Below are positions 1 through 64,000 of a DNA stretch of 64,000 nt, one piece after another; position 1 is the first letter of the stretch; each line of letters opens with the position of its first letter. A program made the translations under genes and the position numbers. Origin of the DNA: Stygiobacter sp. RIFOXYC2_FULL_38_25 (GTDB lineage Bacteria; Bacteroidota; Ignavibacteria; Ignavibacteriales; Melioribacteraceae). The stretch spans positions 124,001 through 188,000 of the forward strand of contig MHAZ01000012.1 of assembly GCA_001803165.1 (NCBI GenBank), read 5' to 3'. The notes beneath the pieces were generated by a model, which was not told where the DNA came from, ran no database searches, and was given only the letters and a program-made list of their open reading frames with translations.

Positions 1-1
1 A

Positions 2-1330
2 CCATACATCCGTTTTTCCCGCAACACAAATGCCGATGAATTAATCACACGCTTAAATGCATACGGAATCATTCTTGAAAAAGTTGAGAATGTTCCCTTT
101 GCTTATCAAGTGATTGAAGGAAGCAATGTCGCCGGAAAAACTCTTGAGTTCATACTTGGCAAATATTACATACAAAGCTTGTCTTCAATGATTCCACCTC
201 TTGTGCTCAATCCATCTACATCAGATAAAGTTTTGGATTTATGTGCCGCTCCCGGCTCTAAAACAACTCAGCTTGCAGAAATGATGTGCAACACCGGAAC
301 GTTAATAGCTAACGAAGTTTCAACGGATCGTTTAAAAAGTTTGGTGTTTAATGTTGATAAAATGAATTTAGCTAACACGGGAATTCTTCACGGTCGCGGT
401 GAATTGCTGAGTACGGTTTATCAAAACTATTTTGATAAAGTTTTGGTTGATGCGCCGTGCAGCGCACTGGGAATAACACAGAAGAAAGGGGAGGTAAGCA
501 ACTGGTGGAATGAAAATAAACTTGTTGCGTTTACAGAAATGCAAATGAAGCTGCTTGTTGCGGCAATAAAAGCTTGCAAACCCGGCGGAGAAATTGTTTA
601 CTCAACTTGTACGCTTTCCGTTGAAGAAAACGAACTTGCTCTTAATCGCATTTTGCAAAAATATCCGGTTGAACTTGTTGAAGTAAAATTACCGGTAAAA
701 AGCCGTGCGGCGTTAAGCTCAATTGAAATTACTATTCTTCATAGCTCAATTCCGCTTGCGCACAGAATAGTTCCTTGGGAAATTGATTCCGAAGGATTCT
801 TTGTTGCGAAACTAAAAAAGATTGATGAAACCGAACGGATTAAAGAGGGAAGCAAATTTACAAATGAGACTCAGCTTGTTAACGCCGGCAACGCGAAAAT
901 AAAAAAGCAGCTCGAGGCCTTATCGGATTACTTTGGTATTAGCTGGGAAGTGTTAAACCGTTATAAATATCTTCTGCGAAGTAAAGATATATACTTTTCA
1001 GATGCAGCATGGCATTCGTACAACCTCGATTCTTTTGTGCGCATCGGTTCAAAGCTTGGTTCGATTGAGAAACGTGGTTACATTCAACTCCATACGCTTG
1101 CTGCTCAAATATTTGCGAATAACATTACCAAGAATATTATCGAGCTTATAGAGAAGCACGATATTGAAATCTATCTTAGCGGCGGAACAATTAAACGAGA
1201 TTTTGGCGTAGCCGGACAAATGATTGTTAAATACAGGGGCGATGTTATTGGAACTGCTGTTTCTTCCAAAGATGGTTTGAAAAGTCAATTCCCAAGAGAG
1301 TACCGAACACAAGAAATAATTGTAGCGTAA
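2..1330 (+). CDS. NOL1/NOP2/Sun (RsmB/RsmF-type) rRNA m5C methyltransferase, 5'-truncated by window edge
   Basis: The reading frame is open from base 2, so the true start lies to the left of the window; a GTG at 110 is internal. The protein uses S-adenosylmethionine to make 5-methylcytosine in RNA. Visible motifs are the SAM-binding loop DLCAAPGSKTTQLAE, the motif IV cysteine in LVDAPCSALG and the second, catalytic cysteine in YSTCTLSVEENE. After the Rossmann domain there is a C-terminal extension of about 140 residues with YLSGGTIKRDFG, resembling the PUA-like tail of RsmF/Trm4-type members rather than short RsmB. Which cytosine is modified cannot be read from the sequence. A terminator follows directly. 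Family assignment is firm; the RsmB versus RsmF choice is open. Confidence 0.9.
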   Translation, partial: PYIRFSRNTNADELITRLNAYGIILEKVENVPFAYQVIEGSNVAGKTLEFILGKYYIQSLSSMIPPLVLNPSTSDKVLDLCAAPGSKTTQLAEMMCNTGTLIANEVSTDRLKSLVFNVDKMNLANTGILHGRGELLSTVYQNYFDKVLVDAPCSALGITQKKGEVSNWWNENKLVAFTEMQMKLLVAAIKACKPGGEIVYSTCTLSVEENELALNRILQKYPVELVEVKLPVKSRAALSSIEITILHSSIPLAHRIVPWEIDSEGFFVAKLKKIDETERIKEGSKFTNETQLVNAGNAKIKKQLEALSDYFGISWEVLNRYKYLLRSKDIYFSDAAWHSYNLDSFVRIGSKLGSIEKRGYIQLHTLAAQIFANNITKNIIELIEKHDIEIYLSGGTIKRDFGVAGQMIVKYRGDVIGTAVSSKDGLKSQFPREYRTQEIIVA

Positions 1331-1360
1331 AAAAGGCAAGTTCAACACTCGCCTTTTCTT
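1331..1360. terminator. Terminator between convergent genes
   Basis: AAAAGGC(A)AG pairs with CT(C)GCCTTTT with one mismatch around a 9-nt loop. T-rich sequence lies on the right, and the A-run on the left serves the opposite strand. It sits between the methyltransferase stop and the 3' end of glnA, so it probably works in both directions. Confidence 0.7.
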
Positions 1361-1403
1361 TATCTAAATCTAACTACTAAATACTATTTACTAATTACTG
1401 TTT

Positions 1404-2828
1404 TTACACATCAAAGTATTGCTCAAACTCGAATGGAGTTGGACGCAACGCTGCCGGTTTAATTTCCTTAACGGTCTTGTAATTAATCCAAGTATTGATA
1501 ACATCTTCAGTAAACACTCCGCCTTTCAATAAGAATTCGTGATCATCAGCTAAAGCTTTTAATGCGTGACCAAGAGATTCCGGTGTAGATGGAACGTCTT
1601 TCAATTCTTCCGGAGACATATCATAAATATCTTTATCAAGCGGTTCACCCGGATCAATTCTGTTTTGAACGCCATCAAGACCAGCCATTAAGATTGCAGA
1701 GAATGCTAAGTAAGGATTTGCAGAAGGATCTGGACAGCGGAATTCAACACGCTTTGCTTTTGGCGAGTTTCCAAAAGGAATTCTGATAGAAGCGCTTCTA
1801 TTATTCGATGAATAAGCCAAGTTAACCGGCGCTTCAAATCCCGGAACCAAACGTTTGTAAGAGTTGGTAGTTGGATTTGTAATAGCTAATAAAGCCGGAG
1901 CGTGTTTTAATAATCCACCAATAAAGTGAAGAGCCATTTCACTTAAGCCGGCATATCCGCCACCGGCAAAGAGTGGTTTTCCCTTCAACCATAAACTTGT
2001 ATGAACGTGCATACCGCTGCCGTTATCACCAAAAATTGGTTTTGGCATGTAAGTAACAGTTTTGCCGTTAGCTTTAGCTGTGTTTTTCACAACGTACTTA
2101 AACATTAATAACTGGTCAGCAGATTTCAATAGTGGTGAAAATTTCATATCAATTTCGCACTGTCCGCCGCTCGCAACTTCGTGATGCTGTGCTTCAACTT
2201 CGATTCCAAGGCTTTCGAGGTTGAGAACCATATCATTACGTAAATCCATTAATTGATCTGTTGGCGGAACCGGGAAGTAGCCTTCTTTGAAACGCGGTTT
2301 GTATCCTAAGTTAGGATTTTCTTCGCGACCGCTATTCCATTTACCTTCGTTAGAGTCAACTGAGTAGAAAGCGAAGTTTGGACCGCTATCGAAACGAACA
2401 TCATCAAATACGAAAAATTCTGCTTCCGGACCGAAGTAAGCAACATCGGCAATTCCTGTTGATTTTAAATAAGCGTCTGCTTTTTGAGCAATGTTACGCG
2501 GGCATCTGCTGTATTTTTCTTTTGTAGCCGGTTCATAAACATCGCAGATAAGCGAAATAGTTGGCGCTTTAATGAAAGGATCTAAAAACATTGTTGTTGG
2601 ATCCGGAATGATAAGCATATCGCTTTCGTTAATAGCTTTCCAACCGCGGATTGAAGAGCCGTCAAATCCGTAACCATTTTCAAATGATCCTTCTTCAAAT
2701 TGACTTACTGGAACAGTAAAATGTTGCCACTGACCGGGAAAGTCCATGAATTTAAAATCAACGAACTGTATTTTGTTCGCTTTCACATAGGAAAGTACAT
2801 CGTGCACTGGGGAGGATGATTTAGCCAT
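1404..2828 (-). CDS. glnA: Glutamine synthetase, type I
   Basis: ATP-dependent synthesis of glutamine from glutamate and ammonia in the cytoplasm, as a dodecamer in this family. The 474 residues match the usual GSI length. Family motifs are present in order: the N-terminal signature [11 protein letters not shown], the metal-binding [21 protein letters not shown], the ATP-binding [18 protein letters not shown] and [10 protein letters not shown] followed by [15 protein letters not shown]. The tail carries [10 protein letters not shown], which aligns with the adenylylation-site tyrosine region of enterobacterial GlnA, so GlnE-type control is possible but unproven. The Shine-Dalgarno AAGGAG lies inside the last codons of the upstream Lrp-type gene, which ends 2 nt before the ATG, so the two are an operon and probably translationally coupled. 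Confidence 0.97.
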
Positions 2829-2830
2829 TT

Positions 2831-3292
2831 TTACTCCTTTTTAGATTGAATATTCAAACTTGTCGTCTCTTTCATTGTTGATAAAACGAAACTCGTAACT
2901 GTTTTGGTAACACCGTGCCAAGATTGAATTTTGGAAAGCAACGCTTCCAAATCCTTTGTTTCCTTAACTACTACTTTAAGAATGTGAGAACCCTCTCCCA
3001 GAATAGAATGGCACTCTAATATCTCGCCGGTTTTTTTAACCTGTTCAAAAAATTTTTCATAACTTTTGGATGATTCCATAACAACGAGCACAAAAGCCAT
3101 AATATCGAAATGGAAAACATGCCTGTCCAATTTGGCATAATAACCTTGAATTACACCGCGATCCTCAAGTTTATTTAGCCTTTCGCTGAGAGACGGTACA
3201 GATAAGCCGACTATTTCGGCTAACTCGTTTCTCTTCATTCTGCCGTTTTCTTGCAGTTTTTTTAGGACTGTGATGTCTAAGTCGTCTAGCAT
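2831..3292 (-). CDS. Lrp/AsnC-family transcriptional regulator
   Basis: 153 residues, the usual length for Lrp/AsnC. The N-terminal winged helix-turn-helix (about 1-60) contains [20 protein letters not shown] and [18 protein letters not shown]. The C-terminal half (about 65-140) is the RAM/ligand-binding alpha-beta domain with GSHILKVVV. It is the first gene of a two-gene operon with glnA, separated by 2 nt, so a role in sensing an amino acid (possibly glutamine) and controlling glnA and its own promoter is a reasonable inference. The ligand cannot be told from the sequence. The start at 3292 is the only ATG that gives a full HTH. Confidence 0.93.
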
Positions 3293-3407
3293 GGCGTCAC
3301 TAATTTAATTAGGAAATTTGTTATTAATAGCTCAAAATATAAGGTCGGAGATTCAAAAAAGCAAATTCGATTTTAATTTTCTAGTTACTTCGGAGAAATC
3401 TAAGTGG

Positions 3408-3438
3408 GTTGTATGAAAAAAAATGTTTGTTACATTTA
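3408..3438 (+). promoter_or_regulatory. Candidate Bacteroidetes-type promoter for the M28 peptidase gene
   Basis: GTTG (3408-3411), 19 nt, then TACATTTA (3431-3438), one base from the TAnnTTTG -7 box. The ATG follows 21 nt later. It is weaker than the other promoters of this type in the window. Confidence 0.4.
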
Positions 3439-3458
3439 ATTCGTAAAAAAGGCTATAT

Positions 3459-4664
3459 ATGAAAAAAATATTTACAATTTTATGTTTGTTTCTGCTTGCT
3501 AATTTCTCGTTTGCCCAAACAGATCAAACCATTCAATCAATTATTAATAAAGTCAGTATTGATACTTTGATGAACAATCTTCGGGAACTTACCGGAGATA
3601 AACCGGTTATTTTGAATAATGTTTCTACAAAATTAATTTCGAGAAACCGTTATAGCGCCGGAAATTCTTACACGCCAATCTATCTGATGCAAAAATTTAG
3701 CCAGTTGGGTTTAGTTTCTTTCCAGCAGAACTTTATGACAGACGGGCAAAATGTTTATGCGATTCAAAATGGGGCGACTAAATCAAATCAGTACGTAATT
3801 ATTTGTGCACATTACGATAATATGCCGTCCGGTGGATTAGCGCCCGGTGCTGATGATAATGGTAGCGGAACTGCTGCGGTAATTGAAGCTGCACGGATTC
3901 TGTCTAAGTATAAATTTGATTATACAATTATTTATGCGCTGTGGGACTTGGAAGAATATGGATTGTATGGCAGCAACTACTACGCGTCGGAGGCTAGTTT
4001 CCGCGGTGATAATATAGTAGCAGTTATTAACCTTGATATGATTGCCTGGGATAGTAATAATGATTACAAAGCAGAAGTCCACGCGAGAAACGTTTCAAGT
4101 TCGTTAGAGTTAGGATTACTTGTACACGATGTTAATAGCAAATATTTGATTGGATTAAATCTAGATACATCAAATCCCGGTTCAACAGCTAGCGACCACG
4201 CATCATTTTGGAGATATAATTATTCAGCAGTTCTGCTGATTGAAAGTATGAGCGATTTCAATCAATATTATCATAAAACTACAGATGATCTCACAAAGGT
4301 GAATAAACCTTTTTACGAGAAAATGGCAAAGCTTGCTTTAGGTGTTACAGCAACATCAGCAGTTCCAATTCAAAATACTTCCGTTACACAAACTATTCCT
4401 TATGAGTTTCAGCTTTACCAAAATTATCCAAATCCATTTAATCCGGAAACGACTATTGGCTACAATGTACAAACGGCAAGCAAAGTAAGTCTAAAAGTAT
4501 ATGATGTACTAGGAAGAGAAGTTGCAACACTGGTAAATGAATACAAACAAGCAGGCTCATATGTAACGACGTTACGTGCAACTTCTCTACCCGGCGGAGT
4601 ATATTTTTACAGAATGCATGCTGATGGATATTCGGAAACAAAGAAAATGACACTCGTTAAATAA
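3459..4664 (+). CDS. Secreted M28-family zinc peptidase with T9SS sorting domain
   Basis: 401 residues with a signal peptide (MKKIFTILCLFLLANFSFAQ). The catalytic domain (about 25-295) has the M28 zinc ligands and catalytic acid: H in CAHYDNM, D in GADDNGSG, the Glu pair in WDLEEYGLYGS, D in INLDMIAWD and H in SDHASFW. This predicts a di-zinc aminopeptidase acting outside the cell. Residues about 318-401 form a type A T9SS C-terminal sorting domain ([13 protein letters not shown] ... GGVYFYRM ... KKMTLVK), which directs export across the outer membrane and is normally cleaved or lipid-anchored. It is a single-gene unit, divergent from lrp-glnA. The substrate is unknown. Confidence 0.92.
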   Translation: MKKIFTILCLFLLANFSFAQTDQTIQSIINKVSIDTLMNNLRELTGDKPVILNNVSTKLISRNRYSAGNSYTPIYLMQKFSQLGLVSFQQNFMTDGQNVYAIQNGATKSNQYVIICAHYDNMPSGGLAPGADDNGSGTAAVIEAARILSKYKFDYTIIYALWDLEEYGLYGSNYYASEASFRGDNIVAVINLDMIAWDSNNDYKAEVHARNVSSSLELGLLVHDVNSKYLIGLNLDTSNPGSTASDHASFWRYNYSAVLLIESMSDFNQYYHKTTDDLTKVNKPFYEKMAKLALGVTATSAVPIQNTSVTQTIPYEFQLYQNYPNPFNPETTIGYNVQTASKVSLKVYDVLGREVATLVNEYKQAGSYVTTLRATSLPGGVYFYRMHADGYSETKKMTLVK

Positions 4665-4712
4665 ACGTGTTTGCATAATTATACATTGAGAAGCATCAAA
4701 TTTTACATCCGG

Positions 4713-4744
4713 TTTGAACGACCCTCTATAAATGTTTATCTTTG
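4713..4744 (+). promoter_or_regulatory. Bacteroidetes-type promoter of aspS
   Basis: Exact TTTG (4713-4716), 20-nt spacer, TATCTTTG (4737-4744), matching the Bacteroidetes -33/-7 consensus TTTG-N19-21-TAnnTTTG. Transcription would begin near 4750, before the AAGGAG Shine-Dalgarno and the ATG at 4776. Confidence 0.75.
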
Positions 4745-4775
4745 CGCGTAAATTCAAAGAAGGAGTAGTTTTTTA

Positions 4776-6545
4776 ATGAAGTTTAAGAAAAGAACACATA
4801 CATGCGGCGAGTTAAGAGAATCAAACATTGGTAAAAGTGTTGTACTTAACGGATGGGTTGCAATACGCAGAGATTTAGGCGGAGTTATTTTCATAGAGCT
4901 AAGAGATAGATTTGGACTAACGCAAGTGGTGTTTGAACCATCATATAATTTAGATTCCCACGAGCATGGCAAGAAACTTCGTAGCGAGTTTGTAATTTCA
5001 ATTGAAGGCAAGGTTCGCAAACGTCCCGAGGGCACTGAAAATCCGGCTTTACCGACTGGAAATATTGATGTTATGGTAGATCATCTCGTGATTCTAAACC
5101 ATGCAGATACACCGCCATTTGCGATTGAAGATAACATTGATGCCCATGAAGATCTTAGATTAAAATTCAGATATCTCGATTTACGCCGCCCTGAAATGCA
5201 AAAAAGTCTTCTACTTAGACATAAAATGTATCTGCTTACACGAAAATACTTTGATCAGAACGGTTTTGTAGAGATTGAAACACCAATACTTATGAAGAGT
5301 ACTCCCGAAGGAGCTAGAGATTTTCTTGTTCCAAGCCGATTGCATAAAGGTAAATTTTATGCTTTACCGCAGTCACCTCAAACTTATAAACAAATATTAA
5401 TGGTAGCAGGAATGGATCGCTACTTCCAAATTGTTAAATGTTTCAGAGATGAAGATTTACGCGCAGACCGTCAATATGAATTTACTCAAATAGATGTGGA
5501 GATGTCGTTTGTAGATGTAGAAGATATTTTTGAGATTGTTGAAGGGTTGATGAAAATATTCTACAAAGAGGTTTTGGGAATAGAGCTGGAAACGCCAATA
5601 AAACGTTTAGTTTTTGATGAGGCGATGGAGAAATATGGAAGCGACAAACCGGATCTGCGTTTTGGATTAGAAATGGTTACTCTTAACAAGGTTTTTGAAA
5701 AATCAGACTTTAGAGTTTTTAGAGAAGCGCTTGATGGTAATGGGATTGTAACCGGATTGGTAGCTAAAGGCTGCGGCGATTACACCCGTAATCAGCTTGA
5801 TGTTTTAACGGACTTTGTTAAAAAACTTGGTGCGGGCGGATTAATTTGGATGCGTGTAAAAGAAAATGATGTTGAAGCGCCAATTGCAAAATTCTTAACT
5901 GAAGAGGAAAAGAAGAGTTTAGTCAGTTTATTAAATGCTGAGTCGGGAGACTTACTACTTTTGTTAAGCGGTAATAAATTGAAAACGCTAAACATTATGG
6001 GGCATCTTCGCTTAGAAATGGCAAAGAGAATGAACCTAATTCAGCCGGATTCTAAACCGGCTTTGTTGTGGGTCACTGATTTTCCATTATTTGAATGGGA
6101 TGAGGACACTAAGCGTTTTTATGCAATGCATCATCCATTTACATCACCAAGAGTAGAGGATATTCCCTTAATGGATACTGACCCGGCTCAAGTTAAAGCG
6201 CGCGCGTATGATTTAGTTCTAAACGGAAACGAAATTGCCGGCGGTAGTATCAGAATTCACGATTCTGCACTACAAGCGAAAATGTTCAATGCGCTGGGAA
6301 TAAGCGATGAAGAAGCTCAAGAAAAATTTGGGTTTTTAACAGGCGCGTTTAAGTATGGTGCACCACCTCACGGCGGAATTGCCTTTGGCTTTGATCGTTT
6401 GGCAATGTTATTTGCTGGGCGCCATTCAATCCGAGACGTAATTGCATTCCCCAAAACTTCAAGTGGCATTTCCCTAATGGATGAGTCACCCTCTTCAGTT
6501 GATGAAAACCAGTTAAAAGAATTGCATATCAGAGTAAGACAATAG
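4776..6545 (+). CDS. aspS: Aspartyl-tRNA synthetase (bacterial type)
   Basis: Class II synthetase charging tRNA(Asp) in the cytoplasm. 589 residues, the normal bacterial length. The N-terminal OB-fold anticodon-binding domain (about 1-110) has LNGWVAIRRDLGGVIFIELRD. The catalytic core carries PQSPQTYKQILMVAGMDRYF, motif 2 FRDEDLRADRQYEFTQID and motif 3 GGIAFGFDRLAMLFAG. The insertion between them (about 275-410) is the GAD domain typical of bacterial AspRS. It is preceded by AAGGAG 10 nt upstream and by a clear promoter, and followed by a strong terminator, so it is monocistronic. Whether it also charges tRNA(Asn) cannot be settled without checking the genome for asnS and gatCAB. Confidence 0.97.
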   Translation: MKFKKRTHTCGELRESNIGKSVVLNGWVAIRRDLGGVIFIELRDRFGLTQVVFEPSYNLDSHEHGKKLRSEFVISIEGKVRKRPEGTENPALPTGNIDVMVDHLVILNHADTPPFAIEDNIDAHEDLRLKFRYLDLRRPEMQKSLLLRHKMYLLTRKYFDQNGFVEIETPILMKSTPEGARDFLVPSRLHKGKFYALPQSPQTYKQILMVAGMDRYFQIVKCFRDEDLRADRQYEFTQIDVEMSFVDVEDIFEIVEGLMKIFYKEVLGIELETPIKRLVFDEAMEKYGSDKPDLRFGLEMVTLNKVFEKSDFRVFREALDGNGIVTGLVAKGCGDYTRNQLDVLTDFVKKLGAGGLIWMRVKENDVEAPIAKFLTEEEKKSLVSLLNAESGDLLLLLSGNKLKTLNIMGHLRLEMAKRMNLIQPDSKPALLWVTDFPLFEWDEDTKRFYAMHHPFTSPRVEDIPLMDTDPAQVKARAYDLVLNGNEIAGGSIRIHDSALQAKMFNALGISDEEAQEKFGFLTGAFKYGAPPHGGIAFGFDRLAMLFAGRHSIRDVIAFPKTSSGISLMDESPSSVDENQLKELHIRVRQ

Positions 6546-6578
6546 CCATCCGAAAAATTTACTTGTAATAACTTCTAT

Positions 6579-6610
6579 GTGAGTTAAATTTACCTTTAAC
6601 TCACTTTTTT
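6579..6610 (+). terminator. Rho-independent terminator of aspS
   Basis: A perfect 10-bp stem GTGAGTTAAA/TTTAACTCAC around a 6-nt loop, followed at once by six T residues. Confidence 0.9.
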
Positions 6611-6680
6611 CTTTCCTTTAGGAATCTCCTTTATTATATTGAATTATAATTAGTTACAAAAACAACGATTTTCTAGAGGT

Positions 6681-6744
6681 TGGTTCGATAATTGTCTATA
6701 TCAATTTCACTGTAAAACTGTTAGCCGGAAAAAATTACCGAACC
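6681..6744 (+). promoter_or_regulatory. Pilin operon leader: inverted repeat and sigma-54-like site
   Basis: GGTTCGATAATT (6682-6693) and AATTACCGAACC (6733-6744) form an interrupted 12-bp inverted repeat (one mismatch) around 39 nt, ending just before the Shine-Dalgarno of the first pilin-like gene. The left arm overlaps TGGTTCGATAATTGT (6681-6695), which fits a sigma-54 site as GG-N10-GT; the canonical form is GG-N10-GC, so it is imperfect. An NtrC-type activator lies at 21-22.5 kb. Confidence 0.35.
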
Positions 6745-6760
6745 ATAATTTGGAGAAAGT

Positions 6761-7141
6761 TTGGGTCAGCAGCAGCTTCTTTTAATTGTATTAGGAATAC
6801 TGATAGTTGGTCTTGCGGTTTTTGTAGGAATTAGCCTTTTTAAGGCCAATGCAGTTGAAAGCAAACGTGCGATTATTACTAATGAATTAATTAACCTTGC
6901 CTCAATGGCTCAACAATACTATTTGAAACCAAGCTCATTAGGTGGAGGAAGCAGAAAATTTACTGGTTGGACTATTCCTTCGGAATTGGAAAACACCGCA
7001 GCCGGGCACTATACTGTAACAATATCACAAGATAGCGCTGTAATCCTTGGTGTAGGAAACGAGGTCGTTACAAACAATGATTCTCTTAAAGTCCAAATAA
7101 ACGTTAAGGCAAGTTCATACAGAACAATTATTATTAACTAA
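6761..7141 (+). CDS. Type IV pilin-like protein with minimal MG leader (copy 1)
   Basis: 126 residues from a TTG start chosen because GGAGA precedes it and because the N-terminus then matches the next gene (M-GQQQLLLIVLG). A hydrophobic helix covers about residues 6-28, followed by a soluble domain with LASMAQQYYLKPSSLGGG and FTGW. If a prepilin peptidase cuts after Gly2, the mature protein would begin QQQLLL and lack the usual Glu5 of type IV pilins. It is the first of a run of pilus-assembly genes, and its codon usage is less optimised than that of the next copy, so it may be a minor pilin. The pilin role is inferred from fold-like layout and context; no standard pilin signature is present. 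Confidence 0.7.
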   Translation: MGQQQLLLIVLGILIVGLAVFVGISLFKANAVESKRAIITNELINLASMAQQYYLKPSSLGGGSRKFTGWTIPSELENTAAGHYTVTISQDSAVILGVGNEVVTNNDSLKVQINVKASSYRTIIIN

Positions 7142-7166
7142 TTATTACTAACAAAGGAGTTAAACC

Positions 7167-7553
7167 ATGGGTCAGCAGCAATTATTACTCATCGTATTAG
7201 GCGTAATCATCGTAGGTATCGCAGTTGTAGTAGGTATCAACGTATTTACAGCCAGCAGTTCACAAGCAAACAGAGATGCAACAATATCGGATTTAACAAA
7301 CTTAGCATCATTAGCTCAGCAGTATTATAGAAAACCAACAGCATTAGGCGGTGGCGGTAATACATTTACAGGCTGGACATTACCTGCATCACTAGATACA
7401 ACAGGCAACGGAACATATTCAGTAACAGTAGCAGCACAAACTGTAACTATAGTTGGAACAGGAAATGAAAAAGGAAATAATGGTACCAGCGCTGTTCAAG
7501 TAACAATGGTAGTTGGACCGGATCGTATCACATCTACGACGATAAACAATTAA
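7167..7553 (+). CDS. Type IV pilin-like protein with minimal MG leader (copy 2, probable major subunit)
   Basis: 128 residues with ATG preceded by AAAGGAG. N-terminal M-GQQQLLLIVLGVIIVG is followed by a long hydrophobic helix, then LASLAQQYYRKPTALGGG, FTGW and a beta-rich, Thr/Val-rich C-terminal half. It is clearly paralogous to the preceding gene, 25 nt away. Codon choice is strikingly uniform (gta, atc, ggt, cgt, gca, aca), as expected of a very highly expressed protein, and a strong terminator follows. I infer the major subunit of a surface filament. It lacks Glu5 and a recognisable prepilin leader longer than two residues. An alternative is a membrane-anchored periplasmic protein with no pilus role. 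Confidence 0.72.
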   Translation: MGQQQLLLIVLGVIIVGIAVVVGINVFTASSSQANRDATISDLTNLASLAQQYYRKPTALGGGGNTFTGWTLPASLDTTGNGTYSVTVAAQTVTIVGTGNEKGNNGTSAVQVTMVVGPDRITSTTINN

Positions 7554-7579
7554 TTTTTAGAGTAATTTTTCTTAAATTG

Positions 7580-7613
7580 AAAGCCGATAGATAAACCTAT
7601 CGGCTTTTTTTAT
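7580..7613 (+). terminator. Strong terminator after the pilin genes
   Basis: An 11-bp perfect stem AAAGCCGATAG/CTATCGGCTTT with a 6-nt loop and a T-run. It leaves only about 17 nt before the pilC start, so downstream genes must be read by partial read-through or have a promoter within this element. That arrangement would set pilin expression above machinery expression. Confidence 0.88.
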
Positions 7614-7629
7614 AAACATTTGGCGACCA

Positions 7630-8973
7630 ATGGTTGAAGTAAGATTTACAGCAATGAAAAATAACGGGCAGGTAATAAGTGGTTCTCTAACAGAACCATC
7701 ATTTTCTGTTGCCAAAAAGAAAATTCAAAAGCTAGTAGAAAAGAATCAATTAAAGATTCAAAGCATTGAAAAAAAGGTTTCCTATCTTTATAAAATTAAA
7801 AAGGGAAAAGAAAAGCCCATTGTTGGAGAGCAACGTGCTTATAACAAAGAAGAAGTTTCTAATGCGCTGCGAAAATTGGGTTATGAAGTTGTTTCCATAA
7901 ATAGAAAACTTATTGAATTTAGCTCAAAACCCCCTCATCAAGAGATTGTTTCCTTCGTAAAAATTAGCGCAGAGCTACTTGATCAAAAACTTCCATATGC
8001 AGAAATATTAACGTTGCTTATTAATGATATACAAAACAAAACTTTAAAAGAAACATTAAAGCAAATTAACAATGAGTTGAAAAAAGGTACCGATAGCGAA
8101 ACAGCATTCTTGCGGTATCAATCAATTTTTGGAAAGTTTACTGCATACATGCTGGGCTTGGCTTCAAAAAGTGGTAACATGTCGGAAATATATAAAGCCA
8201 CCGCTAAATTTTTAGAGCGCCAACAAGAATTCAGAAAGAATATGAAGAGCGCGCTAATTTCCCCCTTGGTTACAGTTTTTATTTTGTTCTTAGCAGTACT
8301 TTTTTATGTCGGGTATATTTTCCCTGAGACGGCAAAGCTCTTTGTGAAATTTAAAATTGAACTGCCCCCAATGACAGCATATACACTTAAGTTAAGTGAT
8401 TTGCTGATGAACAATCTTCTTATAGTTGCCCTTTTTATGATCGTTCCTCCACTCGTTTTTATTCGTTTTGCAAAGACTAAAAAGGGAAAATTGCTTGTTG
8501 ATAAATACATGATGAAACTTCCAATCATGGGTTCACTAATACATAAAACTAATATTGAAGTTTTCTGCCGAGTGTTTTATACTCTATATAGTGGATCAGC
8601 AGAAAGTATAGAACCTATAAGAATAGCCGCTGAAGCTACAGGCAATGATTACTTTGAGTCACGGATTAAAAACATAGCAATTCCAATGATGATTAAACGC
8701 GGTGTGGGGATTACAGAAGCATTTGAAGCGAGCGGCGTATTCACAGAAACAGCAATTTCGAGATTTCATTCTGGCGAAGAAACCGGAACAATTAAGAACA
8801 CTGCACTCCAATTGGCAAATTATTATGAGAGTGAAACGGTATTCCGTTTAAAGAATATTATTGAAATGATTCAAGTATTCATCGCTATGATAATTATGAT
8901 TGTGATGATTGGTCTAACTTTAGTTTCGGCAGAAACAGCAACTATAAGTCCCAAACCACCAGTAATGAATTAA
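7630..8973 (+). CDS. pilC: PilC/GspF-type inner-membrane platform protein
   Basis: 447 residues. After an N-terminal region of about 95 residues with a KEEVSNALRKLGYEV segment, there are two T2SSF (GspF) repeats. The first (about 105-230) contains MLGLASKSGNMSEIYKA and the second (about 305-430) contains AISRFHSGEETGTI. Three predicted membrane segments lie at about 207-232, 255-280 and 411-436. In type IV pilus and type II secretion machines this polytopic protein couples the cytoplasmic ATPase to pilin extraction from the inner membrane. It is directly followed by the PilB-like ATPase (10 nt). The ribosome-binding site is weak, consistent with lower expression than the pilins. Confidence 0.9.
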   Translation: MVEVRFTAMKNNGQVISGSLTEPSFSVAKKKIQKLVEKNQLKIQSIEKKVSYLYKIKKGKEKPIVGEQRAYNKEEVSNALRKLGYEVVSINRKLIEFSSKPPHQEIVSFVKISAELLDQKLPYAEILTLLINDIQNKTLKETLKQINNELKKGTDSETAFLRYQSIFGKFTAYMLGLASKSGNMSEIYKATAKFLERQQEFRKNMKSALISPLVTVFILFLAVLFYVGYIFPETAKLFVKFKIELPPMTAYTLKLSDLLMNNLLIVALFMIVPPLVFIRFAKTKKGKLLVDKYMMKLPIMGSLIHKTNIEVFCRVFYTLYSGSAESIEPIRIAAEATGNDYFESRIKNIAIPMMIKRGVGITEAFEASGVFTETAISRFHSGEETGTIKNTALQLANYYESETVFRLKNIIEMIQVFIAMIIMIVMIGLTLVSAETATISPKPPVMN

Positions 8974-8983
8974 GGAAAGTTAG

Positions 8984-10771
8984 ATGTTAGAAGCTCAGTT
9001 AGAAATGACAGATAAAATTGGTTACCTACTCCTAAAGAAAGGGATCATTGACCATAAAATTTTGGAGCAGGCACTTAAGATTAAAGAAGCTGATCAGGCA
9101 AAGCTTAAGAGGAATCTTGCCCAAATATTGGTTGATGAGTTTAAGTTCGATCATGATATAATTTTTAGAGAAGTTGCGGTCTTGTATGCTTTCAAAGAAC
9201 TTAACTTTCCAATAGAAGAACTGCCTGAAGAACGAATTACCGAGATGAAAAATATGATGACAAAGCAGGGTGAAGAAATTAAAAAACTTCTGCTCGATCA
9301 TCGTGTGATTCCTTTTAAGTTCGATGACAAAATCCGGGATAAACTTATTCTTGCCGCAGTTGACCCAACCGATAGGGCTTTGGCAAAAATTGCATACGCA
9401 CTTAACGCTAAGAAATTCGAAATAAATTACCTGCGCAAGAAAGATTTTGATAAACTTGTTGGCTTACTTGTTTCTACCGAAAATGAGTTCTTAAAGATGA
9501 TGCAGGAAAGCCATGAAGAAATGCATGTTGCCGAAGATGAATCCTCTGTTAATGAAGAAGAACTCGATGCCGAAATTAACAAGAGCGCATTAATTAATTT
9601 GATTGAGGCTTCGCTCATTGAAGGTACTCGCAGAGGTGTGAGTGATATTCACCTTATTCCTAAAAGTGGAAATAAAACTGAAATACATTTCCGTTTGGAT
9701 GGAAAGCTTGCCCTTTGGCACACGCAAGAAAATACGTTGCCCGAAGCTGTAATGGCTGTTGTAAAAGACCGTTCAAAGGGAATGGATAGATTTGAAAGAG
9801 AGAAAGCGCAAGACGGTTTTATACAGCGTGAAATAGACGGGCACATTATTCGCTTTCGTGTTTCAGTTCTTCCAACAGTTGGTACTGAATTAAAAAATAA
9901 ATTTGAAAGCATTGTAATAAGAATTCTTGATGATAGAAAAGTTATAAAGGATTTGAGCAAACTTGGACTAGTTGGATATTCCAATCAGGCATTTGTAAAA
10001 GCTATCTCAGCTCCGCAAGGAATGATTATCTTAACAGGTCCCACCGGTAGCGGTAAATCTACTACACTGATTGCAGCACTGTATCAAGTAATTAATCCCA
10101 CCAAAAATGTTTTAACTGTTGAAGATCCTGTAGAGTATGTTATTGAAGGCGCGCGCCAGTTAAAGATTGGCTACAAGATGAATTTTGAACAAGCTATCAG
10201 AGCAATCTTGCGTCACGATCCTGATATTGTTCTTGTTGGTGAGATGCGTGATAAAGAAACTGCGGAAACAGCTATCAAACTTGCTAATACCGGGCACTTA
10301 ACTTTTTCAACACTTCATACAAACGATGCGCCGAGCGCGGTTGCCCGTCTTTATAAAATGGGTGTAGAGCCGTTTTTAATTGCCTACGCAATTAACATTA
10401 TAGTTGCACAACGCCTTATCAGAAAACTTTGCGAGTCTTGTAAGAAGAAAGTTACAAACGTCGAAGAATATGTCCGTCTAGCCGGAATGGATCCTAAAGA
10501 TTGGATAGGCGCTGAACTTTATGAAGAAGTTGGTTGCGACAAATGTAATCACTCCGGTTACAAAGGAAGAATGGCAATTCACGAAGCATTATACTTTACA
10601 AAAGAGATTAGAAGATTAATCGTTCACTCGGGTGAAGATGTAGATGAAGAGGCTATTAGGGAACAAGCTAGAAAAGATGGAACATTAAGTTTACGCGATG
10701 CCGGTTTTCAAAAAGCAAAACTGGGCTTAACTTCTATACCGGAAGTGATTGGCGCAACAATGGAAGATTAA
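8984..10771 (+). CDS. pilB: PilB/GspE-type pilus extension ATPase
   Basis: 595 residues. The N-terminal MshEN/T2SSE_N domains (about 1-190) contain ILAAVDPTD. The secretion ATPase core has Walker A GPTGSGKSTT (about residue 351), the Asp box TVEDPVEY, Walker B DIVLVGEMRD (about 413) and the His box GHLTFSTLHTNDA. A C-terminal zinc ribbon is formed by CESC and CDKC, diagnostic for the PilB/GspE branch rather than PilT. It powers filament assembly at the inner membrane. It lies between pilC and a PilT-like gene in the same orientation. Confidence 0.95.
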   Translation: MLEAQLEMTDKIGYLLLKKGIIDHKILEQALKIKEADQAKLKRNLAQILVDEFKFDHDIIFREVAVLYAFKELNFPIEELPEERITEMKNMMTKQGEEIKKLLLDHRVIPFKFDDKIRDKLILAAVDPTDRALAKIAYALNAKKFEINYLRKKDFDKLVGLLVSTENEFLKMMQESHEEMHVAEDESSVNEEELDAEINKSALINLIEASLIEGTRRGVSDIHLIPKSGNKTEIHFRLDGKLALWHTQENTLPEAVMAVVKDRSKGMDRFEREKAQDGFIQREIDGHIIRFRVSVLPTVGTELKNKFESIVIRILDDRKVIKDLSKLGLVGYSNQAFVKAISAPQGMIILTGPTGSGKSTTLIAALYQVINPTKNVLTVEDPVEYVIEGARQLKIGYKMNFEQAIRAILRHDPDIVLVGEMRDKETAETAIKLANTGHLTFSTLHTNDAPSAVARLYKMGVEPFLIAYAINIIVAQRLIRKLCESCKKKVTNVEEYVRLAGMDPKDWIGAELYEEVGCDKCNHSGYKGRMAIHEALYFTKEIRRLIVHSGEDVDEEAIREQARKDGTLSLRDAGFQKAKLGLTSIPEVIGATMED

Positions 10772-10865
10772 TTTTTGGCATGGGGAGGTGCTAATAATAT
10801 ACATTTTATATATTTTAATGTGAGGTATCACTTTACTCACAATTTTTTCATAAAGTGGTAGTTAA

Positions 10866-12092
10866 ATGATAGCTGAAGCAAAACAAGTCTTATCTGGATT
10901 TGCCTCTCGAGTTCCTTCAACTGTGCTGGGACCGGAAAGAGTCCGCTATATAGCCGAGCATATTCAAGAATTACAAACCGATCACCGTTTGATGCTTTTG
11001 CATTTAATTAATCATATTCTGGCTGCTATGATTGATAAGCAAGCTTCTGATGTTGAGATAGGCGGATTTGGTGCGCAGAACGCAGTTTGGTTTAGAATTT
11101 TTGGCAAGAAGGAACGCGCGTTAGATATGCCTCAAATGAGTGAAGATGAAGCTTCTGCGCTTATCATTTCTATCTTGAATAAAAGCCAGATTACCATGCT
11201 TCTGGAAAATAGAAATTTAGATTTCAGTTATACTTTTAAGTATGATAAAATTCAGAAGCAATTAAGATTTAGATGCGACGCGTATTTTGATCTCGATAGT
11301 TTAACAATGAACATGAGAGCAATTCAAGCTTCCGTTCGCCCGCTTGAAAGCCTGGAGTTTCATCCGTTTGCAGTAAAAACGATGAGCCACAATTACATAA
11401 AGTTTGGGCTGTCGCTCATAACCGGAATTACCGGTTCAGGAAAATCCACCACACTTGATGCAATAATAGATTTCCATAATGATTTTGATCCGAGCCATAT
11501 CGTTATAATCGCTTCACCTATAGAATTTGTTCACCGTTCTAAAAAGGCAATCATAAAACATAGGGAAGTCGGAAGGGACGTTCCTTCTTTTAAGGAGGGT
11601 GTTATCCAATCATTACGCCAAGATCCTGATATTATAGTTATAGGCGAAATGCGCGATCCGGAAACAATCTTGGCAGCATTAGAAGTTACAGATACCGGTC
11701 ACAAGGTTTTTTCAACGCTCCATACATCAAGTGCTGTAGAATCTATTGATAGAATTATCGCAGAAGTTCATCCTAACGAGCAAGAGCGTGTCAGAAATCG
11801 CTTGGCAGACGTTTTAATTTCCGTTATCTCTCAAAAATTGGTGCCAAGTCTCGATGGTAAACGTGCTTTAGCGAAGGAAGTGTTAATTGTAACCCCTAGT
11901 GTTAGAGCGGCAATAAAGAACAATAATACAAGTGAAATTTACATGATGATTAACCAGGGCGGTCCCCAAGGCATGGTTACGATGGAACAAGATTTGCTTA
12001 GACTATACATGGAGAAAAAAATATCCAAAGAAAATGCAATTTCCTATTCGAATAATAAAACCAGAATTCTCCAACTGATGAAGGGCGCTTAG
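10866..12092 (+). CDS. pilT: PilT-like retraction ATPase
   Basis: 408 residues, a little longer than classical PilT (about 345-380). Walker A is GITGSGKSTT (about 185-194), Walker B DIIVIGEMRDPE (about 255) and the His box DTGHKVFSTLHTSSAVE. It lacks the zinc ribbon found in the PilB neighbour, and the C-terminus has the AKEVLIVTPSVRAAIKNN type seen in PilT. It should depolymerise the pilus. A second ATPase argues for a retractable pilus rather than a pure type II secretion system. It is preceded by a 94-nt gap and followed 2 nt later by the PilM-like gene. Confidence 0.92.
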   Translation: MIAEAKQVLSGFASRVPSTVLGPERVRYIAEHIQELQTDHRLMLLHLINHILAAMIDKQASDVEIGGFGAQNAVWFRIFGKKERALDMPQMSEDEASALIISILNKSQITMLLENRNLDFSYTFKYDKIQKQLRFRCDAYFDLDSLTMNMRAIQASVRPLESLEFHPFAVKTMSHNYIKFGLSLITGITGSGKSTTLDAIIDFHNDFDPSHIVIIASPIEFVHRSKKAIIKHREVGRDVPSFKEGVIQSLRQDPDIIVIGEMRDPETILAALEVTDTGHKVFSTLHTSSAVESIDRIIAEVHPNEQERVRNRLADVLISVISQKLVPSLDGKRALAKEVLIVTPSVRAAIKNNNTSEIYMMINQGGPQGMVTMEQDLLRLYMEKKISKENAISYSNNKTRILQLMKGA

Positions 12093-12094
12093 TA

Positions 12095-13675
12095 TTGAAG
12101 TCAATCGCATGCTTATACTGTGAAGGTACAGACGCAAAAATCGCGGTTCTCTCTAAAGAGAAAACCGGAATTCGTATTGTACGCACGGCTTCATTAACTA
12201 TGAGCAGAGCTTCCCAATCTACAGCTCAGGGAAGAACCAATGCGCTAGCCGAAATCGAAAAAGAATCAATGGGTAGTTTAACATCGGATGATCTTTCATT
12301 CGATAGCCTTGAAGCAAGCGATGGCGTCGGTCAACACCACCAACTGGAAGATACATCTGATGTAGCTCTCTTTAACTCTGCATTGAGCGGCTTAAAGGTT
12401 ACTAATATAGATTTCATTCCAATAGTTACTGAGCCCACCGTAAACTATCATCATTACGAAGGTCCACTCGGCACAAATAAGAAAAAGCTGATTCAAGCAG
12501 TAGTTGCTGATATTCTTGTTTCAAAAGGAATTACAGCCGAGCCGGATTTGGTAGATATTGTTAACACGAACGATAAAACTTCGCTGGCACTTTTTCTGGA
12601 AGGCGATATTCACTGTGTGGGACTCATCAATCAGCTGGCGAACTATAACAACAAGCGTTACCTAAAAATCCCAACAATAAAAAGTGCTGAGTTAGCTCTT
12701 TCATATTACGTTTCCAAAACAAACAAGTTTTTCCCGGAAGATTTCTCTTTAATTGTCTATATAGGTAAAGAATACAGCAAGCTAATTTTCTTAGAAGGAC
12801 AAAAGCTTAAGCATATCGGCAGCACCTTAGATATTGGAACGAAAAACCTTCACACTTATGATGTTTACTTTTCTAAGATTTTGTTGGAGATGGAAAACGG
12901 CGGTGTGCCAAAGCTTGATAATATTATTATTTGCGGAGAAGACCGTTCCGAGAATTTAATTCTTTCTTTCTTTGGTACGTTCCCGGAAGCAAATGTTACC
13001 GAATTAAAATTTGATGGCTTTGACACAAGTCTATTGAATGAAGAAGATGCCCAGAACCTCGCCTTGTATGCAATGCCAATTTCAGTTGGAATTGAATACT
13101 ATGATGAAATTGATAAACTGCATGTAGGCGCTAATTTCTTACCTAAGTACGTTCAAGAAAATCAAAAGACTTTTCAATTTGCCTGGCATGGCTATTTGCT
13201 TGTTGCACTTTTATTTATAGCAACTTTCTTTTTTACTTTTCATATACTCTCTAATGTCCGGCAGATTAAAGATCTTGATTACGAAATAGAAAGATTGCAG
13301 CAGAGACAAGCGCAAGACCAAGCATTGGCTGCAGAGATAAATCCGCTTACAGTTAAAATAAATGCTTTTGATGCTACTCAGGGGATTATTGATTCTGCTT
13401 CAGTAGGAGCTGGTCTTTGGAATAAAAATCTTACTAAGCTTTCCGATTTTATGGAGCGAAGAAGAAGTTTCTGGTTTACCAAGATTGAGCCAACTAATCC
13501 GGAAGAATTAAAACTAACCGGCTACGCGCTATCTAGAAGTGTATTAACTGAGTTTGCAGAACAAAATATTACTTCTATTCTTAAAAATATTAACTACGAG
13601 CCACTTCGCGAAAAAAGTGCATTTTCTTTTTCGATGGATTTTAGAATGAACGGGGACACGACAAAGGCTAAATGA
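12095..13675 (+). CDS. PilM-PilN-like fusion (GspL-like) assembly platform protein
   Basis: 526 residues from a TTG start 2 nt after pilT. Residues 1 to about 355 are cytoplasmic and look like an actin-fold PilM domain (weak motif match), with an acidic insertion near 50-95. One membrane segment follows (about 365-386, YLLVALLFIATFFFTFHIL), then a coiled coil (IKDLDYEIERLQQRQAQDQ) and a periplasmic alpha-beta domain, as in PilN. In well-studied pili PilM and PilN are separate proteins; here they appear as one chain, the architecture of GspL in type II secretion. The assignment rests on topology and neighbours more than on sequence motifs. The next gene starts inside its stop codon (ATGA). Confidence 0.72.
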   Translation: MKSIACLYCEGTDAKIAVLSKEKTGIRIVRTASLTMSRASQSTAQGRTNALAEIEKESMGSLTSDDLSFDSLEASDGVGQHHQLEDTSDVALFNSALSGLKVTNIDFIPIVTEPTVNYHHYEGPLGTNKKKLIQAVVADILVSKGITAEPDLVDIVNTNDKTSLALFLEGDIHCVGLINQLANYNNKRYLKIPTIKSAELALSYYVSKTNKFFPEDFSLIVYIGKEYSKLIFLEGQKLKHIGSTLDIGTKNLHTYDVYFSKILLEMENGGVPKLDNIIICGEDRSENLILSFFGTFPEANVTELKFDGFDTSLLNEEDAQNLALYAMPISVGIEYYDEIDKLHVGANFLPKYVQENQKTFQFAWHGYLLVALLFIATFFFTFHILSNVRQIKDLDYEIERLQQRQAQDQALAAEINPLTVKINAFDATQGIIDSASVGAGLWNKNLTKLSDFMERRRSFWFTKIEPTNPEELKLTGYALSRSVLTEFAEQNITSILKNINYEPLREKSAFSFSMDFRMNGDTTKAK

Positions 13676-14568
13676 GTACGAAAACTAAAAATACTATCAT
13701 AATTGCAATCATACTGGTAGGTATAGTACTCGCTGCCGGTCTTTACGATTTTATTTTGCAAAAGGGAAAAATTAACGACAGAACCCAGAAGATAAAGGAT
13801 TTGAAGCTTTATCAATTCGACACAGAGACGCTTAATCTCCAATTGGCTGCTTCAAAGGAAAGAATTGCACAGCTTGATTCTATTCTTGCCAACAGAAAAT
13901 ATGTAATTCCGGTAAACATTTCGCAAGCCAACTTTTTTGATTTTGTAAATCAAATAAGTTACAACTTCTCTCCCGACTCATACGTTAACATCGAATACGT
14001 AAGCACTGAAATACTTCCCAACTTTAACAATTACACTTATAATCTGAGCGGTGTAGCTAAGTTCTCGGATTTCTACCGGTTGATTTACGCTATTGAAGAA
14101 AGTAAGAATCTAAAAAAAGTTATGAACGTAGATCTTTCCAGCAATGTTAAAGTTGAAGAAGACGGCACTCCAGTATATATGGTGAATTATAAATTTGTTG
14201 CAAAAGTTTATTACTCAAACGACGATAGATTTTCATTCAAAGGTGGAACAGAAAATTCGCTTGAACCAAATCCGGCATACGATATTTTCTATCCCCTAAT
14301 CAGAAATGAAATTCCGCCAAACACCGAAGGCTTGCTGGATGTTCAATCCGGACAGTTACTTGCACTAATTCCGGACGGCGCATTTTTATCCGATGCAAGC
14401 GGCAACACGTACTTGCTTTGGGAAGGCGATAAAGTTTATTTGGGATACTTAACAAATATAGACTACCAAAATAACCGCGTGAATTTTGTATTAAATAAAG
14501 GCGGTGTTATTGAAAATATTTCGCTTCTATTGCATAAAGAAAAGAAAGAGAATAAGCCAGGTAAATAA
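13672..14568 (+). CDS. PilO-like protein with C-terminal PilP-like domain
   Basis: 298 residues, overlapping the previous gene by 4 nt (ATGA), which implies translational coupling. Topology is PilO-like: a short cytoplasmic tail, a membrane helix (about 8-29), a coiled coil (about 35-75) and a periplasmic ferredoxin-like domain (about 80-185). The last 80 residues (LLDVQSGQLLALIPDG ... YLLWEGDKVYLGYLTNI) read like the small beta domain of PilP/GspC that contacts the secretin. PilP is normally a separate lipoprotein; no separate pilP exists here. The PilO assignment is by position and topology; the PilP part is tentative. Confidence 0.65.
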   Translation: MSTKTKNTIIIAIILVGIVLAAGLYDFILQKGKINDRTQKIKDLKLYQFDTETLNLQLAASKERIAQLDSILANRKYVIPVNISQANFFDFVNQISYNFSPDSYVNIEYVSTEILPNFNNYTYNLSGVAKFSDFYRLIYAIEESKNLKKVMNVDLSSNVKVEEDGTPVYMVNYKFVAKVYYSNDDRFSFKGGTENSLEPNPAYDIFYPLIRNEIPPNTEGLLDVQSGQLLALIPDGAFLSDASGNTYLLWEGDKVYLGYLTNIDYQNNRVNFVLNKGGVIENISLLLHKEKKENKPGK

Positions 14569-14569
14569 A

Positions 14570-15838
14570 ATGAAAAAGATTTTGATAATACTCGTTCTAC
14601 TTGGGTTAGCCGTACCTACCGGCGCCCAAATTGATCTTAAAGATAAATTGAGGGGCTCTGTCAACCCGGAAGAAATTGTATCTCTTTCCGAAACTTTGCC
14701 TTTTAACAAGGCTATTGAAGTATTGAGCAAAGTAAGCGAAAAGCTGACCGGCAAAAAGATTGTGTCTCTTGTAGCGCTGACAGATCCAATCGGCGTTGAA
14801 ATAGATAAGATGCCTTACAAAAAGGCATTATTCATTGTTGTTCAATACAACAATTTAATTGTAGAAGAAACAGAATTGAATCTGGTTGTTAAAAAGAAAG
14901 ATGCTACTAAAGAAGCTCTCACTAAAGATGTTTATGCTCCTGTTACCGAACGAGAAGTAAAAATCTCTGCACTTATTTTTGAAGCAAGTGTTTCTGATAT
15001 GAAAGAAAAAGGAGTTAATTGGGAATTTCTTTTGTCTCGCTCCGGATTAAGTATTGGCAGTAAGATTGTAACTTCATCAACTTCAAGCTCTACATCAGGT
15101 TCAACAACTGCTACGCAAAACCCGCCGGAGTTTAGCATTTCTCCTAAGGTAGATTTTACAATGGGAAAGTTTGATGGAACCGCCAGCGGACTATTTAAAT
15201 TTTTTGAAGAAGAGCAGCTCGGTAAAATTATTTCCCGCCCAACCATTTCTACAATCAACGGTGTACAGGGCAGAACACAAGTCGGTTCGGAGTTCTCAAT
15301 CAAGGAAAGAGATTTTGCGGGCAACTTGATTGATAAGTTTTATCAAAGCGGCACTATTATAGAAGTTACTCCCAACATCATTAACGAAGAGGGAATTGAT
15401 TACGTTCTGTGTAAGGTTAGAATTGAAAGAAGCTCTGTAATCCCCGGTGCTATCACTACAGAAAAACCAAAGACCGAAGTAACAACGACTTTACTTCTTA
15501 TCAACGGAGAAGAAGCTGCTATTGGCGGGCTATTAGTTAACGATGAAACAATACAGAGAAGAGGCGTTCCGCTGCTTAAAGATTTGCCATGGTGGGTATT
15601 TGGTTTGCGTTATTTGTTTGGTTACGATCAAGTTACAGTTTCAACCAAAGAAATTATTACTTTGCTTAAAGTAGAACTGCTTCCAACTTTAAAAGAAAGA
15701 GTTAATGCCAAGAAGAGCGATCTACTGAGAAAAGAAATTCTCGACCAGCAGAACAAGTTGAAGGATTACAAGGATCAAATAGACAATGCTAAAAAAGAAA
15801 TTAAAGAAAAAGAAAAGATAGAAGAAGATAATAATTAA
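14570..15838 (+). CDS. pilQ: Short PilQ/GspD-family secretin
   Basis: 422 residues from the ATG at 14570, chosen over an upstream in-frame start at 14504 because MKKILIILVLLGLAVPTGAQ is a clean signal peptide. A small N-terminal domain (about 30-105) is followed by the secretin domain (about 115-375) with EVKISALIFEASVSDM, GKIISRPTISTINGVQG, SGTIIEVTPNII and the closing RGVPLLKDLPWW. It forms the outer-membrane ring for the filament. Most PilQ proteins exceed 600 residues and carry AMIN and several N domains; this one lacks them. A charged C-terminal coiled coil (about 380-422) is added, possibly for contact with a pilotin or the cell wall. Confidence 0.85.
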   Translation: MKKILIILVLLGLAVPTGAQIDLKDKLRGSVNPEEIVSLSETLPFNKAIEVLSKVSEKLTGKKIVSLVALTDPIGVEIDKMPYKKALFIVVQYNNLIVEETELNLVVKKKDATKEALTKDVYAPVTEREVKISALIFEASVSDMKEKGVNWEFLLSRSGLSIGSKIVTSSTSSSTSGSTTATQNPPEFSISPKVDFTMGKFDGTASGLFKFFEEEQLGKIISRPTISTINGVQGRTQVGSEFSIKERDFAGNLIDKFYQSGTIIEVTPNIINEEGIDYVLCKVRIERSSVIPGAITTEKPKTEVTTTLLLINGEEAAIGGLLVNDETIQRRGVPLLKDLPWWVFGLRYLFGYDQVTVSTKEIITLLKVELLPTLKERVNAKKSDLLRKEILDQQNKLKDYKDQIDNAKKEIKEKEKIEEDNN

Positions 15839-15925
15839 GCCAATCCAACCTTAACTGAATAAGTACTGCTGGGTGTAGACAAATCTTTTTAGCTTTTTTG
15901 AATACAATTGTAAGGTCCAACTCAA

Positions 15926-18900
15926 ATGAAGTTGAATGTACGGTTTCTACTAACAACGTTCGTAATTGTACTTATCATTTCAATCTCTTCTACATTTGTA
16001 TTCTATGCATTGGCAAACCGCGTTCTTATGCAGCAGCAGTCCAAATCATTAATTAACGCAACTTCCAATTTTGCTTTTGCACTACAATCCGAATTACAGA
16101 AAGCCGACGAAGATTTCAGGTCACTGGTCCCTTTAACTAACAAGTTTACCTCGATTAATCTTGACTCTACAAGTATTGATTTTCTATTTACATTAGTTAA
16201 TGATTCGTTAATTAACTCAAAAGAATTGAAGGTCAAAAGCAGTTCTTATCTCAACATTCGCAGTTCATCTTTCCAGAAGTTCTTTACCAATAATCAAGCT
16301 TTGGTTCTCCGCTATGCACAGCTTCAAGATGGAAGGACATTCTACTACGGCAGAATATTGACTTCCGAACTTCTGGACAAAATCAGAGAAAAGATAAATG
16401 CAGAAATAGCTTTGGTAGTAAATGATTCACCGGTTGAAGTATCTAAGCCGGAGCTGAATCAAGTTAGATTACTTAGTGTAGTAAATGCAACCCGCGCATT
16501 AAAGTATAAAAATAATTTTGATTTATACTCGGAGGAACTTGATGATGCCGATTTCGTTTCCTCAATTTACTCACCTCGTTTTGTTTTTTTTCCCCAATTG
16601 AGAGTCAACTTTATTGTTTTCCAGGCATTTAAGGAAGGGGTAGAATTCAGAAACTCTTTGCAAATAGTAATGCTGCTAATTGTTTTGGCAGGAAGCGCAG
16701 TTACATTTATAATTGTTATTGTTTCAACAACTAAGCTGCGCCGGCAAATTGGAATGTTAAGCTTGGGTGCCATCGAAACTGGAAAGGGTAATTTGGAACA
16801 TCGGGTTCCGGTTATTACTAAAGACGAAATTGGACATTTCAGCGAAACGTTTAACAAAATGCTTGATGAGTTAGTTAGAAATAAAAATGCCGAAAAAGAA
16901 TACTCGGAATTCATCGCGCTTATTAATCAGAATCCGACGCTAAAAGAAATTTCGGATGCGGCTCTTTCAAAAATTATCAAATCAACACACTTAACATTTG
17001 GCGCACTTTATATTGTTGAAAAGGAAACGCTTCGTTTAATTTCTTCTTACGGAATAAGCAAACATACTGTACAGCTAACCGACGCGGATTTTTACAACGA
17101 CGCAATTGAAAAGAAAGAAACAATCGAATTCCATTTTCAAGATAACTATCCGGAAATAAAAACCGGAATAGTGAAAGTGAAAATTAAATATTTGATTATC
17201 TATCCGGTCATCTACAATAAAGAAACCGTAGCGGTTCTCGAGCTTGCGAGCGAATCTAATCCCGACCCAAACATCGAAAAGTATATCAACACAATTCATG
17301 AACAGTTGGCTATAGGATTAGTAAATGCTAAATCGTTTGAGCAGCTGGAAAATTTGGTTAACGAGTTGCGTGTTCTTAATAACGAATATCAAAAGCAGAA
17401 CAAGCAAATTGTAGAGCAAAATGAAGAACTGAAGCAGCTACACGGACAGTTAAAAGAAAAAGCAGAGGAGCTGGAAAAACAGCGGACAAAAGCTATCGAG
17501 CTTACGAAAGTAAAATCGGAGTTTTTAGCAAGCATGTCTCACGAGCTTCGTACGCCACTGATTTCTATACTTGGATTAACGGATTTGATGCTGAAGGATT
17601 CGACTATTCTAGCTAAAGTAAAAGAACGCCTAAATATTGTAAACAGAAACGGCAAAAAACTTCTTAGCTTAATAAATAATATTCTGGAGTTCTCAAAATT
17701 TGAATCCGGGAAAATTGATGTAAAGAAAGAAACATTTGTTTTGGCTGATTTGATAGAGGAAATAGAGCCGAATGTTAAACAACTTGCGCATGAGAAAAGC
17801 CTAAAACTGATTTTCGACATTCCTGTTAATAAAACAATTTTGCTCAATACAGATAAGGATAAACTTGAGCAAGTAATTTTGAATTTGATTGTAAACGCCG
17901 TGAAATTTACCGAGACAGGTTATGTGAAACTAGTAGCTACAGCTAACGCTAGCGATTTAAGCTTTGAAGTTGAGGATTCGGGAATTGGAATTTCTGAAGA
18001 ACATCAAAAAGATATTTTTAGTGAGTTCAAACAAGTTGACGGAACCACCTCGCGCAAATACGGCGGCGCGGGACTTGGGCTAGCTATCTGCAAAAAATAC
18101 ATCGAGCTGATGGGTGGAACTCTGTCATTAAAAAGTGAAGTCGGTAAAGGTTCTACTTTTTCTTTTAGCCTCGAAGACGGTGTTCTGGATTTAATTGATA
18201 ATACGGAACATAAGTTTTTGACCTATGAAAACGAACCGGTCCGACCTCAAAAAAAACTAAGCAAGAAACCTCCGGTGCTAATTGTAACTAACTCGGAAGA
18301 AACTAAAAAACTAATCGGGGATTATCTAACATCGTATAATGTGCAACATCAGTGCGTAAATTCTTGCGAAGAAGCAAAAGTCGAAATTCAACAGAAGGAG
18401 TTCTCGGCGGTAATACTTAATCCCTTTAGCGATTCGCTAAAACTTTTGTCAGATATAAAAACCGGAGAGTTGAACAGCTCAATACCTTTAATTTTTGTTC
18501 TTATTTCTGAAGAACTGAAATATGGATGGGAGCCAAATATCTTTGATTTTATTTTGCCTGGCAAATCAACAGCAATAACTTTGTTGCTGAATGAAATCGA
18601 AAATAAAAATAAACGAAGTGTTAACAATGTATGTATAGCAGCACCTGCCGATAACCATGTTGCCAAAATAATTGACCAGCTGAAAAATTATTCGCATGCA
18701 GTTTCTATAAAACAAGTTAGTAATCATGAAGAACTTATTACTACCGGTCTGAATGACCAGCCGGATGTAGTCTTTGTAGATGTTGAATCTCTTGGAGAAA
18801 ATTCTCTCGAAATCTGCTATGCAGCGTCGTTGAGTAAGTCGCTTAAAAATTGCCCGATAATTTTCGTTCTGCCGCAAGCGTTAAGCGAAGAACAAGCTCA

Positions 18901-19447
18901 ATTAATTTCGGCAAAGTATGAAGAAATAGCTGCCCGTATTAAGCTTCACCCGTTAGACATTCTAAAAGTGTTGAGGGACAGACTTAATTTAGAAGAAAGC
19001 GTCAGTAAGAAAAAAATCATGCTGATTGAAGAGACTCCGGATGAGATAGAAACCGAAGAAGTTGCAAAGAAAAAGAAATCTTCTAAGCCAACTATTTTAA
19101 TTGTAGATGATGATGATGACGCACTCTTTACTGTCGGAGAGTATATTAAAACATTAGACTGCGACACAATATTTGCTCATAACGGTATGGAATGTTTGCT
19201 GATGCTAAATCACGTAGTCCCGGATTTGATTCTTCTAGATATAATGATGCCGCAGATGGACGGGTTTGAAACTATAAAAAGAATTAGGGGAGATAATCGT
19301 TTTGCCAAATTACCGGTTATTGCTTTAACAGCTTATGCTATGTTAGATAACAAAAATGTTATTGAGAAAAACGGGTTTAATGATCTGGTAACAAAGCCGA
19401 TAAATTCTCAAACACTTTCGGTAAAAATCACAAAATATCTTAGTTAG
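15926..19447 (+). CDS. Hybrid sensor histidine kinase, HAMP-GAF-HisKA-HATPase with three receiver-like domains
   Basis: 1173 residues. It has TM1 (about 6-29), a periplasmic sensor, TM2 (about 248-270), HAMP, a GAF-like domain (about 330-465) and a long coiled coil. HisKA has the phospho-His in FLASMSHELRTP (about 537), and the ATPase domain has NLIVNAVKFTETG, EVEDSGIGIS and GGAGLGLAI. Three receiver-like domains follow. The first two (about 783-890 and 895-1020) lack the acidic pocket and phospho-Asp motif (ILNPFSDS, FVDVESL) and appear degenerate. The last (about 1055-1170) is canonical (LIVDDDDDA, LLDIMMPQMDG, TAYA, TKP). It sits 87 nt after the secretin gene and just before a receiver protein, so a link to pilus or surface sensing is possible but only contextual. 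Confidence 0.92.
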   Translation: MKLNVRFLLTTFVIVLIISISSTFVFYALANRVLMQQQSKSLINATSNFAFALQSELQKADEDFRSLVPLTNKFTSINLDSTSIDFLFTLVNDSLINSKELKVKSSSYLNIRSSSFQKFFTNNQALVLRYAQLQDGRTFYYGRILTSELLDKIREKINAEIALVVNDSPVEVSKPELNQVRLLSVVNATRALKYKNNFDLYSEELDDADFVSSIYSPRFVFFPQLRVNFIVFQAFKEGVEFRNSLQIVMLLIVLAGSAVTFIIVIVSTTKLRRQIGMLSLGAIETGKGNLEHRVPVITKDEIGHFSETFNKMLDELVRNKNAEKEYSEFIALINQNPTLKEISDAALSKIIKSTHLTFGALYIVEKETLRLISSYGISKHTVQLTDADFYNDAIEKKETIEFHFQDNYPEIKTGIVKVKIKYLIIYPVIYNKETVAVLELASESNPDPNIEKYINTIHEQLAIGLVNAKSFEQLENLVNELRVLNNEYQKQNKQIVEQNEELKQLHGQLKEKAEELEKQRTKAIELTKVKSEFLASMSHELRTPLISILGLTDLMLKDSTILAKVKERLNIVNRNGKKLLSLINNILEFSKFESGKIDVKKETFVLADLIEEIEPNVKQLAHEKSLKLIFDIPVNKTILLNTDKDKLEQVILNLIVNAVKFTETGYVKLVATANASDLSFEVEDSGIGISEEHQKDIFSEFKQVDGTTSRKYGGAGLGLAICKKYIELMGGTLSLKSEVGKGSTFSFSLEDGVLDLIDNTEHKFLTYENEPVRPQKKLSKKPPVLIVTNSEETKKLIGDYLTSYNVQHQCVNSCEEAKVEIQQKEFSAVILNPFSDSLKLLSDIKTGELNSSIPLIFVLISEELKYGWEPNIFDFILPGKSTAITLLLNEIENKNKRSVNNVCIAAPADNHVAKIIDQLKNYSHAVSIKQVSNHEELITTGLNDQPDVVFVDVESLGENSLEICYAASLSKSLKNCPIIFVLPQALSEEQAQLISAKYEEIAARIKLHPLDILKVLRDRLNLEESVSKKKIMLIEETPDEIETEEVAKKKKSSKPTILIVDDDDDALFTVGEYIKTLDCDTIFAHNGMECLLMLNHVVPDLILLDIMMPQMDGFETIKRIRGDNRFAKLPVIALTAYAMLDNKNVIEKNGFNDLVTKPINSQTLSVKITKYLS

Positions 19448-19459
19448 AGTAGAATTAGA

Positions 19460-20137
19460 ATGAAAAGAATATTGGTCATAGATGATTTTCCGGATAATGT
19501 TTTTCTATTGCAAGATAGGCTGGAAAGAGAAGGATACGAGGTGATTAAAGCTTACAATGGCGAGATGGGAATTCAAAAAGCTATTGAAGAAAAGCCTGAT
19601 CTGATTCTACTTGATGTTATGATGCCGGATATCTCCGGCTTTGATGTTTGCAAAAAACTTTCTACTACTGATGGAACAAATTTAATTCCAATTATTCTAT
19701 TAACCGCCTTAACAGAAGTTGAAGATATAAAAACGGGACTGCAAGCCGGTGCCTTTGATTATATTAAAAAACCTTTTAACAAAACGGAACTCATTGCAAG
19801 AATAAGTTCGGCTTTGCGGTTTAGCGAAATGAACAAATTGCTTGTAGAGATTGAAAAGATAAAAACTTATGCTGCCACAGTTGTTACTGCCAACCACGAA
19901 ATAAAGCAGCCGCTAACTTTAATTAATCTTTCAACTGCGGCTATCAGAAGAGAAATTATTAAAGAAGAAATTTCGTCGGAAATGGTTTTGAAGAGGATTG
20001 ATTTTATTGAAAATGCTGCAAAAGATATTCTGGCAGTGCTTGAAAAACTCGGTTCGATCAAAAAGCCGGTCATCACTCCTTACGTAAACAATTTAAATAT
20101 TGTTGATTTGAAATCGGAAGACGATTCAGGGAATTAA
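19460..20137 (+). CDS. Receiver domain fused to a HisKA-like DHp domain, no ATPase domain
   Basis: 225 residues, 12 nt after the hybrid kinase. Residues 1-120 are a full receiver (ILVIDDFPDN, LLDVMMPDISG, LLTALTE, KKPF). Residues about 125-205 resemble a histidine-kinase dimerisation domain, with an H-box-like VTANHEIKQPLTLIN (His about 147). No N, G1 or G2 box follows; the protein ends after another 25 residues. It could take phosphate from the neighbouring hybrid kinase and pass it on through the DHp histidine, act as a dimeric receiver, or be a truncated kinase. Its 3' end overlaps the converging kinase gene by 12 bp. Confidence 0.85.
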   Translation: MKRILVIDDFPDNVFLLQDRLEREGYEVIKAYNGEMGIQKAIEEKPDLILLDVMMPDISGFDVCKKLSTTDGTNLIPIILLTALTEVEDIKTGLQAGAFDYIKKPFNKTELIARISSALRFSEMNKLLVEIEKIKTYAATVVTANHEIKQPLTLINLSTAAIRREIIKEEISSEMVLKRIDFIENAAKDILAVLEKLGSIKKPVITPYVNNLNIVDLKSEDDSGN

Positions 20138-21169
20138 TTCTTCAATAACAGAAAGCATCTCTTCGAAATTATAAGGTTTGTTCAAAGTATGATCAATTTT
20201 CAAGAATGAAAGCATTTCTAAGTTCTCGGTTTGAGAACCGGAAGCCAAAATTATTGGAACAGCAATTTGTCTTTTTCTAATTTCGGCGATGCATTCAAGC
20301 CCATCCATCACAGGCATTTTTCTATCTAATATTATTAAATCACACTTGTTATTTTCTAACAGACTCAATACTTCTTTACCATCGGATGCGGGAAGCACGG
20401 TATAATTATACGTTTGAAGCAACTCGGATAGTAAGCTGCGAAGTAAGTTTTCATCTTCAGCTACCAAAATTGTTTTCTTAATTTCTTTTCCCTTTTTCTT
20501 TGCTGAATGAGCGACCGGAAAAGTTATTGTAAATGTTGTGCCAGCTTCTTTTTCACTATTAACTGTAATGCTGCCGCCAAAAGACTCAACAAGCTGCTTT
20601 ACGATACTAAGTCCAATCCCGGAATTGTTTTCTGCCGGTTTGGTGGAAAACCGGTCTGTAAAAATATGTTTAATTACGTCTGGTTCAATTCCGCAGCCAT
20701 TATCTAAAATTTCAATCAGCAGGCAATCCTTTTCAGAAATAAATCTTGAAGTAATTGAAATACTTCCAGCTCCGTTTATTGCTTCTACTGCATTTGCGGT
20801 TAAATTCATAATTATGCGGTAAATGTCTGTGTATTTTGCATTGATCAACTTTAATTTCGGTTCAAGTGTCAACGAAAATTTAATTCGGTTGCCGTATTGC
20901 AGAATGAAAGAACGCACAACATCTTGAATTATGGAATTAATGTTTACCCGTCTGGTTTTTGCCGTCAAAGCAGAATTGCCAATAGCATTCTCTATAATTT
21001 CGGAAGCTAAATATGTACCTGATTCAATGTTATTGAGTAGAATAGAATAGTTTTCTGAAGATTGGCTTTTGTGTTTTAACAGCTCGATGCTTGTTAATAT
21101 ACGGGTGAAAATGTTATTTAGATCGTGAGCGAGATGCTTTAGTGATAAATCTTTTTTTTCTTGCTGCAT
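20126..21169 (-). CDS. NtrB-like soluble histidine kinase with C-terminal receiver
   Basis: 347 residues and no membrane segment. The DHp motif is HLAHDLNNIFTRIL (His about 15). The ATPase domain contains NLTANAVEAI, IEILDNGCGIEPDV and GIGLSIVKQLVESFGG. A receiver fills about 230-347 with LVAEDENLLR, IILDRKMPVMDG and NKPY. Its ATG overlaps the stop of the upstream NtrC-type regulator (TAATG), so the two are made together and are a likely cognate pair. The N-terminus is too short to hold a sensor domain, so input must come from a partner protein, perhaps via the receiver. Confidence 0.93.
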   Translation of the reverse strand: MQQEKKDLSLKHLAHDLNNIFTRILTSIELLKHKSQSSENYSILLNNIESGTYLASEIIENAIGNSALTAKTRRVNINSIIQDVVRSFILQYGNRIKFSLTLEPKLKLINAKYTDIYRIIMNLTANAVEAINGAGSISITSRFISEKDCLLIEILDNGCGIEPDVIKHIFTDRFSTKPAENNSGIGLSIVKQLVESFGGSITVNSEKEAGTTFTITFPVAHSAKKKGKEIKKTILVAEDENLLRSLLSELLQTYNYTVLPASDGKEVLSLLENNKCDLIILDRKMPVMDGLECIAEIRKRQIAVPIILASGSQTENLEMLSFLKIDHTLNKPYNFEEMLSVIEELIP

Positions 21170-22512
21170 TACTTAAGATTGTACTTAATGATTTTTGAAT
21201 AAAGAGTTTTTTGGCTTATATCCAGAGCTCGTGCAGTGTTTTCACGGTTCCATTCATGATGATCCAACGCTTTCTTGATATGAATCTTCTCTATCTGTTC
21301 CATCGTCATTATTGTTCCGTCATCGGCTAAATGAGTAGCAAATTCAAATTCTTCTTTGGGAATATTCAAATCCTTTGGCATAATTTGCTCACCCTCGGAA
21401 AAAATAATTGCACGCTCGATCATGTGTTCAAGCTCTCTTACATTACCTGGAAATGCATAACCCATTAAATCTTTCTTTGTTTCCGAAGATAAACGTTTAT
21501 TTGAACGAACAGGAGACTTTTTCTGTAAAAAATATTCAGCCAATAGCAATATATCACTGTTACGTTCTCTGAGAGGGGGTATTGTTAAAGTGATTACATT
21601 TAATCTGAAGAGTAAATCTCTCCGGAAGTTTTTCTTCTCGGCTTCTTCCATCAAATTTTTGTTGGTGGCGCCAATTACTCTAACATTTGAGCTTAGATTA
21701 CTAACGCCGCCTATTCTTCTAAACTCGCCGTTTTCAAGAAACCTGAGCAACTTTGGTTGAAGTGTTAAACTCAGTTCTCCAATCTCATCCAAAAAGAGAG
21801 TGCCGCCGTTAGCTATTTCAACCAAGCCTTGTTTTGATGTTTTTGCATCTGTGAACGCACCCTTTTCATAACCGAACAATTCGCTTTCAATTAACTGATC
21901 CGGCAGCGAAGCGCAATTTATTGCTACAAATGGTTTGTCCGCTCTATTTGAATTTTTATGTATGAATTCCGCAAACAATTCTTTGCCGGTTCCGGTTTCT
22001 CCTTCAAGCAATATATTAGATTCAGACTTAGCAGCGCGTTCAGATAACTTGCACAAATTCTTAATCGGCTCGCTATCACCAATAATTGTATTTGGTGGAG
22101 ACTGAGTAATCTTAGAAGACAAAATTTTATTTTTTATGAGTAAATCTTTATGCTCAAGTGCGCGCTCAATTGTAATGCATAGCTGTCCAAACTCGTATGG
22201 TTTTGTAATGAAATCGTAAGCGCCCTGTTTAATGCAATCTATAGCCGTTCGCATATCGGACTTAGCGGTAAGAACAATTACTTGCAGAGAAGGGTGGTTA
22301 TCCTTAACATAACTTAAAACTTTTTCCCCATGTATCTCGCGCATTTCCAGATCCAGGAGTAGGATATCATAATAACGCTTTTTGAGCATTTCAATAGCAT
22401 CTTTGCCGTCGTAAACCGTATCTACATAGTATCCTTCGTTCACCAACTCCTCTTTGAGCAGGTAACATAAGGTCTCATCATCGTCTGTAATTAATATTCT
22501 GGAATCTTTCAT
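21169..22512 (-). CDS. NtrC-family sigma-54-dependent response regulator
   Basis: 447 residues in three domains. The receiver (about 1-120) has ILITDDDETLC and LLLDLEMRE; the usual Pro after the phospho-Asp loop is missing. The AAA+ domain (about 140-365) has Walker A GETGTGKE, the sigma-54 contact loop GAFTDA and GGTLFLDEIGEL. A Fis-type helix-turn-helix follows (about 405-447, NTARALDISQKTLYSKI). It activates sigma-54 holoenzyme by ATP hydrolysis after phosphorylation. The cognate kinase is the overlapping downstream gene. PilR-type regulators of this class switch on pilin genes in other bacteria; an imperfect sigma-54-like site lies upstream of the pilin genes here, so that target is plausible but unproven. 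Confidence 0.95.
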   Translation of the reverse strand: MKDSRILITDDDETLCYLLKEELVNEGYYVDTVYDGKDAIEMLKKRYYDILLLDLEMREIHGEKVLSYVKDNHPSLQVIVLTAKSDMRTAIDCIKQGAYDFITKPYEFGQLCITIERALEHKDLLIKNKILSSKITQSPPNTIIGDSEPIKNLCKLSERAAKSESNILLEGETGTGKELFAEFIHKNSNRADKPFVAINCASLPDQLIESELFGYEKGAFTDAKTSKQGLVEIANGGTLFLDEIGELSLTLQPKLLRFLENGEFRRIGGVSNLSSNVRVIGATNKNLMEEAEKKNFRRDLLFRLNVITLTIPPLRERNSDILLLAEYFLQKKSPVRSNKRLSSETKKDLMGYAFPGNVRELEHMIERAIIFSEGEQIMPKDLNIPKEEFEFATHLADDGTIMTMEQIEKIHIKKALDHHEWNRENTARALDISQKTLYSKIIKYNLK

Positions 22513-22623
22513 AATGGTAAATTTTACTTCTATTTCAATATATGAAAAAAACTTAAGAATAGATTTTAAAAAGCGAGCTATAAGTATGTAAATGTAGAAA
22601 AAAGTGAGAAAAGTAATAGGTCT

Positions 22624-22655
22624 TTTGGATTTAAGAACGAATCAAATTATATTTG
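22624..22655 (+). promoter_or_regulatory. Bacteroidetes-type promoter of tRNA-Lys
   Basis: TTTG (22624-22627), 20-nt spacer, TATATTTG (22648-22655). Exact match to TTTG-N19-21-TAnnTTTG, with the tRNA starting 22 nt after the -7 box. Confidence 0.78.
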
Positions 22656-22676
22656 AGCCCTCAAAATTTTGAAGTA

Positions 22677-22748
22677 GGGCGCGTAGCTCAGTGGTAGAGC
22701 AACACCCTTTTAAGGTGAAGGTCGGTGGTTCGAGCCCACCCGCGCTCA
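22677..22748 (+). tRNA. tRNA-Lys (anticodon TTT)
   Basis: A full cloverleaf is visible. The acceptor stem GGGCGCG pairs with CGCGCTC (one G-T), the D arm is GCTC/GAGC, the anticodon loop is CTTTTAA (anticodon TTT), and the T arm is GGTGG TTCGAGC CCACC with discriminator A. CCA is not encoded. It is preceded by a matching promoter and followed by a terminator hairpin. Confidence 0.95.
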
Positions 22749-22753
22749 CAAAA

Positions 22754-22790
22754 AAAGCCTTGTAAATTCTTGTTTACAGGGCTTTTGTGT
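22754..22790 (+). terminator. Terminator of tRNA-Lys
   Basis: AAAGCCTTGTAAA pairs with TTTACAGGGCTTT (one wobble) around a short loop, followed by TTTG. It directly follows the tRNA trailer. Confidence 0.8.
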
Positions 22791-22877
22791 ATTAAAATGT
22801 GCCGGTATTATAAACTATAGGATAGTAAAAAGACACAGTCGAAAAATTTTGGCAAGAATATTAATTGAGCAAAAATA

Positions 22878-22938
22878 TCGGTGGTTCTCCCGAAGGGACT
22901 CCTTCGGAGGAGCCCACCCGCGCTCACAAAAAAAGCCT
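22878..22938 (+). repeat. Partial copy of the tRNA-Lys 3' end interrupted by a palindrome
   Basis: TCGGTGGTTC (22878-22887) repeats the 5' half of the tRNA T arm, and 22910-22938 repeats 29 bp of the tRNA 3' end and trailer exactly (original at 22732-22760). Between them lies a 22-bp insert (22888-22909) in which CCGAAGG and CCTTCGG form a hairpin. No 5' half of a tRNA precedes it, so it cannot fold as a tRNA. It may be an attachment-site remnant or a local duplication that later received a small palindromic element. Confidence 0.85.
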
Positions 22939-22965
22939 CTTTTTCTTATAAAAGAGGCTTTTTTG
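22932..22965 (+). terminator. Strong terminator after the partial tRNA copy
   Basis: A perfect 12-bp stem AAAGCCTCTTTT/AAAAGAGGCTTT with a 6-nt loop and a T-run. Confidence 0.88.
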
Positions 22966-22969
22966 TTTT

Positions 22970-23601
22970 AAATTCCACGATATGACTTTCGCTTTTCCAA
23001 GATCAGATCAGCTATATTTTACGTACAGTTTTATGATTTCTTAGCAGATCAATTAATTATCACAATGTATTTAATGATATGCTTAGATATAGTAGGTACA
23101 GTCAGGCAGCTGCTACAGTCTTTATAGCATGAATCAGCTTCAAATGAGACAAGTACATGGTTTTAACTTCAAAAGAAAATATTTACTTCGTTCAATTTGT
23201 TTTGTTTAGCCGATATTCGATTCATTTTCTAAACAACTCTATGAATAAATTAACAATATCCTTTACAACCGGTAGAATATTTTAGATAAAGGATGGTTAT
23301 ACACACTTCCGGGAAAAATATTTTTAAAATTCTTGTATATCACCCTACTTATTTATCACTCAATAACATGGCTACTATTTGAGGTTAATTTATTAGTACA
23401 GCGTCTTTTTCTTAAAATTTTATCTACTCACTTATTGCCGAGCACACGTGCTAAAACTAATTTCTAAAATTTGGGGAACCTTGAGTCTTTCAAGCAGGTG
23501 TTGAATTCAGAATTCTTTCCTGTTAGTCATGTTAAAATATACTTACACTATTTCACTTGAATGGTTATATTTCTTCCCATACTTAATTCCAAAATAAATC
23601 A
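22970..23601 (+). other. Gene-poor stretch of about 630 bp
   Basis: No reading frame longer than about 30 codons with a ribosome-binding site is visible on either strand, and no RNA gene is recognisable. It lies between the tRNA copy and a sensor kinase gene. It may be decayed sequence or a long 5' region of the kinase gene. Confidence 0.5.
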
Positions 23602-26451
23602 ATGAATGCTTTTTCCATTATACCAATCGTGGCACTTTTATTTAATGGGGCTGTTTGGAGCTATATATTTATTAATAGGAAAGAACGGCCAGTAAACAAT
23701 TCATTTCTACTCTACTCAACCAACCTAATGTTATGGATTATTGTTGAGATTATTCTTCGCCAACCTCTATCTACAGAATATATCATGCCCCTTATTAAAA
23801 TTGATTCGATAATGAGTTTGGCTCCAACTTTTTGGTTCCTAAATTTCACTTATACTTTTATTGGAAGAAAAAGAGATTTAATCTATTACATTTCATCCAC
23901 TTCTGTCTTTACGATTATCTTAGTAAGTATAAGTACTAATCTTATTCTGGCAGACTATCTTAAAACAAGTTGGGGTTATGATAGAGTTCAAGGTGTTCTT
24001 TATTTTCCGGCGATTATAATTGCTATTATTTTGCCGGCTATATACTCGGTATATCTCATAATTGAAAAAATAAAAACAACTTCAGATTATACTTATAAAA
24101 AATCTTTGCCTTTAATTCTTATTGGTTCCTTAATAAGTTTAATGTTAGGACTTGTCTCAAACGTAATAATTCCTCACATATTCAACAATCATGATCTTGT
24201 ACAGTTCGGAGAATCTACAACTGTTGTTCAATCGTATTTCATTTTGGTAGCAGTTATAAAATATAAATTATTTACACCAAGTGTAGAAGACATTGCAAAC
24301 GATTTATTTGCAAGCATGAAAGAGGCGGTGCTCATTCTTGACAAGGGAGGTAAAATACTTCAGTTAAATGCATACGCTAAAAAGTTATTCGGATCAAAGG
24401 TTGCCGGCAATGAAGAAGTTATTAATGTGAATAATCTATTTTCTAATTTTGAGATAAACAAGGACGTTACCGATTACGAAGTGAATTATATATCTGATTC
24501 TGAAAAGAAAATCCTCTCGCTTTCGCAAATTGGGATTATTAATAAAGATGTTGAATTAGGAAAGATTCTTATTGCACGCGATATTACCGAACGCAAACGG
24601 GCTGAAGAAGCATTGAGTGAGTCCGAAGCGAAATTCCGATGGCTGTTTGAAAACGTTCCTGATGGGATCTACCTCAGTACGCCTGACGGCAAACTTGTAA
24701 ATGTCAATGATACGTTAGTGCAAATGCTTGGATATAATTCTAAGGAAGAACTTTTAGCTGCTGATATTGTGAACGAATTGTATATGAATCCATCGGAAAG
24801 AACATTTTGGATCGGGAAACTTGAAGTCAACGGCAAGCTGCATAGTATTGAGCTTCACCTTAAACGAAAAGACGGTACTCCATTGTTAGTGAGAGAGAAT
24901 GCCCATCTCCTTGCCGATGAGAGCGGCAAACTTTTTTATGAAGGTACTCTGACTGATATAACCAAGCTCAAAGAGGCAGAGAAAGCATTGCGTTCATCGG
25001 AAATCCGCTTTCGCTCCGTATGGGAAAGCTCTGCAGAAGGAATGCGGTTAACAGACAAAGATGGAATTATCATTGCAGTCAACAAAGCGTTTTGCAAATT
25101 AACCGAAATGAAGGCACAAGACCTGATCGAGCAACCGCTCACCGTAACTTATAACGGCGGAAAGAACAAAGATGCAATGCTTCAAAACTATCGAACGCGC
25201 TTCAAAGAAAAAAGCTTTCCGGCAAATCTTGAACAGAAGCTTATACTTCCATCCGGTAAAGTTGTATATCTTGATGGCACATATACATTTGTTGAAATTG
25301 AATCCGGCAATGCGCTGCTGCTAAGTGTCTTCCGGGATGTTACAGAAAGAATACTTAATGAACAGGCTCTCAAGAAAAACAAATTAATGATGAACCGTGC
25401 GGAAGAAATTGCTCATTTGGGAAGCTGGGAATTGGATTTGGAAACAAATAAATTAAATTGTTCCGCCGAGCTATATCAAATATATGGGCTTCAGCATGAG
25501 AATTTTGACGGAAAGTTCGAATCAATTTTAAAATTAGTTCACCCCGAAGATTCAGGTAATATTCTTGCAAATATTAAACGTGCTCGCGAATCAAATGAAC
25601 CATTTGAACATTACGAAAGAATAATTAGACCGGACGGCGAGAATCGAATATTATATACAAAAGGAATTATTCTGGACAATGTTGAGGGAAATGCAAAAAC
25701 TATTTACGGTTCATGTCTGGATGTAACTGAATTTAAAAGAGTTGAGAACGCGTTAATTAACTCAAGTGAAAAGTTAAGAGCGCTTTCAGCAAGTTTGGAA
25801 GCAGCAAGAGAAGAAGAGCGTTCGTATATAGCAAGAGAACTCCATGATGAACTGGGACAAGTGTTAACCGCCATTAAGATGGATCTAACTTTGATGCAGG
25901 ACGACCTGCTTATCAAGCCGGACTCGTTAAAAGAAGAAATTACCGCGCAATTGGTTCAAATCGAAAAAATGGTTGATCGCCTTATTATCACTGTAAAAAA
26001 TATTGCAACTGAACTTAGACCGGATATTTTAGATCACCTGGGATTAATTGCTGCTTTAGAATGGCACGCAAAAGAATTTGAGAACAGGCATAAAGTTAGG
26101 TGTGTTTTTAATAGTAATATCGGAAAGATAGAATTAGAGAAAGAAAAATCAACAGCGGTCTTCCGTATTTTTCAAGAAGCACTGACAAATGTTGCACGCC
26201 ATTCCGGTGCTTCGCAGGTAACCGCTAAAATACAATTGTTAAAAGACAAATTACTTCTAGAGGTTGAAGATAACGGTAAAGGAATATCAAACGAACAACT
26301 TTTTAATATTTCTTCTATCGGAATTACCGGAATGAAAGAAAGAGCAAAATTTTTAGGAGGGAAAGTTTTTATTGATGGTCAAGAAGGAAAAGGGACAAGG
26401 GTTTTTCTTGAAATGCCTCTTTCCCCTGCTGAGGATTTAAATAAAATTTAG
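23602..26451 (+). CDS. 7TM / multi-PAS sensor histidine kinase (HisKA_3)
   Basis: 949 residues. About seven membrane helices cover residues 5-220, in the layout of the 7TM histidine-kinase N-terminal module. Four PAS-type units follow (about 228-335, 340-460, 465-590 and 600-720), most closed by a typical D(I/V)TE or DIT motif (ARDITERK, TLTDITKLKE, FRDVTER, LDVTEFK). The HisKA_3 motif IARELHDELGQVLTAI (His about 747) and the ATPase domain with FRIFQEALTNVARHSGA, EVEDNGKGIS and GITGMKERAK place it in the NarX/DegS (HPK7) group. The NarL-type regulator 8 nt downstream is its evident partner. The signal is unknown. Confidence 0.94.
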   Translation: MNAFSIIPIVALLFNGAVWSYIFINRKERPVNNSFLLYSTNLMLWIIVEIILRQPLSTEYIMPLIKIDSIMSLAPTFWFLNFTYTFIGRKRDLIYYISSTSVFTIILVSISTNLILADYLKTSWGYDRVQGVLYFPAIIIAIILPAIYSVYLIIEKIKTTSDYTYKKSLPLILIGSLISLMLGLVSNVIIPHIFNNHDLVQFGESTTVVQSYFILVAVIKYKLFTPSVEDIANDLFASMKEAVLILDKGGKILQLNAYAKKLFGSKVAGNEEVINVNNLFSNFEINKDVTDYEVNYISDSEKKILSLSQIGIINKDVELGKILIARDITERKRAEEALSESEAKFRWLFENVPDGIYLSTPDGKLVNVNDTLVQMLGYNSKEELLAADIVNELYMNPSERTFWIGKLEVNGKLHSIELHLKRKDGTPLLVRENAHLLADESGKLFYEGTLTDITKLKEAEKALRSSEIRFRSVWESSAEGMRLTDKDGIIIAVNKAFCKLTEMKAQDLIEQPLTVTYNGGKNKDAMLQNYRTRFKEKSFPANLEQKLILPSGKVVYLDGTYTFVEIESGNALLLSVFRDVTERILNEQALKKNKLMMNRAEEIAHLGSWELDLETNKLNCSAELYQIYGLQHENFDGKFESILKLVHPEDSGNILANIKRARESNEPFEHYERIIRPDGENRILYTKGIILDNVEGNAKTIYGSCLDVTEFKRVENALINSSEKLRALSASLEAAREEERSYIARELHDELGQVLTAIKMDLTLMQDDLLIKPDSLKEEITAQLVQIEKMVDRLIITVKNIATELRPDILDHLGLIAALEWHAKEFENRHKVRCVFNSNIGKIELEKEKSTAVFRIFQEALTNVARHSGASQVTAKIQLLKDKLLLEVEDNGKGISNEQLFNISSIGITGMKERAKFLGGKVFIDGQEGKGTRVFLEMPLSPAEDLNKI

Positions 26452-26459
26452 AGGGTGCA

Positions 26460-27089
26460 ATGAAAATCGTAATTGTTGATGATCATGAATTGGTGCGCGA
26501 AGGATTAAAAAAAGTCCTTCTCAAAGAATCCGGAATACAATTAGTTGGGGAGGCAAGCAATGCTTTAGAACTTTTTAAACTGTTGGAAGAAACTGAAGTT
26601 GATTTGGTTGTGCTTGATATTACTATGCCAGGGAGAAGCGGCTTAGATATTATCAGCGAGATCAAAAATTTGAATGATAATATTCGAATTCTGATTTTGA
26701 GTATGCATCCTGAAGAAAGATTTGCTTTAAGAGCATTAAAAGCCGGTGCCTCGGGATATTTATCTAAAGAAGCAGCGGCAAGAGAATTGGTTTCCGCAAT
26801 TAGAAAAATTATGAGCGGCGGCAGGTATATTAGCGCCGCACTTGCAGATCATCTGGTTAGCAATCTTGATAAAGAACCCGGTAAACTGCCTCACGAAACT
26901 TTATCCAATCGAGAGTTTGAAATTTTCCGCCTGATTGCTAAAGGTAAATCGGTTGGGCAGATTGCCGAAGAACTAATTCTGAGTGTGAATACTATAACTT
27001 CTTACCGCTCTCGCATGATGGAGAAAATGACTTTTAGTTCTAATGCCGAAATAGTTCGTTACGCAATTGAACATAACCTAATTGACTAA
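26460..27089 (+). CDS. NarL/FixJ-family response regulator
   Basis: 209 residues. The receiver (about 1-120) has IVIVDDHELVREGL, VVLDITMPGRSG, LSMHPE and SKEAA. The LuxR-type HTH (about 143-205) has LSNREFEIFRLIAKGKSV and QIAEELILSVNTITSYRSRM. It lies 8 nt after the 7TM/PAS kinase with which it should form a two-component pair. A palindrome 86 nt downstream of its stop is a possible binding site controlling the next gene. Confidence 0.95.
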   Translation: MKIVIVDDHELVREGLKKVLLKESGIQLVGEASNALELFKLLEETEVDLVVLDITMPGRSGLDIISEIKNLNDNIRILILSMHPEERFALRALKAGASGYLSKEAAARELVSAIRKIMSGGRYISAALADHLVSNLDKEPGKLPHETLSNREFEIFRLIAKGKSVGQIAEELILSVNTITSYRSRMMEKMTFSSNAEIVRYAIEHNLID

Positions 27090-27117
27090 GTCCAGATTGC
27101 AATTTTTATTCCTTCCT

Positions 27118-27147
27118 GTTTTGAGCCGTTTTCGGTAAAACTATTTT
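27118..27147 (+). terminator. Probable terminator after the NarL-type regulator
   Basis: GTTTTGAGCCG pairs imperfectly with CGGTAAAAC around TTTT (stem GTTTT/AAAAC plus CCG/CGG), followed by TATTTTATT. Confidence 0.5.
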
Positions 27148-27174
27148 ATTATACCTTTCCATAAGATCAATTTA

Positions 27175-27193
27175 TGCCACAATAATTGTGGCA
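27175..27193. promoter_or_regulatory. Perfect operator-like palindrome
   Basis: TGCCACAA-TAA-TTGTGGCA, 8-bp perfect arms with a 3-nt centre, about 97 nt before the lone receiver gene. The size and symmetry suit a dimeric HTH regulator such as the adjacent NarL-type protein. No T-run follows, so it is not a terminator. Confidence 0.5.
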
Positions 27194-27289
27194 GCCGCGC
27201 CATAGTTTTCTTGGCATTTAAAACAAATGAATCGCTCTAAAAAATTAATTTCATTTCTGTTATTATCATCCCAAGAGTATGGGTTGAAT

Positions 27290-27670
27290 ATGAAGATATT
27301 AATTGTAGACGACTCTAAAGAAATTAGGGATAGAATTTTAAGACTTATAAGCACAAATACTAAGTTTACAAAAGTACTTCAGGCAGAAAACTTAGTTCAA
27401 ACGAAAAATGTGATCTTTACCGAAATTCCTGATGTACTCTTACTAGATATCCAATTACCAGATGGTACTGCATTCGATATTCTTGACTCTATAGACAAAT
27501 CAGCTTATGCGCCAATAATTATGATTCTTACCAACTATGATCTACCATTATACAGAGAAAAAGCAGCTGAAAAAGGAGTTTCGTTTTTCTTCAATAAGTC
27601 TACTGAATTTTTAGATCTCAGATATGCTTTACAAAATTTCATATCCAAAGATAAAGGCTATTTTTTCTAA
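27290..27670 (+). CDS. Single-domain response regulator
   Basis: 126 residues from the ATG at 27290, chosen because the receiver fold begins there (MKILIVDDSKEIRDR); a 21-codon upstream extension at 27227 is not domain-like. Phospho-Asp is in LLLDIQLPDG and the switch Thr in ILTNYD. The conserved Lys is in NKSTEFLDLR. There is no output domain. It probably relays phosphate or binds a target protein, and may belong with the preceding kinase and regulator. Confidence 0.88.
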   Translation: MKILIVDDSKEIRDRILRLISTNTKFTKVLQAENLVQTKNVIFTEIPDVLLLDIQLPDGTAFDILDSIDKSAYAPIIMILTNYDLPLYREKAAEKGVSFFFNKSTEFLDLRYALQNFISKDKGYFF

Positions 27671-27982
27671 ACTAAGATCACAGCTATAATTTATAGTTCG
27701 GAGTGGCTTGGAAAGAAATAGGCGTTACTTACCAATTCTGTTAAGTATTTTTTTTGCAGAAAAACAGCTGTTGGAAAACAGTGATTTAAAACACAGAGAT
27801 AAAATTTTAATGCTCATAACCACTTAAATTATGTGCGAATTCTAATCAAATTCTTGTCACGAAAACCACTACAAAGTTGTAACATGAATCTTTGCTTTAA
27901 AATCACAAAATCAGCGCTACCACCAAAATTATTGCACCAATATATTGCCTCCAGAATTTAATCAATACAAAGGAGCAATAAA
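27671..27982 (+). other. Intergenic stretch before the subtilase genes
   Basis: No gene is visible. TACAA-AG-TTGTA (arms 5 bp) followed by a near -7 box AATCTTTG about 90 nt before the subtilase ATG is the only promoter-like feature, and it is weak. Confidence 0.4.
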
Positions 27983-30760
27983 ATGAAAAGCGTTATACGA
28001 ACCACTCTTTCCATTATTCTCTTCCTTTCTTCGGCAATTATTTTAACAGCACAACCAAAGATTGATAATAATATACAGAGTTCTATCCTAAGCGGTGCAT
28101 CGCAACTGCAAGTGGTAATAACTTTTAACGGTAAAACAGCCCCATCTGCTTTACAGTTAGCAGGATTAAAACAATTGGGAATACTTAACGCTTTCAGTTT
28201 TAAATCCTTACCAATGGTTGGCGCTGTAGTAACACCGGCTCAAATAAATTCTTTATCGCAGAATTCACAAATAAAATCAATATACCTGAACAAAAAATTA
28301 GATTACTACAATTTTGACGGAACAGCCCTTACCGGTGTTGACCGGCTAAGAAAAGATCAAACAATTACCGCTAAGAACGGCGGATTCCCTGTCTCCGGAA
28401 AAGGTGTTACTGTTTTAATTAATGATAGCGGTGTTGACGGGACACATGAAGACATAAAATTCGGAACTCGCTTGATTCAAAATGCAGTTGGTTCTACAAA
28501 CCCGCACGCGTATTCAAGTCTATTACCTATTGTGTATTTAGAAAACATTCCCAACACAGATAACAATTCCGGACACGGAACACATGTAACAGGAAGCGTC
28601 GGTGGAAACGGTTCCAAATCTGCCGGTAAATATGAAGGTGTAGCACCGGGTGCTAATCTGATCGGATATGGATCAGGTGCGGCTTTATTTGTTCTCGACG
28701 GCATCGGCGGATTTGATTACGCAGTTACAAATCAGTTTTTATATAATATTAAAGTGATAACAAATTCATGGGGCTCGTCAGGTTCATTCGATCCTTACGA
28801 TCCGATTAACATAGCTTCAAAAATTGCATACGATCGTGGTATTGTAGTTCTCTTCGCAGCCGGTAACAGTGGACCCGGAGAAAATACTAATACACCTTAT
28901 GCGGCACCCTGGGTTATAACTGTTGCAGCAGGTGATAAATATGGAAGATTAGCAGATTTTTCTTCACGTGGTGTTAAAGGTCAAACAAGTACTTTTGAAA
29001 TTGATGGCGATACATGGACTTATGAAAATAGACCAGCCATAACTGCACCGGGTGTTGATGTAGTTTCAACTCGAGTAATCGCTCCTGTCTCTTCTCTTGC
29101 TGCGGATGCAGATGCAACAACTCTTGAACCTGCATACTTACCGTTCTATACTACAATGAGCGGTACCTCAATGGCTACTCCGCACACAGCCGGAATAGTA
29201 GCTCTTATGCTCGAAGCTGATAGAACTTTATCCCCGGCACAAGTAAAAGATATTCTTCAAAAAACTGCAACCAATATGCCGCATTATGAATCCTGGGAAA
29301 ATGGTGCAGGTTACGTTAATGCATATGCAGCAATTGATTATATAATGAATAACAGAACTTATAACTCACTCGCAAATATTTATCAACAGTTTAACAGCAG
29401 TGTAAATAATTCGGCTGTATATCAGGATTTTACAATTGAGTATACTACTGCGCCGGAATTATCTCCGACCCAAAATAGATATTCATTTAATGTAAGTTCA
29501 GGAACTTCGGCTATCGAAGTAAGTATTGATGAACTTTATGGTCTCTTAGGACAAACCGGCAATCCGGTTAACTTAGTTGTGATTTCACCTGATGGCTATG
29601 AGTATTCATCGGGAATCTCTCTCTTATTCGCAATTGAATACAAAAGAACTGTATCTGTTACAAATCCTATTGCAGGCACATGGAATGTTGAGCTAAGAGG
29701 TTTACGCGGGGATACTGCAAATCCAACAAGCGGTGTTTCATTTGATGAAACTATTAATGGCAAAGTTAAATCATTAACATTTTTAGGTCATACCGGACTT
29801 AACGATATAAGCGGTCACCCGGCAGAAGCTTCCATAAAATTAGCAGTCTCATCAAGATTAGTAGATGGATTTCAAACCGGAATGTACATGCCGGACGATC
29901 CTTTAAAAAGAATTGACATGGCAAAATATTTAATGATGGGTCAAGCGATACGCCAATATCTTCCAACAAACGGCAGCATGACTATCAACGATGTGAGTGC
30001 AGATAATCAATTGTTGATAGAATCCGTAACAGCTAAAGGCGCAGCAATCCGGGACAGATTCCAGGTACTCAAAGGTGTTATGCTTCCAACAAGTGCAGGA
30101 ATGTTTTCTCCCGAAGAAAGCGTTGAAAGAATAGATGTTGCTTATTCATTCATTCAAAGTTTAGGATTGCAATTGAAGGCAGATTCTCTTGCGGGAACAC
30201 AAGTAAAAGTAACTTTCAATAGTCAAGTGATCACTCTTGATGATAATGCCGATATACCATCCAACCTAAGAGGATATGTACAATTAGCGCTCGACTTAAA
30301 TTTAATAAATGCATACTTCACACTAACACAAGGTCCTTACGATTTGGCACCAACAATGCACGCCTCCTTTAAACCAGGTCAAGTTGTAAGCAGAGGAGAC
30401 TTTGCAGTAATAGTAACAAGAACATTTAATGAATGGACAAAAGCATTAGCAAAGTCGTCGGGTAATAATAATCAGAATAAAGTATCAACGCTACCGATAG
30501 AGTTCAAGCTGGAACAGAATTATCCAAATCCGTTTAACCCAACAACAACGATTAATTATTCTGTACCTGAAAACAGTGTTGTATCATTAGAGGTCTATAA
30601 TATAATTGGACAGAAAGTAGCAACGCTTGTAAACGGATATCAACCGGCAGGCAGTTATACGGCAACATTTGATGCAAGCAAGTTATCATCCGGTATGTAT
30701 ATATATCGAATGATGACAAATAATTTTGTTAAGACAATGAAAATGAGTTTGATTAAGTAA
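27983..30760 (+). CDS. Secreted subtilase (S8) with SLH-like repeats and T9SS sorting domain, copy 1
   Basis: 925 residues. It has a signal peptide and an inhibitor-I9-like propeptide (about 30-110). The S8 catalytic domain has Asp in [12 protein letters not shown] (about 148), His in GHGTHVTG (about 198) and Ser in GTSMATPH (about 396). A beta domain (about 455-600) follows. Three segments then resemble S-layer homology motifs: [20 protein letters not shown], a middle segment with [14 protein letters not shown], and [17 protein letters not shown] ending [10 protein letters not shown] (about 608-815). The last 85 residues are the T9SS sorting domain ([13 protein letters not shown] ... SSGMYIYRM). 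Its ATG has an AAGGAG. A tandem paralogue follows 119 bp downstream. Confidence 0.93.
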
Positions 30761-30797
30761 CGGCAGTTTTTTAATAAAAAAGTAAAAAATAGATTCT

Positions 30798-30828
30798 AAG
30801 CGTTGGGAATTTATTCTCGACGCTTTTC
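30798..30828 (+). terminator. Terminator between the subtilase genes
   Basis: AAGCGT/ACGCTT closes a stem extended by GGGAA/TTCTC-type pairs and is followed by TTTCG. The T-run is short. Confidence 0.55.
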
Positions 30829-30879
30829 GTTCAATTAAATAGTGATGTAGTTAGAAAGAATTATAAAGGAGTAGTATTC

Positions 30880-33663
30880 ATGAAAACTAAAAAGACTATG
30901 CACTTTTTCTTGATTTTTATTTTGACTTCAGTAATCACCGGTAATTTATTAGCCCAGGCAGTGATTGATCAAAAGCTGAGTAACGCATTAGCCGGCACCA
31001 CCGATCCGGTTGAAGTAGTTGTAACATTTAAAGGGGATGGACCATTAAACGCAATACATTCTACTATCTTAGCAAACGCGGGTATTACACGCGGATTTCT
31101 GTTCCGGACTTTACCAATAGCCGGAGTCTTAGCTACTTCTGCGAACATACAAGCATTGGCAAATAATCCGCAAGTAAGATCTCTCTATCTTAACGAGCAG
31201 CTTACATACGATAACTACAATTCGCGTCAGTTAACAGGAGTAGATAAAGTTAGAAAGGATCAAACGATAACAGCAAAGAACGGAGGATTCCCGATTTCCG
31301 GTAAGGGGATCGGAGTTGTGATTAACGATTCCGGTATTGAAGGCACTCATAAAGATTTGGAATATGGACGCAATCTGGTTCAGAATACATTAGGCGCAAC
31401 AAACTTGCACGCACTGAGTACTCTTCTTCCAATTACGTATATCGAAAACATGCCTACAACAGAACTTGGTTCGGGACACGGAATGCACGTAGCGGGTATC
31501 GTTGGAGGAACAGGAATTAATTCGGCAGGGAAGTATCAAGGAGCTGCGCCGGGCGCTAACTTAATTGGATATGGATCAGGTGCTGCATTATTGGTTCTTG
31601 ACGGTCTCGGCGGTTTCGATTATGCTCTCACGCATCAATTCCAATATGGAATTCGTGTTATCACAAATTCGTGGGGCAACACCGCAGATGTAGGAACGCC
31701 TGTAAATCCAAATGATCCTGTTACGATTGCTACAAAATTGTGTTATGATCGTAATATCGTTGTTGTTTTCTCGGCTGGCAATGCCGGACCTGCGGGTTTA
31801 ATCACAGGCAATTATAAAAAAGCACCGTGGGTTGTTTGTGTTGCAGCAGGTGATAAGTATGGCAGATTAGCAGATTTTTCATCGCGTGGTGTTAAGAATC
31901 AAACAGGTTCATTTGAAATTGATGGAGATGTTTGGAATTGGGAAGACAGACCAACTGTTACAGCACCCGGTACCGATATTATTTCAACACGCGCTTTGGT
32001 TGCAACATTAACTCCGTTAGGTGCAGCTCAAGATATATCCATAGAACCGGCTTACCTTCCATATTATACAACAATGAGCGGAACATCAATGGCAGCGCCG
32101 CATGTTGCAGGAATTGTTGCCCTGTTACTCGAAGCAAATCCGTCGCTTTCTCCTTTAGAAGTAAAGCAAATCTTACAGCGAACCGCAACAAATATTCCGG
32201 GGCGTGAATCGTGGGAAGCAGGCGCCGGATATGTGAATGCTTTTGCAGCAGTTGATAACGCTTTCCGCAATGCGAGTTATGGTTCGACTCTAAATTATTC
32301 AAGACAATTTAACAGCAATCCGCTTAGTGAAGTAATCAATACAAGTTTTACAATTGCATACAACCCGGTAGTATCTTCTTCAACTCAAAATAAATTTCAG
32401 TTTACTGTTGGAGAAGGAATCACTGCTCTTACGGCAAAGATTATGGCGTGGGGTCTTGAGGGACAAACAGGCAACACTGTTGGTGTAGTATTAATTTCAC
32501 CTTTGGGAGAAGAATATAGTTCAGGTGTCAATGTTCTCTTTCCGCTTTATTATGATAGAAGTGTAGTTGTTGCATCTCCAATGCCGGGTGAATGGACGGT
32601 TGAAGTTCGTGGACTTCGGGGTGATGCTGCAAATCCGGTTGGAATAGCACTGCCGGAAGACGTCAACGGAAATATTGAACAGCTTAAAGTTGGCGGTATC
32701 GGCGGCTTGAATGATATTGCCGGACATCCGGCTGAGGCATCAATAAAGCTTGCTGTTAGTAAACGCCTTGCCGATGGATATCCTGATGGGAATTTTTATC
32801 CGGATAACTTATTAACAAGAATAGAGCTTGCAGATTATTTAACTATGGGTCAGGCGATCAGACAATATCTACCAACTAACGGCACAAGTAATTTTTCAGA
32901 TGTAAGTCTTGATAAACAATTGTTGGTGGAATCCATAACAGCTAAAGGTGCTGCGATTAGAGATAGATCTCAAGTGCTTAAAGGTGTTATGCTTCCAACA
33001 AGAGAAGGAAAGTTTTCTCCGAAAAAAAGTGTTAAAAGAGTAGACATTGCATATTCATTCATTCAAAGTTTAGGATTGCAATTGAAGGCAGATTCTCTTG
33101 CCGGAACGCAAGTGAAAGTTTATTACAATGATCAACAAATTATTCTGTCTGATAACAATGATATCCCATCAAATCTTAGAGGATATGTTCAATTAGCGCT
33201 CGACTTAAATTTAATAAATGCATACTTCGCTTTAACCCAAGGTCCATACGATTTAACACCAACTATGCATGCATCTTTTAAGCCGAACGAAGTGATAAGC
33301 AGAGGAGACTTTGCAGTAATTGTAACAAGAACATTTAACGAATGGACAAAAGCATTAGCTAAGTCGGGCAACAGTCAGAATACAATAACAACGTTACCAA
33401 TGGAGTTTAAGTTGGAACAAAATTATCCAAATCCGTTTAACCCGGCAACATCAATAATCTTCTCAGTAGCTAACGATGGAATTGTTAGTTTAGAAATATT
33501 TAATATGCTTGGAGAAAAGGTGGCTACACTTCTGAACGAATATAAACCGGCCGGGAGATACTCGGTTAATTTTGATGCAAGCAAACTTGCCTCCGGTATT
33601 TATCTGTACAGAATAAATACAAATCAGTTTGTGAAAACAATGAAGATGAGTTTGATTAAATAA
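30880..33663 (+). CDS. Secreted subtilase (S8) with SLH-like repeats and T9SS sorting domain, copy 2
   Basis: 927 residues with the same layout as the preceding gene. The catalytic triad is Asp in INDSGIEGTHKD, His in GHGMHVAG and Ser in GTSMAAPH. The usual Thr of HGTH is Met here. The SLH-like segments are clearer in this copy ([20 protein letters not shown] then DGYPDGNFYPDNLLTRIE). The sorting domain ends [10 protein letters not shown]-like (TMKMSLIK). At about 30150-30200 and 33050-33100 the two genes share roughly 50 identical bases, pointing to recent duplication or gene conversion. The start has a GGAG 8-10 nt upstream. It is presumably a cell-surface serine protease. Confidence 0.93.
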   Translation: MKTKKTMHFFLIFILTSVITGNLLAQAVIDQKLSNALAGTTDPVEVVVTFKGDGPLNAIHSTILANAGITRGFLFRTLPIAGVLATSANIQALANNPQVRSLYLNEQLTYDNYNSRQLTGVDKVRKDQTITAKNGGFPISGKGIGVVINDSGIEGTHKDLEYGRNLVQNTLGATNLHALSTLLPITYIENMPTTELGSGHGMHVAGIVGGTGINSAGKYQGAAPGANLIGYGSGAALLVLDGLGGFDYALTHQFQYGIRVITNSWGNTADVGTPVNPNDPVTIATKLCYDRNIVVVFSAGNAGPAGLITGNYKKAPWVVCVAAGDKYGRLADFSSRGVKNQTGSFEIDGDVWNWEDRPTVTAPGTDIISTRALVATLTPLGAAQDISIEPAYLPYYTTMSGTSMAAPHVAGIVALLLEANPSLSPLEVKQILQRTATNIPGRESWEAGAGYVNAFAAVDNAFRNASYGSTLNYSRQFNSNPLSEVINTSFTIAYNPVVSSSTQNKFQFTVGEGITALTAKIMAWGLEGQTGNTVGVVLISPLGEEYSSGVNVLFPLYYDRSVVVASPMPGEWTVEVRGLRGDAANPVGIALPEDVNGNIEQLKVGGIGGLNDIAGHPAEASIKLAVSKRLADGYPDGNFYPDNLLTRIELADYLTMGQAIRQYLPTNGTSNFSDVSLDKQLLVESITAKGAAIRDRSQVLKGVMLPTREGKFSPKKSVKRVDIAYSFIQSLGLQLKADSLAGTQVKVYYNDQQIILSDNNDIPSNLRGYVQLALDLNLINAYFALTQGPYDLTPTMHASFKPNEVISRGDFAVIVTRTFNEWTKALAKSGNSQNTITTLPMEFKLEQNYPNPFNPATSIIFSVANDGIVSLEIFNMLGEKVATLLNEYKPAGRYSVNFDASKLASGIYLYRINTNQFVKTMKMSLIK

Positions 33664-33679
33664 TATTTTTTTTTAATTT

Positions 33680-33716
33680 AATAGCGTAGAGAGAGTTATA
33701 AATCCTGCGCTATTCG
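33680..33716 (+). terminator. Possible terminator after subtilase copy 2
   Basis: AATAGCG (33680-33686) pairs with CGCTATT (33708-33714) around 21 nt, followed by CGTTT. The long loop makes it modest. Confidence 0.45.
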
Positions 33717-33741
33717 TTTAAATAAACCCAATCAAAACAGA

Positions 33742-34851
33742 ATGATTAGAATTAGTAAAATATTAGTTGCTAATTTCTTCTTGTTTGTATTCCCAATCTT
33801 TTCCGTGGCATTAGCGCAGGGATCGGTAACTGTAACCGGAACCGACCTGACTCCTACTTTTTCGCAGGGCACATCCACACCGGTTGTAAGTCTGTCTTTC
33901 AGTAATATCAATAATACTTTAGGCCAAGCCAGAATTACGAACATCCAAGTGGACCGGACAGGAACTGCAACCGTTGATGATGTAGAATTTGTAAGACTTT
34001 ATGATGACGCAAATAAGAACAATGTTGTTGATGGGGGTGAAACTCAACTAGATATCAAATGGTTCTTGGGGTCCCCCGGTTCTTTAACGTTTATAATCCC
34101 CGATCCGTATTATTTACCAACCACGACGAAGAATTTACTTATTGTATATGATGTCAAAGCAGGGGCAAACACAAGTCATACGGCAGGGGCTATGATGCTG
34201 TCAACTTACATTTCCGACAACAGTGGCGGTCTCACTGCAATCACATTTGCCGGAATAGTAACAGGTAACCAGCCGCTTCCTGTAGAGCTGACTTCTTTCA
34301 CTGCTTCTGTTCAAAATAAATCTGTAAATCTAAAATGGCAGACAGCAACGGAAGTGAATAATTATGGTTTTGAGATTCAAAAGCAGAATGCAGAAATAAG
34401 AAATCAGAAATCGGAATGGGAGAAAATTGGATTTGTACAAGGGTATGGAAACAGCAATTCACCTAAGGAATACTTGTTTGAAGATAAGAATCCACAAGCT
34501 GGAAAATTGCAATACAGATTAAAGCAAATTGATTTTGACAGCAAGTTTGAATACTCGAACACTATTGAAGTTGATTTTGAAGCACCGGTAAATTTAGTCT
34601 TGGATCAGAACTATCCCAATCCTTTTAACCCTACTACAACAATAAAATATGAAATACCTCAAAATAGTTTTGTAAAACTGCGCATCTATGATTTGCTGGG
34701 AAGAGAGATTTCAACTTTGGTCAATCAAGATCAGAATGCAGGTTATCATGAAATTACTTTTAACGCGAAAGATTTATCGAGCGGCATTTATATTTATCAA
34801 ATTCAAGCGGGAGAATTCTCCCGGATAAAAAAGATGCTTTTGATGAAATAA
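33742..34851 (+). CDS. Secreted T9SS cargo protein of unknown function
   Basis: 369 residues. A signal peptide (to about residue 25, FSVALAQG) is followed by an Ig/cohesin-like beta domain (about 28-165) with LYDDANKNNVVDGGE, which resembles a calcium-binding dockerin-like loop. Then comes the LPVELTSFTASVQNKSVNLKW ... NNYGFEIQK segment, a fibronectin-III-like unit common just before Bacteroidota sorting domains. Residues about 285-369 are the T9SS domain ([16 protein letters not shown]). No catalytic motif is visible. It probably has a binding or structural role at the cell surface. It lies 78 bp after the subtilases in the same direction. Confidence 0.85.
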   Translation: MIRISKILVANFFLFVFPIFSVALAQGSVTVTGTDLTPTFSQGTSTPVVSLSFSNINNTLGQARITNIQVDRTGTATVDDVEFVRLYDDANKNNVVDGGETQLDIKWFLGSPGSLTFIIPDPYYLPTTTKNLLIVYDVKAGANTSHTAGAMMLSTYISDNSGGLTAITFAGIVTGNQPLPVELTSFTASVQNKSVNLKWQTATEVNNYGFEIQKQNAEIRNQKSEWEKIGFVQGYGNSNSPKEYLFEDKNPQAGKLQYRLKQIDFDSKFEYSNTIEVDFEAPVNLVLDQNYPNPFNPTTTIKYEIPQNSFVKLRIYDLLGREISTLVNQDQNAGYHEITFNAKDLSSGIYIYQIQAGEFSRIKKMLLMK

Positions 34852-34885
34852 TTTTTTCACAATGTACTAAGAAAGGAATAAAATC

Positions 34886-36229
34886 ATGTTAGGAATAAGT
34901 AAATCTCGTTTCCGTCTTTTATACGGGATTCCCCTTGTATTTTTATTTTTGTTGCTTACCTCTTGTTCAAATGATAATCCCGTTGATTCCGGGGGTGCAA
35001 ATGCTAAAGTAACAGGTAAAGTTACAGGAGATTCAGGACTCTATAAATCGCTGAAAAAATCTTCCGGTGCCGAATCAATCCAGGGGATCAGCGGCGCAAC
35101 TGTAATCTTAGCGCAAGTTCAAGCAGACGGATCCTTAAAAACTGTTTCAACACAAAGTGTGCAGACGGATCTTAATGGTAGTTTTACTGTTGAAACAAGC
35201 TTAAGCAGCGCACAAAATTTGGTTGTTGTTGCTACTAAAGGCGCATCTCAATGGAAAGCGGTTGTTTATTCCGAGGTTAAAAGTAATTCAACTGTTTACT
35301 GCCAGCCTGTAAATACACAAACAACAGCACACGCAGATGTCTATTCACAAATCGTTGTCTCCGGACAAGCAAGTACGGTCTCATCTGCAGACTTGCAAAT
35401 GTATTTAACTTCTTCAGTGGCTGCTCAAATTAACAGCAGTACTACTGCAAGAAGCCAATTTGCATCGTGTCTTGCGTCGGAATCACAAGTAAGAACTCAA
35501 GCTTCAAGTCATACATATTTTGGAGTTTCAAATTCTCAATTACAAACTATAGAAAATGCTAGAGCTCAAGCATCAGTTGCATTCCAATCTTCGCTGCATA
35601 GCCATGCAGAATCTCAATCCTCAGCTAGTCAAGATTTTCGAACTTATCAGCAAGCATGTATTGCAGCTTACACGAATGCAAGTGTAAAACTAGAGACCTA
35701 TGCGAAACTTTTAAGGGTTTCATCAAGAGCGTATATAACTCAATCAGCTCAGATGTCTTCAAGCGCTTATTTTTCCGCATCACAATCTATTAGCGCATAC
35801 TTAGCTGTTGCTATAAGGTCTGCTGCAGAATCTAAGTTTCAAGAGGCGGGTGCATCGAGTGCGCAGATGAGCGCGGTAACCAGTGCAGGGGTAACATTAT
35901 CTGCTTCCATCGCCGGCGCAACAACTATTGGTCAAATAAATGACGCTTATGTTCAATATCATAATACTGTTGTTGCGCAGCTGAAAGTTGTATTAAGCGC
36001 ATATGCTTCATTGATTACTACACTTGATGCAAACATCAACGCCGCGGCAGGAGTCAAAGCAAACTTAAATGTAGCTTTGTCAGGTGCGCTCTCTACTTCT
36101 CAATTTATCAACGCCTACACAAGTTTCTATAGTGCAATAGCGGCATCTGTTCAAACAACACTAACAGGTGCATCCGGTGTTCAAGTAAGCAGTATAACCG
36201 AGTTGTTAATTCTGGCTAATATGAATTGA
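34886..36229 (+). CDS. Lipoprotein with Ser/Ala/Gln-rich helical region
   Basis: 447 residues. The lipobox is LLTSC in a signal peptide (Cys about 27), so it should be lipid-anchored. Residues about 40-135 look like a carboxypeptidase-regulatory-like beta domain (GISGATVILAQVQADGS, TDLNGSFTVETS). Residues about 150-440 are extremely rich in Ser, Ala, Gln and Thr, with repeated patterns such as SSAYFSASQSISAYLAV and almost no charged residues for long stretches, suggesting an extended helical bundle or stalk. No family is recognised. It is preceded by AAGGA and lies 34 bp after a T9SS cargo gene, so it is possibly co-transcribed. Confidence 0.82.
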   Translation: MLGISKSRFRLLYGIPLVFLFLLLTSCSNDNPVDSGGANAKVTGKVTGDSGLYKSLKKSSGAESIQGISGATVILAQVQADGSLKTVSTQSVQTDLNGSFTVETSLSSAQNLVVVATKGASQWKAVVYSEVKSNSTVYCQPVNTQTTAHADVYSQIVVSGQASTVSSADLQMYLTSSVAAQINSSTTARSQFASCLASESQVRTQASSHTYFGVSNSQLQTIENARAQASVAFQSSLHSHAESQSSASQDFRTYQQACIAAYTNASVKLETYAKLLRVSSRAYITQSAQMSSSAYFSASQSISAYLAVAIRSAAESKFQEAGASSAQMSAVTSAGVTLSASIAGATTIGQINDAYVQYHNTVVAQLKVVLSAYASLITTLDANINAAAGVKANLNVALSGALSTSQFINAYTSFYSAIAASVQTTLTGASGVQVSSITELLILANMN

Positions 36230-36262
36230 TTAAGAAAGTTGTTAGAAAATCTTAATTTTTTG
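36229..36262 (+). terminator. Terminator of the lipoprotein gene
   Basis: ATTAAGA (overlapping the stop codon) pairs with TCTTAAT around a 14-nt loop, followed by TTTTT. Confidence 0.6.
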
Positions 36263-36499
36263 ATGGTAACCTCTTACACATTCAAAATATTATTCCTGTC
36301 TAAACTTAATATATTAAATAGCCACGGATTTCCACTTTTGTGGAATGACAGACAAAGAATTTTTTTTCGAGATCTCAAATATATAATTGTCAATTAGCGG
36401 AACATTTCCGGTTTGCTTTGGTCGCATCAAAGTTCTTATTTATTAATAGCTTGTCTTAGTAAATAGGTTGTATATTGGTTACGATTATTGGGTAACGAA
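36263..36499 (+). other. Intergenic stretch with a short palindrome
   Basis: No gene is seen. TTCCAC-TTTT-GTGGAA (36330-36345) followed by TGACAGACAAAG resembles the scattered 'GGAATGACA' palindromic repeats of many bacterial genomes. GTTAC-N9-GTAAC lies just before the next gene (36479-36497) and could be an operator. Confidence 0.45.
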
Positions 36500-36718
36500 A
36501 TGGAACTCACGATTGGCGTCAAAGTAAAGTATAATTATCCATTACCAGACTCACAGGGTAACAAGAGTTTTCTCGGCACTATTGAATACATAGGTGAGTC
36601 TTATCTTGATATTCGTAGTGATAAAAATACCTTGCTTAAAGTATCATACAAAAATTATGATAACATTAAATCGTTCGAAGAACTAAAGCCATTATCACCT
36701 ATGGAAACTAGTTCTTGA
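36500..36718 (+). CDS. Small hypothetical protein
   Basis: 72 residues from ATG at 36500; a TTG four codons upstream is less likely. The sequence (MELTIGVKVKYNYPLPDSQG ... FLGTIEYIGESYLDIRSDKN) predicts a small all-beta barrel reminiscent of KOW/SH3-like folds, with no signal peptide. No family is recognised. It is flanked by an upstream operator-like repeat and a downstream terminator, which supports it as a real monocistronic gene. Confidence 0.6.
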   Translation: MELTIGVKVKYNYPLPDSQGNKSFLGTIEYIGESYLDIRSDKNTLLKVSYKNYDNIKSFEELKPLSPMETSS

Positions 36719-36805
36719 TTAGTAGTGGATACATGCGCACTTATTAAAATAGTATTCTAAAATATTAGTAAGTGCAGCAATATTGATTCGATTTATCACG
36801 ATTAT

Positions 36806-36842
36806 AAAAAAATCTCTTTTTTTTTGAAAAGAGATTTTTTCC
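36806..36842. terminator. Bidirectional terminator
   Basis: A long stem AAAAAATCTCTTTT/AAAAGAGATTTTTT around a 6-nt loop, between a plus-strand gene and the 3' end of a minus-strand gene; A-run and T-run serve both strands. Confidence 0.88.
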
Positions 36843-36868
36843 AGCGTAAAAATTAAAAGTGGGATATT

Positions 36869-39394
36869 CTACTTAATTAGAACTAATTTTTTTGTATCAA
36901 CAAAACTGTTTGTCCGCAGTTGATAAAAATAAACTCCGCTCGAAAGATTCTTGCCGTTAAACTTAACACTATAAAAACCGGGAGATTTCACTTCATCAAC
37001 CAGTGTGGAAATTTCTCTACCGAGAATATCAAACACAGACAGTCTTACTTTGCTTACTTCAGGCAATTGATAATTAATTTCTGTTACCGGATTGAATGGG
37101 TTAGGATAGTTCTGTTCCAGATTAAATTTTGCGGGAATTGTAGATGCCGCAATATAAGTAGGTGTGTTAAATGAAGTTACGTTTGACCAAACGCTCCATT
37201 TCAAATTGTGATCGCGGTACCTAACGCGGTAGTAAAATGTCTTATCGTTCTTAAGAGCTGTTCTTTTGAAAGATAGTTTTGTTAAATCAATACCTTTGTT
37301 TTTATCAATCGGATTAAAACTCGCATCAGCCTTATAAATGTTTTTCCAGTGAACCATGGTATCAATTGATGTTTTGTTGAAATCAATTACTTCAGCAATT
37401 TGTATTCTTACTGTCATTAAAGAGTCGCTGGAGATTTTTGAAGTATTGAAAACGATCTGGCTCTCATTGATTGTGGGCAAGCTTGTAGTTGGTGCAGCAG
37501 GTGCTTGCTGGGTTACTTTTATATACCACTTATCCATCAGTTCATTATTGCGCGCCTTGCTCGCATTACCCAAACTGTACATGGAAGATTCAAATGTTCT
37601 ATTCGCCACATCAATCTCGATTAACTGATAGCAGAAATTATCTATCGTTACATGAATATTTGGATAATCGTTATTAATGTAAGAACCCCATCTATCTATA
37701 GCGCCGCCGCCGCCGCCGCCGCACACCATGCGAAAATCATTACGCGGAGTGGTACTTTGCGATTCCACTGTTCCTCTTTCAAATCCGTGAGTGTGCCCAT
37801 AGGAATATTGAATAACCTTGGAATATTTTTTTAGAATAGGAAAGACTTGGTTTGTTAAATATGCTGGTCTTGAATCCTCTGTAATACCCTGACCCCAAAG
37901 TTCGGTTATAGAAAAATGATGACCAATGAGAAAAACAAAATCTATCTTTGGATCGTTCTCAGCTTCAGTTAATTTACTTTCTAACCAAAGGTTTTGCAGA
38001 GTAAGAGCCGCTCCAGATAAATTTGTATTCAATCCAACAAACATTGTATTGGCAACTACAGAAGACCAGAATCTTTCCGAAAAAGCATTTGGAGCCGGGT
38101 AGCCGGAAATGTTATCGAGCTTCATGTATTTATAGTAGAATTCGTGCTCGCCTTCATGATTTCCGGTAACAGTTAGAAAAGGAATATTTGGCGAGATTGG
38201 AGACATGGGCGCAAAAAATTGTGTTGTCCATTGCGTAATATTATTTCCTGAAACAACTAAATCGCCGGAGTGCAAGACCAAATTAACATTCTTATGAATA
38301 TCGCCTCCGTACAACTGCTGCATATTCTTTTTTGCTTCTCTTATTATCTTGGAAGACATAGTAGTATCGCTATTGTGAGTATCGCTCAAGAGAAGAAACC
38401 TAATTTTCCCGGTATAATTTGCGCCTGGCAGAGTTCTAAAATTATAAACAGAAGAACTACCGCTTCCGCTAACTACTTTATAAAAGTATTCTTGATTAGG
38501 CTGCAATCCCGTTAATTGTACCGTATGCCATCTGTAAGTTCCGGCAATGAGTTCACTGGTTCCATTAGTAGATTGCCCTAAGGAAGATGTTGTTCCGAAA
38601 TCAACCTTTGTAACTGTTGAGCTTGTATCGTGCCAGGAAATAAACATTGAACTGGTAGAAGGATTTTGTAGAAAGGGAATTAACATATGCGTTTTGCCGG
38701 TAGGTGAGCCGATTGTGTGTCCATAGCCTCCAAGAATCGAAATATCCGCAGCTCCTAATGCTGAATCCCAAATAGAAATTTCCGAGCAGTCAATTTCCGA
38801 ATCCTCGCCATCTTCATCGGCAAACATCAAAAGAGTTTTATCGAGAGAAAATCTCCCGTCAACTGTTTGAATTGTTCCGGTGAGAAGTAACTGTCCATCT
38901 AAATAATATTTGTAATGAGTTCCGTTTTTAACGGATATCACCAATCGGTACCATTCATTAGGCTTAATATTATATAGTGAATATCCGGTAGCAGCAACGC
39001 CAATATTTCCGGTCGTATTAATGAAGCAATCGCCATCATTTGAATTTGTCGGACTTGTTTGGAAAAAGCAGTACCATCTTCCAATTGAGGCAACTCTAAA
39101 ATCTATACTAATTGTGTATTCGTTAACAAAATTTCCGGAAGCAGGGGTAATTCCATGATTCATTTTTAAATAGCTGCCCGTTCCGATACTAACTGCAAAG
39201 TCATTTGCTTTAGGACCATCAATTGTTTTTGACGTGCCTTGCAGTGCAAGATCGGTTCCAACATCGGCTTTTAAAATGTTGGTCTTATCATCAAACTTCC
39301 ACCAACCTTTGCGTGTGGGAACTTGTGCGACTGTTAATGTAAAAACAGAATAAATGATTAAGAATAGAATAGAGCGAAGAAGAAGGTCCTTCAT
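36869..39394 (-). CDS. Secreted LamG-like / purple-acid-phosphatase-like metallophosphoesterase with T9SS sorting domain
   Basis: 841 residues. After the signal peptide, residues about 25-225 are a LamG/concanavalin-like module (WWKFDD ... YYLDGQLLL ... MFADEDGEDSEIDCSE) that recurs three times in the 740-residue neighbour. A fibronectin-III-like unit (about 232-320) precedes a calcineurin-type phosphoesterase (about 325-570) with LSDTHN, HSGDLV, TGNHEGEHE, IGHHFS and YGHTHGFERG, the full metal-binding set. A second FN3-like unit and a T9SS domain end the protein. It probably releases phosphate from extracellular esters. An uninterrupted run of GGC codons encodes six Gly near residue 560. A conserved upstream element lies 91 bp before the ATG. 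Confidence 0.9.
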   Translation of the reverse strand: MKDLLLRSILFLIIYSVFTLTVAQVPTRKGWWKFDDKTNILKADVGTDLALQGTSKTIDGPKANDFAVSIGTGSYLKMNHGITPASGNFVNEYTISIDFRVASIGRWYCFFQTSPTNSNDGDCFINTTGNIGVAATGYSLYNIKPNEWYRLVISVKNGTHYKYYLDGQLLLTGTIQTVDGRFSLDKTLLMFADEDGEDSEIDCSEISIWDSALGAADISILGGYGHTIGSPTGKTHMLIPFLQNPSTSSMFISWHDTSSTVTKVDFGTTSSLGQSTNGTSELIAGTYRWHTVQLTGLQPNQEYFYKVVSGSGSSSVYNFRTLPGANYTGKIRFLLLSDTHNSDTTMSSKIIREAKKNMQQLYGGDIHKNVNLVLHSGDLVVSGNNITQWTTQFFAPMSPISPNIPFLTVTGNHEGEHEFYYKYMKLDNISGYPAPNAFSERFWSSVVANTMFVGLNTNLSGAALTLQNLWLESKLTEAENDPKIDFVFLIGHHFSITELWGQGITEDSRPAYLTNQVFPILKKYSKVIQYSYGHTHGFERGTVESQSTTPRNDFRMVCGGGGGGAIDRWGSYINNDYPNIHVTIDNFCYQLIEIDVANRTFESSMYSLGNASKARNNELMDKWYIKVTQQAPAAPTTSLPTINESQIVFNTSKISSDSLMTVRIQIAEVIDFNKTSIDTMVHWKNIYKADASFNPIDKNKGIDLTKLSFKRTALKNDKTFYYRVRYRDHNLKWSVWSNVTSFNTPTYIAASTIPAKFNLEQNYPNPFNPVTEINYQLPEVSKVRLSVFDILGREISTLVDEVKSPGFYSVKFNGKNLSSGVYFYQLRTNSFVDTKKLVLIK

Positions 39395-39484
39395 ATATCA
39401 CCATGTTTTATAGTAAAAATATTAGTTCAGCAGGTAAATCTGATTTTCAATAGGAACAAAATAGAGGCGAAAAGGTAGATGCGG

Positions 39485-39506
39485 CAATAGCGCAAATGTG
39501 GTATAT
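39485..39506 (-). promoter_or_regulatory. Shared T9SS-cargo upstream element, site 1
   Basis: Matches CAATRRCGCAAAYGTGGTAT (written on the plus strand) with T at the Y position. It lies 91 bp upstream of the metallophosphoesterase start. Three more copies precede the next three genes. Confidence 0.75.
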
Positions 39507-39525
39507 GGGTGGATGATGATTGGCT

Positions 39526-39562
39526 AAAAAAAATCCCCTCCCGGATAAACAGGAGAGGATTT
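39526..39562 (-). terminator. Terminator of the glycerophosphodiesterase gene
   Basis: AATCCCCTCC/GGAGAGGATT (one mismatch). The T-run is on the minus strand (A-run 39526-39533), just past the gene's stop at 39580. Confidence 0.8.
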
Positions 39563-39579
39563 TATGTGGTAAGGAAGAA

Positions 39580-42500
39580 CTACTTTAGGAGGAGCAATTT
39601 CTTTGTAGCAGAAAAATCTCCGCTAACCATTTTGTAGATATAAACACCGGAAGCCAAACGGCTTGCATCGAAAGAGACAGAATAATTTCCGGCATTCTTA
39701 AAGCCATTCTCTATTATTCCGACTTCTTTGCCGAGTATATCATACAATTTGATTGTTACTATTCCCGGCTTTGGTAAAGCATAGTTAATTCTTGTTTGCG
39801 GGTTGAATGGGTTAGGATAGTTCTGTGAAAGTGAAAAACTAACCGGAACTGTTTCCGCTAAATTCTCTTCTACTCCAGTTGGGTTTTTAACGGCTAAGTT
39901 TTTAATGTTTTGATATAGCTCGGTTATTTCATCTAGTGTTAATGCTTTGCTGAAAACATGAATGTTATCGAGACTTCCCTTGTAATAAGTAGGTCCAACT
40001 GTTGCGTTTCTGCCCAACATTAAAACCTGCCCCGGTTTAACATTTCCGGTAAGCGGATGTGAATCTTTTAACACGCCGTTCAAGTAAATTTTGGCTGCTG
40101 TTCCATCATAAACACCAACAAGATGAATCCACTCTCCTGAGATTAAATCTATTTCCGGAATACCGGGTCTTTCTGCCGATGTAACTGTTGTTACTTTGAA
40201 ACGTAACTCTTTATTTCCCTTGTCCAAATAAAGTGCATATTGATCTCCATCAGAATCGAAAAGTCCGCAGAAAGAACCGGAGAGTTCTGCCGGCAATTGT
40301 GAAAGTTTAGCCCATAAAGAAACAGAAACAGCCGGAGCGTTAATATCAAAACTTGGCGAAGCAGCAAACTGAACGTAATCATCAACACCGTCAAACTCTA
40401 GTCCGTTGCCTAATATTCCTTTACCAAGTTTGGTTCCTTTCTTAAGTATTCCATTATTTGCGTTAGCGGTAAAATCTGCTACAACAGAATCTTTCTGAAT
40501 ATCATCCAGACTGAAATATGAAATAGTTTTGTCTTGCAAATTTTTGTGAGCAAACTTTGAAGTATCCGAAGTAATAGTATTTGGAATCCCGGCTTTATCT
40601 TTTACACCTTTCGCAACTAATGTATATGTTGCTTCTGTTAATGGAGAGGTTGTTAAAATAACCTGTCTTTGATCAAGTGCTAATTTTGCGCTGAGGACTG
40701 ATGCCGCTTTATCTAACTGATAATTCGTTGAGGTTTCAGCCGTAGCTTGATCAACGGCTTCGTTGAATTCGATAACAAGTTTATTTCCTTCTGCGCGGGA
40801 TGTTGAATTTAGCACCGTTGGTTTCCATGCATCTTTATCCATAATTACAGCAAGCTCGTTGCTGTATTCAAAACTGAAAAGACCTGCCGTGTTCTTTGCC
40901 CTTACACGATAGTAATGCATTGCGTTTTCTTCAACACTCTTATCAATATATTCGGTAACACTACCTGGTACTGTGGCAACTAAGTTTGTCGGGTTACTTT
41001 TTGTGTCTCTATAGATTTCATACATCAGACCGCTTTCGTAGTTTGTCGCAGCCTTCCACTGAACCTTTACATCTAAATTTGTTGCAGTTACCGAGTTTAA
41101 CAAAACATAAGATGGTGCCGGATCAAGCGGCTCTAATTTTGGTGTTTTATATAATTCAGTCACTTCAAACTGACTTAGTGCTGAATTAAATATCTGTACA
41201 TTGTCAATACTTCCTTTAAAATAACTAGCGCTTGCATTACCGCTCCTGCCAAGCATAGCTATCTGTCCAGGCTTTACCGTTCCGGTAATATTGTGTGTGT
41301 CCATCAATTTACTGTTCAAATAAATTTTTGCGCTTGTTCCATCATAAACGCCAACTATATGCAGCCATTGACCGGTAACCAAGCTTGCTGCCGGAATGCC
41401 CGGGCGTTCCGCTGAGGCACTTGTTGAAACTTTAAATCTAAGCTCGTTATTTCCTTTATCCTCGTAGAGAACATACTGGTCGGCGTCTGAATCAAACAAA
41501 GGACCAAAAGCACCCGGCAAATCAGCCGGCAGATAAGTTAGGTTTACCCAGAGGGAAATTGTAACTGCGTTACCGCCAATATCAAAAGAAGGTGAAGAAG
41601 AAAATTGTACGTAATCATCAACGCCGTCAAACTTGAGAGCGTTGCCTATCTTACCTTCAGCTAACGCCGTCCCATTTTTTAATATTCCATTATTAGCTTT
41701 TGTTGATGCATCAACTAAGACGGAATCCTTTATTTCGTCGCAACTGTAATAAGCAATAGTTTTAGATGAGATGGCTTTGTGCAAAAAAATGTTGCCAGAT
41801 GTTACAATTGTGTTTGCCGTTTTCGCTCTGTCTTTAACATTTTTTACCGTAACCGTATAAGAATTTTCCGCAAGTGGAGAAGTGGTTAACTGTACAGATT
41901 TTTGATCTAAGGAAAGTTTCGCTGAAGAAACAGTAACTGATTTATTTACAGTGTAGTTCGCTTTATTCTCTGCGGTTGTCTGGTCAACTCTTTCGCTAAA
42001 GTCTATGTTAATCTTTGTATCCTCTGTGTTGGATGTTACGTAAATAACCTTTGGTTTCGTTAAATCGGCAAGTGTGGTTGCCGAAACTTCATTGCTATAA
42101 TTTGCACTGAGTATTCCAGCAGTATTCTTAGCTTTAATTCTGTAGTAATACTTTTGAGCCTCGGTGAAAGTATCGTCCGTGTATTCCAATTCATTGCCGA
42201 CAGAAGCAATTAAAGTAGTTGGTGCTGGATTTGTATCTCTGTAAATGTTGTAGCCAATAATTGCGCCTTCATTATCTGAGGCGGCATTCCATTTTAGTGT
42301 AACTCTAGTTTCAACCACTGTCGGATCAAGAGCATATACATCTGTAGGCGGAGTTGTATCTGTCACGGATTTCATAAGCGCCGGATTATCCGTTGTTATA
42401 CCGTCAACGCCCAGCGCAATGTAATTTGTCATTGTTGTAGCGCTGTTAATTGTCCAGCTATTGAACTTAATATTCTTAGAATGAGCGTAATCTAAAAACG

Positions 42501-43140
42501 CTTTTGTTGGAGCCGCACTGCTTCCCAACCAATTAATTCCGGCAGCGGCTAGCTGATCGATAACTGCGTTTGTATTTGACGAACCAAATAATTGCGTTGC
42601 TATTGTAGGATCGATAGTTCTTGATTCTGTCATTTGAGCCAAGTTGAAACCAGAGATAATTACCCGGTTCTTCATTCCTAAATCCTGAACCATCTTTACT
42701 ACTTTGCCTACTATGCCAGTGGTGCTTCCTTTTATCTCAATTACCACACCAACATTATATGCTGCGTTCTTTGCCAGTATCAATGCCTCTGATAAGGTGG
42801 GAATTTTTTCTCCCGTAAAAGCGGCAGAAAATTTAACTCCGGCATCAAAAGCTCTTAACTGAGCATAAGTCATAGCAGTAACTGAACCGGTACCATTTGT
42901 TGTTCTGCTGATAGTAGCATCATGCATTATCATTAAAGAATCATCGGCTGATACATACACATCCAGCTCAAAATATTCTGCCTTTAAAGCTATAGCATTT
43001 TTAAATGCCGCCATTGTATTTTCCGGTGCGAGCGCAGCTCCACCACGATGCGCAATATTGGCAACTTGGGCATAACCTGTTGAATAAAGAATTACTAACA
43101 AAGTAATTTGTAATAAGCGAAAAACGCCTTTCATTTTCAT
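39580..43140 (-). CDS. Secreted glycerophosphodiester phosphodiesterase with two LamG units and T9SS sorting domain
   Basis: 1186 residues. After a signal peptide the GDPD domain (about 25-275) has NIAHRGGAALAPENTMAAF, FELDVYVSADDSLMIMHD and GVDGITTDNP, that is His and Arg, the Glu-Asp metal ligands and the catalytic His. Two tandem blocks follow, each with fibronectin-III, an SbsA-type Ig-like unit (VIYVTSNTEDTKINIDFSER) and a LamG domain (FDGVDDYVQFSSSPSFDIGG and FDGVDDYVQFAASPSFDINA). The T9SS domain ([13 protein letters not shown]) closes it. It hydrolyses glycerophosphodiesters such as deacylated phospholipids, here outside the cell. The shared upstream element is 94 bp before the ATG. 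The two blocks show internal duplication. Confidence 0.93.
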   Translation of the reverse strand: MKMKGVFRLLQITLLVILYSTGYAQVANIAHRGGAALAPENTMAAFKNAIALKAEYFELDVYVSADDSLMIMHDATISRTTNGTGSVTAMTYAQLRAFDAGVKFSAAFTGEKIPTLSEALILAKNAAYNVGVVIEIKGSTTGIVGKVVKMVQDLGMKNRVIISGFNLAQMTESRTIDPTIATQLFGSSNTNAVIDQLAAAGINWLGSSAAPTKAFLDYAHSKNIKFNSWTINSATTMTNYIALGVDGITTDNPALMKSVTDTTPPTDVYALDPTVVETRVTLKWNAASDNEGAIIGYNIYRDTNPAPTTLIASVGNELEYTDDTFTEAQKYYYRIKAKNTAGILSANYSNEVSATTLADLTKPKVIYVTSNTEDTKINIDFSERVDQTTAENKANYTVNKSVTVSSAKLSLDQKSVQLTTSPLAENSYTVTVKNVKDRAKTANTIVTSGNIFLHKAISSKTIAYYSCDEIKDSVLVDASTKANNGILKNGTALAEGKIGNALKFDGVDDYVQFSSSPSFDIGGNAVTISLWVNLTYLPADLPGAFGPLFDSDADQYVLYEDKGNNELRFKVSTSASAERPGIPAASLVTGQWLHIVGVYDGTSAKIYLNSKLMDTHNITGTVKPGQIAMLGRSGNASASYFKGSIDNVQIFNSALSQFEVTELYKTPKLEPLDPAPSYVLLNSVTATNLDVKVQWKAATNYESGLMYEIYRDTKSNPTNLVATVPGSVTEYIDKSVEENAMHYYRVRAKNTAGLFSFEYSNELAVIMDKDAWKPTVLNSTSRAEGNKLVIEFNEAVDQATAETSTNYQLDKAASVLSAKLALDQRQVILTTSPLTEATYTLVAKGVKDKAGIPNTITSDTSKFAHKNLQDKTISYFSLDDIQKDSVVADFTANANNGILKKGTKLGKGILGNGLEFDGVDDYVQFAASPSFDINAPAVSVSLWAKLSQLPAELSGSFCGLFDSDGDQYALYLDKGNKELRFKVTTVTSAERPGIPEIDLISGEWIHLVGVYDGTAAKIYLNGVLKDSHPLTGNVKPGQVLMLGRNATVGPTYYKGSLDNIHVFSKALTLDEITELYQNIKNLAVKNPTGVEENLAETVPVSFSLSQNYPNPFNPQTRINYALPKPGIVTIKLYDILGKEVGIIENGFKNAGNYSVSFDASRLASGVYIYKMVSGDFSATKKLLLLK

Positions 43141-43233
43141 GAATCCTCCTTTTTATAATTTGAGTTATATTTCAAAGCGGGGAACAATAAGAGAATTAAC
43201 CGAAAATAAATTAAAAGAGGATGCAGACAGTAA

Positions 43234-43255
43234 CAATAACGCAAACGTGGTATTT
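43234..43255 (-). promoter_or_regulatory. Shared T9SS-cargo upstream element, site 2
   Basis: Matches CAATRRCGCAAAYGTGGTAT, 94 bp upstream of the glycerophosphodiesterase start. Confidence 0.78.
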
Positions 43256-43286
43256 GAAAGCCGGTAGCAGGGGCCTGAAGAGGGGA

Positions 43287-43320
43287 TAAAAAAAACCTCT
43301 CCCAAATTAATGAGAGAGGT
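43287..43320 (-). terminator. Terminator of the triple-LamG gene
   Basis: ACCTCTC/GAGAGGT stem with a 12-nt loop; an A-run on the plus strand gives a T-run in the minus-strand transcript. Confidence 0.8.
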
Positions 43321-43332
43321 ACACCGGGAGGA

Positions 43333-45555
43333 TTACTTGAGCAAAACTAATTTTTTAGTTGAAGTAAACTTGCCGCTGATCATTCTATATATATAAACAC
43401 CCGAAGCTAATTTGCTTCCATCAAAATTAACCGAATGATAGCCAGCACTTCTGTAACCGTTTTCCAGTACGGAAACTTCGTTGCCGAGTATATCGTAAAT
43501 CTTAATAGATACATTTCCGGCATCCGGCATAGCAAAATCAATCTTTGTTAATGGGTTAAACGGGTTTGGATAGTTTTGCGAAATTGAAAATTCTGTAGGT
43601 AGTGAACCATCTTCTTTTTCAACACCAACTGTATGACCAAAACCACCTAAAGCTTTAATTTCAGCTTCGCTAAGAGCGTAGTTGTAAATTGATAATTCTG
43701 CGCAATCTATATCACCATCTTCTCCATCTTCATCTGCAAAAAATAAAACATCTTTATCAAGACCAAAGCGGCTATCAACAGCCTGAATTGTTCCGCTTAA
43801 TACTAAAGTTCCATCAAGATAAATTAAATAATGAGATCCGTTTTGAACAGATACTACCATTCTATACCATTCATTTTGAGTGATTGAATAAGCTGTATAT
43901 CCGGTTGCCTGCAAGCCGATATTTCCGGATTTATTAATGAATAACTCTCCGTCGTTTGTGTTTGCAGGATTAGTTTGTAAGAAACAATGCCAGCTTTCGA
44001 GCGAAGGAGCTCTAAAATCATAACGGAGTGTGTATTCGTTAACTAACAAGCCTCCGCCGTTTGGAGCTATGCCATGTGTAAATTTATAGTGGCTGCCAAC
44101 GCCAACTCTTGTGGCATAATTAGTTGCAGTAGGTCCGTCAACAGATTGATCTGTTCCAACAAGTACTAAAGGATTTCCTACAGTTGGTGTAAGCAAGCTG
44201 AATGGGTTATCGAATTTCCAATTTCCTACCAAAGATTTTGTTGTTGTTCCGCCACCTGTAAGACTATGACCAAAACCGGCGAGCTGTTTTACTTCGTCTT
44301 CAGTCAATGAGCGGTCCCATATTGCTGCTTCTGCAATGTCTATTTCAGCATCATCGCCATCGTTGTCTCCAAACAAAAGTATTGTGCTTTCTAGAGCAAA
44401 TCTACTATCAACTGCCTGCATATTACCATTCAATAAAAGTTGTCCATCTAAATAATATTTATACTGTGTTCCATTTTTTACAGAAATTACTAAGCGGTAC
44501 CATTCATTTGGAATTACGGCATAAGCTCCGTAACCGGTTGCTTGAGTACCAATCTTTCCTTCTTTATTGATAAAGCACTCGCCGTCGGTTGTGTTAGCTG
44601 CGGCAGTTTGGAAGAACGTTCTCCATTTTGTTATGTCTGCAACTTTGAAGTCGAACTTTACTGTGTATTCGTTAACTAATGTTCCGCCGCCGTTAGCCGC
44701 AATTCCATGTGCTGCTTTGTAATGACTGCCAACACCGATTCTAACAGCTTTATTTACTGCTGTTGGTCCGGCAACTGATGTATGTGTTCCAACTAGTTCT
44801 AAATCGTAGCCATAAACAGATTCGGTTAGATTAGTTGCATTATCAAAATTCCATAAAGCTGCAGGCTGCAAAGCTGTTTTTGGTAATTCATGATTATAAC
44901 CACCAAGAAGTTTTGCTTGTCCGCCGGTTAGAGCCACATCCCATATAGCAAGTTCCGAGCAATCAATTTCATTGTCTTCACCATCTTCATCAGCAAAGAT
45001 TAATAATATTTTGTCGAGAGCGAATCTACCATCTACAGTTTGAACAGTACCGTTATGCATTAACTGTCCGTCTAGATAATATTTATAGGCAACACCATTT
45101 TTTACAGATACTACTAAGCGGTACCATTCGTTCGCTTTGATTTCGTAAGAGCCATATCCTGTTGCTGCAACGCCTATGAAACCCGAATCTCTAAGAAAGC
45201 AATCGCCGTCAGTAGAATTATCCGGACTTGTCTGGAAAAATGCTCTCCATGTTCCGATGTCTTTTACACGGAAATCAAATTGTAGCGAGTATTCGTTTAC
45301 AAACGTAGTTGGGGAAGCAGCAATGCCGTGAGTCATTTTGAAATGGCTTCCAACTCCAATGCGTGTTGCACCGTTACCGGCTGCGGGTCCTGCTATTGCT
45401 TGTTGTGTTCCGACTAATTCTAAATTAGAACCAACATCAGCTTTTATGATGTTAGCTGCATCGTCAAATTTCCACCAGCCTTTGCGAGTAGGTACTTGCG
45501 CCATTGTTACTGAAATAATAGAGAAGAGTACAAGGAGTGTAAAGATTTTTTTCAT
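43333..45555 (-). CDS. Secreted protein with three LamG-like modules and T9SS sorting domain
   Basis: 740 residues. A signal peptide is followed by three near-identical modules of about 210 residues (about 22-228, 235-440 and 448-650). Each runs from a WxFDN/D segment through GVGSHYK, YYLDGQL or IYLDGTL and FADEDGED or FGDNDGDD to LGGFGH. The same module starts the 841-residue metallophosphoesterase nearby. There is no catalytic domain. A T9SS domain ([13 protein letters not shown] ... SGVYIYRM) ends it. It is probably a carbohydrate- or polymer-binding surface protein. The acidic DEDGED loops suggest calcium binding. It carries the shared upstream element 96 bp before its ATG. Confidence 0.9.
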   Translation of the reverse strand: MKKIFTLLVLFSIISVTMAQVPTRKGWWKFDDAANIIKADVGSNLELVGTQQAIAGPAAGNGATRIGVGSHFKMTHGIAASPTTFVNEYSLQFDFRVKDIGTWRAFFQTSPDNSTDGDCFLRDSGFIGVAATGYGSYEIKANEWYRLVVSVKNGVAYKYYLDGQLMHNGTVQTVDGRFALDKILLIFADEDGEDNEIDCSELAIWDVALTGGQAKLLGGYNHELPKTALQPAALWNFDNATNLTESVYGYDLELVGTHTSVAGPTAVNKAVRIGVGSHYKAAHGIAANGGGTLVNEYTVKFDFKVADITKWRTFFQTAAANTTDGECFINKEGKIGTQATGYGAYAVIPNEWYRLVISVKNGTQYKYYLDGQLLLNGNMQAVDSRFALESTILLFGDNDGDDAEIDIAEAAIWDRSLTEDEVKQLAGFGHSLTGGGTTTKSLVGNWKFDNPFSLLTPTVGNPLVLVGTDQSVDGPTATNYATRVGVGSHYKFTHGIAPNGGGLLVNEYTLRYDFRAPSLESWHCFLQTNPANTNDGELFINKSGNIGLQATGYTAYSITQNEWYRMVVSVQNGSHYLIYLDGTLVLSGTIQAVDSRFGLDKDVLFFADEDGEDGDIDCAELSIYNYALSEAEIKALGGFGHTVGVEKEDGSLPTEFSISQNYPNPFNPLTKIDFAMPDAGNVSIKIYDILGNEVSVLENGYRSAGYHSVNFDGSKLASGVYIYRMISGKFTSTKKLVLLK

Positions 45556-45650
45556 GATTCACCTTCTATGTTGTGATTGTTGTTAGCGTATTGAAGTAAT
45601 CATTTTTAGGATTCTTACTAAAGGAAATTAGAACTGATAGTGTAGAGCCT

Positions 45651-45672
45651 CAATAGCGCAAACGTGGTATTT
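45651..45672 (-). promoter_or_regulatory. Shared T9SS-cargo upstream element, site 3
   Basis: Matches CAATRRCGCAAAYGTGGTAT followed by TT, 96 bp upstream of the triple-LamG start. Confidence 0.78.
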
Positions 45673-45702
45673 AGTTTTTATGCTTTTAAAAAGACGTGAA
45701 CT

Positions 45703-47541
45703 CTATTTTAGTAGCATCATCTTTTTTGTTTGAACAAAACTATGCCCTGAGCGAAGCAAAGGATCTCCGGCTTTTAGTGTGTAGAAATAAACGCCGCTTG
45801 ACATTTCTCGACTTCGCTCGAAATGACTGCTATTAAATTTAGTTTCATAAGTCCCAGCTTGTTTATACTCGTTTACCAACGTTGCCACTTCGTTACCCAA
45901 AACATCATATACTTTTAAGTTTACTTGGCTTGCCGCTTGTATCTTGTAACTAATAGTTGTTTCCGGATTAAACGGGTTAGGGTAGTTTTGTACGAGTGAG
46001 TATTTAATAGGAATAGCTTCTTCCTTTTCTATGCCGGTTATGTTTTGTCTTGCATAAACTTCAAATTCCTTAAGCTCGCATCCGGCTTCGGGGATGTTTT
46101 TTGAGCTGCAATAAATACCAAAGTACCTTCCAACTATTGATAAGTTATTGAATTCATCAACGCCGCCATCTCCGGTATTTTCTGCAAATATTTCCGAAAC
46201 CGCACCGGCATCATTAATGGATTGTAAGATATAGCTCTTGCTGTAATTGTTCCCCCAGCGAAGAACAATTTTATAAACCTCGAACGATCTATTGAGATCA
46301 ATATAGAACCATGGTGCCTTTTCCAAACCGCTTTTCCAAAAAGTATCCTGGTTTCCATCGAAAACATTTTCAATTGTGAAAGGACTGTTAGATGATGAGG
46401 CTCTGGCTGTGCCATTTAATGAACGGTTTATTTTCTCGGCATCAAGTACTTCTACTGTAATTTTTTTTGTTTCAGTTATTTCACCAACTGCCTTCAGCTC
46501 ATATACGGTTGTAGTTTTTGGCGAAACTGTCAGATTTCCATTTCGCTGTACACTTTCGCCATTAAGAGTTACAACAGATTCGGTTGATGTTTCCCACGAT
46601 ATGAGACATGCATCGCCCGTGTTTCTTTCAAGAACCTTAGGTATATAATTGAAGGATTTAATTTTCCCCGTTGGGACATATTCTATTGTTATCGTTGATG
46701 TATCCGCAACACTGCCGGATGAAATTAGTTTATATGTTACAGATTTGGAAACTGTTATTGTTAGCGAATCTACAGCATTAACATTATTCCCGTTTAGCGT
46801 AACTGTTGTCCCGGGGGTTGTTTCCCAATAAATTTTGGAATTGTCTCCCTTTTCTAAAACTGTTTTGGTTGCGTAAAAGTATCTAATTATTCCGGAGGGG
46901 CTTTTCATTAATGTAGAATCAGCTATCTGTGCCATCATAAGATAACCTGCATTGCTTGGGTGAATGCCGTCTGGAAATAAATCGCTTCTGTTCAGAAACG
47001 ATGTGTTGAAATCAATCAAATATGTATTGGTCGCTTTCCTTACGGAATCAATTAATGGGATAACTTCATTTTTAATTATTGTAGGGTTAATTCCCCAATT
47101 AATTTTAAAAGCCGGGCATGGACTTGCAACATAAATCTGCGGCTTACGCCCATTCTTCCTGAACTCATTTACCAAATCAACGTAATCTTTATAGAACTCG
47201 TTTTTGTAAATCCAGTTTTGCGGTTTGCTGTCATTCGTCCCAAGTTTTATGATTATAATGTGCGGGTCAAAATCTTTAGCATTCTTAAATGCGGCTTCAT
47301 TCCAATATGGGGAATCGCCTTTGCGTAAAAGTGTTCTTCCAGAAACTCCGAAGTTGCGGACATCGTAATGAGAGCCGAGAATTTTCCCGAGTTGGGCGGG
47401 ATAAGTATTTGCACCACCGTTGCCTTGAGTTATACTGTTACCCACACAAGCAATTCTAATTTTATTGCTCTGTGCTAAAGCGAAGAAATTAACAAGTAAC
47501 AAAAAGGAGAATACTAGAAAAAGTTTTGCGGTAATTTTCAT
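45703..47541 (-). CDS. Secreted SGNH/GDSL hydrolase with discoidin-like and T9SS sorting domains
   Basis: 612 residues with a signal peptide. The SGNH domain (about 24-210) has the nucleophile Ser in CVGNSITQGNGG, Asn in IKLGTNDSKPQ and the Asp/His pair in FPDGIHPSNAGY, predicting an esterase or acyl-hydrolase. Two small Ig-like units follow (about 215-365), then an F5/8 type C (discoidin) domain (about 370-500) with VFDGNQDTFWKSG and APWFYIDLN, usually sugar- or lipid-binding. The T9SS domain ([13 protein letters not shown]) is unusual in holding two extra in-frame segments, HFERSREM and DPLLRSGHS, encoded by short palindromic repeats. The shared upstream element is 76 bp before the ATG. Confidence 0.92.
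   Translation of the reverse strand: MKITAKLFLVFSFLLLVNFFALAQSNKIRIACVGNSITQGNGGANTYPAQLGKILGSHYDVRNFGVSGRTLLRKGDSPYWNEAAFKNAKDFDPHIIIIKLGTNDSKPQNWIYKNEFYKDYVDLVNEFRKNGRKPQIYVASPCPAFKINWGINPTIIKNEVIPLIDSVRKATNTYLIDFNTSFLNRSDLFPDGIHPSNAGYLMMAQIADSTLMKSPSGIIRYFYATKTVLEKGDNSKIYWETTPGTTVTLNGNNVNAVDSLTITVSKSVTYKLISSGSVADTSTITIEYVPTGKIKSFNYIPKVLERNTGDACLISWETSTESVVTLNGESVQRNGNLTVSPKTTTVYELKAVGEITETKKITVEVLDAEKINRSLNGTARASSSNSPFTIENVFDGNQDTFWKSGLEKAPWFYIDLNRSFEVYKIVLRWGNNYSKSYILQSINDAGAVSEIFAENTGDGGVDEFNNLSIVGRYFGIYCSSKNIPEAGCELKEFEVYARQNITGIEKEEAIPIKYSLVQNYPNPFNPETTISYKIQAASQVNLKVYDVLGNEVATLVNEYKQAGTYETKFNSSHFERSREMSSGVYFYTLKAGDPLLRSGHSFVQTKKMMLLK
45742..45765. repeat. 24-bp palindromic element inserted in frame in a sorting domain (a)
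   Basis: Reads GATCCTTTGCTTCGCTCAGG then GCAT on the minus strand and encodes DPLLRSGH between KAG and SFVQTKK, where other sorting domains in this window have no such residues. The core CTTCGCTCAGG is typical of intergenic 'TTCGCTCAGGATGACA' repeats. Confidence 0.65.
45802..45825. repeat. 24-bp palindromic element inserted in frame in a sorting domain (b)
   Basis: CATTTCTCGA...TCGAAATG with arms CATTTC/GAAATG and CGA/TCG around CTTCG. It encodes HFERSREM in the place where paralogous sorting domains read continuously from FxAS to LSSGVY. Confidence 0.72.
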
Positions 47542-47616
47542 TTTGCGCCCATGTTTTAGTCTGTGTTTTAATAACTAACCGTATGTTATCAAATTAGTGA
47601 GTGACTAATAATTGAA

Positions 47617-47638
47617 CAATGGCGCAAACGTGGTATTT
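47617..47638 (-). promoter_or_regulatory. Shared T9SS-cargo upstream element, site 4
   Basis: Matches CAATRRCGCAAAYGTGGTAT followed by TT, 76 bp upstream of the SGNH hydrolase start and 14 bp from the end of the NarL-type regulator gene. Confidence 0.78.
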
Positions 47639-47651
47639 AACCGAGGGGTAA

Positions 47652-48320
47652 TTAAAGCAAATTTTCCTTGTAAACTTTAGAGACCGCGCCGGTTCTTGTA
47701 TTTACATGAAGTTTACCGTAAATATTTTTTAGATGAGTATTAACCGTATGGAAGCTTATAAATAATTTATCTCCAATTTGCTGCTTTGTTAATCCGGCAA
47801 TTAACAGTTGAAGAATTTCCTTTTCACGTTCCGTTAGTCCGTAATCTGTTTTCTTCGGCTTAAAGTGTGTAAACATTTCAAGAACTTTGTGCGCGATTTT
47901 CATATTCATAGGTGCGCCGCCGGCTAACACTTCTTGAATAGAATCTATAATCTTTTCCGGGGCAGAGTCTTTTAATAAATAACCGGAGGCACCGGCGCAG
48001 AGTGCTTCAAATACATTGTCGTTGTCGTCGTAAACAGTTAGAATTAAAATGTGCGCAGCCGGGAAAAATTCTTTGAATTTAGCTATACCGGCTATTCCAC
48101 TCATGCCTGGCAGACCGATATCTAATAGAATTACATCCGGATTCTCGGAAGTTTGAACTTCTTCAAAAGCTTCTTCGCATGAGGAAAAAGATTGCGGACA
48201 TACCAAACCCGGAGTTCTGTCAATCAATCCGGCAAGAGTCTTGCGGTAACGCGTGTTATCTTCAACCAGCCAAATTGAAATCTGCTTATTTACTTTTTCA
48301 GCTTGCAAATTCTTTTTCAT
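47652..48320 (-). CDS. NarL/FixJ-family response regulator
   Basis: 222 residues. The receiver (about 12-130) has IWLVEDNTRYRKTL, phospho-Asp in VILLDIGLPGMSG, LTVYDD and KDSAPE. The LuxR-type HTH (about 155-215) has LTEREKEILQLLIAGLTKQQ and SFHTVNTHLKNIYGKL. It lies 92 bp downstream of a propeller/Y_Y_Y kinase of the matching HPK7 class, on the same strand, so the pair is a two-component system. It sits immediately upstream of four T9SS cargo genes that share a promoter-proximal element, which makes it the first candidate for their regulator (inference). Confidence 0.95.
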   Translation of the reverse strand: MKKNLQAEKVNKQISIWLVEDNTRYRKTLAGLIDRTPGLVCPQSFSSCEEAFEEVQTSENPDVILLDIGLPGMSGIAGIAKFKEFFPAAHILILTVYDDNDNVFEALCAGASGYLLKDSAPEKIIDSIQEVLAGGAPMNMKIAHKVLEMFTHFKPKKTDYGLTEREKEILQLLIAGLTKQQIGDKLFISFHTVNTHLKNIYGKLHVNTRTGAVSKVYKENLL

Positions 48321-48412
48321 TCTTTTTTAATCTCTCGCAAAGTAAAGTTGCCCGATTAATCTTACCATACCACGTTCGAGTTATTTTTTGCCCAAAATTT
48401 TAGTCGAAATAA

Positions 48413-51400
48413 TCACAATACTAATTCAATCTTCGTTCCATTATTAAGGCTGCTAACAATATTTAGTTTCGCGTTCATCTTCAGAGCACGAGCTTCCATG
48501 CTTCTAATTCCGGTTGATGCTTTGAAATCTTTCGTATCGAAACCGAGTCCATCATCTTCAATACTAAGAGAAAAGTGTTTAGGATTTCCTGAAATAATAA
48601 TATTGCACTTCTTTGCTTTTGAATGGTTGATTACGTTTGTAAGCGCTTCTTTATACAGGAGGAAAATATTTCTTCGTATGTCGAGATTGAAAGAATCCAA
48701 TCTTGCGTCTTGTGAAGCTTCGAAGTTCCATTCCAAATTGGAAAGAAGTTTGGCTGCTGTCTGTTTCATCTTAAAAATAATGTCTTCATTTACATCGTTC
48801 TTGGGATTAATAAACCAAATAATATCCCGCATAGCATCTACAGTTGCTTTGGCAGTTTTGCTAATGTCAACCGATAATTCTTTTTCAGAATCATTCAGTG
48901 TTGGACTCGACATTAGGGATTGGCTATCAACACTAATACTGCTCAAGTTGCTGCCAATTTCATCATGTAAATCGCTGGCAATACTAAAACGGATTTTTTC
49001 AATTTTCAAAAGTTGATTAACTCGAAAACGGTATCCGGCAAAAACTAATCCAATGAGTAGCCCTATAGTAATTATTCTAAACCACCACGTGTTCCACCAA
49101 GCCGGCAGAATTTTTACGCTCAGAGAAGTTGGTGTCCCCCATGTGCCGTCTGCGTTTGCTGCTCTAACAAGAAAACGGTATGTACCATGTTTTATATCTG
49201 TGTAAAATGCTGTTGTTCTCACACCGGAGTGAACCCATTGCGGGTCAATGCCTTCGAGCATATAAGCAAAAAGATGTTTATAAACCGGTGTTAAATCAAG
49301 AGCAGTAAAATCAATAGAAAAGAAGTTCTGATTATGCTCAAGAACTATTTCGTGAGTTGTTGGAAGGGAGCGGGGCAGAGGCGCTTCTTTATCAAATACC
49401 TTAAATGATGTAAGAACAACACTCGGGGTTTCAGCTTCGCTTTTAATTGAATCCGGAAAGAAGGAAACGAAACCGTAGATACCGCCGAAATACATTTTGC
49501 CTTGCGAATTTTTATGGTAAGCATGCCAGTTAAACTGGTTATTCACAAGACCATCTTCAACATCATAAACACGGAAAATTTCATTTACCGGATTTAGTTT
49601 TGCCAACCCTTTCATTGTGCTTACCCAAATAAATCCTCTAACATCTTCTAGAATTCCAAACACACAATCGTTGGGTAACCCGTTTGATGTATTATAGTAG
49701 GTAAACTTATTTGTGGTTTTGTCTAATCGGTTTAAGCCGTTGCTGAATGTTCCAATCCAAATATTACCTTTACTGTCTTGAATGATTGATGAGATTTTGT
49801 TGCCGCTTATTGAATTGTTTTGTGAATTGGGAGCGTAATGAATGATACTTTTTTTAGATGGGTTATATCGGAATAATCCGTCTAGCCAGGTGCCAATCCA
49901 GATATTTTGTTGATGATCTTCGTATAGTGAGTTTATAGAAATTAAATCCGGAATTTTAGCGCTGCCGGAATTTAGCTCTGGCGAGAATGATTTGAATGTT
50001 TCTGTTTTGCGGTCGAAGACTTGCAAGCCGTCATTTGTTCCAACGAGTAGTAATCCATCTGTTGTTTCGAGTATTTGCTGCACCCAATTAGATTTAATTG
50101 ATTTTGGATTAGCCGGGTTGTTGGTGTACCTCTTAAAAGTATTTGTTGATGGATCATACCGGTTCAATCCGCCGTTGCTGGTTCCAATCCAAAGAATTCC
50201 TTGGCTGTCTTCAATTAATGAAATTACATCATTTACTCCAAGCGAGTTTATGTCGCCGGCAATGTTCTTAAAGTGAGAAATTTGATTTGTTTTCAAATCA
50301 ATTTTATCAAATCCATTTCCGCCAAAACCGACCCAAAGAATTTTGTTGCGTCCTTCATAAATACTGCTCACAACTCTGCCCCCCAATGTGTTTTTGCGGC
50401 TGGGCATATATTTGAATTGCTCAAATGCTTTTGTGTTGGGTAGTTTGTTCAAGCCGTCTTCAGTTCCAATCCAAATATTTTTTTGCCTGTCCTGATACAG
50501 CCAGCGTATCCTTTGGCAAATGAGAGAAAACGGATCATCATCTTCATTCATTAAACGAACAAAAGATGAACCATGAGTATCATTGTTGGAAATAACATAC
50601 ATACCCTGGTAATTGTACGTGCCAATCCAAAGCCTGCCGGTGTGATCAGTTAATATTTGCCTTACCGAAGTAGTCAGCGCTTGATGATTTTCTTTTGGAA
50701 CTCTTGGGTGATGGGTAAATGATCTGCTTTTTAAGTCAAAAAGATCCACCCCGGAACCGGTGCTAACATATAATGAGTTTGAATCTGCTTTTTGAACCCA
50801 CCAAACATTATTATCAGCTAAGGAAGGTTTCTCTTTATCGTCTTTAGCATATTGTAAAACTTTGCCGCTACCCGGATCGAGATTAATTAATCCTGAACCC
50901 CAGGTTGCAATCCATAATGAGTTTTTGTTTTCGAAATAAGTGCCGGTAACATTTTTGGCTGGTGCTGATTTTCCGGATTGAACCAAATTATTGTATGCGG
51001 TTATAGCCCCGGTCTTGGTGTTATACTTTTTTAATCCATTTAACGTTGTTCCGTACCAAATATTTCCATCGGAATCCTCTTCTATGGATTGGACAAAATC
51101 GTTGTTGTTGGTTTTATCTATTCTAATAAATGATTCTTGAATTGGATCATATTTGTAAAGACCGAATCCCCAGGTTCCTACCCAAAGATTGGTCTTGCTG
51201 TCTTCATACAAGAACATGATATAATTTTCCGGCAAGGAATTTTTTACGGAAGCGTTCTTTTTAAAAACTTTGAAAGATTGTCCGTCGAAGCGATTGAGCC
51301 CGTCTTTAGTTGCTATCCACAAATAACCGTCTTTTGTTTGAAGTACACAGTTAACTGAATTATTCGATAGACCATTATTAATTGTGAATCTCTCGAACTT

Positions 51401-51490
51401 GAAGTTACTCTGTTGAGCCGATAGACTCTGAAAGGCAAATGAGGTTATTATAAAAATGATTTTCGCGAAAAGCCTTATTCCGATTTTCAT
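48413..51490 (-). CDS. Two-component propeller / Y_Y_Y sensor histidine kinase
   Basis: 1025 residues. A signal peptide is followed by about a dozen Reg_prop repeats (LWIATKDGLNRFD, LWVGTWGFGLYKYD, IWIGTEDGLNKL and so on, about 35-680) that should form two seven-bladed propellers outside the inner membrane. A Y_Y_Y domain follows (about 700-790), then one membrane helix (about 795-820), a HisKA_3 motif with SIASDLHDEIGSNLSSIS (His about 841) and an HPK7 ATPase domain (LYKEALTNVINHSKAK, EDDGLGFD, GIRSMEARA). Unlike the hybrid two-component systems of Bacteroides polysaccharide loci, receiver and output are in a separate gene, the next one downstream. The likely signal is a sugar or polymer fragment. 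Confidence 0.94.
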   Translation of the reverse strand: MKIGIRLFAKIIFIITSFAFQSLSAQQSNFKFERFTINNGLSNNSVNCVLQTKDGYLWIATKDGLNRFDGQSFKVFKKNASVKNSLPENYIMFLYEDSKTNLWVGTWGFGLYKYDPIQESFIRIDKTNNNDFVQSIEEDSDGNIWYGTTLNGLKKYNTKTGAITAYNNLVQSGKSAPAKNVTGTYFENKNSLWIATWGSGLINLDPGSGKVLQYAKDDKEKPSLADNNVWWVQKADSNSLYVSTGSGVDLFDLKSRSFTHHPRVPKENHQALTTSVRQILTDHTGRLWIGTYNYQGMYVISNNDTHGSSFVRLMNEDDDPFSLICQRIRWLYQDRQKNIWIGTEDGLNKLPNTKAFEQFKYMPSRKNTLGGRVVSSIYEGRNKILWVGFGGNGFDKIDLKTNQISHFKNIAGDINSLGVNDVISLIEDSQGILWIGTSNGGLNRYDPSTNTFKRYTNNPANPKSIKSNWVQQILETTDGLLLVGTNDGLQVFDRKTETFKSFSPELNSGSAKIPDLISINSLYEDHQQNIWIGTWLDGLFRYNPSKKSIIHYAPNSQNNSISGNKISSIIQDSKGNIWIGTFSNGLNRLDKTTNKFTYYNTSNGLPNDCVFGILEDVRGFIWVSTMKGLAKLNPVNEIFRVYDVEDGLVNNQFNWHAYHKNSQGKMYFGGIYGFVSFFPDSIKSEAETPSVVLTSFKVFDKEAPLPRSLPTTHEIVLEHNQNFFSIDFTALDLTPVYKHLFAYMLEGIDPQWVHSGVRTTAFYTDIKHGTYRFLVRAANADGTWGTPTSLSVKILPAWWNTWWFRIITIGLLIGLVFAGYRFRVNQLLKIEKIRFSIASDLHDEIGSNLSSISVDSQSLMSSPTLNDSEKELSVDISKTAKATVDAMRDIIWFINPKNDVNEDIIFKMKQTAAKLLSNLEWNFEASQDARLDSFNLDIRRNIFLLYKEALTNVINHSKAKKCNIIISGNPKHFSLSIEDDGLGFDTKDFKASTGIRSMEARALKMNAKLNIVSSLNNGTKIELVL

Positions 51491-51630
51491 TAGCTTGCCA
51501 AAACAATTTTCGAAAATATACGAATAAAGGTAACCACTTTTCGGAAAGGGAAAAACAGCTTAACGTAGATTCTTTCAAAACAAAAAATAAAATTAAATGA
51601 GGCATGTTCTGCCAAAGAAAACATCAACTT

Positions 51631-51750
51631 TTAGATATAACCATGGACAATTAAAGAGAGAATAAACTTAAACGACATTATGAAGAAGCCAATAATGGCT
51701 AGAACAAAAACCACATCGTAGATGCGCAAGACTTTCTTTTTTGAAATCAT
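51631..51750 (-). CDS. Small single-span membrane protein
   Basis: 39 residues: a basic start (MISKKKVLRIYD), then one hydrophobic helix (VVFVLAIIGFFIMSFKFILS) with a lone Lys, and a short tail. The ATG is preceded by GAGGG at a suitable distance, and about 25 nt further upstream is a hairpin CGGTTTT/AAAACCG (51775-51792). It is too short for most gene finders. No family is recognised. It stands alone between the propeller kinase and the trp leader, so no function can be proposed. Start, Shine-Dalgarno and amphipathic composition support it being translated. Confidence 0.55.
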   Translation of the reverse strand: MISKKKVLRIYDVVFVLAIIGFFIMSFKFILSLIVHGYI

Positions 51751-51926
51751 AAATCCCTCGGCTGGTTAATAAATCGGTTTTCCTCAAAACCGCGAAACAA
51801 AAATATTCTATTAGCACTTCTATGGTGTGACAGCAAACATCGGAATAGCAACAGTGTGGGGCGCATCAAGCTGCTGGAAGCAATGATTTTTGTGATAAAA
51901 AAAATCTATTAGAAAGTGTATTTACT

Positions 51927-51958
51927 CTTGACGGGAAGCCGAAACTAATTTACCTTTG
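51927..51958 (+). promoter_or_regulatory. Bacteroidetes-type promoter of the trp leader
   Basis: CTTG (51927-51930), 20-nt spacer, TACCTTTG (51951-51958). The -7 box is exact. Transcription would start within about 5 nt of the leader ATG at 51963, so the leader peptide may be translated from a leaderless message; no Shine-Dalgarno is visible. Confidence 0.72.
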
Positions 51959-51962
51959 CCCC

Positions 51963-52031
51963 ATGAATTTTAGAAATCAAAATAGCGCAAATAATTGGTG
52001 GTGGTGGAGAAAACTCTCTCTGCTATCCTAA
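51963..52031 (+). CDS. trpL: trp operon-type leader peptide with four consecutive Trp codons
   Basis: A 22-residue frame containing NSANNWWWWRKLS, with TGG TGG TGG TGG at 51996-52007. It starts 4 nt after an exact -7 promoter box and is followed by an alternative stem and a terminator before a tryptophan synthase beta gene. This is the layout of transcription attenuation: a ribosome stalled at the Trp codons when Trp-tRNA is scarce leaves 52020-52028 (CTGCTATCC) free to pair with 52058-52066 (GGATGGTAG, nine pairs, two of them G-T), which overlaps the terminator stem. A ribosome reaching the stop codon covers 52020-52028 and lets the terminator form. Four tandem Trp codons by chance are very unlikely. 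Confidence 0.85.
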   Translation: MNFRNQNSANNWWWWRKLSLLS

Positions 52032-52050
52032 TGCTATAAATATTTTTATT

Positions 52051-52086
52051 AAGCCGTGGATGGTAGAACCGTTCACGGCTTTTTTA
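52051..52086 (+). terminator. Attenuator terminator upstream of trpB
   Basis: AAGCCGTG pairs with CACGGCTT around a 15-nt loop, followed by TTTTTATT. It lies between the Trp-rich leader peptide and the trpB-type gene. GCCGTGAAC at 52093-52101 can pair with the 3' arm (GTTCACGGC) as a further alternative structure. Confidence 0.85.
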
Positions 52087-52143
52087 TTGCCCGCCGTGAA
52101 CCGGTCTATCTGAATTTTATCAAACACTAAACAAGAGGTTCAC

Positions 52144-53445
52144 ATGTCTAGCAACAAAATAGTTTTTCTCGAACAAAAACAAATGCCAACTCATTACTAC
52201 AACATTCTGGCAGATTTACCGGTGCCGATGGAGCCGCCGCTTCATCCCGGAACAAAGCAACCGGCTGGACCGCAAGATTTATCGGCAATTTTCCCAATGG
52301 ATTTAATAATGCAAGAAGTATCGCAAGAAAGATTTATAGAAATTCCGGATGAAGTTCGCGATCTCTATAGAATAAGCAGACCAACACCACTTGTGCGTGC
52401 GGCTAATCTTGAAAATGCTCTAGGAACTCCGGCCAAAATTTATTTTAAGTATGAAGGTGCAAATCCAACCGGAAGCCACAAAACAAATACTTCTTATCCG
52501 CAAGCGTATTACAATAAAAAAACCGGTATTAAAAAATTGGTTACGGAAACCGGAGCGGGACAATGGGGAAGCGCGCTTTCAATGGCTTGCAAGCATTTTG
52601 GAATGGAATGTGAAGTGTTCATGGTGAAAGTGAGCTATAATCAAAAACCGTATCGAAGAACTTTTATGAAGTTGTTTGGCGCGACTGTTCATGCGAGCCC
52701 AACTAATCTTACAAACGCCGGAAGAAATGTTTTGGAAAAAGATCCCGATTCACCTGGCTCACTTGGAATTGCAATTAGCGAAGCTATTGAAGTTGCGGTT
52801 CAACGAGATGATACAAATTACAGTTTGGGCAGTGTGCTTAATCATGTAATGCTTCATCAAACTATTATTGGTGAAGAGGCAAGAAAGCAAATGGAAATGG
52901 TTGATGAATATCCTGATATTGTAATTGGATGCGCTGGCGGCGGAAGCAATTTTGCCGGACTATCATTCCCGTTTTTACGCGATAAATTAGCCGGCACAAA
53001 CAAGAATATGGAAGTAATTGCTGTTGAACCGGCTTCGTGTCCTTCGCTTACACAAGGCAAGTTTGAATATGATTTCGGTGACGAAGCCGGAATGACACCT
53101 TTGCTAAAAATGTACACGCTCGGTCATCAATTTATTCCGCCAAAAATTCATGCCGGCGGATTGCGCTACCACGGGATGGCGCCAACTATTTCACACCTTT
53201 ACCATCATGGATTTATAACAGCAAATGCTTACGATCAGGTTGAAGTATTTGAAGCGGCTCAATTGTTTGCGCAAACAGAGGGCTTAGTTCCCGCTCCGGA
53301 AAGTGCACACGCCGTTAAAGAAGCAATTGTTCAGGCGCTTAAATGCAAAGAAAGCGGCGAAGCAAAAACAATTTTGTTCAACCTTTCCGGTCATGGATTC
53401 TTAGACTTAGGTTCATACGAAATGTACCTTGAAAATCAATTATAA
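52144..53445 (+). CDS. trpB: Tryptophan synthase beta chain, TrpB2 type
   Basis: 433 residues, longer than TrpB1 (about 400) and with the N-terminal extension of the TrpB2 group ([18 protein letters not shown]). It is a PLP enzyme joining indole and serine to give tryptophan. The PLP lysine is in GSHKTNTSY, the phosphate-binding loop is [10 protein letters not shown] and LSGHGFLDL is near the end. There is no trpA beside it; TrpB2 is generally thought to work alone on free indole. The upstream Trp-codon leader and terminator indicate that it is made when Trp-charged tRNA is low. AGAGG precedes the ATG. Confidence 0.95.
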
Positions 53446-53460
53446 AACTTTGGTTATTTC

Positions 53461-53500
53461 GAGCGCCAGCTTCGACTCGCTTTAAGCGAAGCGGGCGCTC
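53461..53500. repeat. Imperfect 17-bp hairpin after trpB
   Basis: GAGCGCCAGCTTCGACT pairs with AAGCGAAGCGGGCGCTC (two mismatches) around a 6-nt loop. It is GC-rich for this genome and contains the CTTCG/CGAAG core seen in the palindromic repeats elsewhere in the window. There is no T-run, but it may still act as terminator or transcript stabiliser for trpB. Confidence 0.6.
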
Positions 53501-53541
53501 TATTTCGGAAGAAATTATTTCTGATTATCAAACAGTATTTG

Positions 53542-53688
53542 CTAATGTTTGCGAATCATTCGCAGCATTCGAATATTCAAAACTAAGAAGCGGAAAAATT
53601 GCCAAACTAAATTTGTCCTAAATGACTTTGTAAGTTTAGTAGGTACAGGCGGATAATAACTTTGTTCAAATGGTTTTCTGACTGGCAT
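53542..53688 (-). CDS. Small basic protein downstream of the SQR-like gene
   Basis: 48 residues starting MPVRKPFEQSYYPPVP and continuing with WQFFRFLVLNIRMLRMIRKH. The ATG is 15 nt after the stop of the SQR-like flavoprotein gene on the same strand and is preceded by AGGAGA at ideal spacing, so the two are an operon. The C-terminal half is an amphipathic, strongly basic and aromatic helix that could sit on the membrane surface. I do not recognise a family. It may be a partner or anchor of the flavoprotein, or a small regulator; this is inference from position. Confidence 0.65.
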   Translation of the reverse strand: MPVRKPFEQSYYPPVPTKLTKSFRTNLVWQFFRFLVLNIRMLRMIRKH

Positions 53689-53703
53689 AACTTCTCCTAA
53701 AAT

Positions 53704-55161
53704 TTATTCCGGAACAATCCGCCAAAACGGATTTGCTTTAGCTTTGTAGAGAAAAGCATAATGTAGAAAATGTTTAATCCAATGCCCGGCTAAACCAATT
53801 TCGCCGGAAGTGTAATTCAAATCTCTGCCGGTGTCCGGGTATTTTTCAAAATCCGGGATAATTGGGTACATAGTCATCGAAACAGCGGTGCCTTTTAGGA
53901 AATTTGCACCTGCACTTGCGATGCAAGCCGCGCCCATATTTGCCATAGATGCTTTTCGCTTTGGTCCGGCTTCTCTTCCTTCAATCATATCGGCAATATT
54001 GAATGCAATTTGCCGCGCCATAACTCCGCTCGGCATTCCGGTTCTGGGTGGCGTTGGAAATATTGGAATTCCATTCGGGTTTGTCATCGGTTTGGAAATA
54101 GCATGTGGCGGCGCGAAAGCAATTCCGGCAGCAAAAATATTTTTATACTTTGGAGATTGATAAGTCTTGGGCCAGTCTCCGGGTTTCCATTCTTCGTAAG
54201 GCTTCTTTGTGTAATCACCATCAACAATCATAAATCCATTTGGCGCGAAAAGCTGAGAAGTTATGTCTTCAGAATTTTTGTTAAATGCTTTTAAACCGAC
54301 ACCGCTAAATGGTGGAAGAAGCATTGCAAAATCATGATTAACGGTTTTTTCTTCTCCGTCTAGGTTTTCATAAATAGTTTGCCCGGGCAGAACTTCTTTA
54401 ACATGTGCTTGAGTAATCCACTCAATTCCGCGCTCAGTGTAAAGAGATTCTGTAAATATTCGGCTGTGGGTTACATACCCGCCTCGTTTTAAAAACATTC
54501 CTCCAATTCCAAAATCGCCAAGCTCAAACTCATTTGATATCCAGATTATTTTTGTTTTATCGCGAACATTTTGCTTCCGCAGTTCAAACTCAACATTAAA
54601 CAAATATTCAAAAGCTGCGCCCTGACAAGTGCAGTTTCCATGTCCGGTTCCAATCAGCAAAGTCTGCTTTTCTCCTTTCTTCATTCGGGCAATTACTTCG
54701 GCGAGAACTTTTGAAGTATCGTGTGCGTGAGAGAAAGTGCAAACCGATAAACTGTTCTTATCCGGTCCTAATCCTTTTGTAGCATCAAAATTTAATTTTG
54801 GTCCGGTAGCATTAATTAAATAATCGTAAGTGATTTTTTCTATATGCCCCAACTTTTCGGGCAAGGTATATTCGATTGTAACAAATGGAAGTGAAGTTGT
54901 AGAATCACCTTCCGGATGGACACTAACTGCTTTTGCTTGATGAAATATAATGTTACTTTTTGCGTAAACCGGCGCTAGTGGAAAAGTAACTTGTTCCGGT
55001 TTCATATAGCCGGTTCCAACCCAAATGTTAGAAGGAATCCAATTCCACTTACTGTTTGGAGAGATAACAATAACTTCATGTTTACTGCTAAGTTTGTTAC
55101 GGGCGTGAAGAGCAGCGGTTTGTCCGGCTATGCCGGCACCTAGAATAAGAAGGCGAGCCAT
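53704..55161 (-). CDS. Sulfide:quinone oxidoreductase-like flavoprotein
   Basis: 485 residues. The FAD-binding dinucleotide fold is at the N-terminus (LLILGAGIAGQTAALHARN), a second ATG-type motif is in YLINATGPKL and the late FAD motif is YKNIFAAGIAFAPPH. Cysteines in SVCTFSH and in NCTCQGAAFEY are in positions used by the SQR/FCSD family for sulfide oxidation, and the C-terminal segment (HWIKHFLHYAFLYKAKA) is the amphipathic membrane anchor expected of a monotopic enzyme. It probably passes electrons from sulfide or another donor to quinone at the inner membrane. The exact SQR type and donor are not clear. It is followed by a 48-residue gene in the same operon and preceded by a hemerythrin. 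Confidence 0.88.
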   Translation of the reverse strand: MARLLILGAGIAGQTAALHARNKLSSKHEVIVISPNSKWNWIPSNIWVGTGYMKPEQVTFPLAPVYAKSNIIFHQAKAVSVHPEGDSTTSLPFVTIEYTLPEKLGHIEKITYDYLINATGPKLNFDATKGLGPDKNSLSVCTFSHAHDTSKVLAEVIARMKKGEKQTLLIGTGHGNCTCQGAAFEYLFNVEFELRKQNVRDKTKIIWISNEFELGDFGIGGMFLKRGGYVTHSRIFTESLYTERGIEWITQAHVKEVLPGQTIYENLDGEEKTVNHDFAMLLPPFSGVGLKAFNKNSEDITSQLFAPNGFMIVDGDYTKKPYEEWKPGDWPKTYQSPKYKNIFAAGIAFAPPHAISKPMTNPNGIPIFPTPPRTGMPSGVMARQIAFNIADMIEGREAGPKRKASMANMGAACIASAGANFLKGTAVSMTMYPIIPDFEKYPDTGRDLNYTSGEIGLAGHWIKHFLHYAFLYKAKANPFWRIVPE

Positions 55162-55191
55162 AGATTCACCTGCTAATTTGTTTGCAGACTC

Positions 55192-55599
55192 TTATTTTAT
55201 TATTCCTTTTGAAGCAGCCCAAATGGAAAATTTTTTATCCTCAATCAAAACATGAACCCGAATCCACTGATCGAGCATCGTATCAAGGTGTTCTTTTAAT
55301 TCGGTCATACTTTTGGATTCGGTTACAATCTGACGGATTTGTTTTGAAATGTATTCGTGACGCTCTTTGTGTTCTTTTGTACCGGGATATGAGTGTTTAA
55401 CTAAATATTCTTCTTCAGTTTTGAAATGCTTATCAACGTAATCAATCAAATGATGGAGAAGATATTTAACCTCATCCTGTTGCTTAAGTGGATTTTCAAT
55501 ATCTAAGATTTCGTTACTTATTGCAAAGAGTAACCGGTGCTGAGAATCAATTTCCTCAAAACCGGTTTTACATTCGGGCGACCATTGCATTTTTCTCAT
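55192..55599 (-). CDS. Bacteriohemerythrin
   Basis: 135 residues from the ATG at 55599; a TTG five codons upstream is possible but less likely. It has the hemerythrin di-iron set: His in IDSQHRLLF, the cluster LLHHLIDYVDKHFKTEEEYL, HKERHEYI, and the closing HVLIEDKKF. It binds oxygen (or senses O2 or NO) in the cytoplasm. It sits 30 nt upstream of the SQR-like gene on the same strand, suggesting a link between oxygen handling and the sulfide oxidation step. Length fits the stand-alone bacterial form. Confidence 0.93.
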   Translation of the reverse strand: MRKMQWSPECKTGFEEIDSQHRLLFAISNEILDIENPLKQQDEVKYLLHHLIDYVDKHFKTEEEYLVKHSYPGTKEHKERHEYISKQIRQIVTESKSMTELKEHLDTMLDQWIRVHVLIEDKKFSIWAASKGIIK

Positions 55600-55704
55600 T
55601 GTGTAACCACTCAAATATTATGTTTTTAATTTGTGATAAATAAATGCCAAGAGCAATAAAAAGAATTTGTTTTGTTATTATTGAGTAAATAAATAAAGAG
55701 TTTT

Positions 55705-56355
55705 ATGGATGGCATAATTCAAATATTTCTGGGAAGTCTTTTGCTAAGCTTGGTTCATGCAACAATTCCGAGCCACTGGCTGCCTCTTATTGCAATCAGC
55801 AAAACAGAAAAGTGGAGCGAGAAAGAAACCGTTTCGATAACCGCAATTACTGCAATCTCTCACACAATTAGTACTGTTGTAATTGGTATTCTAGTTGGAA
55901 TGATTGGCTATAAACTCTCAGAATCATACCATTACATAACACATTATATCGCGCCAACAATTTTAATCTTACTCGGATTGGTTTATTTTGTACTTGAATA
56001 CCGCCACAGCAAAATAAAGAGCGCGCATCATCACCATCACATAGATGTAGATAAAATTATTCAAAGAAGAAGTAAACGTTCCATAATTTTCACTCTAAGC
56101 CTAGCTATGTTTTTTTCTCCATGCCTCGAAATTGAAATCTATTATTTCACTGCTAGCCGGCTTGGTTGGCTGGGAATTTCAGTCGTATCGCTGGTTTATT
56201 TTTTTATTACTGTACTCGGAATGGTTTTTCTAGTTTACTTTGGCGCAAAGGGAGTTAAGAAACTTCAGTGGCATTTCTTAGAACATCATGATAAACTGAT
56301 AAGCGGAGTTATTCTTGTTCTTGTTGGCTTGCTTGCTTTCTTTGTAGAATTTTGA
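55705..56355 (+). CDS. Multi-pass membrane protein with His-rich loop, possible metal exporter
   Basis: 216 residues with about six membrane helices. The first helix ends in VHATIPSHWLPL and the second region has AISHTISTVVIG. A cytoplasmic loop contains five consecutive His (SAHHHHHIDVDK), and SPCLEIEIYYF lies in a later helix. The layout resembles NicO/RcnA-type nickel-cobalt efflux or related LysE/CcdA-like small transporters, but no signature is decisive. It is divergent from the hemerythrin-SQR operon. The His-rich loop supports metal binding; transport direction and substrate are inference. Confidence 0.6.
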   Translation: MDGIIQIFLGSLLLSLVHATIPSHWLPLIAISKTEKWSEKETVSITAITAISHTISTVVIGILVGMIGYKLSESYHYITHYIAPTILILLGLVYFVLEYRHSKIKSAHHHHHIDVDKIIQRRSKRSIIFTLSLAMFFSPCLEIEIYYFTASRLGWLGISVVSLVYFFITVLGMVFLVYFGAKGVKKLQWHFLEHHDKLISGVILVLVGLLAFFVEF

Positions 56356-56368
56356 TTATAGATAATGA

Positions 56369-56388
56369 AGCGGTGTTTTATCACCGCT
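56369..56388. terminator. Hairpin between convergent genes
   Basis: AGCGGTG/CACCGCT, 7-bp perfect stem with a 6-nt loop, midway between the ends of the membrane protein and S46 peptidase genes. T-rich sequence is weak on both sides. Confidence 0.55.
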
Positions 56389-56401
56389 CCATTTATAAAT
56401 T

Positions 56402-58591
56402 TTAGTTCACGCCAATTTCTTTTAAGATATTTTCCGCACCGGAAAATTTATCCAACACCCACAAAACGTATCTAATATCAACACCAATTGATCTGCTGTA
56501 AGATTCATTCCAGGCAAAATCATTAATTGTAGCTTCGTACGCGCGGTCAAAGTTTACGCCGATTAGATTTCCGTAAGCATCGAGAATCGGACTGCCGGAA
56601 TTTCCGCCGGTTGTATCCATATTATACAGCAATGCTATTGGAAGTTTTTTTGTTCTGCTGCTTACATATTTACCGAAATCTTTTTTCCTGTACAGCGTGC
56701 GCAGCTTATCGGGCACTACAAAATCTTCTTCACCGGTGTTTCCTTTTTCGATTACACCATCAATGCTGGTAAACGGCTCGTAATAAACAGCATCAGCCGG
56801 ATTGTAACCTTTCACATAGCCGTATGTTAATCGTAATGTACTGTTTGCATCCGGGATGAAGTTTGTTTTCTTCCAAAGAATTTTTACATCAACAAGTTCG
56901 CCATAGAGTTTGTTAAGCTTTCCCTCATTAATCTGAGTTGCTTTCTCGCTGGACTGGCTTTGCAATTTAATTTTAGATGCAAAGCTAAAAAGCTGATCAC
57001 CCGAGCCAAGTATTTCTTCCGGTTTCTTGGTAAGCAGTGATTCAAAATATTCTTTCTGCATTATCTTGGAAGCAGTTACATATTTGTCAATAAATTCTGC
57101 AAAAGTAACTTCAGGACTAATACCGTTTCCTTCCAGTAGATAATCAACAGCAGCTACACGTGATGATTGCTTAAACTTAGATGCATCGAGGAGCATTTTT
57201 GTAAGCATTGCTTTTTCGAAATCAGCATTGTAATTGGACTTCAAGTTTTGCAGTTGAGCCATAGTTTGTTTCAAGTTTTTTTCTTGAAATGCAGCTCGGC
57301 GTTCTGCATCTGGTTTTTGCATCTCTTCAGTATAGTTCAAAACAAAAGAAGCTAACGAAAAACTTGGCGAAAAACTATTTATCTGCCTAACCCAAAGATC
57401 AGCTTTAGCCGTAGAATTAATTTCATCGTAAATGCGGTGTATGCTGGTGAATACTTCGCCATACTGTTGTTTTAGTTTTGGGTCCGCTTCTATAAATTTT
57501 TGAAGTTGTTTTTCTTCTTCAAATTTCTGAGCAACGAGATTAATCTTTTTCAATCCCTTCAACTTGCCTTGATAATTTTTCATTGTGTTGGCTAAGCCTT
57601 TAATTCGGCTTGCAAAAGTCAGTTTCTTCGCTTTATCACCAGCACTCAGGTCTTGCATTGTTTTTATTGCGTATTGGTAAGTATTTGCAACAAACGGCAT
57701 CATATAGTCTTGCTGATATTTTATATACTCTGCCGGGCGGTGACGGAAAGTTCTTCCCGGGTAACCAAGTATAAAAGTAAAATCACCTTCTTCAACGCCA
57801 TTTGGATTTATCTTCAAAAACTTCTTTGGTTTGAAAGGAACATTTTCTTTTGCATATGCGACAGCTTTACCATCCGGTGCAACGTAAGCACGCATGAGTG
57901 AAAAATCGCCGGTGTGGCGCGGCCAAACCCAGTTATCTGTCTCTCCGCCAAAGTTGCCAATTGATTGAGGCGGAGCGTAAACTAATCTTACATCACGGAT
58001 GATTCTGTATTTGAATAGAACGTAAGTTTTTCCGGCGAACATTTCGGAAACATCAGCAACTATTGATTCAGCTTCATTAGTAGCAGCATCTGCAATAGCT
58101 TTTGTTTTAGCAGTAAGTGCTTTTGTCCGCTCGAGAGGATCTGTAATATTTTCGATTGCATCCAAAACTTGATCGGATACATCTTGATAAGATTCAATTA
58201 TCCGTGCTGTGTAGCCCGGGGAAGGAATTTCTTCTTCGGCTGTATTTGCATGAAAGCCATTGTCTAAATAATTTTTTTCTAATGTACTGCTTCTTGCAAT
58301 AGCACCATAAGCACAATGATGGTTTGTAATTATCAATCCCTGATCTGAAATGAATGAGCCGGTACAGCCGCTAAGATTTACAAGGGCATCAACTAAGCTA
58401 ACTCCATCGGGGTTATAAACTTCTTTAGTGCTCAATTTCAATCCGGCTTTTTGTAGATCTACTTTTTCAATTTCGCTCATCGGGTACATTCCTTCTTCCG
58501 GCGAAGCGGGCATCATTCCAAGTATAAACGATAGACAGAAAAGAACTAAGATTAACTGGAGAGATTTCGAAGGTAAAAAACGATAATTCAT
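56402..58591 (-). CDS. S46-family dipeptidyl peptidase (DPP7/DPP11 type)
   Basis: 729 residues from the ATG at 58591, which has GGAG upstream; the longer frame from 58660 lacks a signal. An N-terminal signal segment (LQLILVLFCLSFILGMM) is followed by the trypsin-like S46 domain. The catalytic His is in SDQGLIITNHHCAYGAI and the Ser in DTTGGNSGSPILD. Helical insertion lies between them, as in the family. The segment GVNFDRAYEATINDFAW carries Arg where Porphyromonas DPP11 has Arg and DPP7 has Gly, suggesting Asp/Glu specificity. It removes dipeptides from peptide N-termini in the periplasm. There is no sorting domain. Confidence 0.92.
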   Translation of the reverse strand: MNYRFLPSKSLQLILVLFCLSFILGMMPASPEEGMYPMSEIEKVDLQKAGLKLSTKEVYNPDGVSLVDALVNLSGCTGSFISDQGLIITNHHCAYGAIARSSTLEKNYLDNGFHANTAEEEIPSPGYTARIIESYQDVSDQVLDAIENITDPLERTKALTAKTKAIADAATNEAESIVADVSEMFAGKTYVLFKYRIIRDVRLVYAPPQSIGNFGGETDNWVWPRHTGDFSLMRAYVAPDGKAVAYAKENVPFKPKKFLKINPNGVEEGDFTFILGYPGRTFRHRPAEYIKYQQDYMMPFVANTYQYAIKTMQDLSAGDKAKKLTFASRIKGLANTMKNYQGKLKGLKKINLVAQKFEEEKQLQKFIEADPKLKQQYGEVFTSIHRIYDEINSTAKADLWVRQINSFSPSFSLASFVLNYTEEMQKPDAERRAAFQEKNLKQTMAQLQNLKSNYNADFEKAMLTKMLLDASKFKQSSRVAAVDYLLEGNGISPEVTFAEFIDKYVTASKIMQKEYFESLLTKKPEEILGSGDQLFSFASKIKLQSQSSEKATQINEGKLNKLYGELVDVKILWKKTNFIPDANSTLRLTYGYVKGYNPADAVYYEPFTSIDGVIEKGNTGEEDFVVPDKLRTLYRKKDFGKYVSSRTKKLPIALLYNMDTTGGNSGSPILDAYGNLIGVNFDRAYEATINDFAWNESYSRSIGVDIRYVLWVLDKFSGAENILKEIGVN

Positions 58592-58715
58592 TTTAACTCC
58601 ACGAATAGGTTGATTCAAAAATAAGATTATGCCTTTGAAAAGAAAAAGAAAAGAGTACAAAAGAGAAGACTAAGTTTTCTACAAGCAGTCTGACATAAAC
58701 TCTACAATCAATTGT

Positions 58716-59882
58716 TTACGAGTTTATCGGCTGATTTATTGGAAGTGCAATAGTAAATACTGTTTTATTTTCGTTGTTGGAAATGAAACTTACTTTTCCT
58801 TTCAACACATTTTCAGTAATTAGTTTAACGCTGTACAGACCAATTCCTCTTCCCGTTCCTCCTTTTGTACTAAAAGAGCGCTTGAATAGCTGAAGCTGAA
58901 TATGTTCGGGAATGACCGGTTCGCTTGATATGTGAAAGAATATGGTAGCATCCGTTGTTTTGGTGAACAACTCCACCCTTTGGTTCTTGTTCGAAACTTC
59001 GAGTGCATTTTTAACCAAGTTGCCGATTGTTCTGGTTAATAATGACGGATCTGTAACGAGCAGTTCCTCTTGTTCTGCAAGTATTATCCGAAAATTCCTA
59101 TACTTGTTCAATTCGTGTTTACCATAAATCTTCAAAACATTTTCTAGAATTTCTTGTGAAGAAACTCGCCTAAAATCTGGCTCCAAGTTGCCATCTTCAG
59201 CAGTTCTTATTTCTCTTTGAGAAATAATCTCATTAATGAGTTGCGATACGGAAATATAGAGGTCTTGTTGAATTTCAATTCGTTCACTATCGTTATCTAC
59301 TTCATTTAATATCTCTGTTAAACCTCTTACCGCGCCGGCAGTGTTAAGTATATCATGAAAGAAAATTCTTTCTAGAGCGGCTCTTCTTTTATCATTGGAA
59401 ATATCTTGAATAGTGAACAATGTATAAGTTTTGTTTTCAAGTTGGATAGGAGCGGTATGCACAAGTAAGTCTAATGAAATTTCACAATCGTTCATCTTTG
59501 TTGTGATTCGGCATTCCTCAGATACTTTCTGATTTTGTTCTAAAGAATTTTTTATGGCTTTGGCTGCACCACAATATTGACAAAAGCGGGAAGTTCCGCA
59601 GCCGCTATCGTTAGCATGACTATGAATGCAATTGATTGCTTCTCCTACTCTCTTACCGGCAAAATCAAAATAGTCTACTGTGTGGAATGCTTTTAGCGCC
59701 CTGGAATTAAAACCGACGATTTGTCTATGCTCATTTAAAATTACTGTCAGCTCGGGGTAACCTTCCAGCAGCTGATTCATTAAATCGTTTTGTTTAAGGC
59801 GGAGTATTTCTTTTAAAACCTCTTCCTCACTGCTGCGCTCCGGCGAATCAAAAAATGTTGTTTTGTTTATATCTGAGTCCAT
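58716..59882 (-). CDS. PAS histidine kinase with a four-cysteine motif
   Basis: 388 residues from the ATG at 59882 (AGGTGA upstream), starting 4 nt after the outer-membrane protein gene. It is soluble. The PAS-like domain (about 40-165) contains C85, C95, C101 and C104 in the pattern C-x9-C-x5-C-x2-C (INCIHSHANDSGCG then TSRFCQYCGAA), which could hold an Fe-S cluster, zinc or a redox switch. The kinase core has an unusual H-box IFFHDILNTAGAV (His176) and an ATPase domain with IGNLVKNALEVS and GTGRGIGLYSVK. There is no receiver and no regulator gene nearby, so the partner is unknown. Confidence 0.88.
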   Translation of the reverse strand: MDSDINKTTFFDSPERSSEEEVLKEILRLKQNDLMNQLLEGYPELTVILNEHRQIVGFNSRALKAFHTVDYFDFAGKRVGEAINCIHSHANDSGCGTSRFCQYCGAAKAIKNSLEQNQKVSEECRITTKMNDCEISLDLLVHTAPIQLENKTYTLFTIQDISNDKRRAALERIFFHDILNTAGAVRGLTEILNEVDNDSERIEIQQDLYISVSQLINEIISQREIRTAEDGNLEPDFRRVSSQEILENVLKIYGKHELNKYRNFRIILAEQEELLVTDPSLLTRTIGNLVKNALEVSNKNQRVELFTKTTDATIFFHISSEPVIPEHIQLQLFKRSFSTKGGTGRGIGLYSVKLITENVLKGKVSFISNNENKTVFTIALPINQPINS

Positions 59883-59886
59883 TTTG

Positions 59887-60351
59887 TCACCTAAAATAAT
59901 ATCTCGCACCAATTGCCAAATCAACTTGCAATGACGTTTTTGGAAAGAGATTAAAAACCGGAGCTATCTCAGCAAAAACATCAAATGGATATTGTTCATC
60001 CAAGTAAAGAATTCCAAGAACGCCGCGTGCGCCTAAAGCATTTTTGCTATCGTTTCCAACACGAAACCTTGCGCCAAAACCATAGTAAACCGGAATTCTT
60101 AAATCACTTTTTATTACATCATAATTGTGGTAGATATAATCGCAATGGACGGAAAGAGCATTAACAGACTGAACGAACGAATATGCTAAACCGAAATCCA
60201 GGGCTTTATTTTCATCAAGCCAGTACTTAGCACTCAATCCGGTTGGCTCGCCAATAATTACACCAAGCCCAAAGCCTTTGTCCTGAGCTTTGACGGAAGT
60301 AAGGGTACTAAAATTTATTAAAATGACAGTGAACAAAAATATCTTCCGCAT
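59887..60351 (-). CDS. Small outer-membrane beta-barrel-like protein
   Basis: 154 residues with a signal peptide (MRKIFLFTVILINFSTLTSVKAQ). The rest alternates polar and hydrophobic residues in strands (GFGLGVIIGEPTGLSAKYWL ... YYGFGARFRVG ... VDLAIGARYYFR) and ends in an aromatic-rich final strand, typical of an eight-strand outer-membrane barrel. It is the first gene of a pair with the Cys-cluster PAS kinase. No specific family is recognised. It could be a surface sensor accessory or unrelated to the kinase. Confidence 0.75.
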   Translation of the reverse strand: MRKIFLFTVILINFSTLTSVKAQDKGFGLGVIIGEPTGLSAKYWLDENKALDFGLAYSFVQSVNALSVHCDYIYHNYDVIKSDLRIPVYYGFGARFRVGNDSKNALGARGVLGILYLDEQYPFDVFAEIAPVFNLFPKTSLQVDLAIGARYYFR

Positions 60352-60452
60352 TACAAATCCTCTAAATTGTTACATAGCTAAATAACAAAATTGGACAACA
60401 AATTAAAAGCCACAACTTTCTGCTGCACGTTCTTAATATTATTGAATATTCT

Positions 60453-60460
60453 TACATTTG
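60453..60460 (+). promoter_or_regulatory. Candidate -7 box for the GlmU-like gene
   Basis: TACATTTG, an exact TAnnTTTG match 26 nt before the ATG. No good -33 TTTG is found at N19-21 (GTTC is closest). Confidence 0.4.
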
Positions 60461-60485
60461 CTTAAACGAACCGAGGGTATTATTA

Positions 60486-61847
60486 ATGGAAAGTAATGCA
60501 TATCATCAACAAATTCACAATTTAGTAAAAGAATATTCTTATTCATTTAATGAATCAAATAAATCCACAGCTGTGGTTTTAGCCGCCGGACATGGCAAGC
60601 GCATCAAGTCTCAGACATCAAAAATGCTGCATAAAATTTGGGAAGTGCCAACAGTTAACCGTGTATGTAATTCTTGGCAGCAATGTATTGAAGAATCAAA
60701 TACGATTTTAGTTGTTGGAATTAAGGCTGATGAAGTAATTAAATCCGTAGGCAAACAAAAGAATACTTCTTTTGCATATCAGCAAGTTCAGCATGGAACC
60801 GGACACGCGCTTCAAGTTGGACTGGAAAACGTTCCTCGTGATTATGATGGAACAATTTATGTCTTCCCTGGCGATATGGGTCTGATTGATGCGGAAACAG
60901 TTTCTTTTTTTAAGCAAGAGTTTGAAAAATCCGGCGCGGATATGATGGTGCTTACAGGAATCTACGAGGGAGCTATAGAAGAAAATTATTACGGTAGAAT
61001 AGTTCGCGTAAAAGACAAAGATGCAAAAGGAGTGAAGTCAAAATACAAAGGGAAAGTGATTGAGATTATTGAATACAAAGACATTCTGCAGCTTGACAAG
61101 AAAAAAGCTTATGTAACCAAATACAAAAAGAAAAATTTCAAGTTTACTCAAAAAGAGCTTTTGGAAAACAGAGAGTTTAATTCCGGTGTGTATGCATTCA
61201 AAGCCAAGCCGCTTTTTGAACTGATTGATAAAATCGGCAGCAACAATGTACAGGGTGAAGTTTACCTAACCGACTTGATTGGAATGTTTAACGAGAATGG
61301 ATATTCGGTGGAAGCTGTTACCCCAAAGAATCAGTATGTGCTCATGGGTTTCAACAACAAATCCGTTTTGAAGGAGATGGATGCAATTGCTCAAAAGCTG
61401 ATCTACGAAAAACTCAAAGACATTATCCTAATTGAAGATCCAAATGATTTCTTTATCCATGAGGAAATAGTTGATGAACTTCTAGAGCTGGATAAAAGGG
61501 GAATCATTCTTGATATAGAAATTGGCAAGGGCACTTACATTGGAGAGGGAGTTAGCCTAAACAGCAATGTTAGATTGTTGAGAAACGTGCGCGTTGAAGG
61601 CAATGTTTCTTTTGGCGAAAATGTCCAGGTTGGTTCCGGTTCAAAAATCACTTCCGATTCTAATTCACTGACTAAAATTGGAAATAATGTTACTTTGAAA
61701 GGCGCATGTATTATACAAAATTCGGTAATCGAAGAAGGCAGCTTCATTGAACATTCAATCTTGATAAAAAAGAAAGTAGAAAAGAATTCTTCGGTTAAGT
61801 TCTATTTACCGGACGCTGAAATAAAGGGAAGTCTGGTAAATCTTTAA
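60486..61847 (+). CDS. GlmU-like sugar nucleotidyltransferase with shortened left-handed helix domain
   Basis: 453 residues. The N-terminal domain (about 25-310) is a nucleotidyltransferase with the signature VVLAAGHGKRIKSQTSKMLH, QHGTGHAL and VFPGDMGLID, all as in GlmU uridyltransferase (UDP-N-acetylglucosamine formation). It contains a Lys-rich insertion near 175-220 (VKSKYKGKVIEIIEY ... TKYKKKNFKF). The C-terminal region (about 340-453) has hexapeptide repeats (IGEGVSLNSNVRLLRNVRVE) but is about half the usual length. I do not see the residues needed for GlmU acetyltransferase activity, so it may only make the nucleotide sugar. It is monocistronic, followed by rpsT in the opposite direction. 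Confidence 0.82.
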   Translation: MESNAYHQQIHNLVKEYSYSFNESNKSTAVVLAAGHGKRIKSQTSKMLHKIWEVPTVNRVCNSWQQCIEESNTILVVGIKADEVIKSVGKQKNTSFAYQQVQHGTGHALQVGLENVPRDYDGTIYVFPGDMGLIDAETVSFFKQEFEKSGADMMVLTGIYEGAIEENYYGRIVRVKDKDAKGVKSKYKGKVIEIIEYKDILQLDKKKAYVTKYKKKNFKFTQKELLENREFNSGVYAFKAKPLFELIDKIGSNNVQGEVYLTDLIGMFNENGYSVEAVTPKNQYVLMGFNNKSVLKEMDAIAQKLIYEKLKDIILIEDPNDFFIHEEIVDELLELDKRGIILDIEIGKGTYIGEGVSLNSNVRLLRNVRVEGNVSFGENVQVGSGSKITSDSNSLTKIGNNVTLKGACIIQNSVIEEGSFIEHSILIKKKVEKNSSVKFYLPDAEIKGSLVNL

Positions 61848-61848
61848 A

Positions 61849-61881
61849 AAAGAAGAGGCAACCTACATTGTAAGTTGCCTT
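61849..61881 (-). terminator. Terminator of rpsT
   Basis: AGGCAACCTAC/GTAAGTTGCCT around ATT with one mismatch. The minus-strand side runs into CTTCTTTTTTAAAG, so it mainly serves rpsT. Confidence 0.75.
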
Positions 61882-61901
61882 AGTTTACAAAACTAAAAAA
61901 T

Positions 61902-62162
61902 TTATTTTGCAGCTAATTTATTAACGTGTTTTGTTAAAGCTGATTTCTTTCTAGCTGCATTATTCTTATGAATCTTACCTTTAGCGGCTGTTTTATCAAG
62001 AACCTTTGTAGCTTCTTTCAAAACTGCTGCTGCTTCAACTTTGTCTTCTAGTGAAAAAACTTTCTTAACAAGTGTTTTTACTTTTGAAAGTGCAGCTTTG
62101 TTACGAACTCTTTTTTTCTCGCTGGTTTTAATTCTTTTCTTTGCTGATTTGTGATGAGCCAT
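61902..62162 (-). CDS. rpsT: 30S ribosomal protein S20
   Basis: 86 residues, the normal length. It is very basic and starts MAHHKSAKKRIKTSEKKRVRN, followed by SKVKTLVKKVF and KGKIHKNNAARKKSALTKHV, the conserved S20 pattern. It binds 16S rRNA in the small subunit body. It is monocistronic on the minus strand with a terminator after its stop. Confidence 0.97.
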   Translation of the reverse strand: MAHHKSAKKRIKTSEKKRVRNKAALSKVKTLVKKVFSLEDKVEAAAVLKEATKVLDKTAAKGKIHKNNAARKKSALTKHVNKLAAK

Positions 62163-62285
62163 TAAATAAACCTAAATTTGTTAAAAATCGTGCGTAAATA
62201 TAGAAGAATTGACTATTCGAAACAAACAAACCGGCATTTTGCACTAAATCTTCTTGCGCTATTTTTTTAGGCGCTCTGCTATTAG

Positions 62286-62293
62286 TATTTTTG
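62286..62293 (+). promoter_or_regulatory. Candidate -7 box for queE
   Basis: TATTTTTG fits TAnnTTTG and lies 26 nt before the queE ATG; the -33 region is only a T-run. Confidence 0.4.
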
Positions 62294-62319
62294 CTCTACT
62301 TTCTGGAAACATTGGAAAA

Positions 62320-62958
62320 ATGCTTAAAATCAACGAAATATATAAGTCCATACAAGGTGAAAGTTCTAAAGCCGGACTGCCTTGTACTTTTGTGAGATTG
62401 ACTTACTGCAATCTTCGCTGTACGTATTGCGATTCCGAGTACGCTTTTTATGATGGGAAGGATATGGAAATTGATGAGATTCTTTCTGAAATAAAAAAAC
62501 TTGGATGTAATCTGGTGGAGGTTACCGGCGGCGAACCGCTGTTTCAGAAGGAATCGCTTGATTTAATGAAGCGGCTCTGCGATGAAGGATACGAAGTGAT
62601 GCTCGAAACCGGTGGAAGTTTGCCCATAGAGGAAATTGATAAACGTGTTATGATAATTCTCGATTTGAAATGTCCTTCAAGCGGTATGTTGAAAAAGAAT
62701 CTATACAAGAATCTCGAGCATCTAAAGATCATAGATGAAGTCAAATTTGTAATTGGCACCCGCGAAGATTACGAGTGGGCAAAAGAAAAAATTTTTGAGC
62801 ATAATATTTCGGAAAAGTGTTCGGTTCTGCTTTCAACAGTGTTTGGTGCATTAAATCCGCAGACTTTGGTTGATTGGATTTTGGAAGATAACTTAAATGT
62901 TAGATTCCAATTACAAATGCATAAGTATATTTGGGACCCCAAAACAAAAGGTGTTTGA
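62320..62958 (+). CDS. queE: 7-carboxy-7-deazaguanine synthase (radical SAM)
   Basis: 212 residues from the ATG at 62320; an upstream in-frame start at 62254 gives a non-conserved extension. The radical SAM cluster motif C30-x3-C34-x2-C37 is in RLTYCNLRCTYCDSEYAF, the x3-x2 spacing of this radical SAM core, preceded by IYKSIQGESSKAGLPCTFVR. VTGGEPLFQ is the SAM-binding motif. It converts 6-carboxytetrahydropterin to 7-carboxy-7-deazaguanine in queuosine synthesis. The stop overlaps the next start (TGATG), and that gene is queD, the preceding pathway step, which confirms the assignment. Confidence 0.96.
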   Translation: MLKINEIYKSIQGESSKAGLPCTFVRLTYCNLRCTYCDSEYAFYDGKDMEIDEILSEIKKLGCNLVEVTGGEPLFQKESLDLMKRLCDEGYEVMLETGGSLPIEEIDKRVMIILDLKCPSSGMLKKNLYKNLEHLKIIDEVKFVIGTREDYEWAKEKIFEHNISEKCSVLLSTVFGALNPQTLVDWILEDNLNVRFQLQMHKYIWDPKTKGV

Positions 62959-63371
62959 TGAAAATTGCTAAAGAATATAATTGGGAAATGGGGCACAGGC
63001 TTCCGTTTCATCAAGGAAAGTGTAAGAACTTACACGGACATTCATATAAATGCATGGTTGAAATAAGCGGCGAGCCGGATGCGAACGGAATGATTTTAGA
63101 TTATTATGATATGAAGACAATTATCCAACCGGTTATAGATGAACTTGATCATGCTTTTATGGTTTATCAAGATGATAAAGAAGTTTTGGAGTTTTTAGAT
63201 AAAATTAACTCGCGCAAAGTTGTTGTGGATTTTCAATCCACAGCCGAAAATATTTGTCTGTATCTGCTGAAGAAAATAAAAGAAACTGACTTGCCGGAGA
63301 ATATTAAATCGGTAAAAGTAAAAGTACTCGAAACAGAAAATACATACGCAGAGGAAGAAATTAGTTTCTAA
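62958..63371 (+). CDS. queD: 6-carboxy-tetrahydropterin synthase
   Basis: 137 residues starting at the ATG that overlaps the queE stop (TGATG). Zinc-binding His13 (WEMGHRLPFH), His26 and His28 (KNLHGHSYK) and the catalytic Cys22 (GKCKNLHG) are present, with LDHAF and ETENTYAEEE later. It belongs to the PTPS/QueD family and makes 6-carboxytetrahydropterin from dihydroneopterin triphosphate. Translational coupling with queE means the two consecutive enzymes are made together. queC and queF are not in the window. Confidence 0.96.
   Translation: MKIAKEYNWEMGHRLPFHQGKCKNLHGHSYKCMVEISGEPDANGMILDYYDMKTIIQPVIDELDHAFMVYQDDKEVLEFLDKINSRKVVVDFQSTAENICLYLLKKIKETDLPENIKSVKVKVLETENTYAEEEISF

Positions 63372-64000
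<629 letters not shown>

Follow-up and report, generated by a model that had tools for sequence, protein, structure and literature searches.

How is a stand-alone gene for a TrpB2-type enzyme controlled when it lies apart from the trp operon, and what might such control reveal about the use of free indole? The question is raised by a locus within a stretch of 64,000 nucleotides (the window) from Stygiobacter sp. RIFOXYC2_FULL_38_25, which belongs to a 4.4-Mb genome (G000:C12). A sequence-only reading of the window had proposed a Trp attenuator before trpB2, a proposal that conservation in relatives, covariation of both stems and identification of the gene by family models now support. It is very likely that trpB2 is governed by a trpL-type attenuator, in which a ribosome decides between termination and further transcription; given that the predicted product TrpB2 makes Trp from indole, the control would extend to the use of indole.

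Organization of the trpB2 leader

The locus comprises the following parts.

51928-51933, + strand: promoter-like element TTGACG, read by eye
51951-51958, + strand: promoter-like element TACCTTTG, read by eye, just upstream of the ATG at 51963
51963-52031, + strand: leader peptide frame of 22 codons, MNFRNQNSANNWWWWRKLSLLS followed by a stop, from open reading frame translation
51996-52007, + strand: four consecutive Trp codons (TGG x4), the putative sensor, from the sequence and the frame translation
52029-52031, + strand: leader stop codon
51994-52032, + strand: strong 1:2 hairpin, arms 51994-52010 with 52017-52032, from the minimum-energy fold
52019-52028, + strand: segment 2, 5' arm of the antiterminator, from fold, alignment and covariation
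52058-52067, + strand: segment 3, 3' arm of the antiterminator, from fold and covariation, with 52058-52064 lying within the 5' arm of the terminator
52051-52081, + strand: 3:4 intrinsic terminator T1, 14 pairs, 3-nt loop at 52065-52067
52068-52079, + strand: segment 4, 3' arm of the terminator, from fold and covariation
52080-52085, + strand: T run of T1
52093-52105, + strand: element 5, GCCGTGAACCGGT, behind the T run, complementary to segment 4
52135-52143, + strand: ribosome-binding site (RBS) GAGGTTCAC, adjoining the trpB2 start
52144-53445, + strand: trpB2, TrpB-like pyridoxal phosphate (PLP) enzyme of 433 aa, from family models

All parts of the Trp-codon leader that had been described ahead of a TrpB2-type gene are present: the 22-codon frame, the TGG x4 run, the terminator and trpB2 itself. 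The gene product scores 670.2 bits against TIGR01415, above the curated cut-off of 518.85 that defines TrpB2 membership, and 737 bits against NF009057 (cut-off 366), and its nearest named relatives by TrpB2 are Melioribacter, Stygiobacter and other Ignavibacteriales. The promoter named in the sequence-only reading holds up by eye as TTGACG and TACCTTTG, the latter presumably a Bacteroidota-type -7 motif, but a sigma-70 scan lists no site at these elements (51928-51958). Most relatives have similar promoter-like elements directly 5' of the leader start (by eye).

In the window, the leader frame starts 4 nt 3' of the -7 motif and has no Shine-Dalgarno sequence. The likely leader starts of relatives lie mostly 4 to about 12 nt behind the promoter-like -10/-7 element (by eye), and among the starts listed, a Shine-Dalgarno-like site accompanies one alternative start only, a TTG of locus L022. 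These short distances and the near absence of Shine-Dalgarno sites point to a near-leaderless RNA as the probable template for leader translation; a leaderless trpL is known from Sinorhizobium. At two other loci, L016 and L171, the Trp leader begins a few bases past the apparent end of a tRNA gene (by eye), a proximity by which a near-leaderless start may arise there through tRNA 3' processing.

The leader RNA folds with a z-score of -5.6, and none of 200 shuffled sequences folds equally well. The antiterminator appears when the upstream part and the 3' arm of the terminator are omitted from the fold. The alternative stem of the sequence-only reading exists but measures 10 bp (52019-52028 with 52058-52067) rather than 9 bp, and its overlap with the terminator arm, put there at about three bases, is actually 7 nt (52058-52064) plus the three loop bases. 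Once the overlap of segment 3 with the terminator 5' arm (52051-52064) is counted correctly, the switch, previously called not fully explained, loses its puzzle, as the two stems exclude each other in the ordinary way.

In the proposed mechanism, RNA polymerase would begin at or next to the leader AUG, and a ribosome would follow. A shortage of charged tRNA-Trp would make the ribosome wait at one of the four UGG codons; a ribosome footprint extends about 12 nt past the A-site codon, and a ribosome waiting on any UGG would leave segment 2 free. The freed segment would capture the emerging segment 3, so that the terminator could not close and trpB2 would be transcribed. When Trp is ample, the ribosome at the stop codon would cover segment 2, T1 would close and transcription would end. 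TrpB2 would make Trp from indole, and the switch would parallel the separate attenuator of the trp operon. Leader translation, stalling, Trp dependence and the TrpB2 reaction are all deduced here from sequence.

A probable separate attenuator for the trp operon

The window's genome contains 30 matches to TGGTGGTGG, some of them overlapping, and at only two of these places is a frame no longer than 60 codons followed by a terminator within about 130 nt, namely the trpB2 leader and the trp-operon leader, MTKQILNIENKLNRGWWWHILNNRITQ. This restriction indicates that the trp operon and trpB2 probably carry separate Trp attenuators. The operon lies on another contig (L135) and comprises trpEGDCF, a DAHP synthase gene, trpB1 and trpA, with trpA, trpB1, trpC and trpD assigned by family models and the other genes by eye; trpB2 is thus located apart from a trp operon bearing trpB1, as is the case for TrpB2_o genes. 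The operon's WWW leader and terminator (L135:3514-3660) have letters unrelated to those of the trpB2 leader. In them, CTCAGTGA of the leader could pair with TCACTGAG of the terminator (by eye), which is not the best fold.

Conservation and covariation in relatives

The sequence-only reading had suggested searching relatives for Trp-rich leaders before trpB2 and checking the two stems for covariation, and both analyses came out in favor of the attenuator. Loss of the Trp codons or terminator across relatives, which that reading had named as refuting, was not what the comparison showed. Full-length TrpB2 matches of at least 67% identity occur in 38 genomes of the order, and 36 of these loci have both leader and terminator. 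The two exceptions are G054, which lacks the Trp codons, and G163, in which the contig ends too early. The G054 locus (L012), from a close relative, retains a degenerate terminator remnant before trpB2, an apparent loss of the switch as judged from its sequence. Genome G138 was left out of the 38 owing to its partial TrpB2 gene; it also has a Trp leader.

In families f4, f5, f10 and f14 of the same taxonomic class, Trp leaders and terminators were found, several with other letters. A set of 53 loci was composed of the 36 and 17 same-class loci (ten from f4, four from f5 and one each from f10, f14 and f19), omitting L192 (contig too short), L211 (an uncounted attenuator) and redundant copies such as L036, L048 and L050. 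The leaders of relatives contain two or more Trp codons, and at 52 of the 53 loci the leader frame has a standard start codon; the remaining locus, L210 (f19), has Trp codons and a terminator, with no standard in-frame start codon. Farther afield, a Trp-rich leader and a terminator also lie upstream of TrpB2 at L057, L061, L066 and L071, whose records bear the labels KSB1, Caldithrix, Spirochaetes and Flavobacteriia.

Covariation was assessed in an alignment of 38 leaders (A1), from which L195 was excluded for its unrelated letters; all pair counts come from A1 and not from A2 (14 loci). For the antiterminator, 91.8% of cells are paired, compared with 28-53% in slid-arm controls, and five of ten pairs are changed on both sides (34 cells), with neither the covariation score nor the number of paired cells matched in any of 500 shuffles. 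The terminator shows 95.3% paired cells and three of 14 pairs changed on both sides (a count reached in 8 of 500 shuffles), and its covariation score is likewise unmatched in 500 shuffles. By the features testable in sequence, the trpB2 leader is a trpL-type attenuator, with a short frame containing tandem Trp codons, mutually exclusive stems in suitable positions and a target gene for Trp synthesis as assigned by family models.

At lower TrpB2 identity (about 59-65%), 43 further order-level matches were obtained, a few of them partial; none of the 37 that were read has the same layout, and several have other Trp leaders. A different type of Trp leader before trpB2 was seen at L032, L120, L179, L180, L184, L189, L223, L224 and L226, as well as at L119, L126 and L185, with a frame that in most cases closes with WWLSC or with WWP and a few further residues (by eye). 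In this type, a compact hairpin (GGCCTC..GAGGCC or CTTTCC..GGAAAG) contains or adjoins the Trp codons and stop; a second, varying hairpin often lies downstream, and there is no T run (by eye). No Rfam match was found in the five loci tested. Leaders ending in WPWRR precede trpB2 at L031, L121, L182 and L187, where no terminator was seen. At L070, L072, L083, L100, L103, L106 and L113, most of which carry the label Neomarinimicrobiota, the frame of a TrpR-like repressor reaches the region before trpB2 (by eye), in most cases with a short Trp-containing frame between. In Tepidanaerobacter (L059:189-489), a T-box (123 bits) is located before TrpB2.

Alternative explanations for the leader

Two other kinds of device were weighed against the attenuator. 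The leader could be a ligand-binding riboswitch or a protein-bound RNA, as proposed for the trpB motif of Firmicutes (RF04312), with which it shares a hairpin and terminator layout and a sub-threshold match of 30.3 bits (gathering cut-off 59). However, RF04312 exceeds its cut-off in none of 30 genomes, sub-threshold matches occur at many other places, with the best one in the window's own genome (31.4 bits) lying elsewhere, and the conservation beyond stems 2, 3 and 4 lies in the Trp run of an open frame and not in a folded core, all of which makes this explanation highly improbable. The presence of Trp in the leader and of WWP motifs near the stop codon in some relatives might instead recall TnaC-like arrest, in which the ribosome is arrested by free Trp and trpB2 is thereby induced; here, however, the UGG codons lie beside an intrinsic terminator and the antiterminator is located just past the stalled ribosome, a layout that implies induction by Trp shortage and not by Trp. 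Arrest of this kind seems improbable in the extreme, and a trpL-type attenuator remains the preferred reading.

Complementarity downstream of the terminator

Beyond the terminator, element 5 adds a further potential pairing. The region 52064-52108, containing segment 4 and element 5, folds at -19.1 kcal/mol, and GTGAACC of element 5 is complementary to GGTTCAC in the RBS. One group of relatives has a second terminator whose 5' arm is this same element, and in many relatives element 5 likewise complements either the RBS or a second terminator. The complementarity is real and well supported, and a regulatory role for it is a candidate suggested by these sequences.

One possibility, which we hold at somewhat under an even chance, is that the attenuator is extended by further exclusive pairings, so that one stalled ribosome sets two or three gates. 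When 2:3 forms, the free segment 4 would pair with element 5, blocking the second terminator where relatives have one and freeing the RBS; when 3:4 forms and polymerase leaks through, element 5 would close the second terminator or cover the RBS. Under these assumptions, the chained hairpins 1:2, 2:3, 3:4, 4:5 and 5:6 or 5:RBS would gate the terminator(s), the trpB2 RBS or both, and the locus would be a multi-lock indole-salvage switch with one sensor, a design that we put forward tentatively and regard as doubtful. The other explanation, to which we give nearly even chances, is that terminator duplication left element 5 and the second terminators behind as mere relics, or that they are fail-safe tandem terminators, their likeness to segment 4 having no regulatory role of its own; second terminators with similar arms are indeed plain in the L019-L030 group.

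The distribution of the complementarity bears on both explanations. Pairing of segment 4 with the 70 nt that follow it is better than in shuffles (p <= 0.05) at 44 of 53 attenuators, compared with 11 of 59 other terminators, a background that still includes some attenuators on the opposite strand: its best eight members include four of the same devices on the opposite strand, the uncounted attenuator L211 and the trp operon's own terminator. That downstream complements also follow some other terminators of these genomes fits relics or tandem terminators. Set against these is the recurrence of the complementarity in other families with other letters, being significant at eight of ten f4 loci and all four f5 loci, mostly with different sequences such as GTTCCCAC with GTGGGAAC (in the 70-nt test, two of these 12 loci, L212 and L220, narrowly miss the 0.05 level). 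It also persists at L004, L005, L010 and L014, where no second terminator is visible by eye, yet element 5 matches segment 4 at nine of nine pairs.

Chained gating is further favored by matched changes in arms 3, 4 and 5 of L175 and by changes on both sides at four of nine 4:5 pairs (as high in 7 of 500 shuffles), but the 4:5 covariation is much weaker than that of 2:3, with six cells changed on both sides, a count that 43 of 500 shuffles reach. For the RBS, GGTTCA is found in it at 15 of 16 A1 leaders with CGTGAA in the interval between terminator and RBS and at none of the 22 without it, although these 15 loci are close relatives and not independent, and L210 has CGTGAA with no matching RBS. 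Predicted RBS accessibility is higher in the ON state at 12 of 15 loci, but the changes range only from -0.16 to +0.37, with just +0.03 in the window, and 24 of the 53 loci show significant complementarity to the RBS. The close relatives L007, L008, L009 and L011, moreover, keep the attenuator without element 5, which counts against chained gating.

Comparison with known systems

Within the window, Rfam at gathering thresholds yields a single tRNA, with neither the trpL family RF00513 nor a T-box, and RF00513 is also absent among matches up to an E value of 10 at 51900-52200. The trpL attenuator of the E. coli trp operon (RF00513) resembles the trpB2 leader in its tandem Trp codons, 1:2, 2:3 and 3:4 hairpins and intrinsic terminator before a Trp-synthesis gene, whereas the trpB2 leader differs in belonging to another phylum, having no Rfam match, carrying four adjacent Trp codons, being probably near-leaderless, serving trpB2 as its single target and containing the extra element 5. 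Two layers of control within one leader are known from TRAP regulation in B. subtilis, which employs a protein instead of a leader frame. In the available text on the Salmonella mgtCBR tandem attenuators (PMC3641672), two control layers also share one leader, but they rely on two leader frames, in contrast to one frame with possibly chained hairpins here.

According to the parts of the literature at hand, Trp attenuators of Actinobacteria likewise combine leader peptides bearing double or triple UGG codons with competing hairpins (Seliverstov et al. 2005, PMC1262725), whereas they precede trp operons or trpS2, and the 'trpB2A' of C. diphtheriae in that study is a second operon with trpA and not a stand-alone gene. 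The trpB motif RF04312, as presented in the available portion of PMC11109978, has a similar hairpin, antiterminator shoulder and terminator and sometimes precedes trpB, but it occurs in Firmicutes and Fusobacteria, lies mostly before a transporter gene and is filed as a riboswitch candidate, with its authors leaving a classic attenuator possible. The TrpB2_o genes are comparable in being stand-alone TrpB2 genes in genomes with an operon trpB1 (PMC1854888), but the accessible parts of PMC1854888 and PMC2700814 describe no RNA switch before trpB2. A survey from 2010, as far as its accessible text goes, considered leader-peptide systems unproven outside Proteobacteria and Actinobacteria except for ermC and added one in Firmicutes (PMC2965389). 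A literature search in which subscription journals were scarcely covered retrieved no account of attenuators in Ignavibacteria or upstream of a stand-alone trpB2.

Implications for indole salvage

The link to free indole drawn in the sequence-only reading gains support from the gene content of the leader-bearing genomes. A trpA profile search took in 57 genomes, four of which lacked both leader and trpA; among the 53 with the leader, trpA exceeds its cut-off in 36 and fails to do so in 17. One of these 17, G031, has trpC and trpD. The other 16 have no trpA, TrpB1, trpC or trpD above the cut-offs of the family models, leaving TrpB2 as the sole late Trp-synthesis gene detected. Ten of the 16 are at least 93% complete (G053, G017, G032, G049, G034, G156, G145, G089, G365 and G314), with one further TrpB-like match, below cut-off, in G365; in incomplete genomes, absent trp genes may reflect missing sequence. 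Since the attenuator is kept where TrpB2 is the only late trp gene found, its probable effect is to switch on free-indole recycling.

TrpB2 has been termed indole-scavenging in the accessible text of PMC2700814, and work cited in the available part of PMC11085991 reports that Thermococcus kodakarensis salvages indole. Retention of a Trp attenuator before TrpB2 hints at function through regulation, and its presence in the absence of other late trp genes would back the published indole-scavenging idea, as worded in the accessible text of PMC2700814, from a new side. These findings extend leader-peptide attenuation to Ignavibacteriales and families related to them, for which the literature covered by our search contains no earlier report of it, and point to a possible multi-gate design driven by a single leader peptide. 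The idea that stand-alone TrpB2 scavenges indole thereby becomes directly testable.
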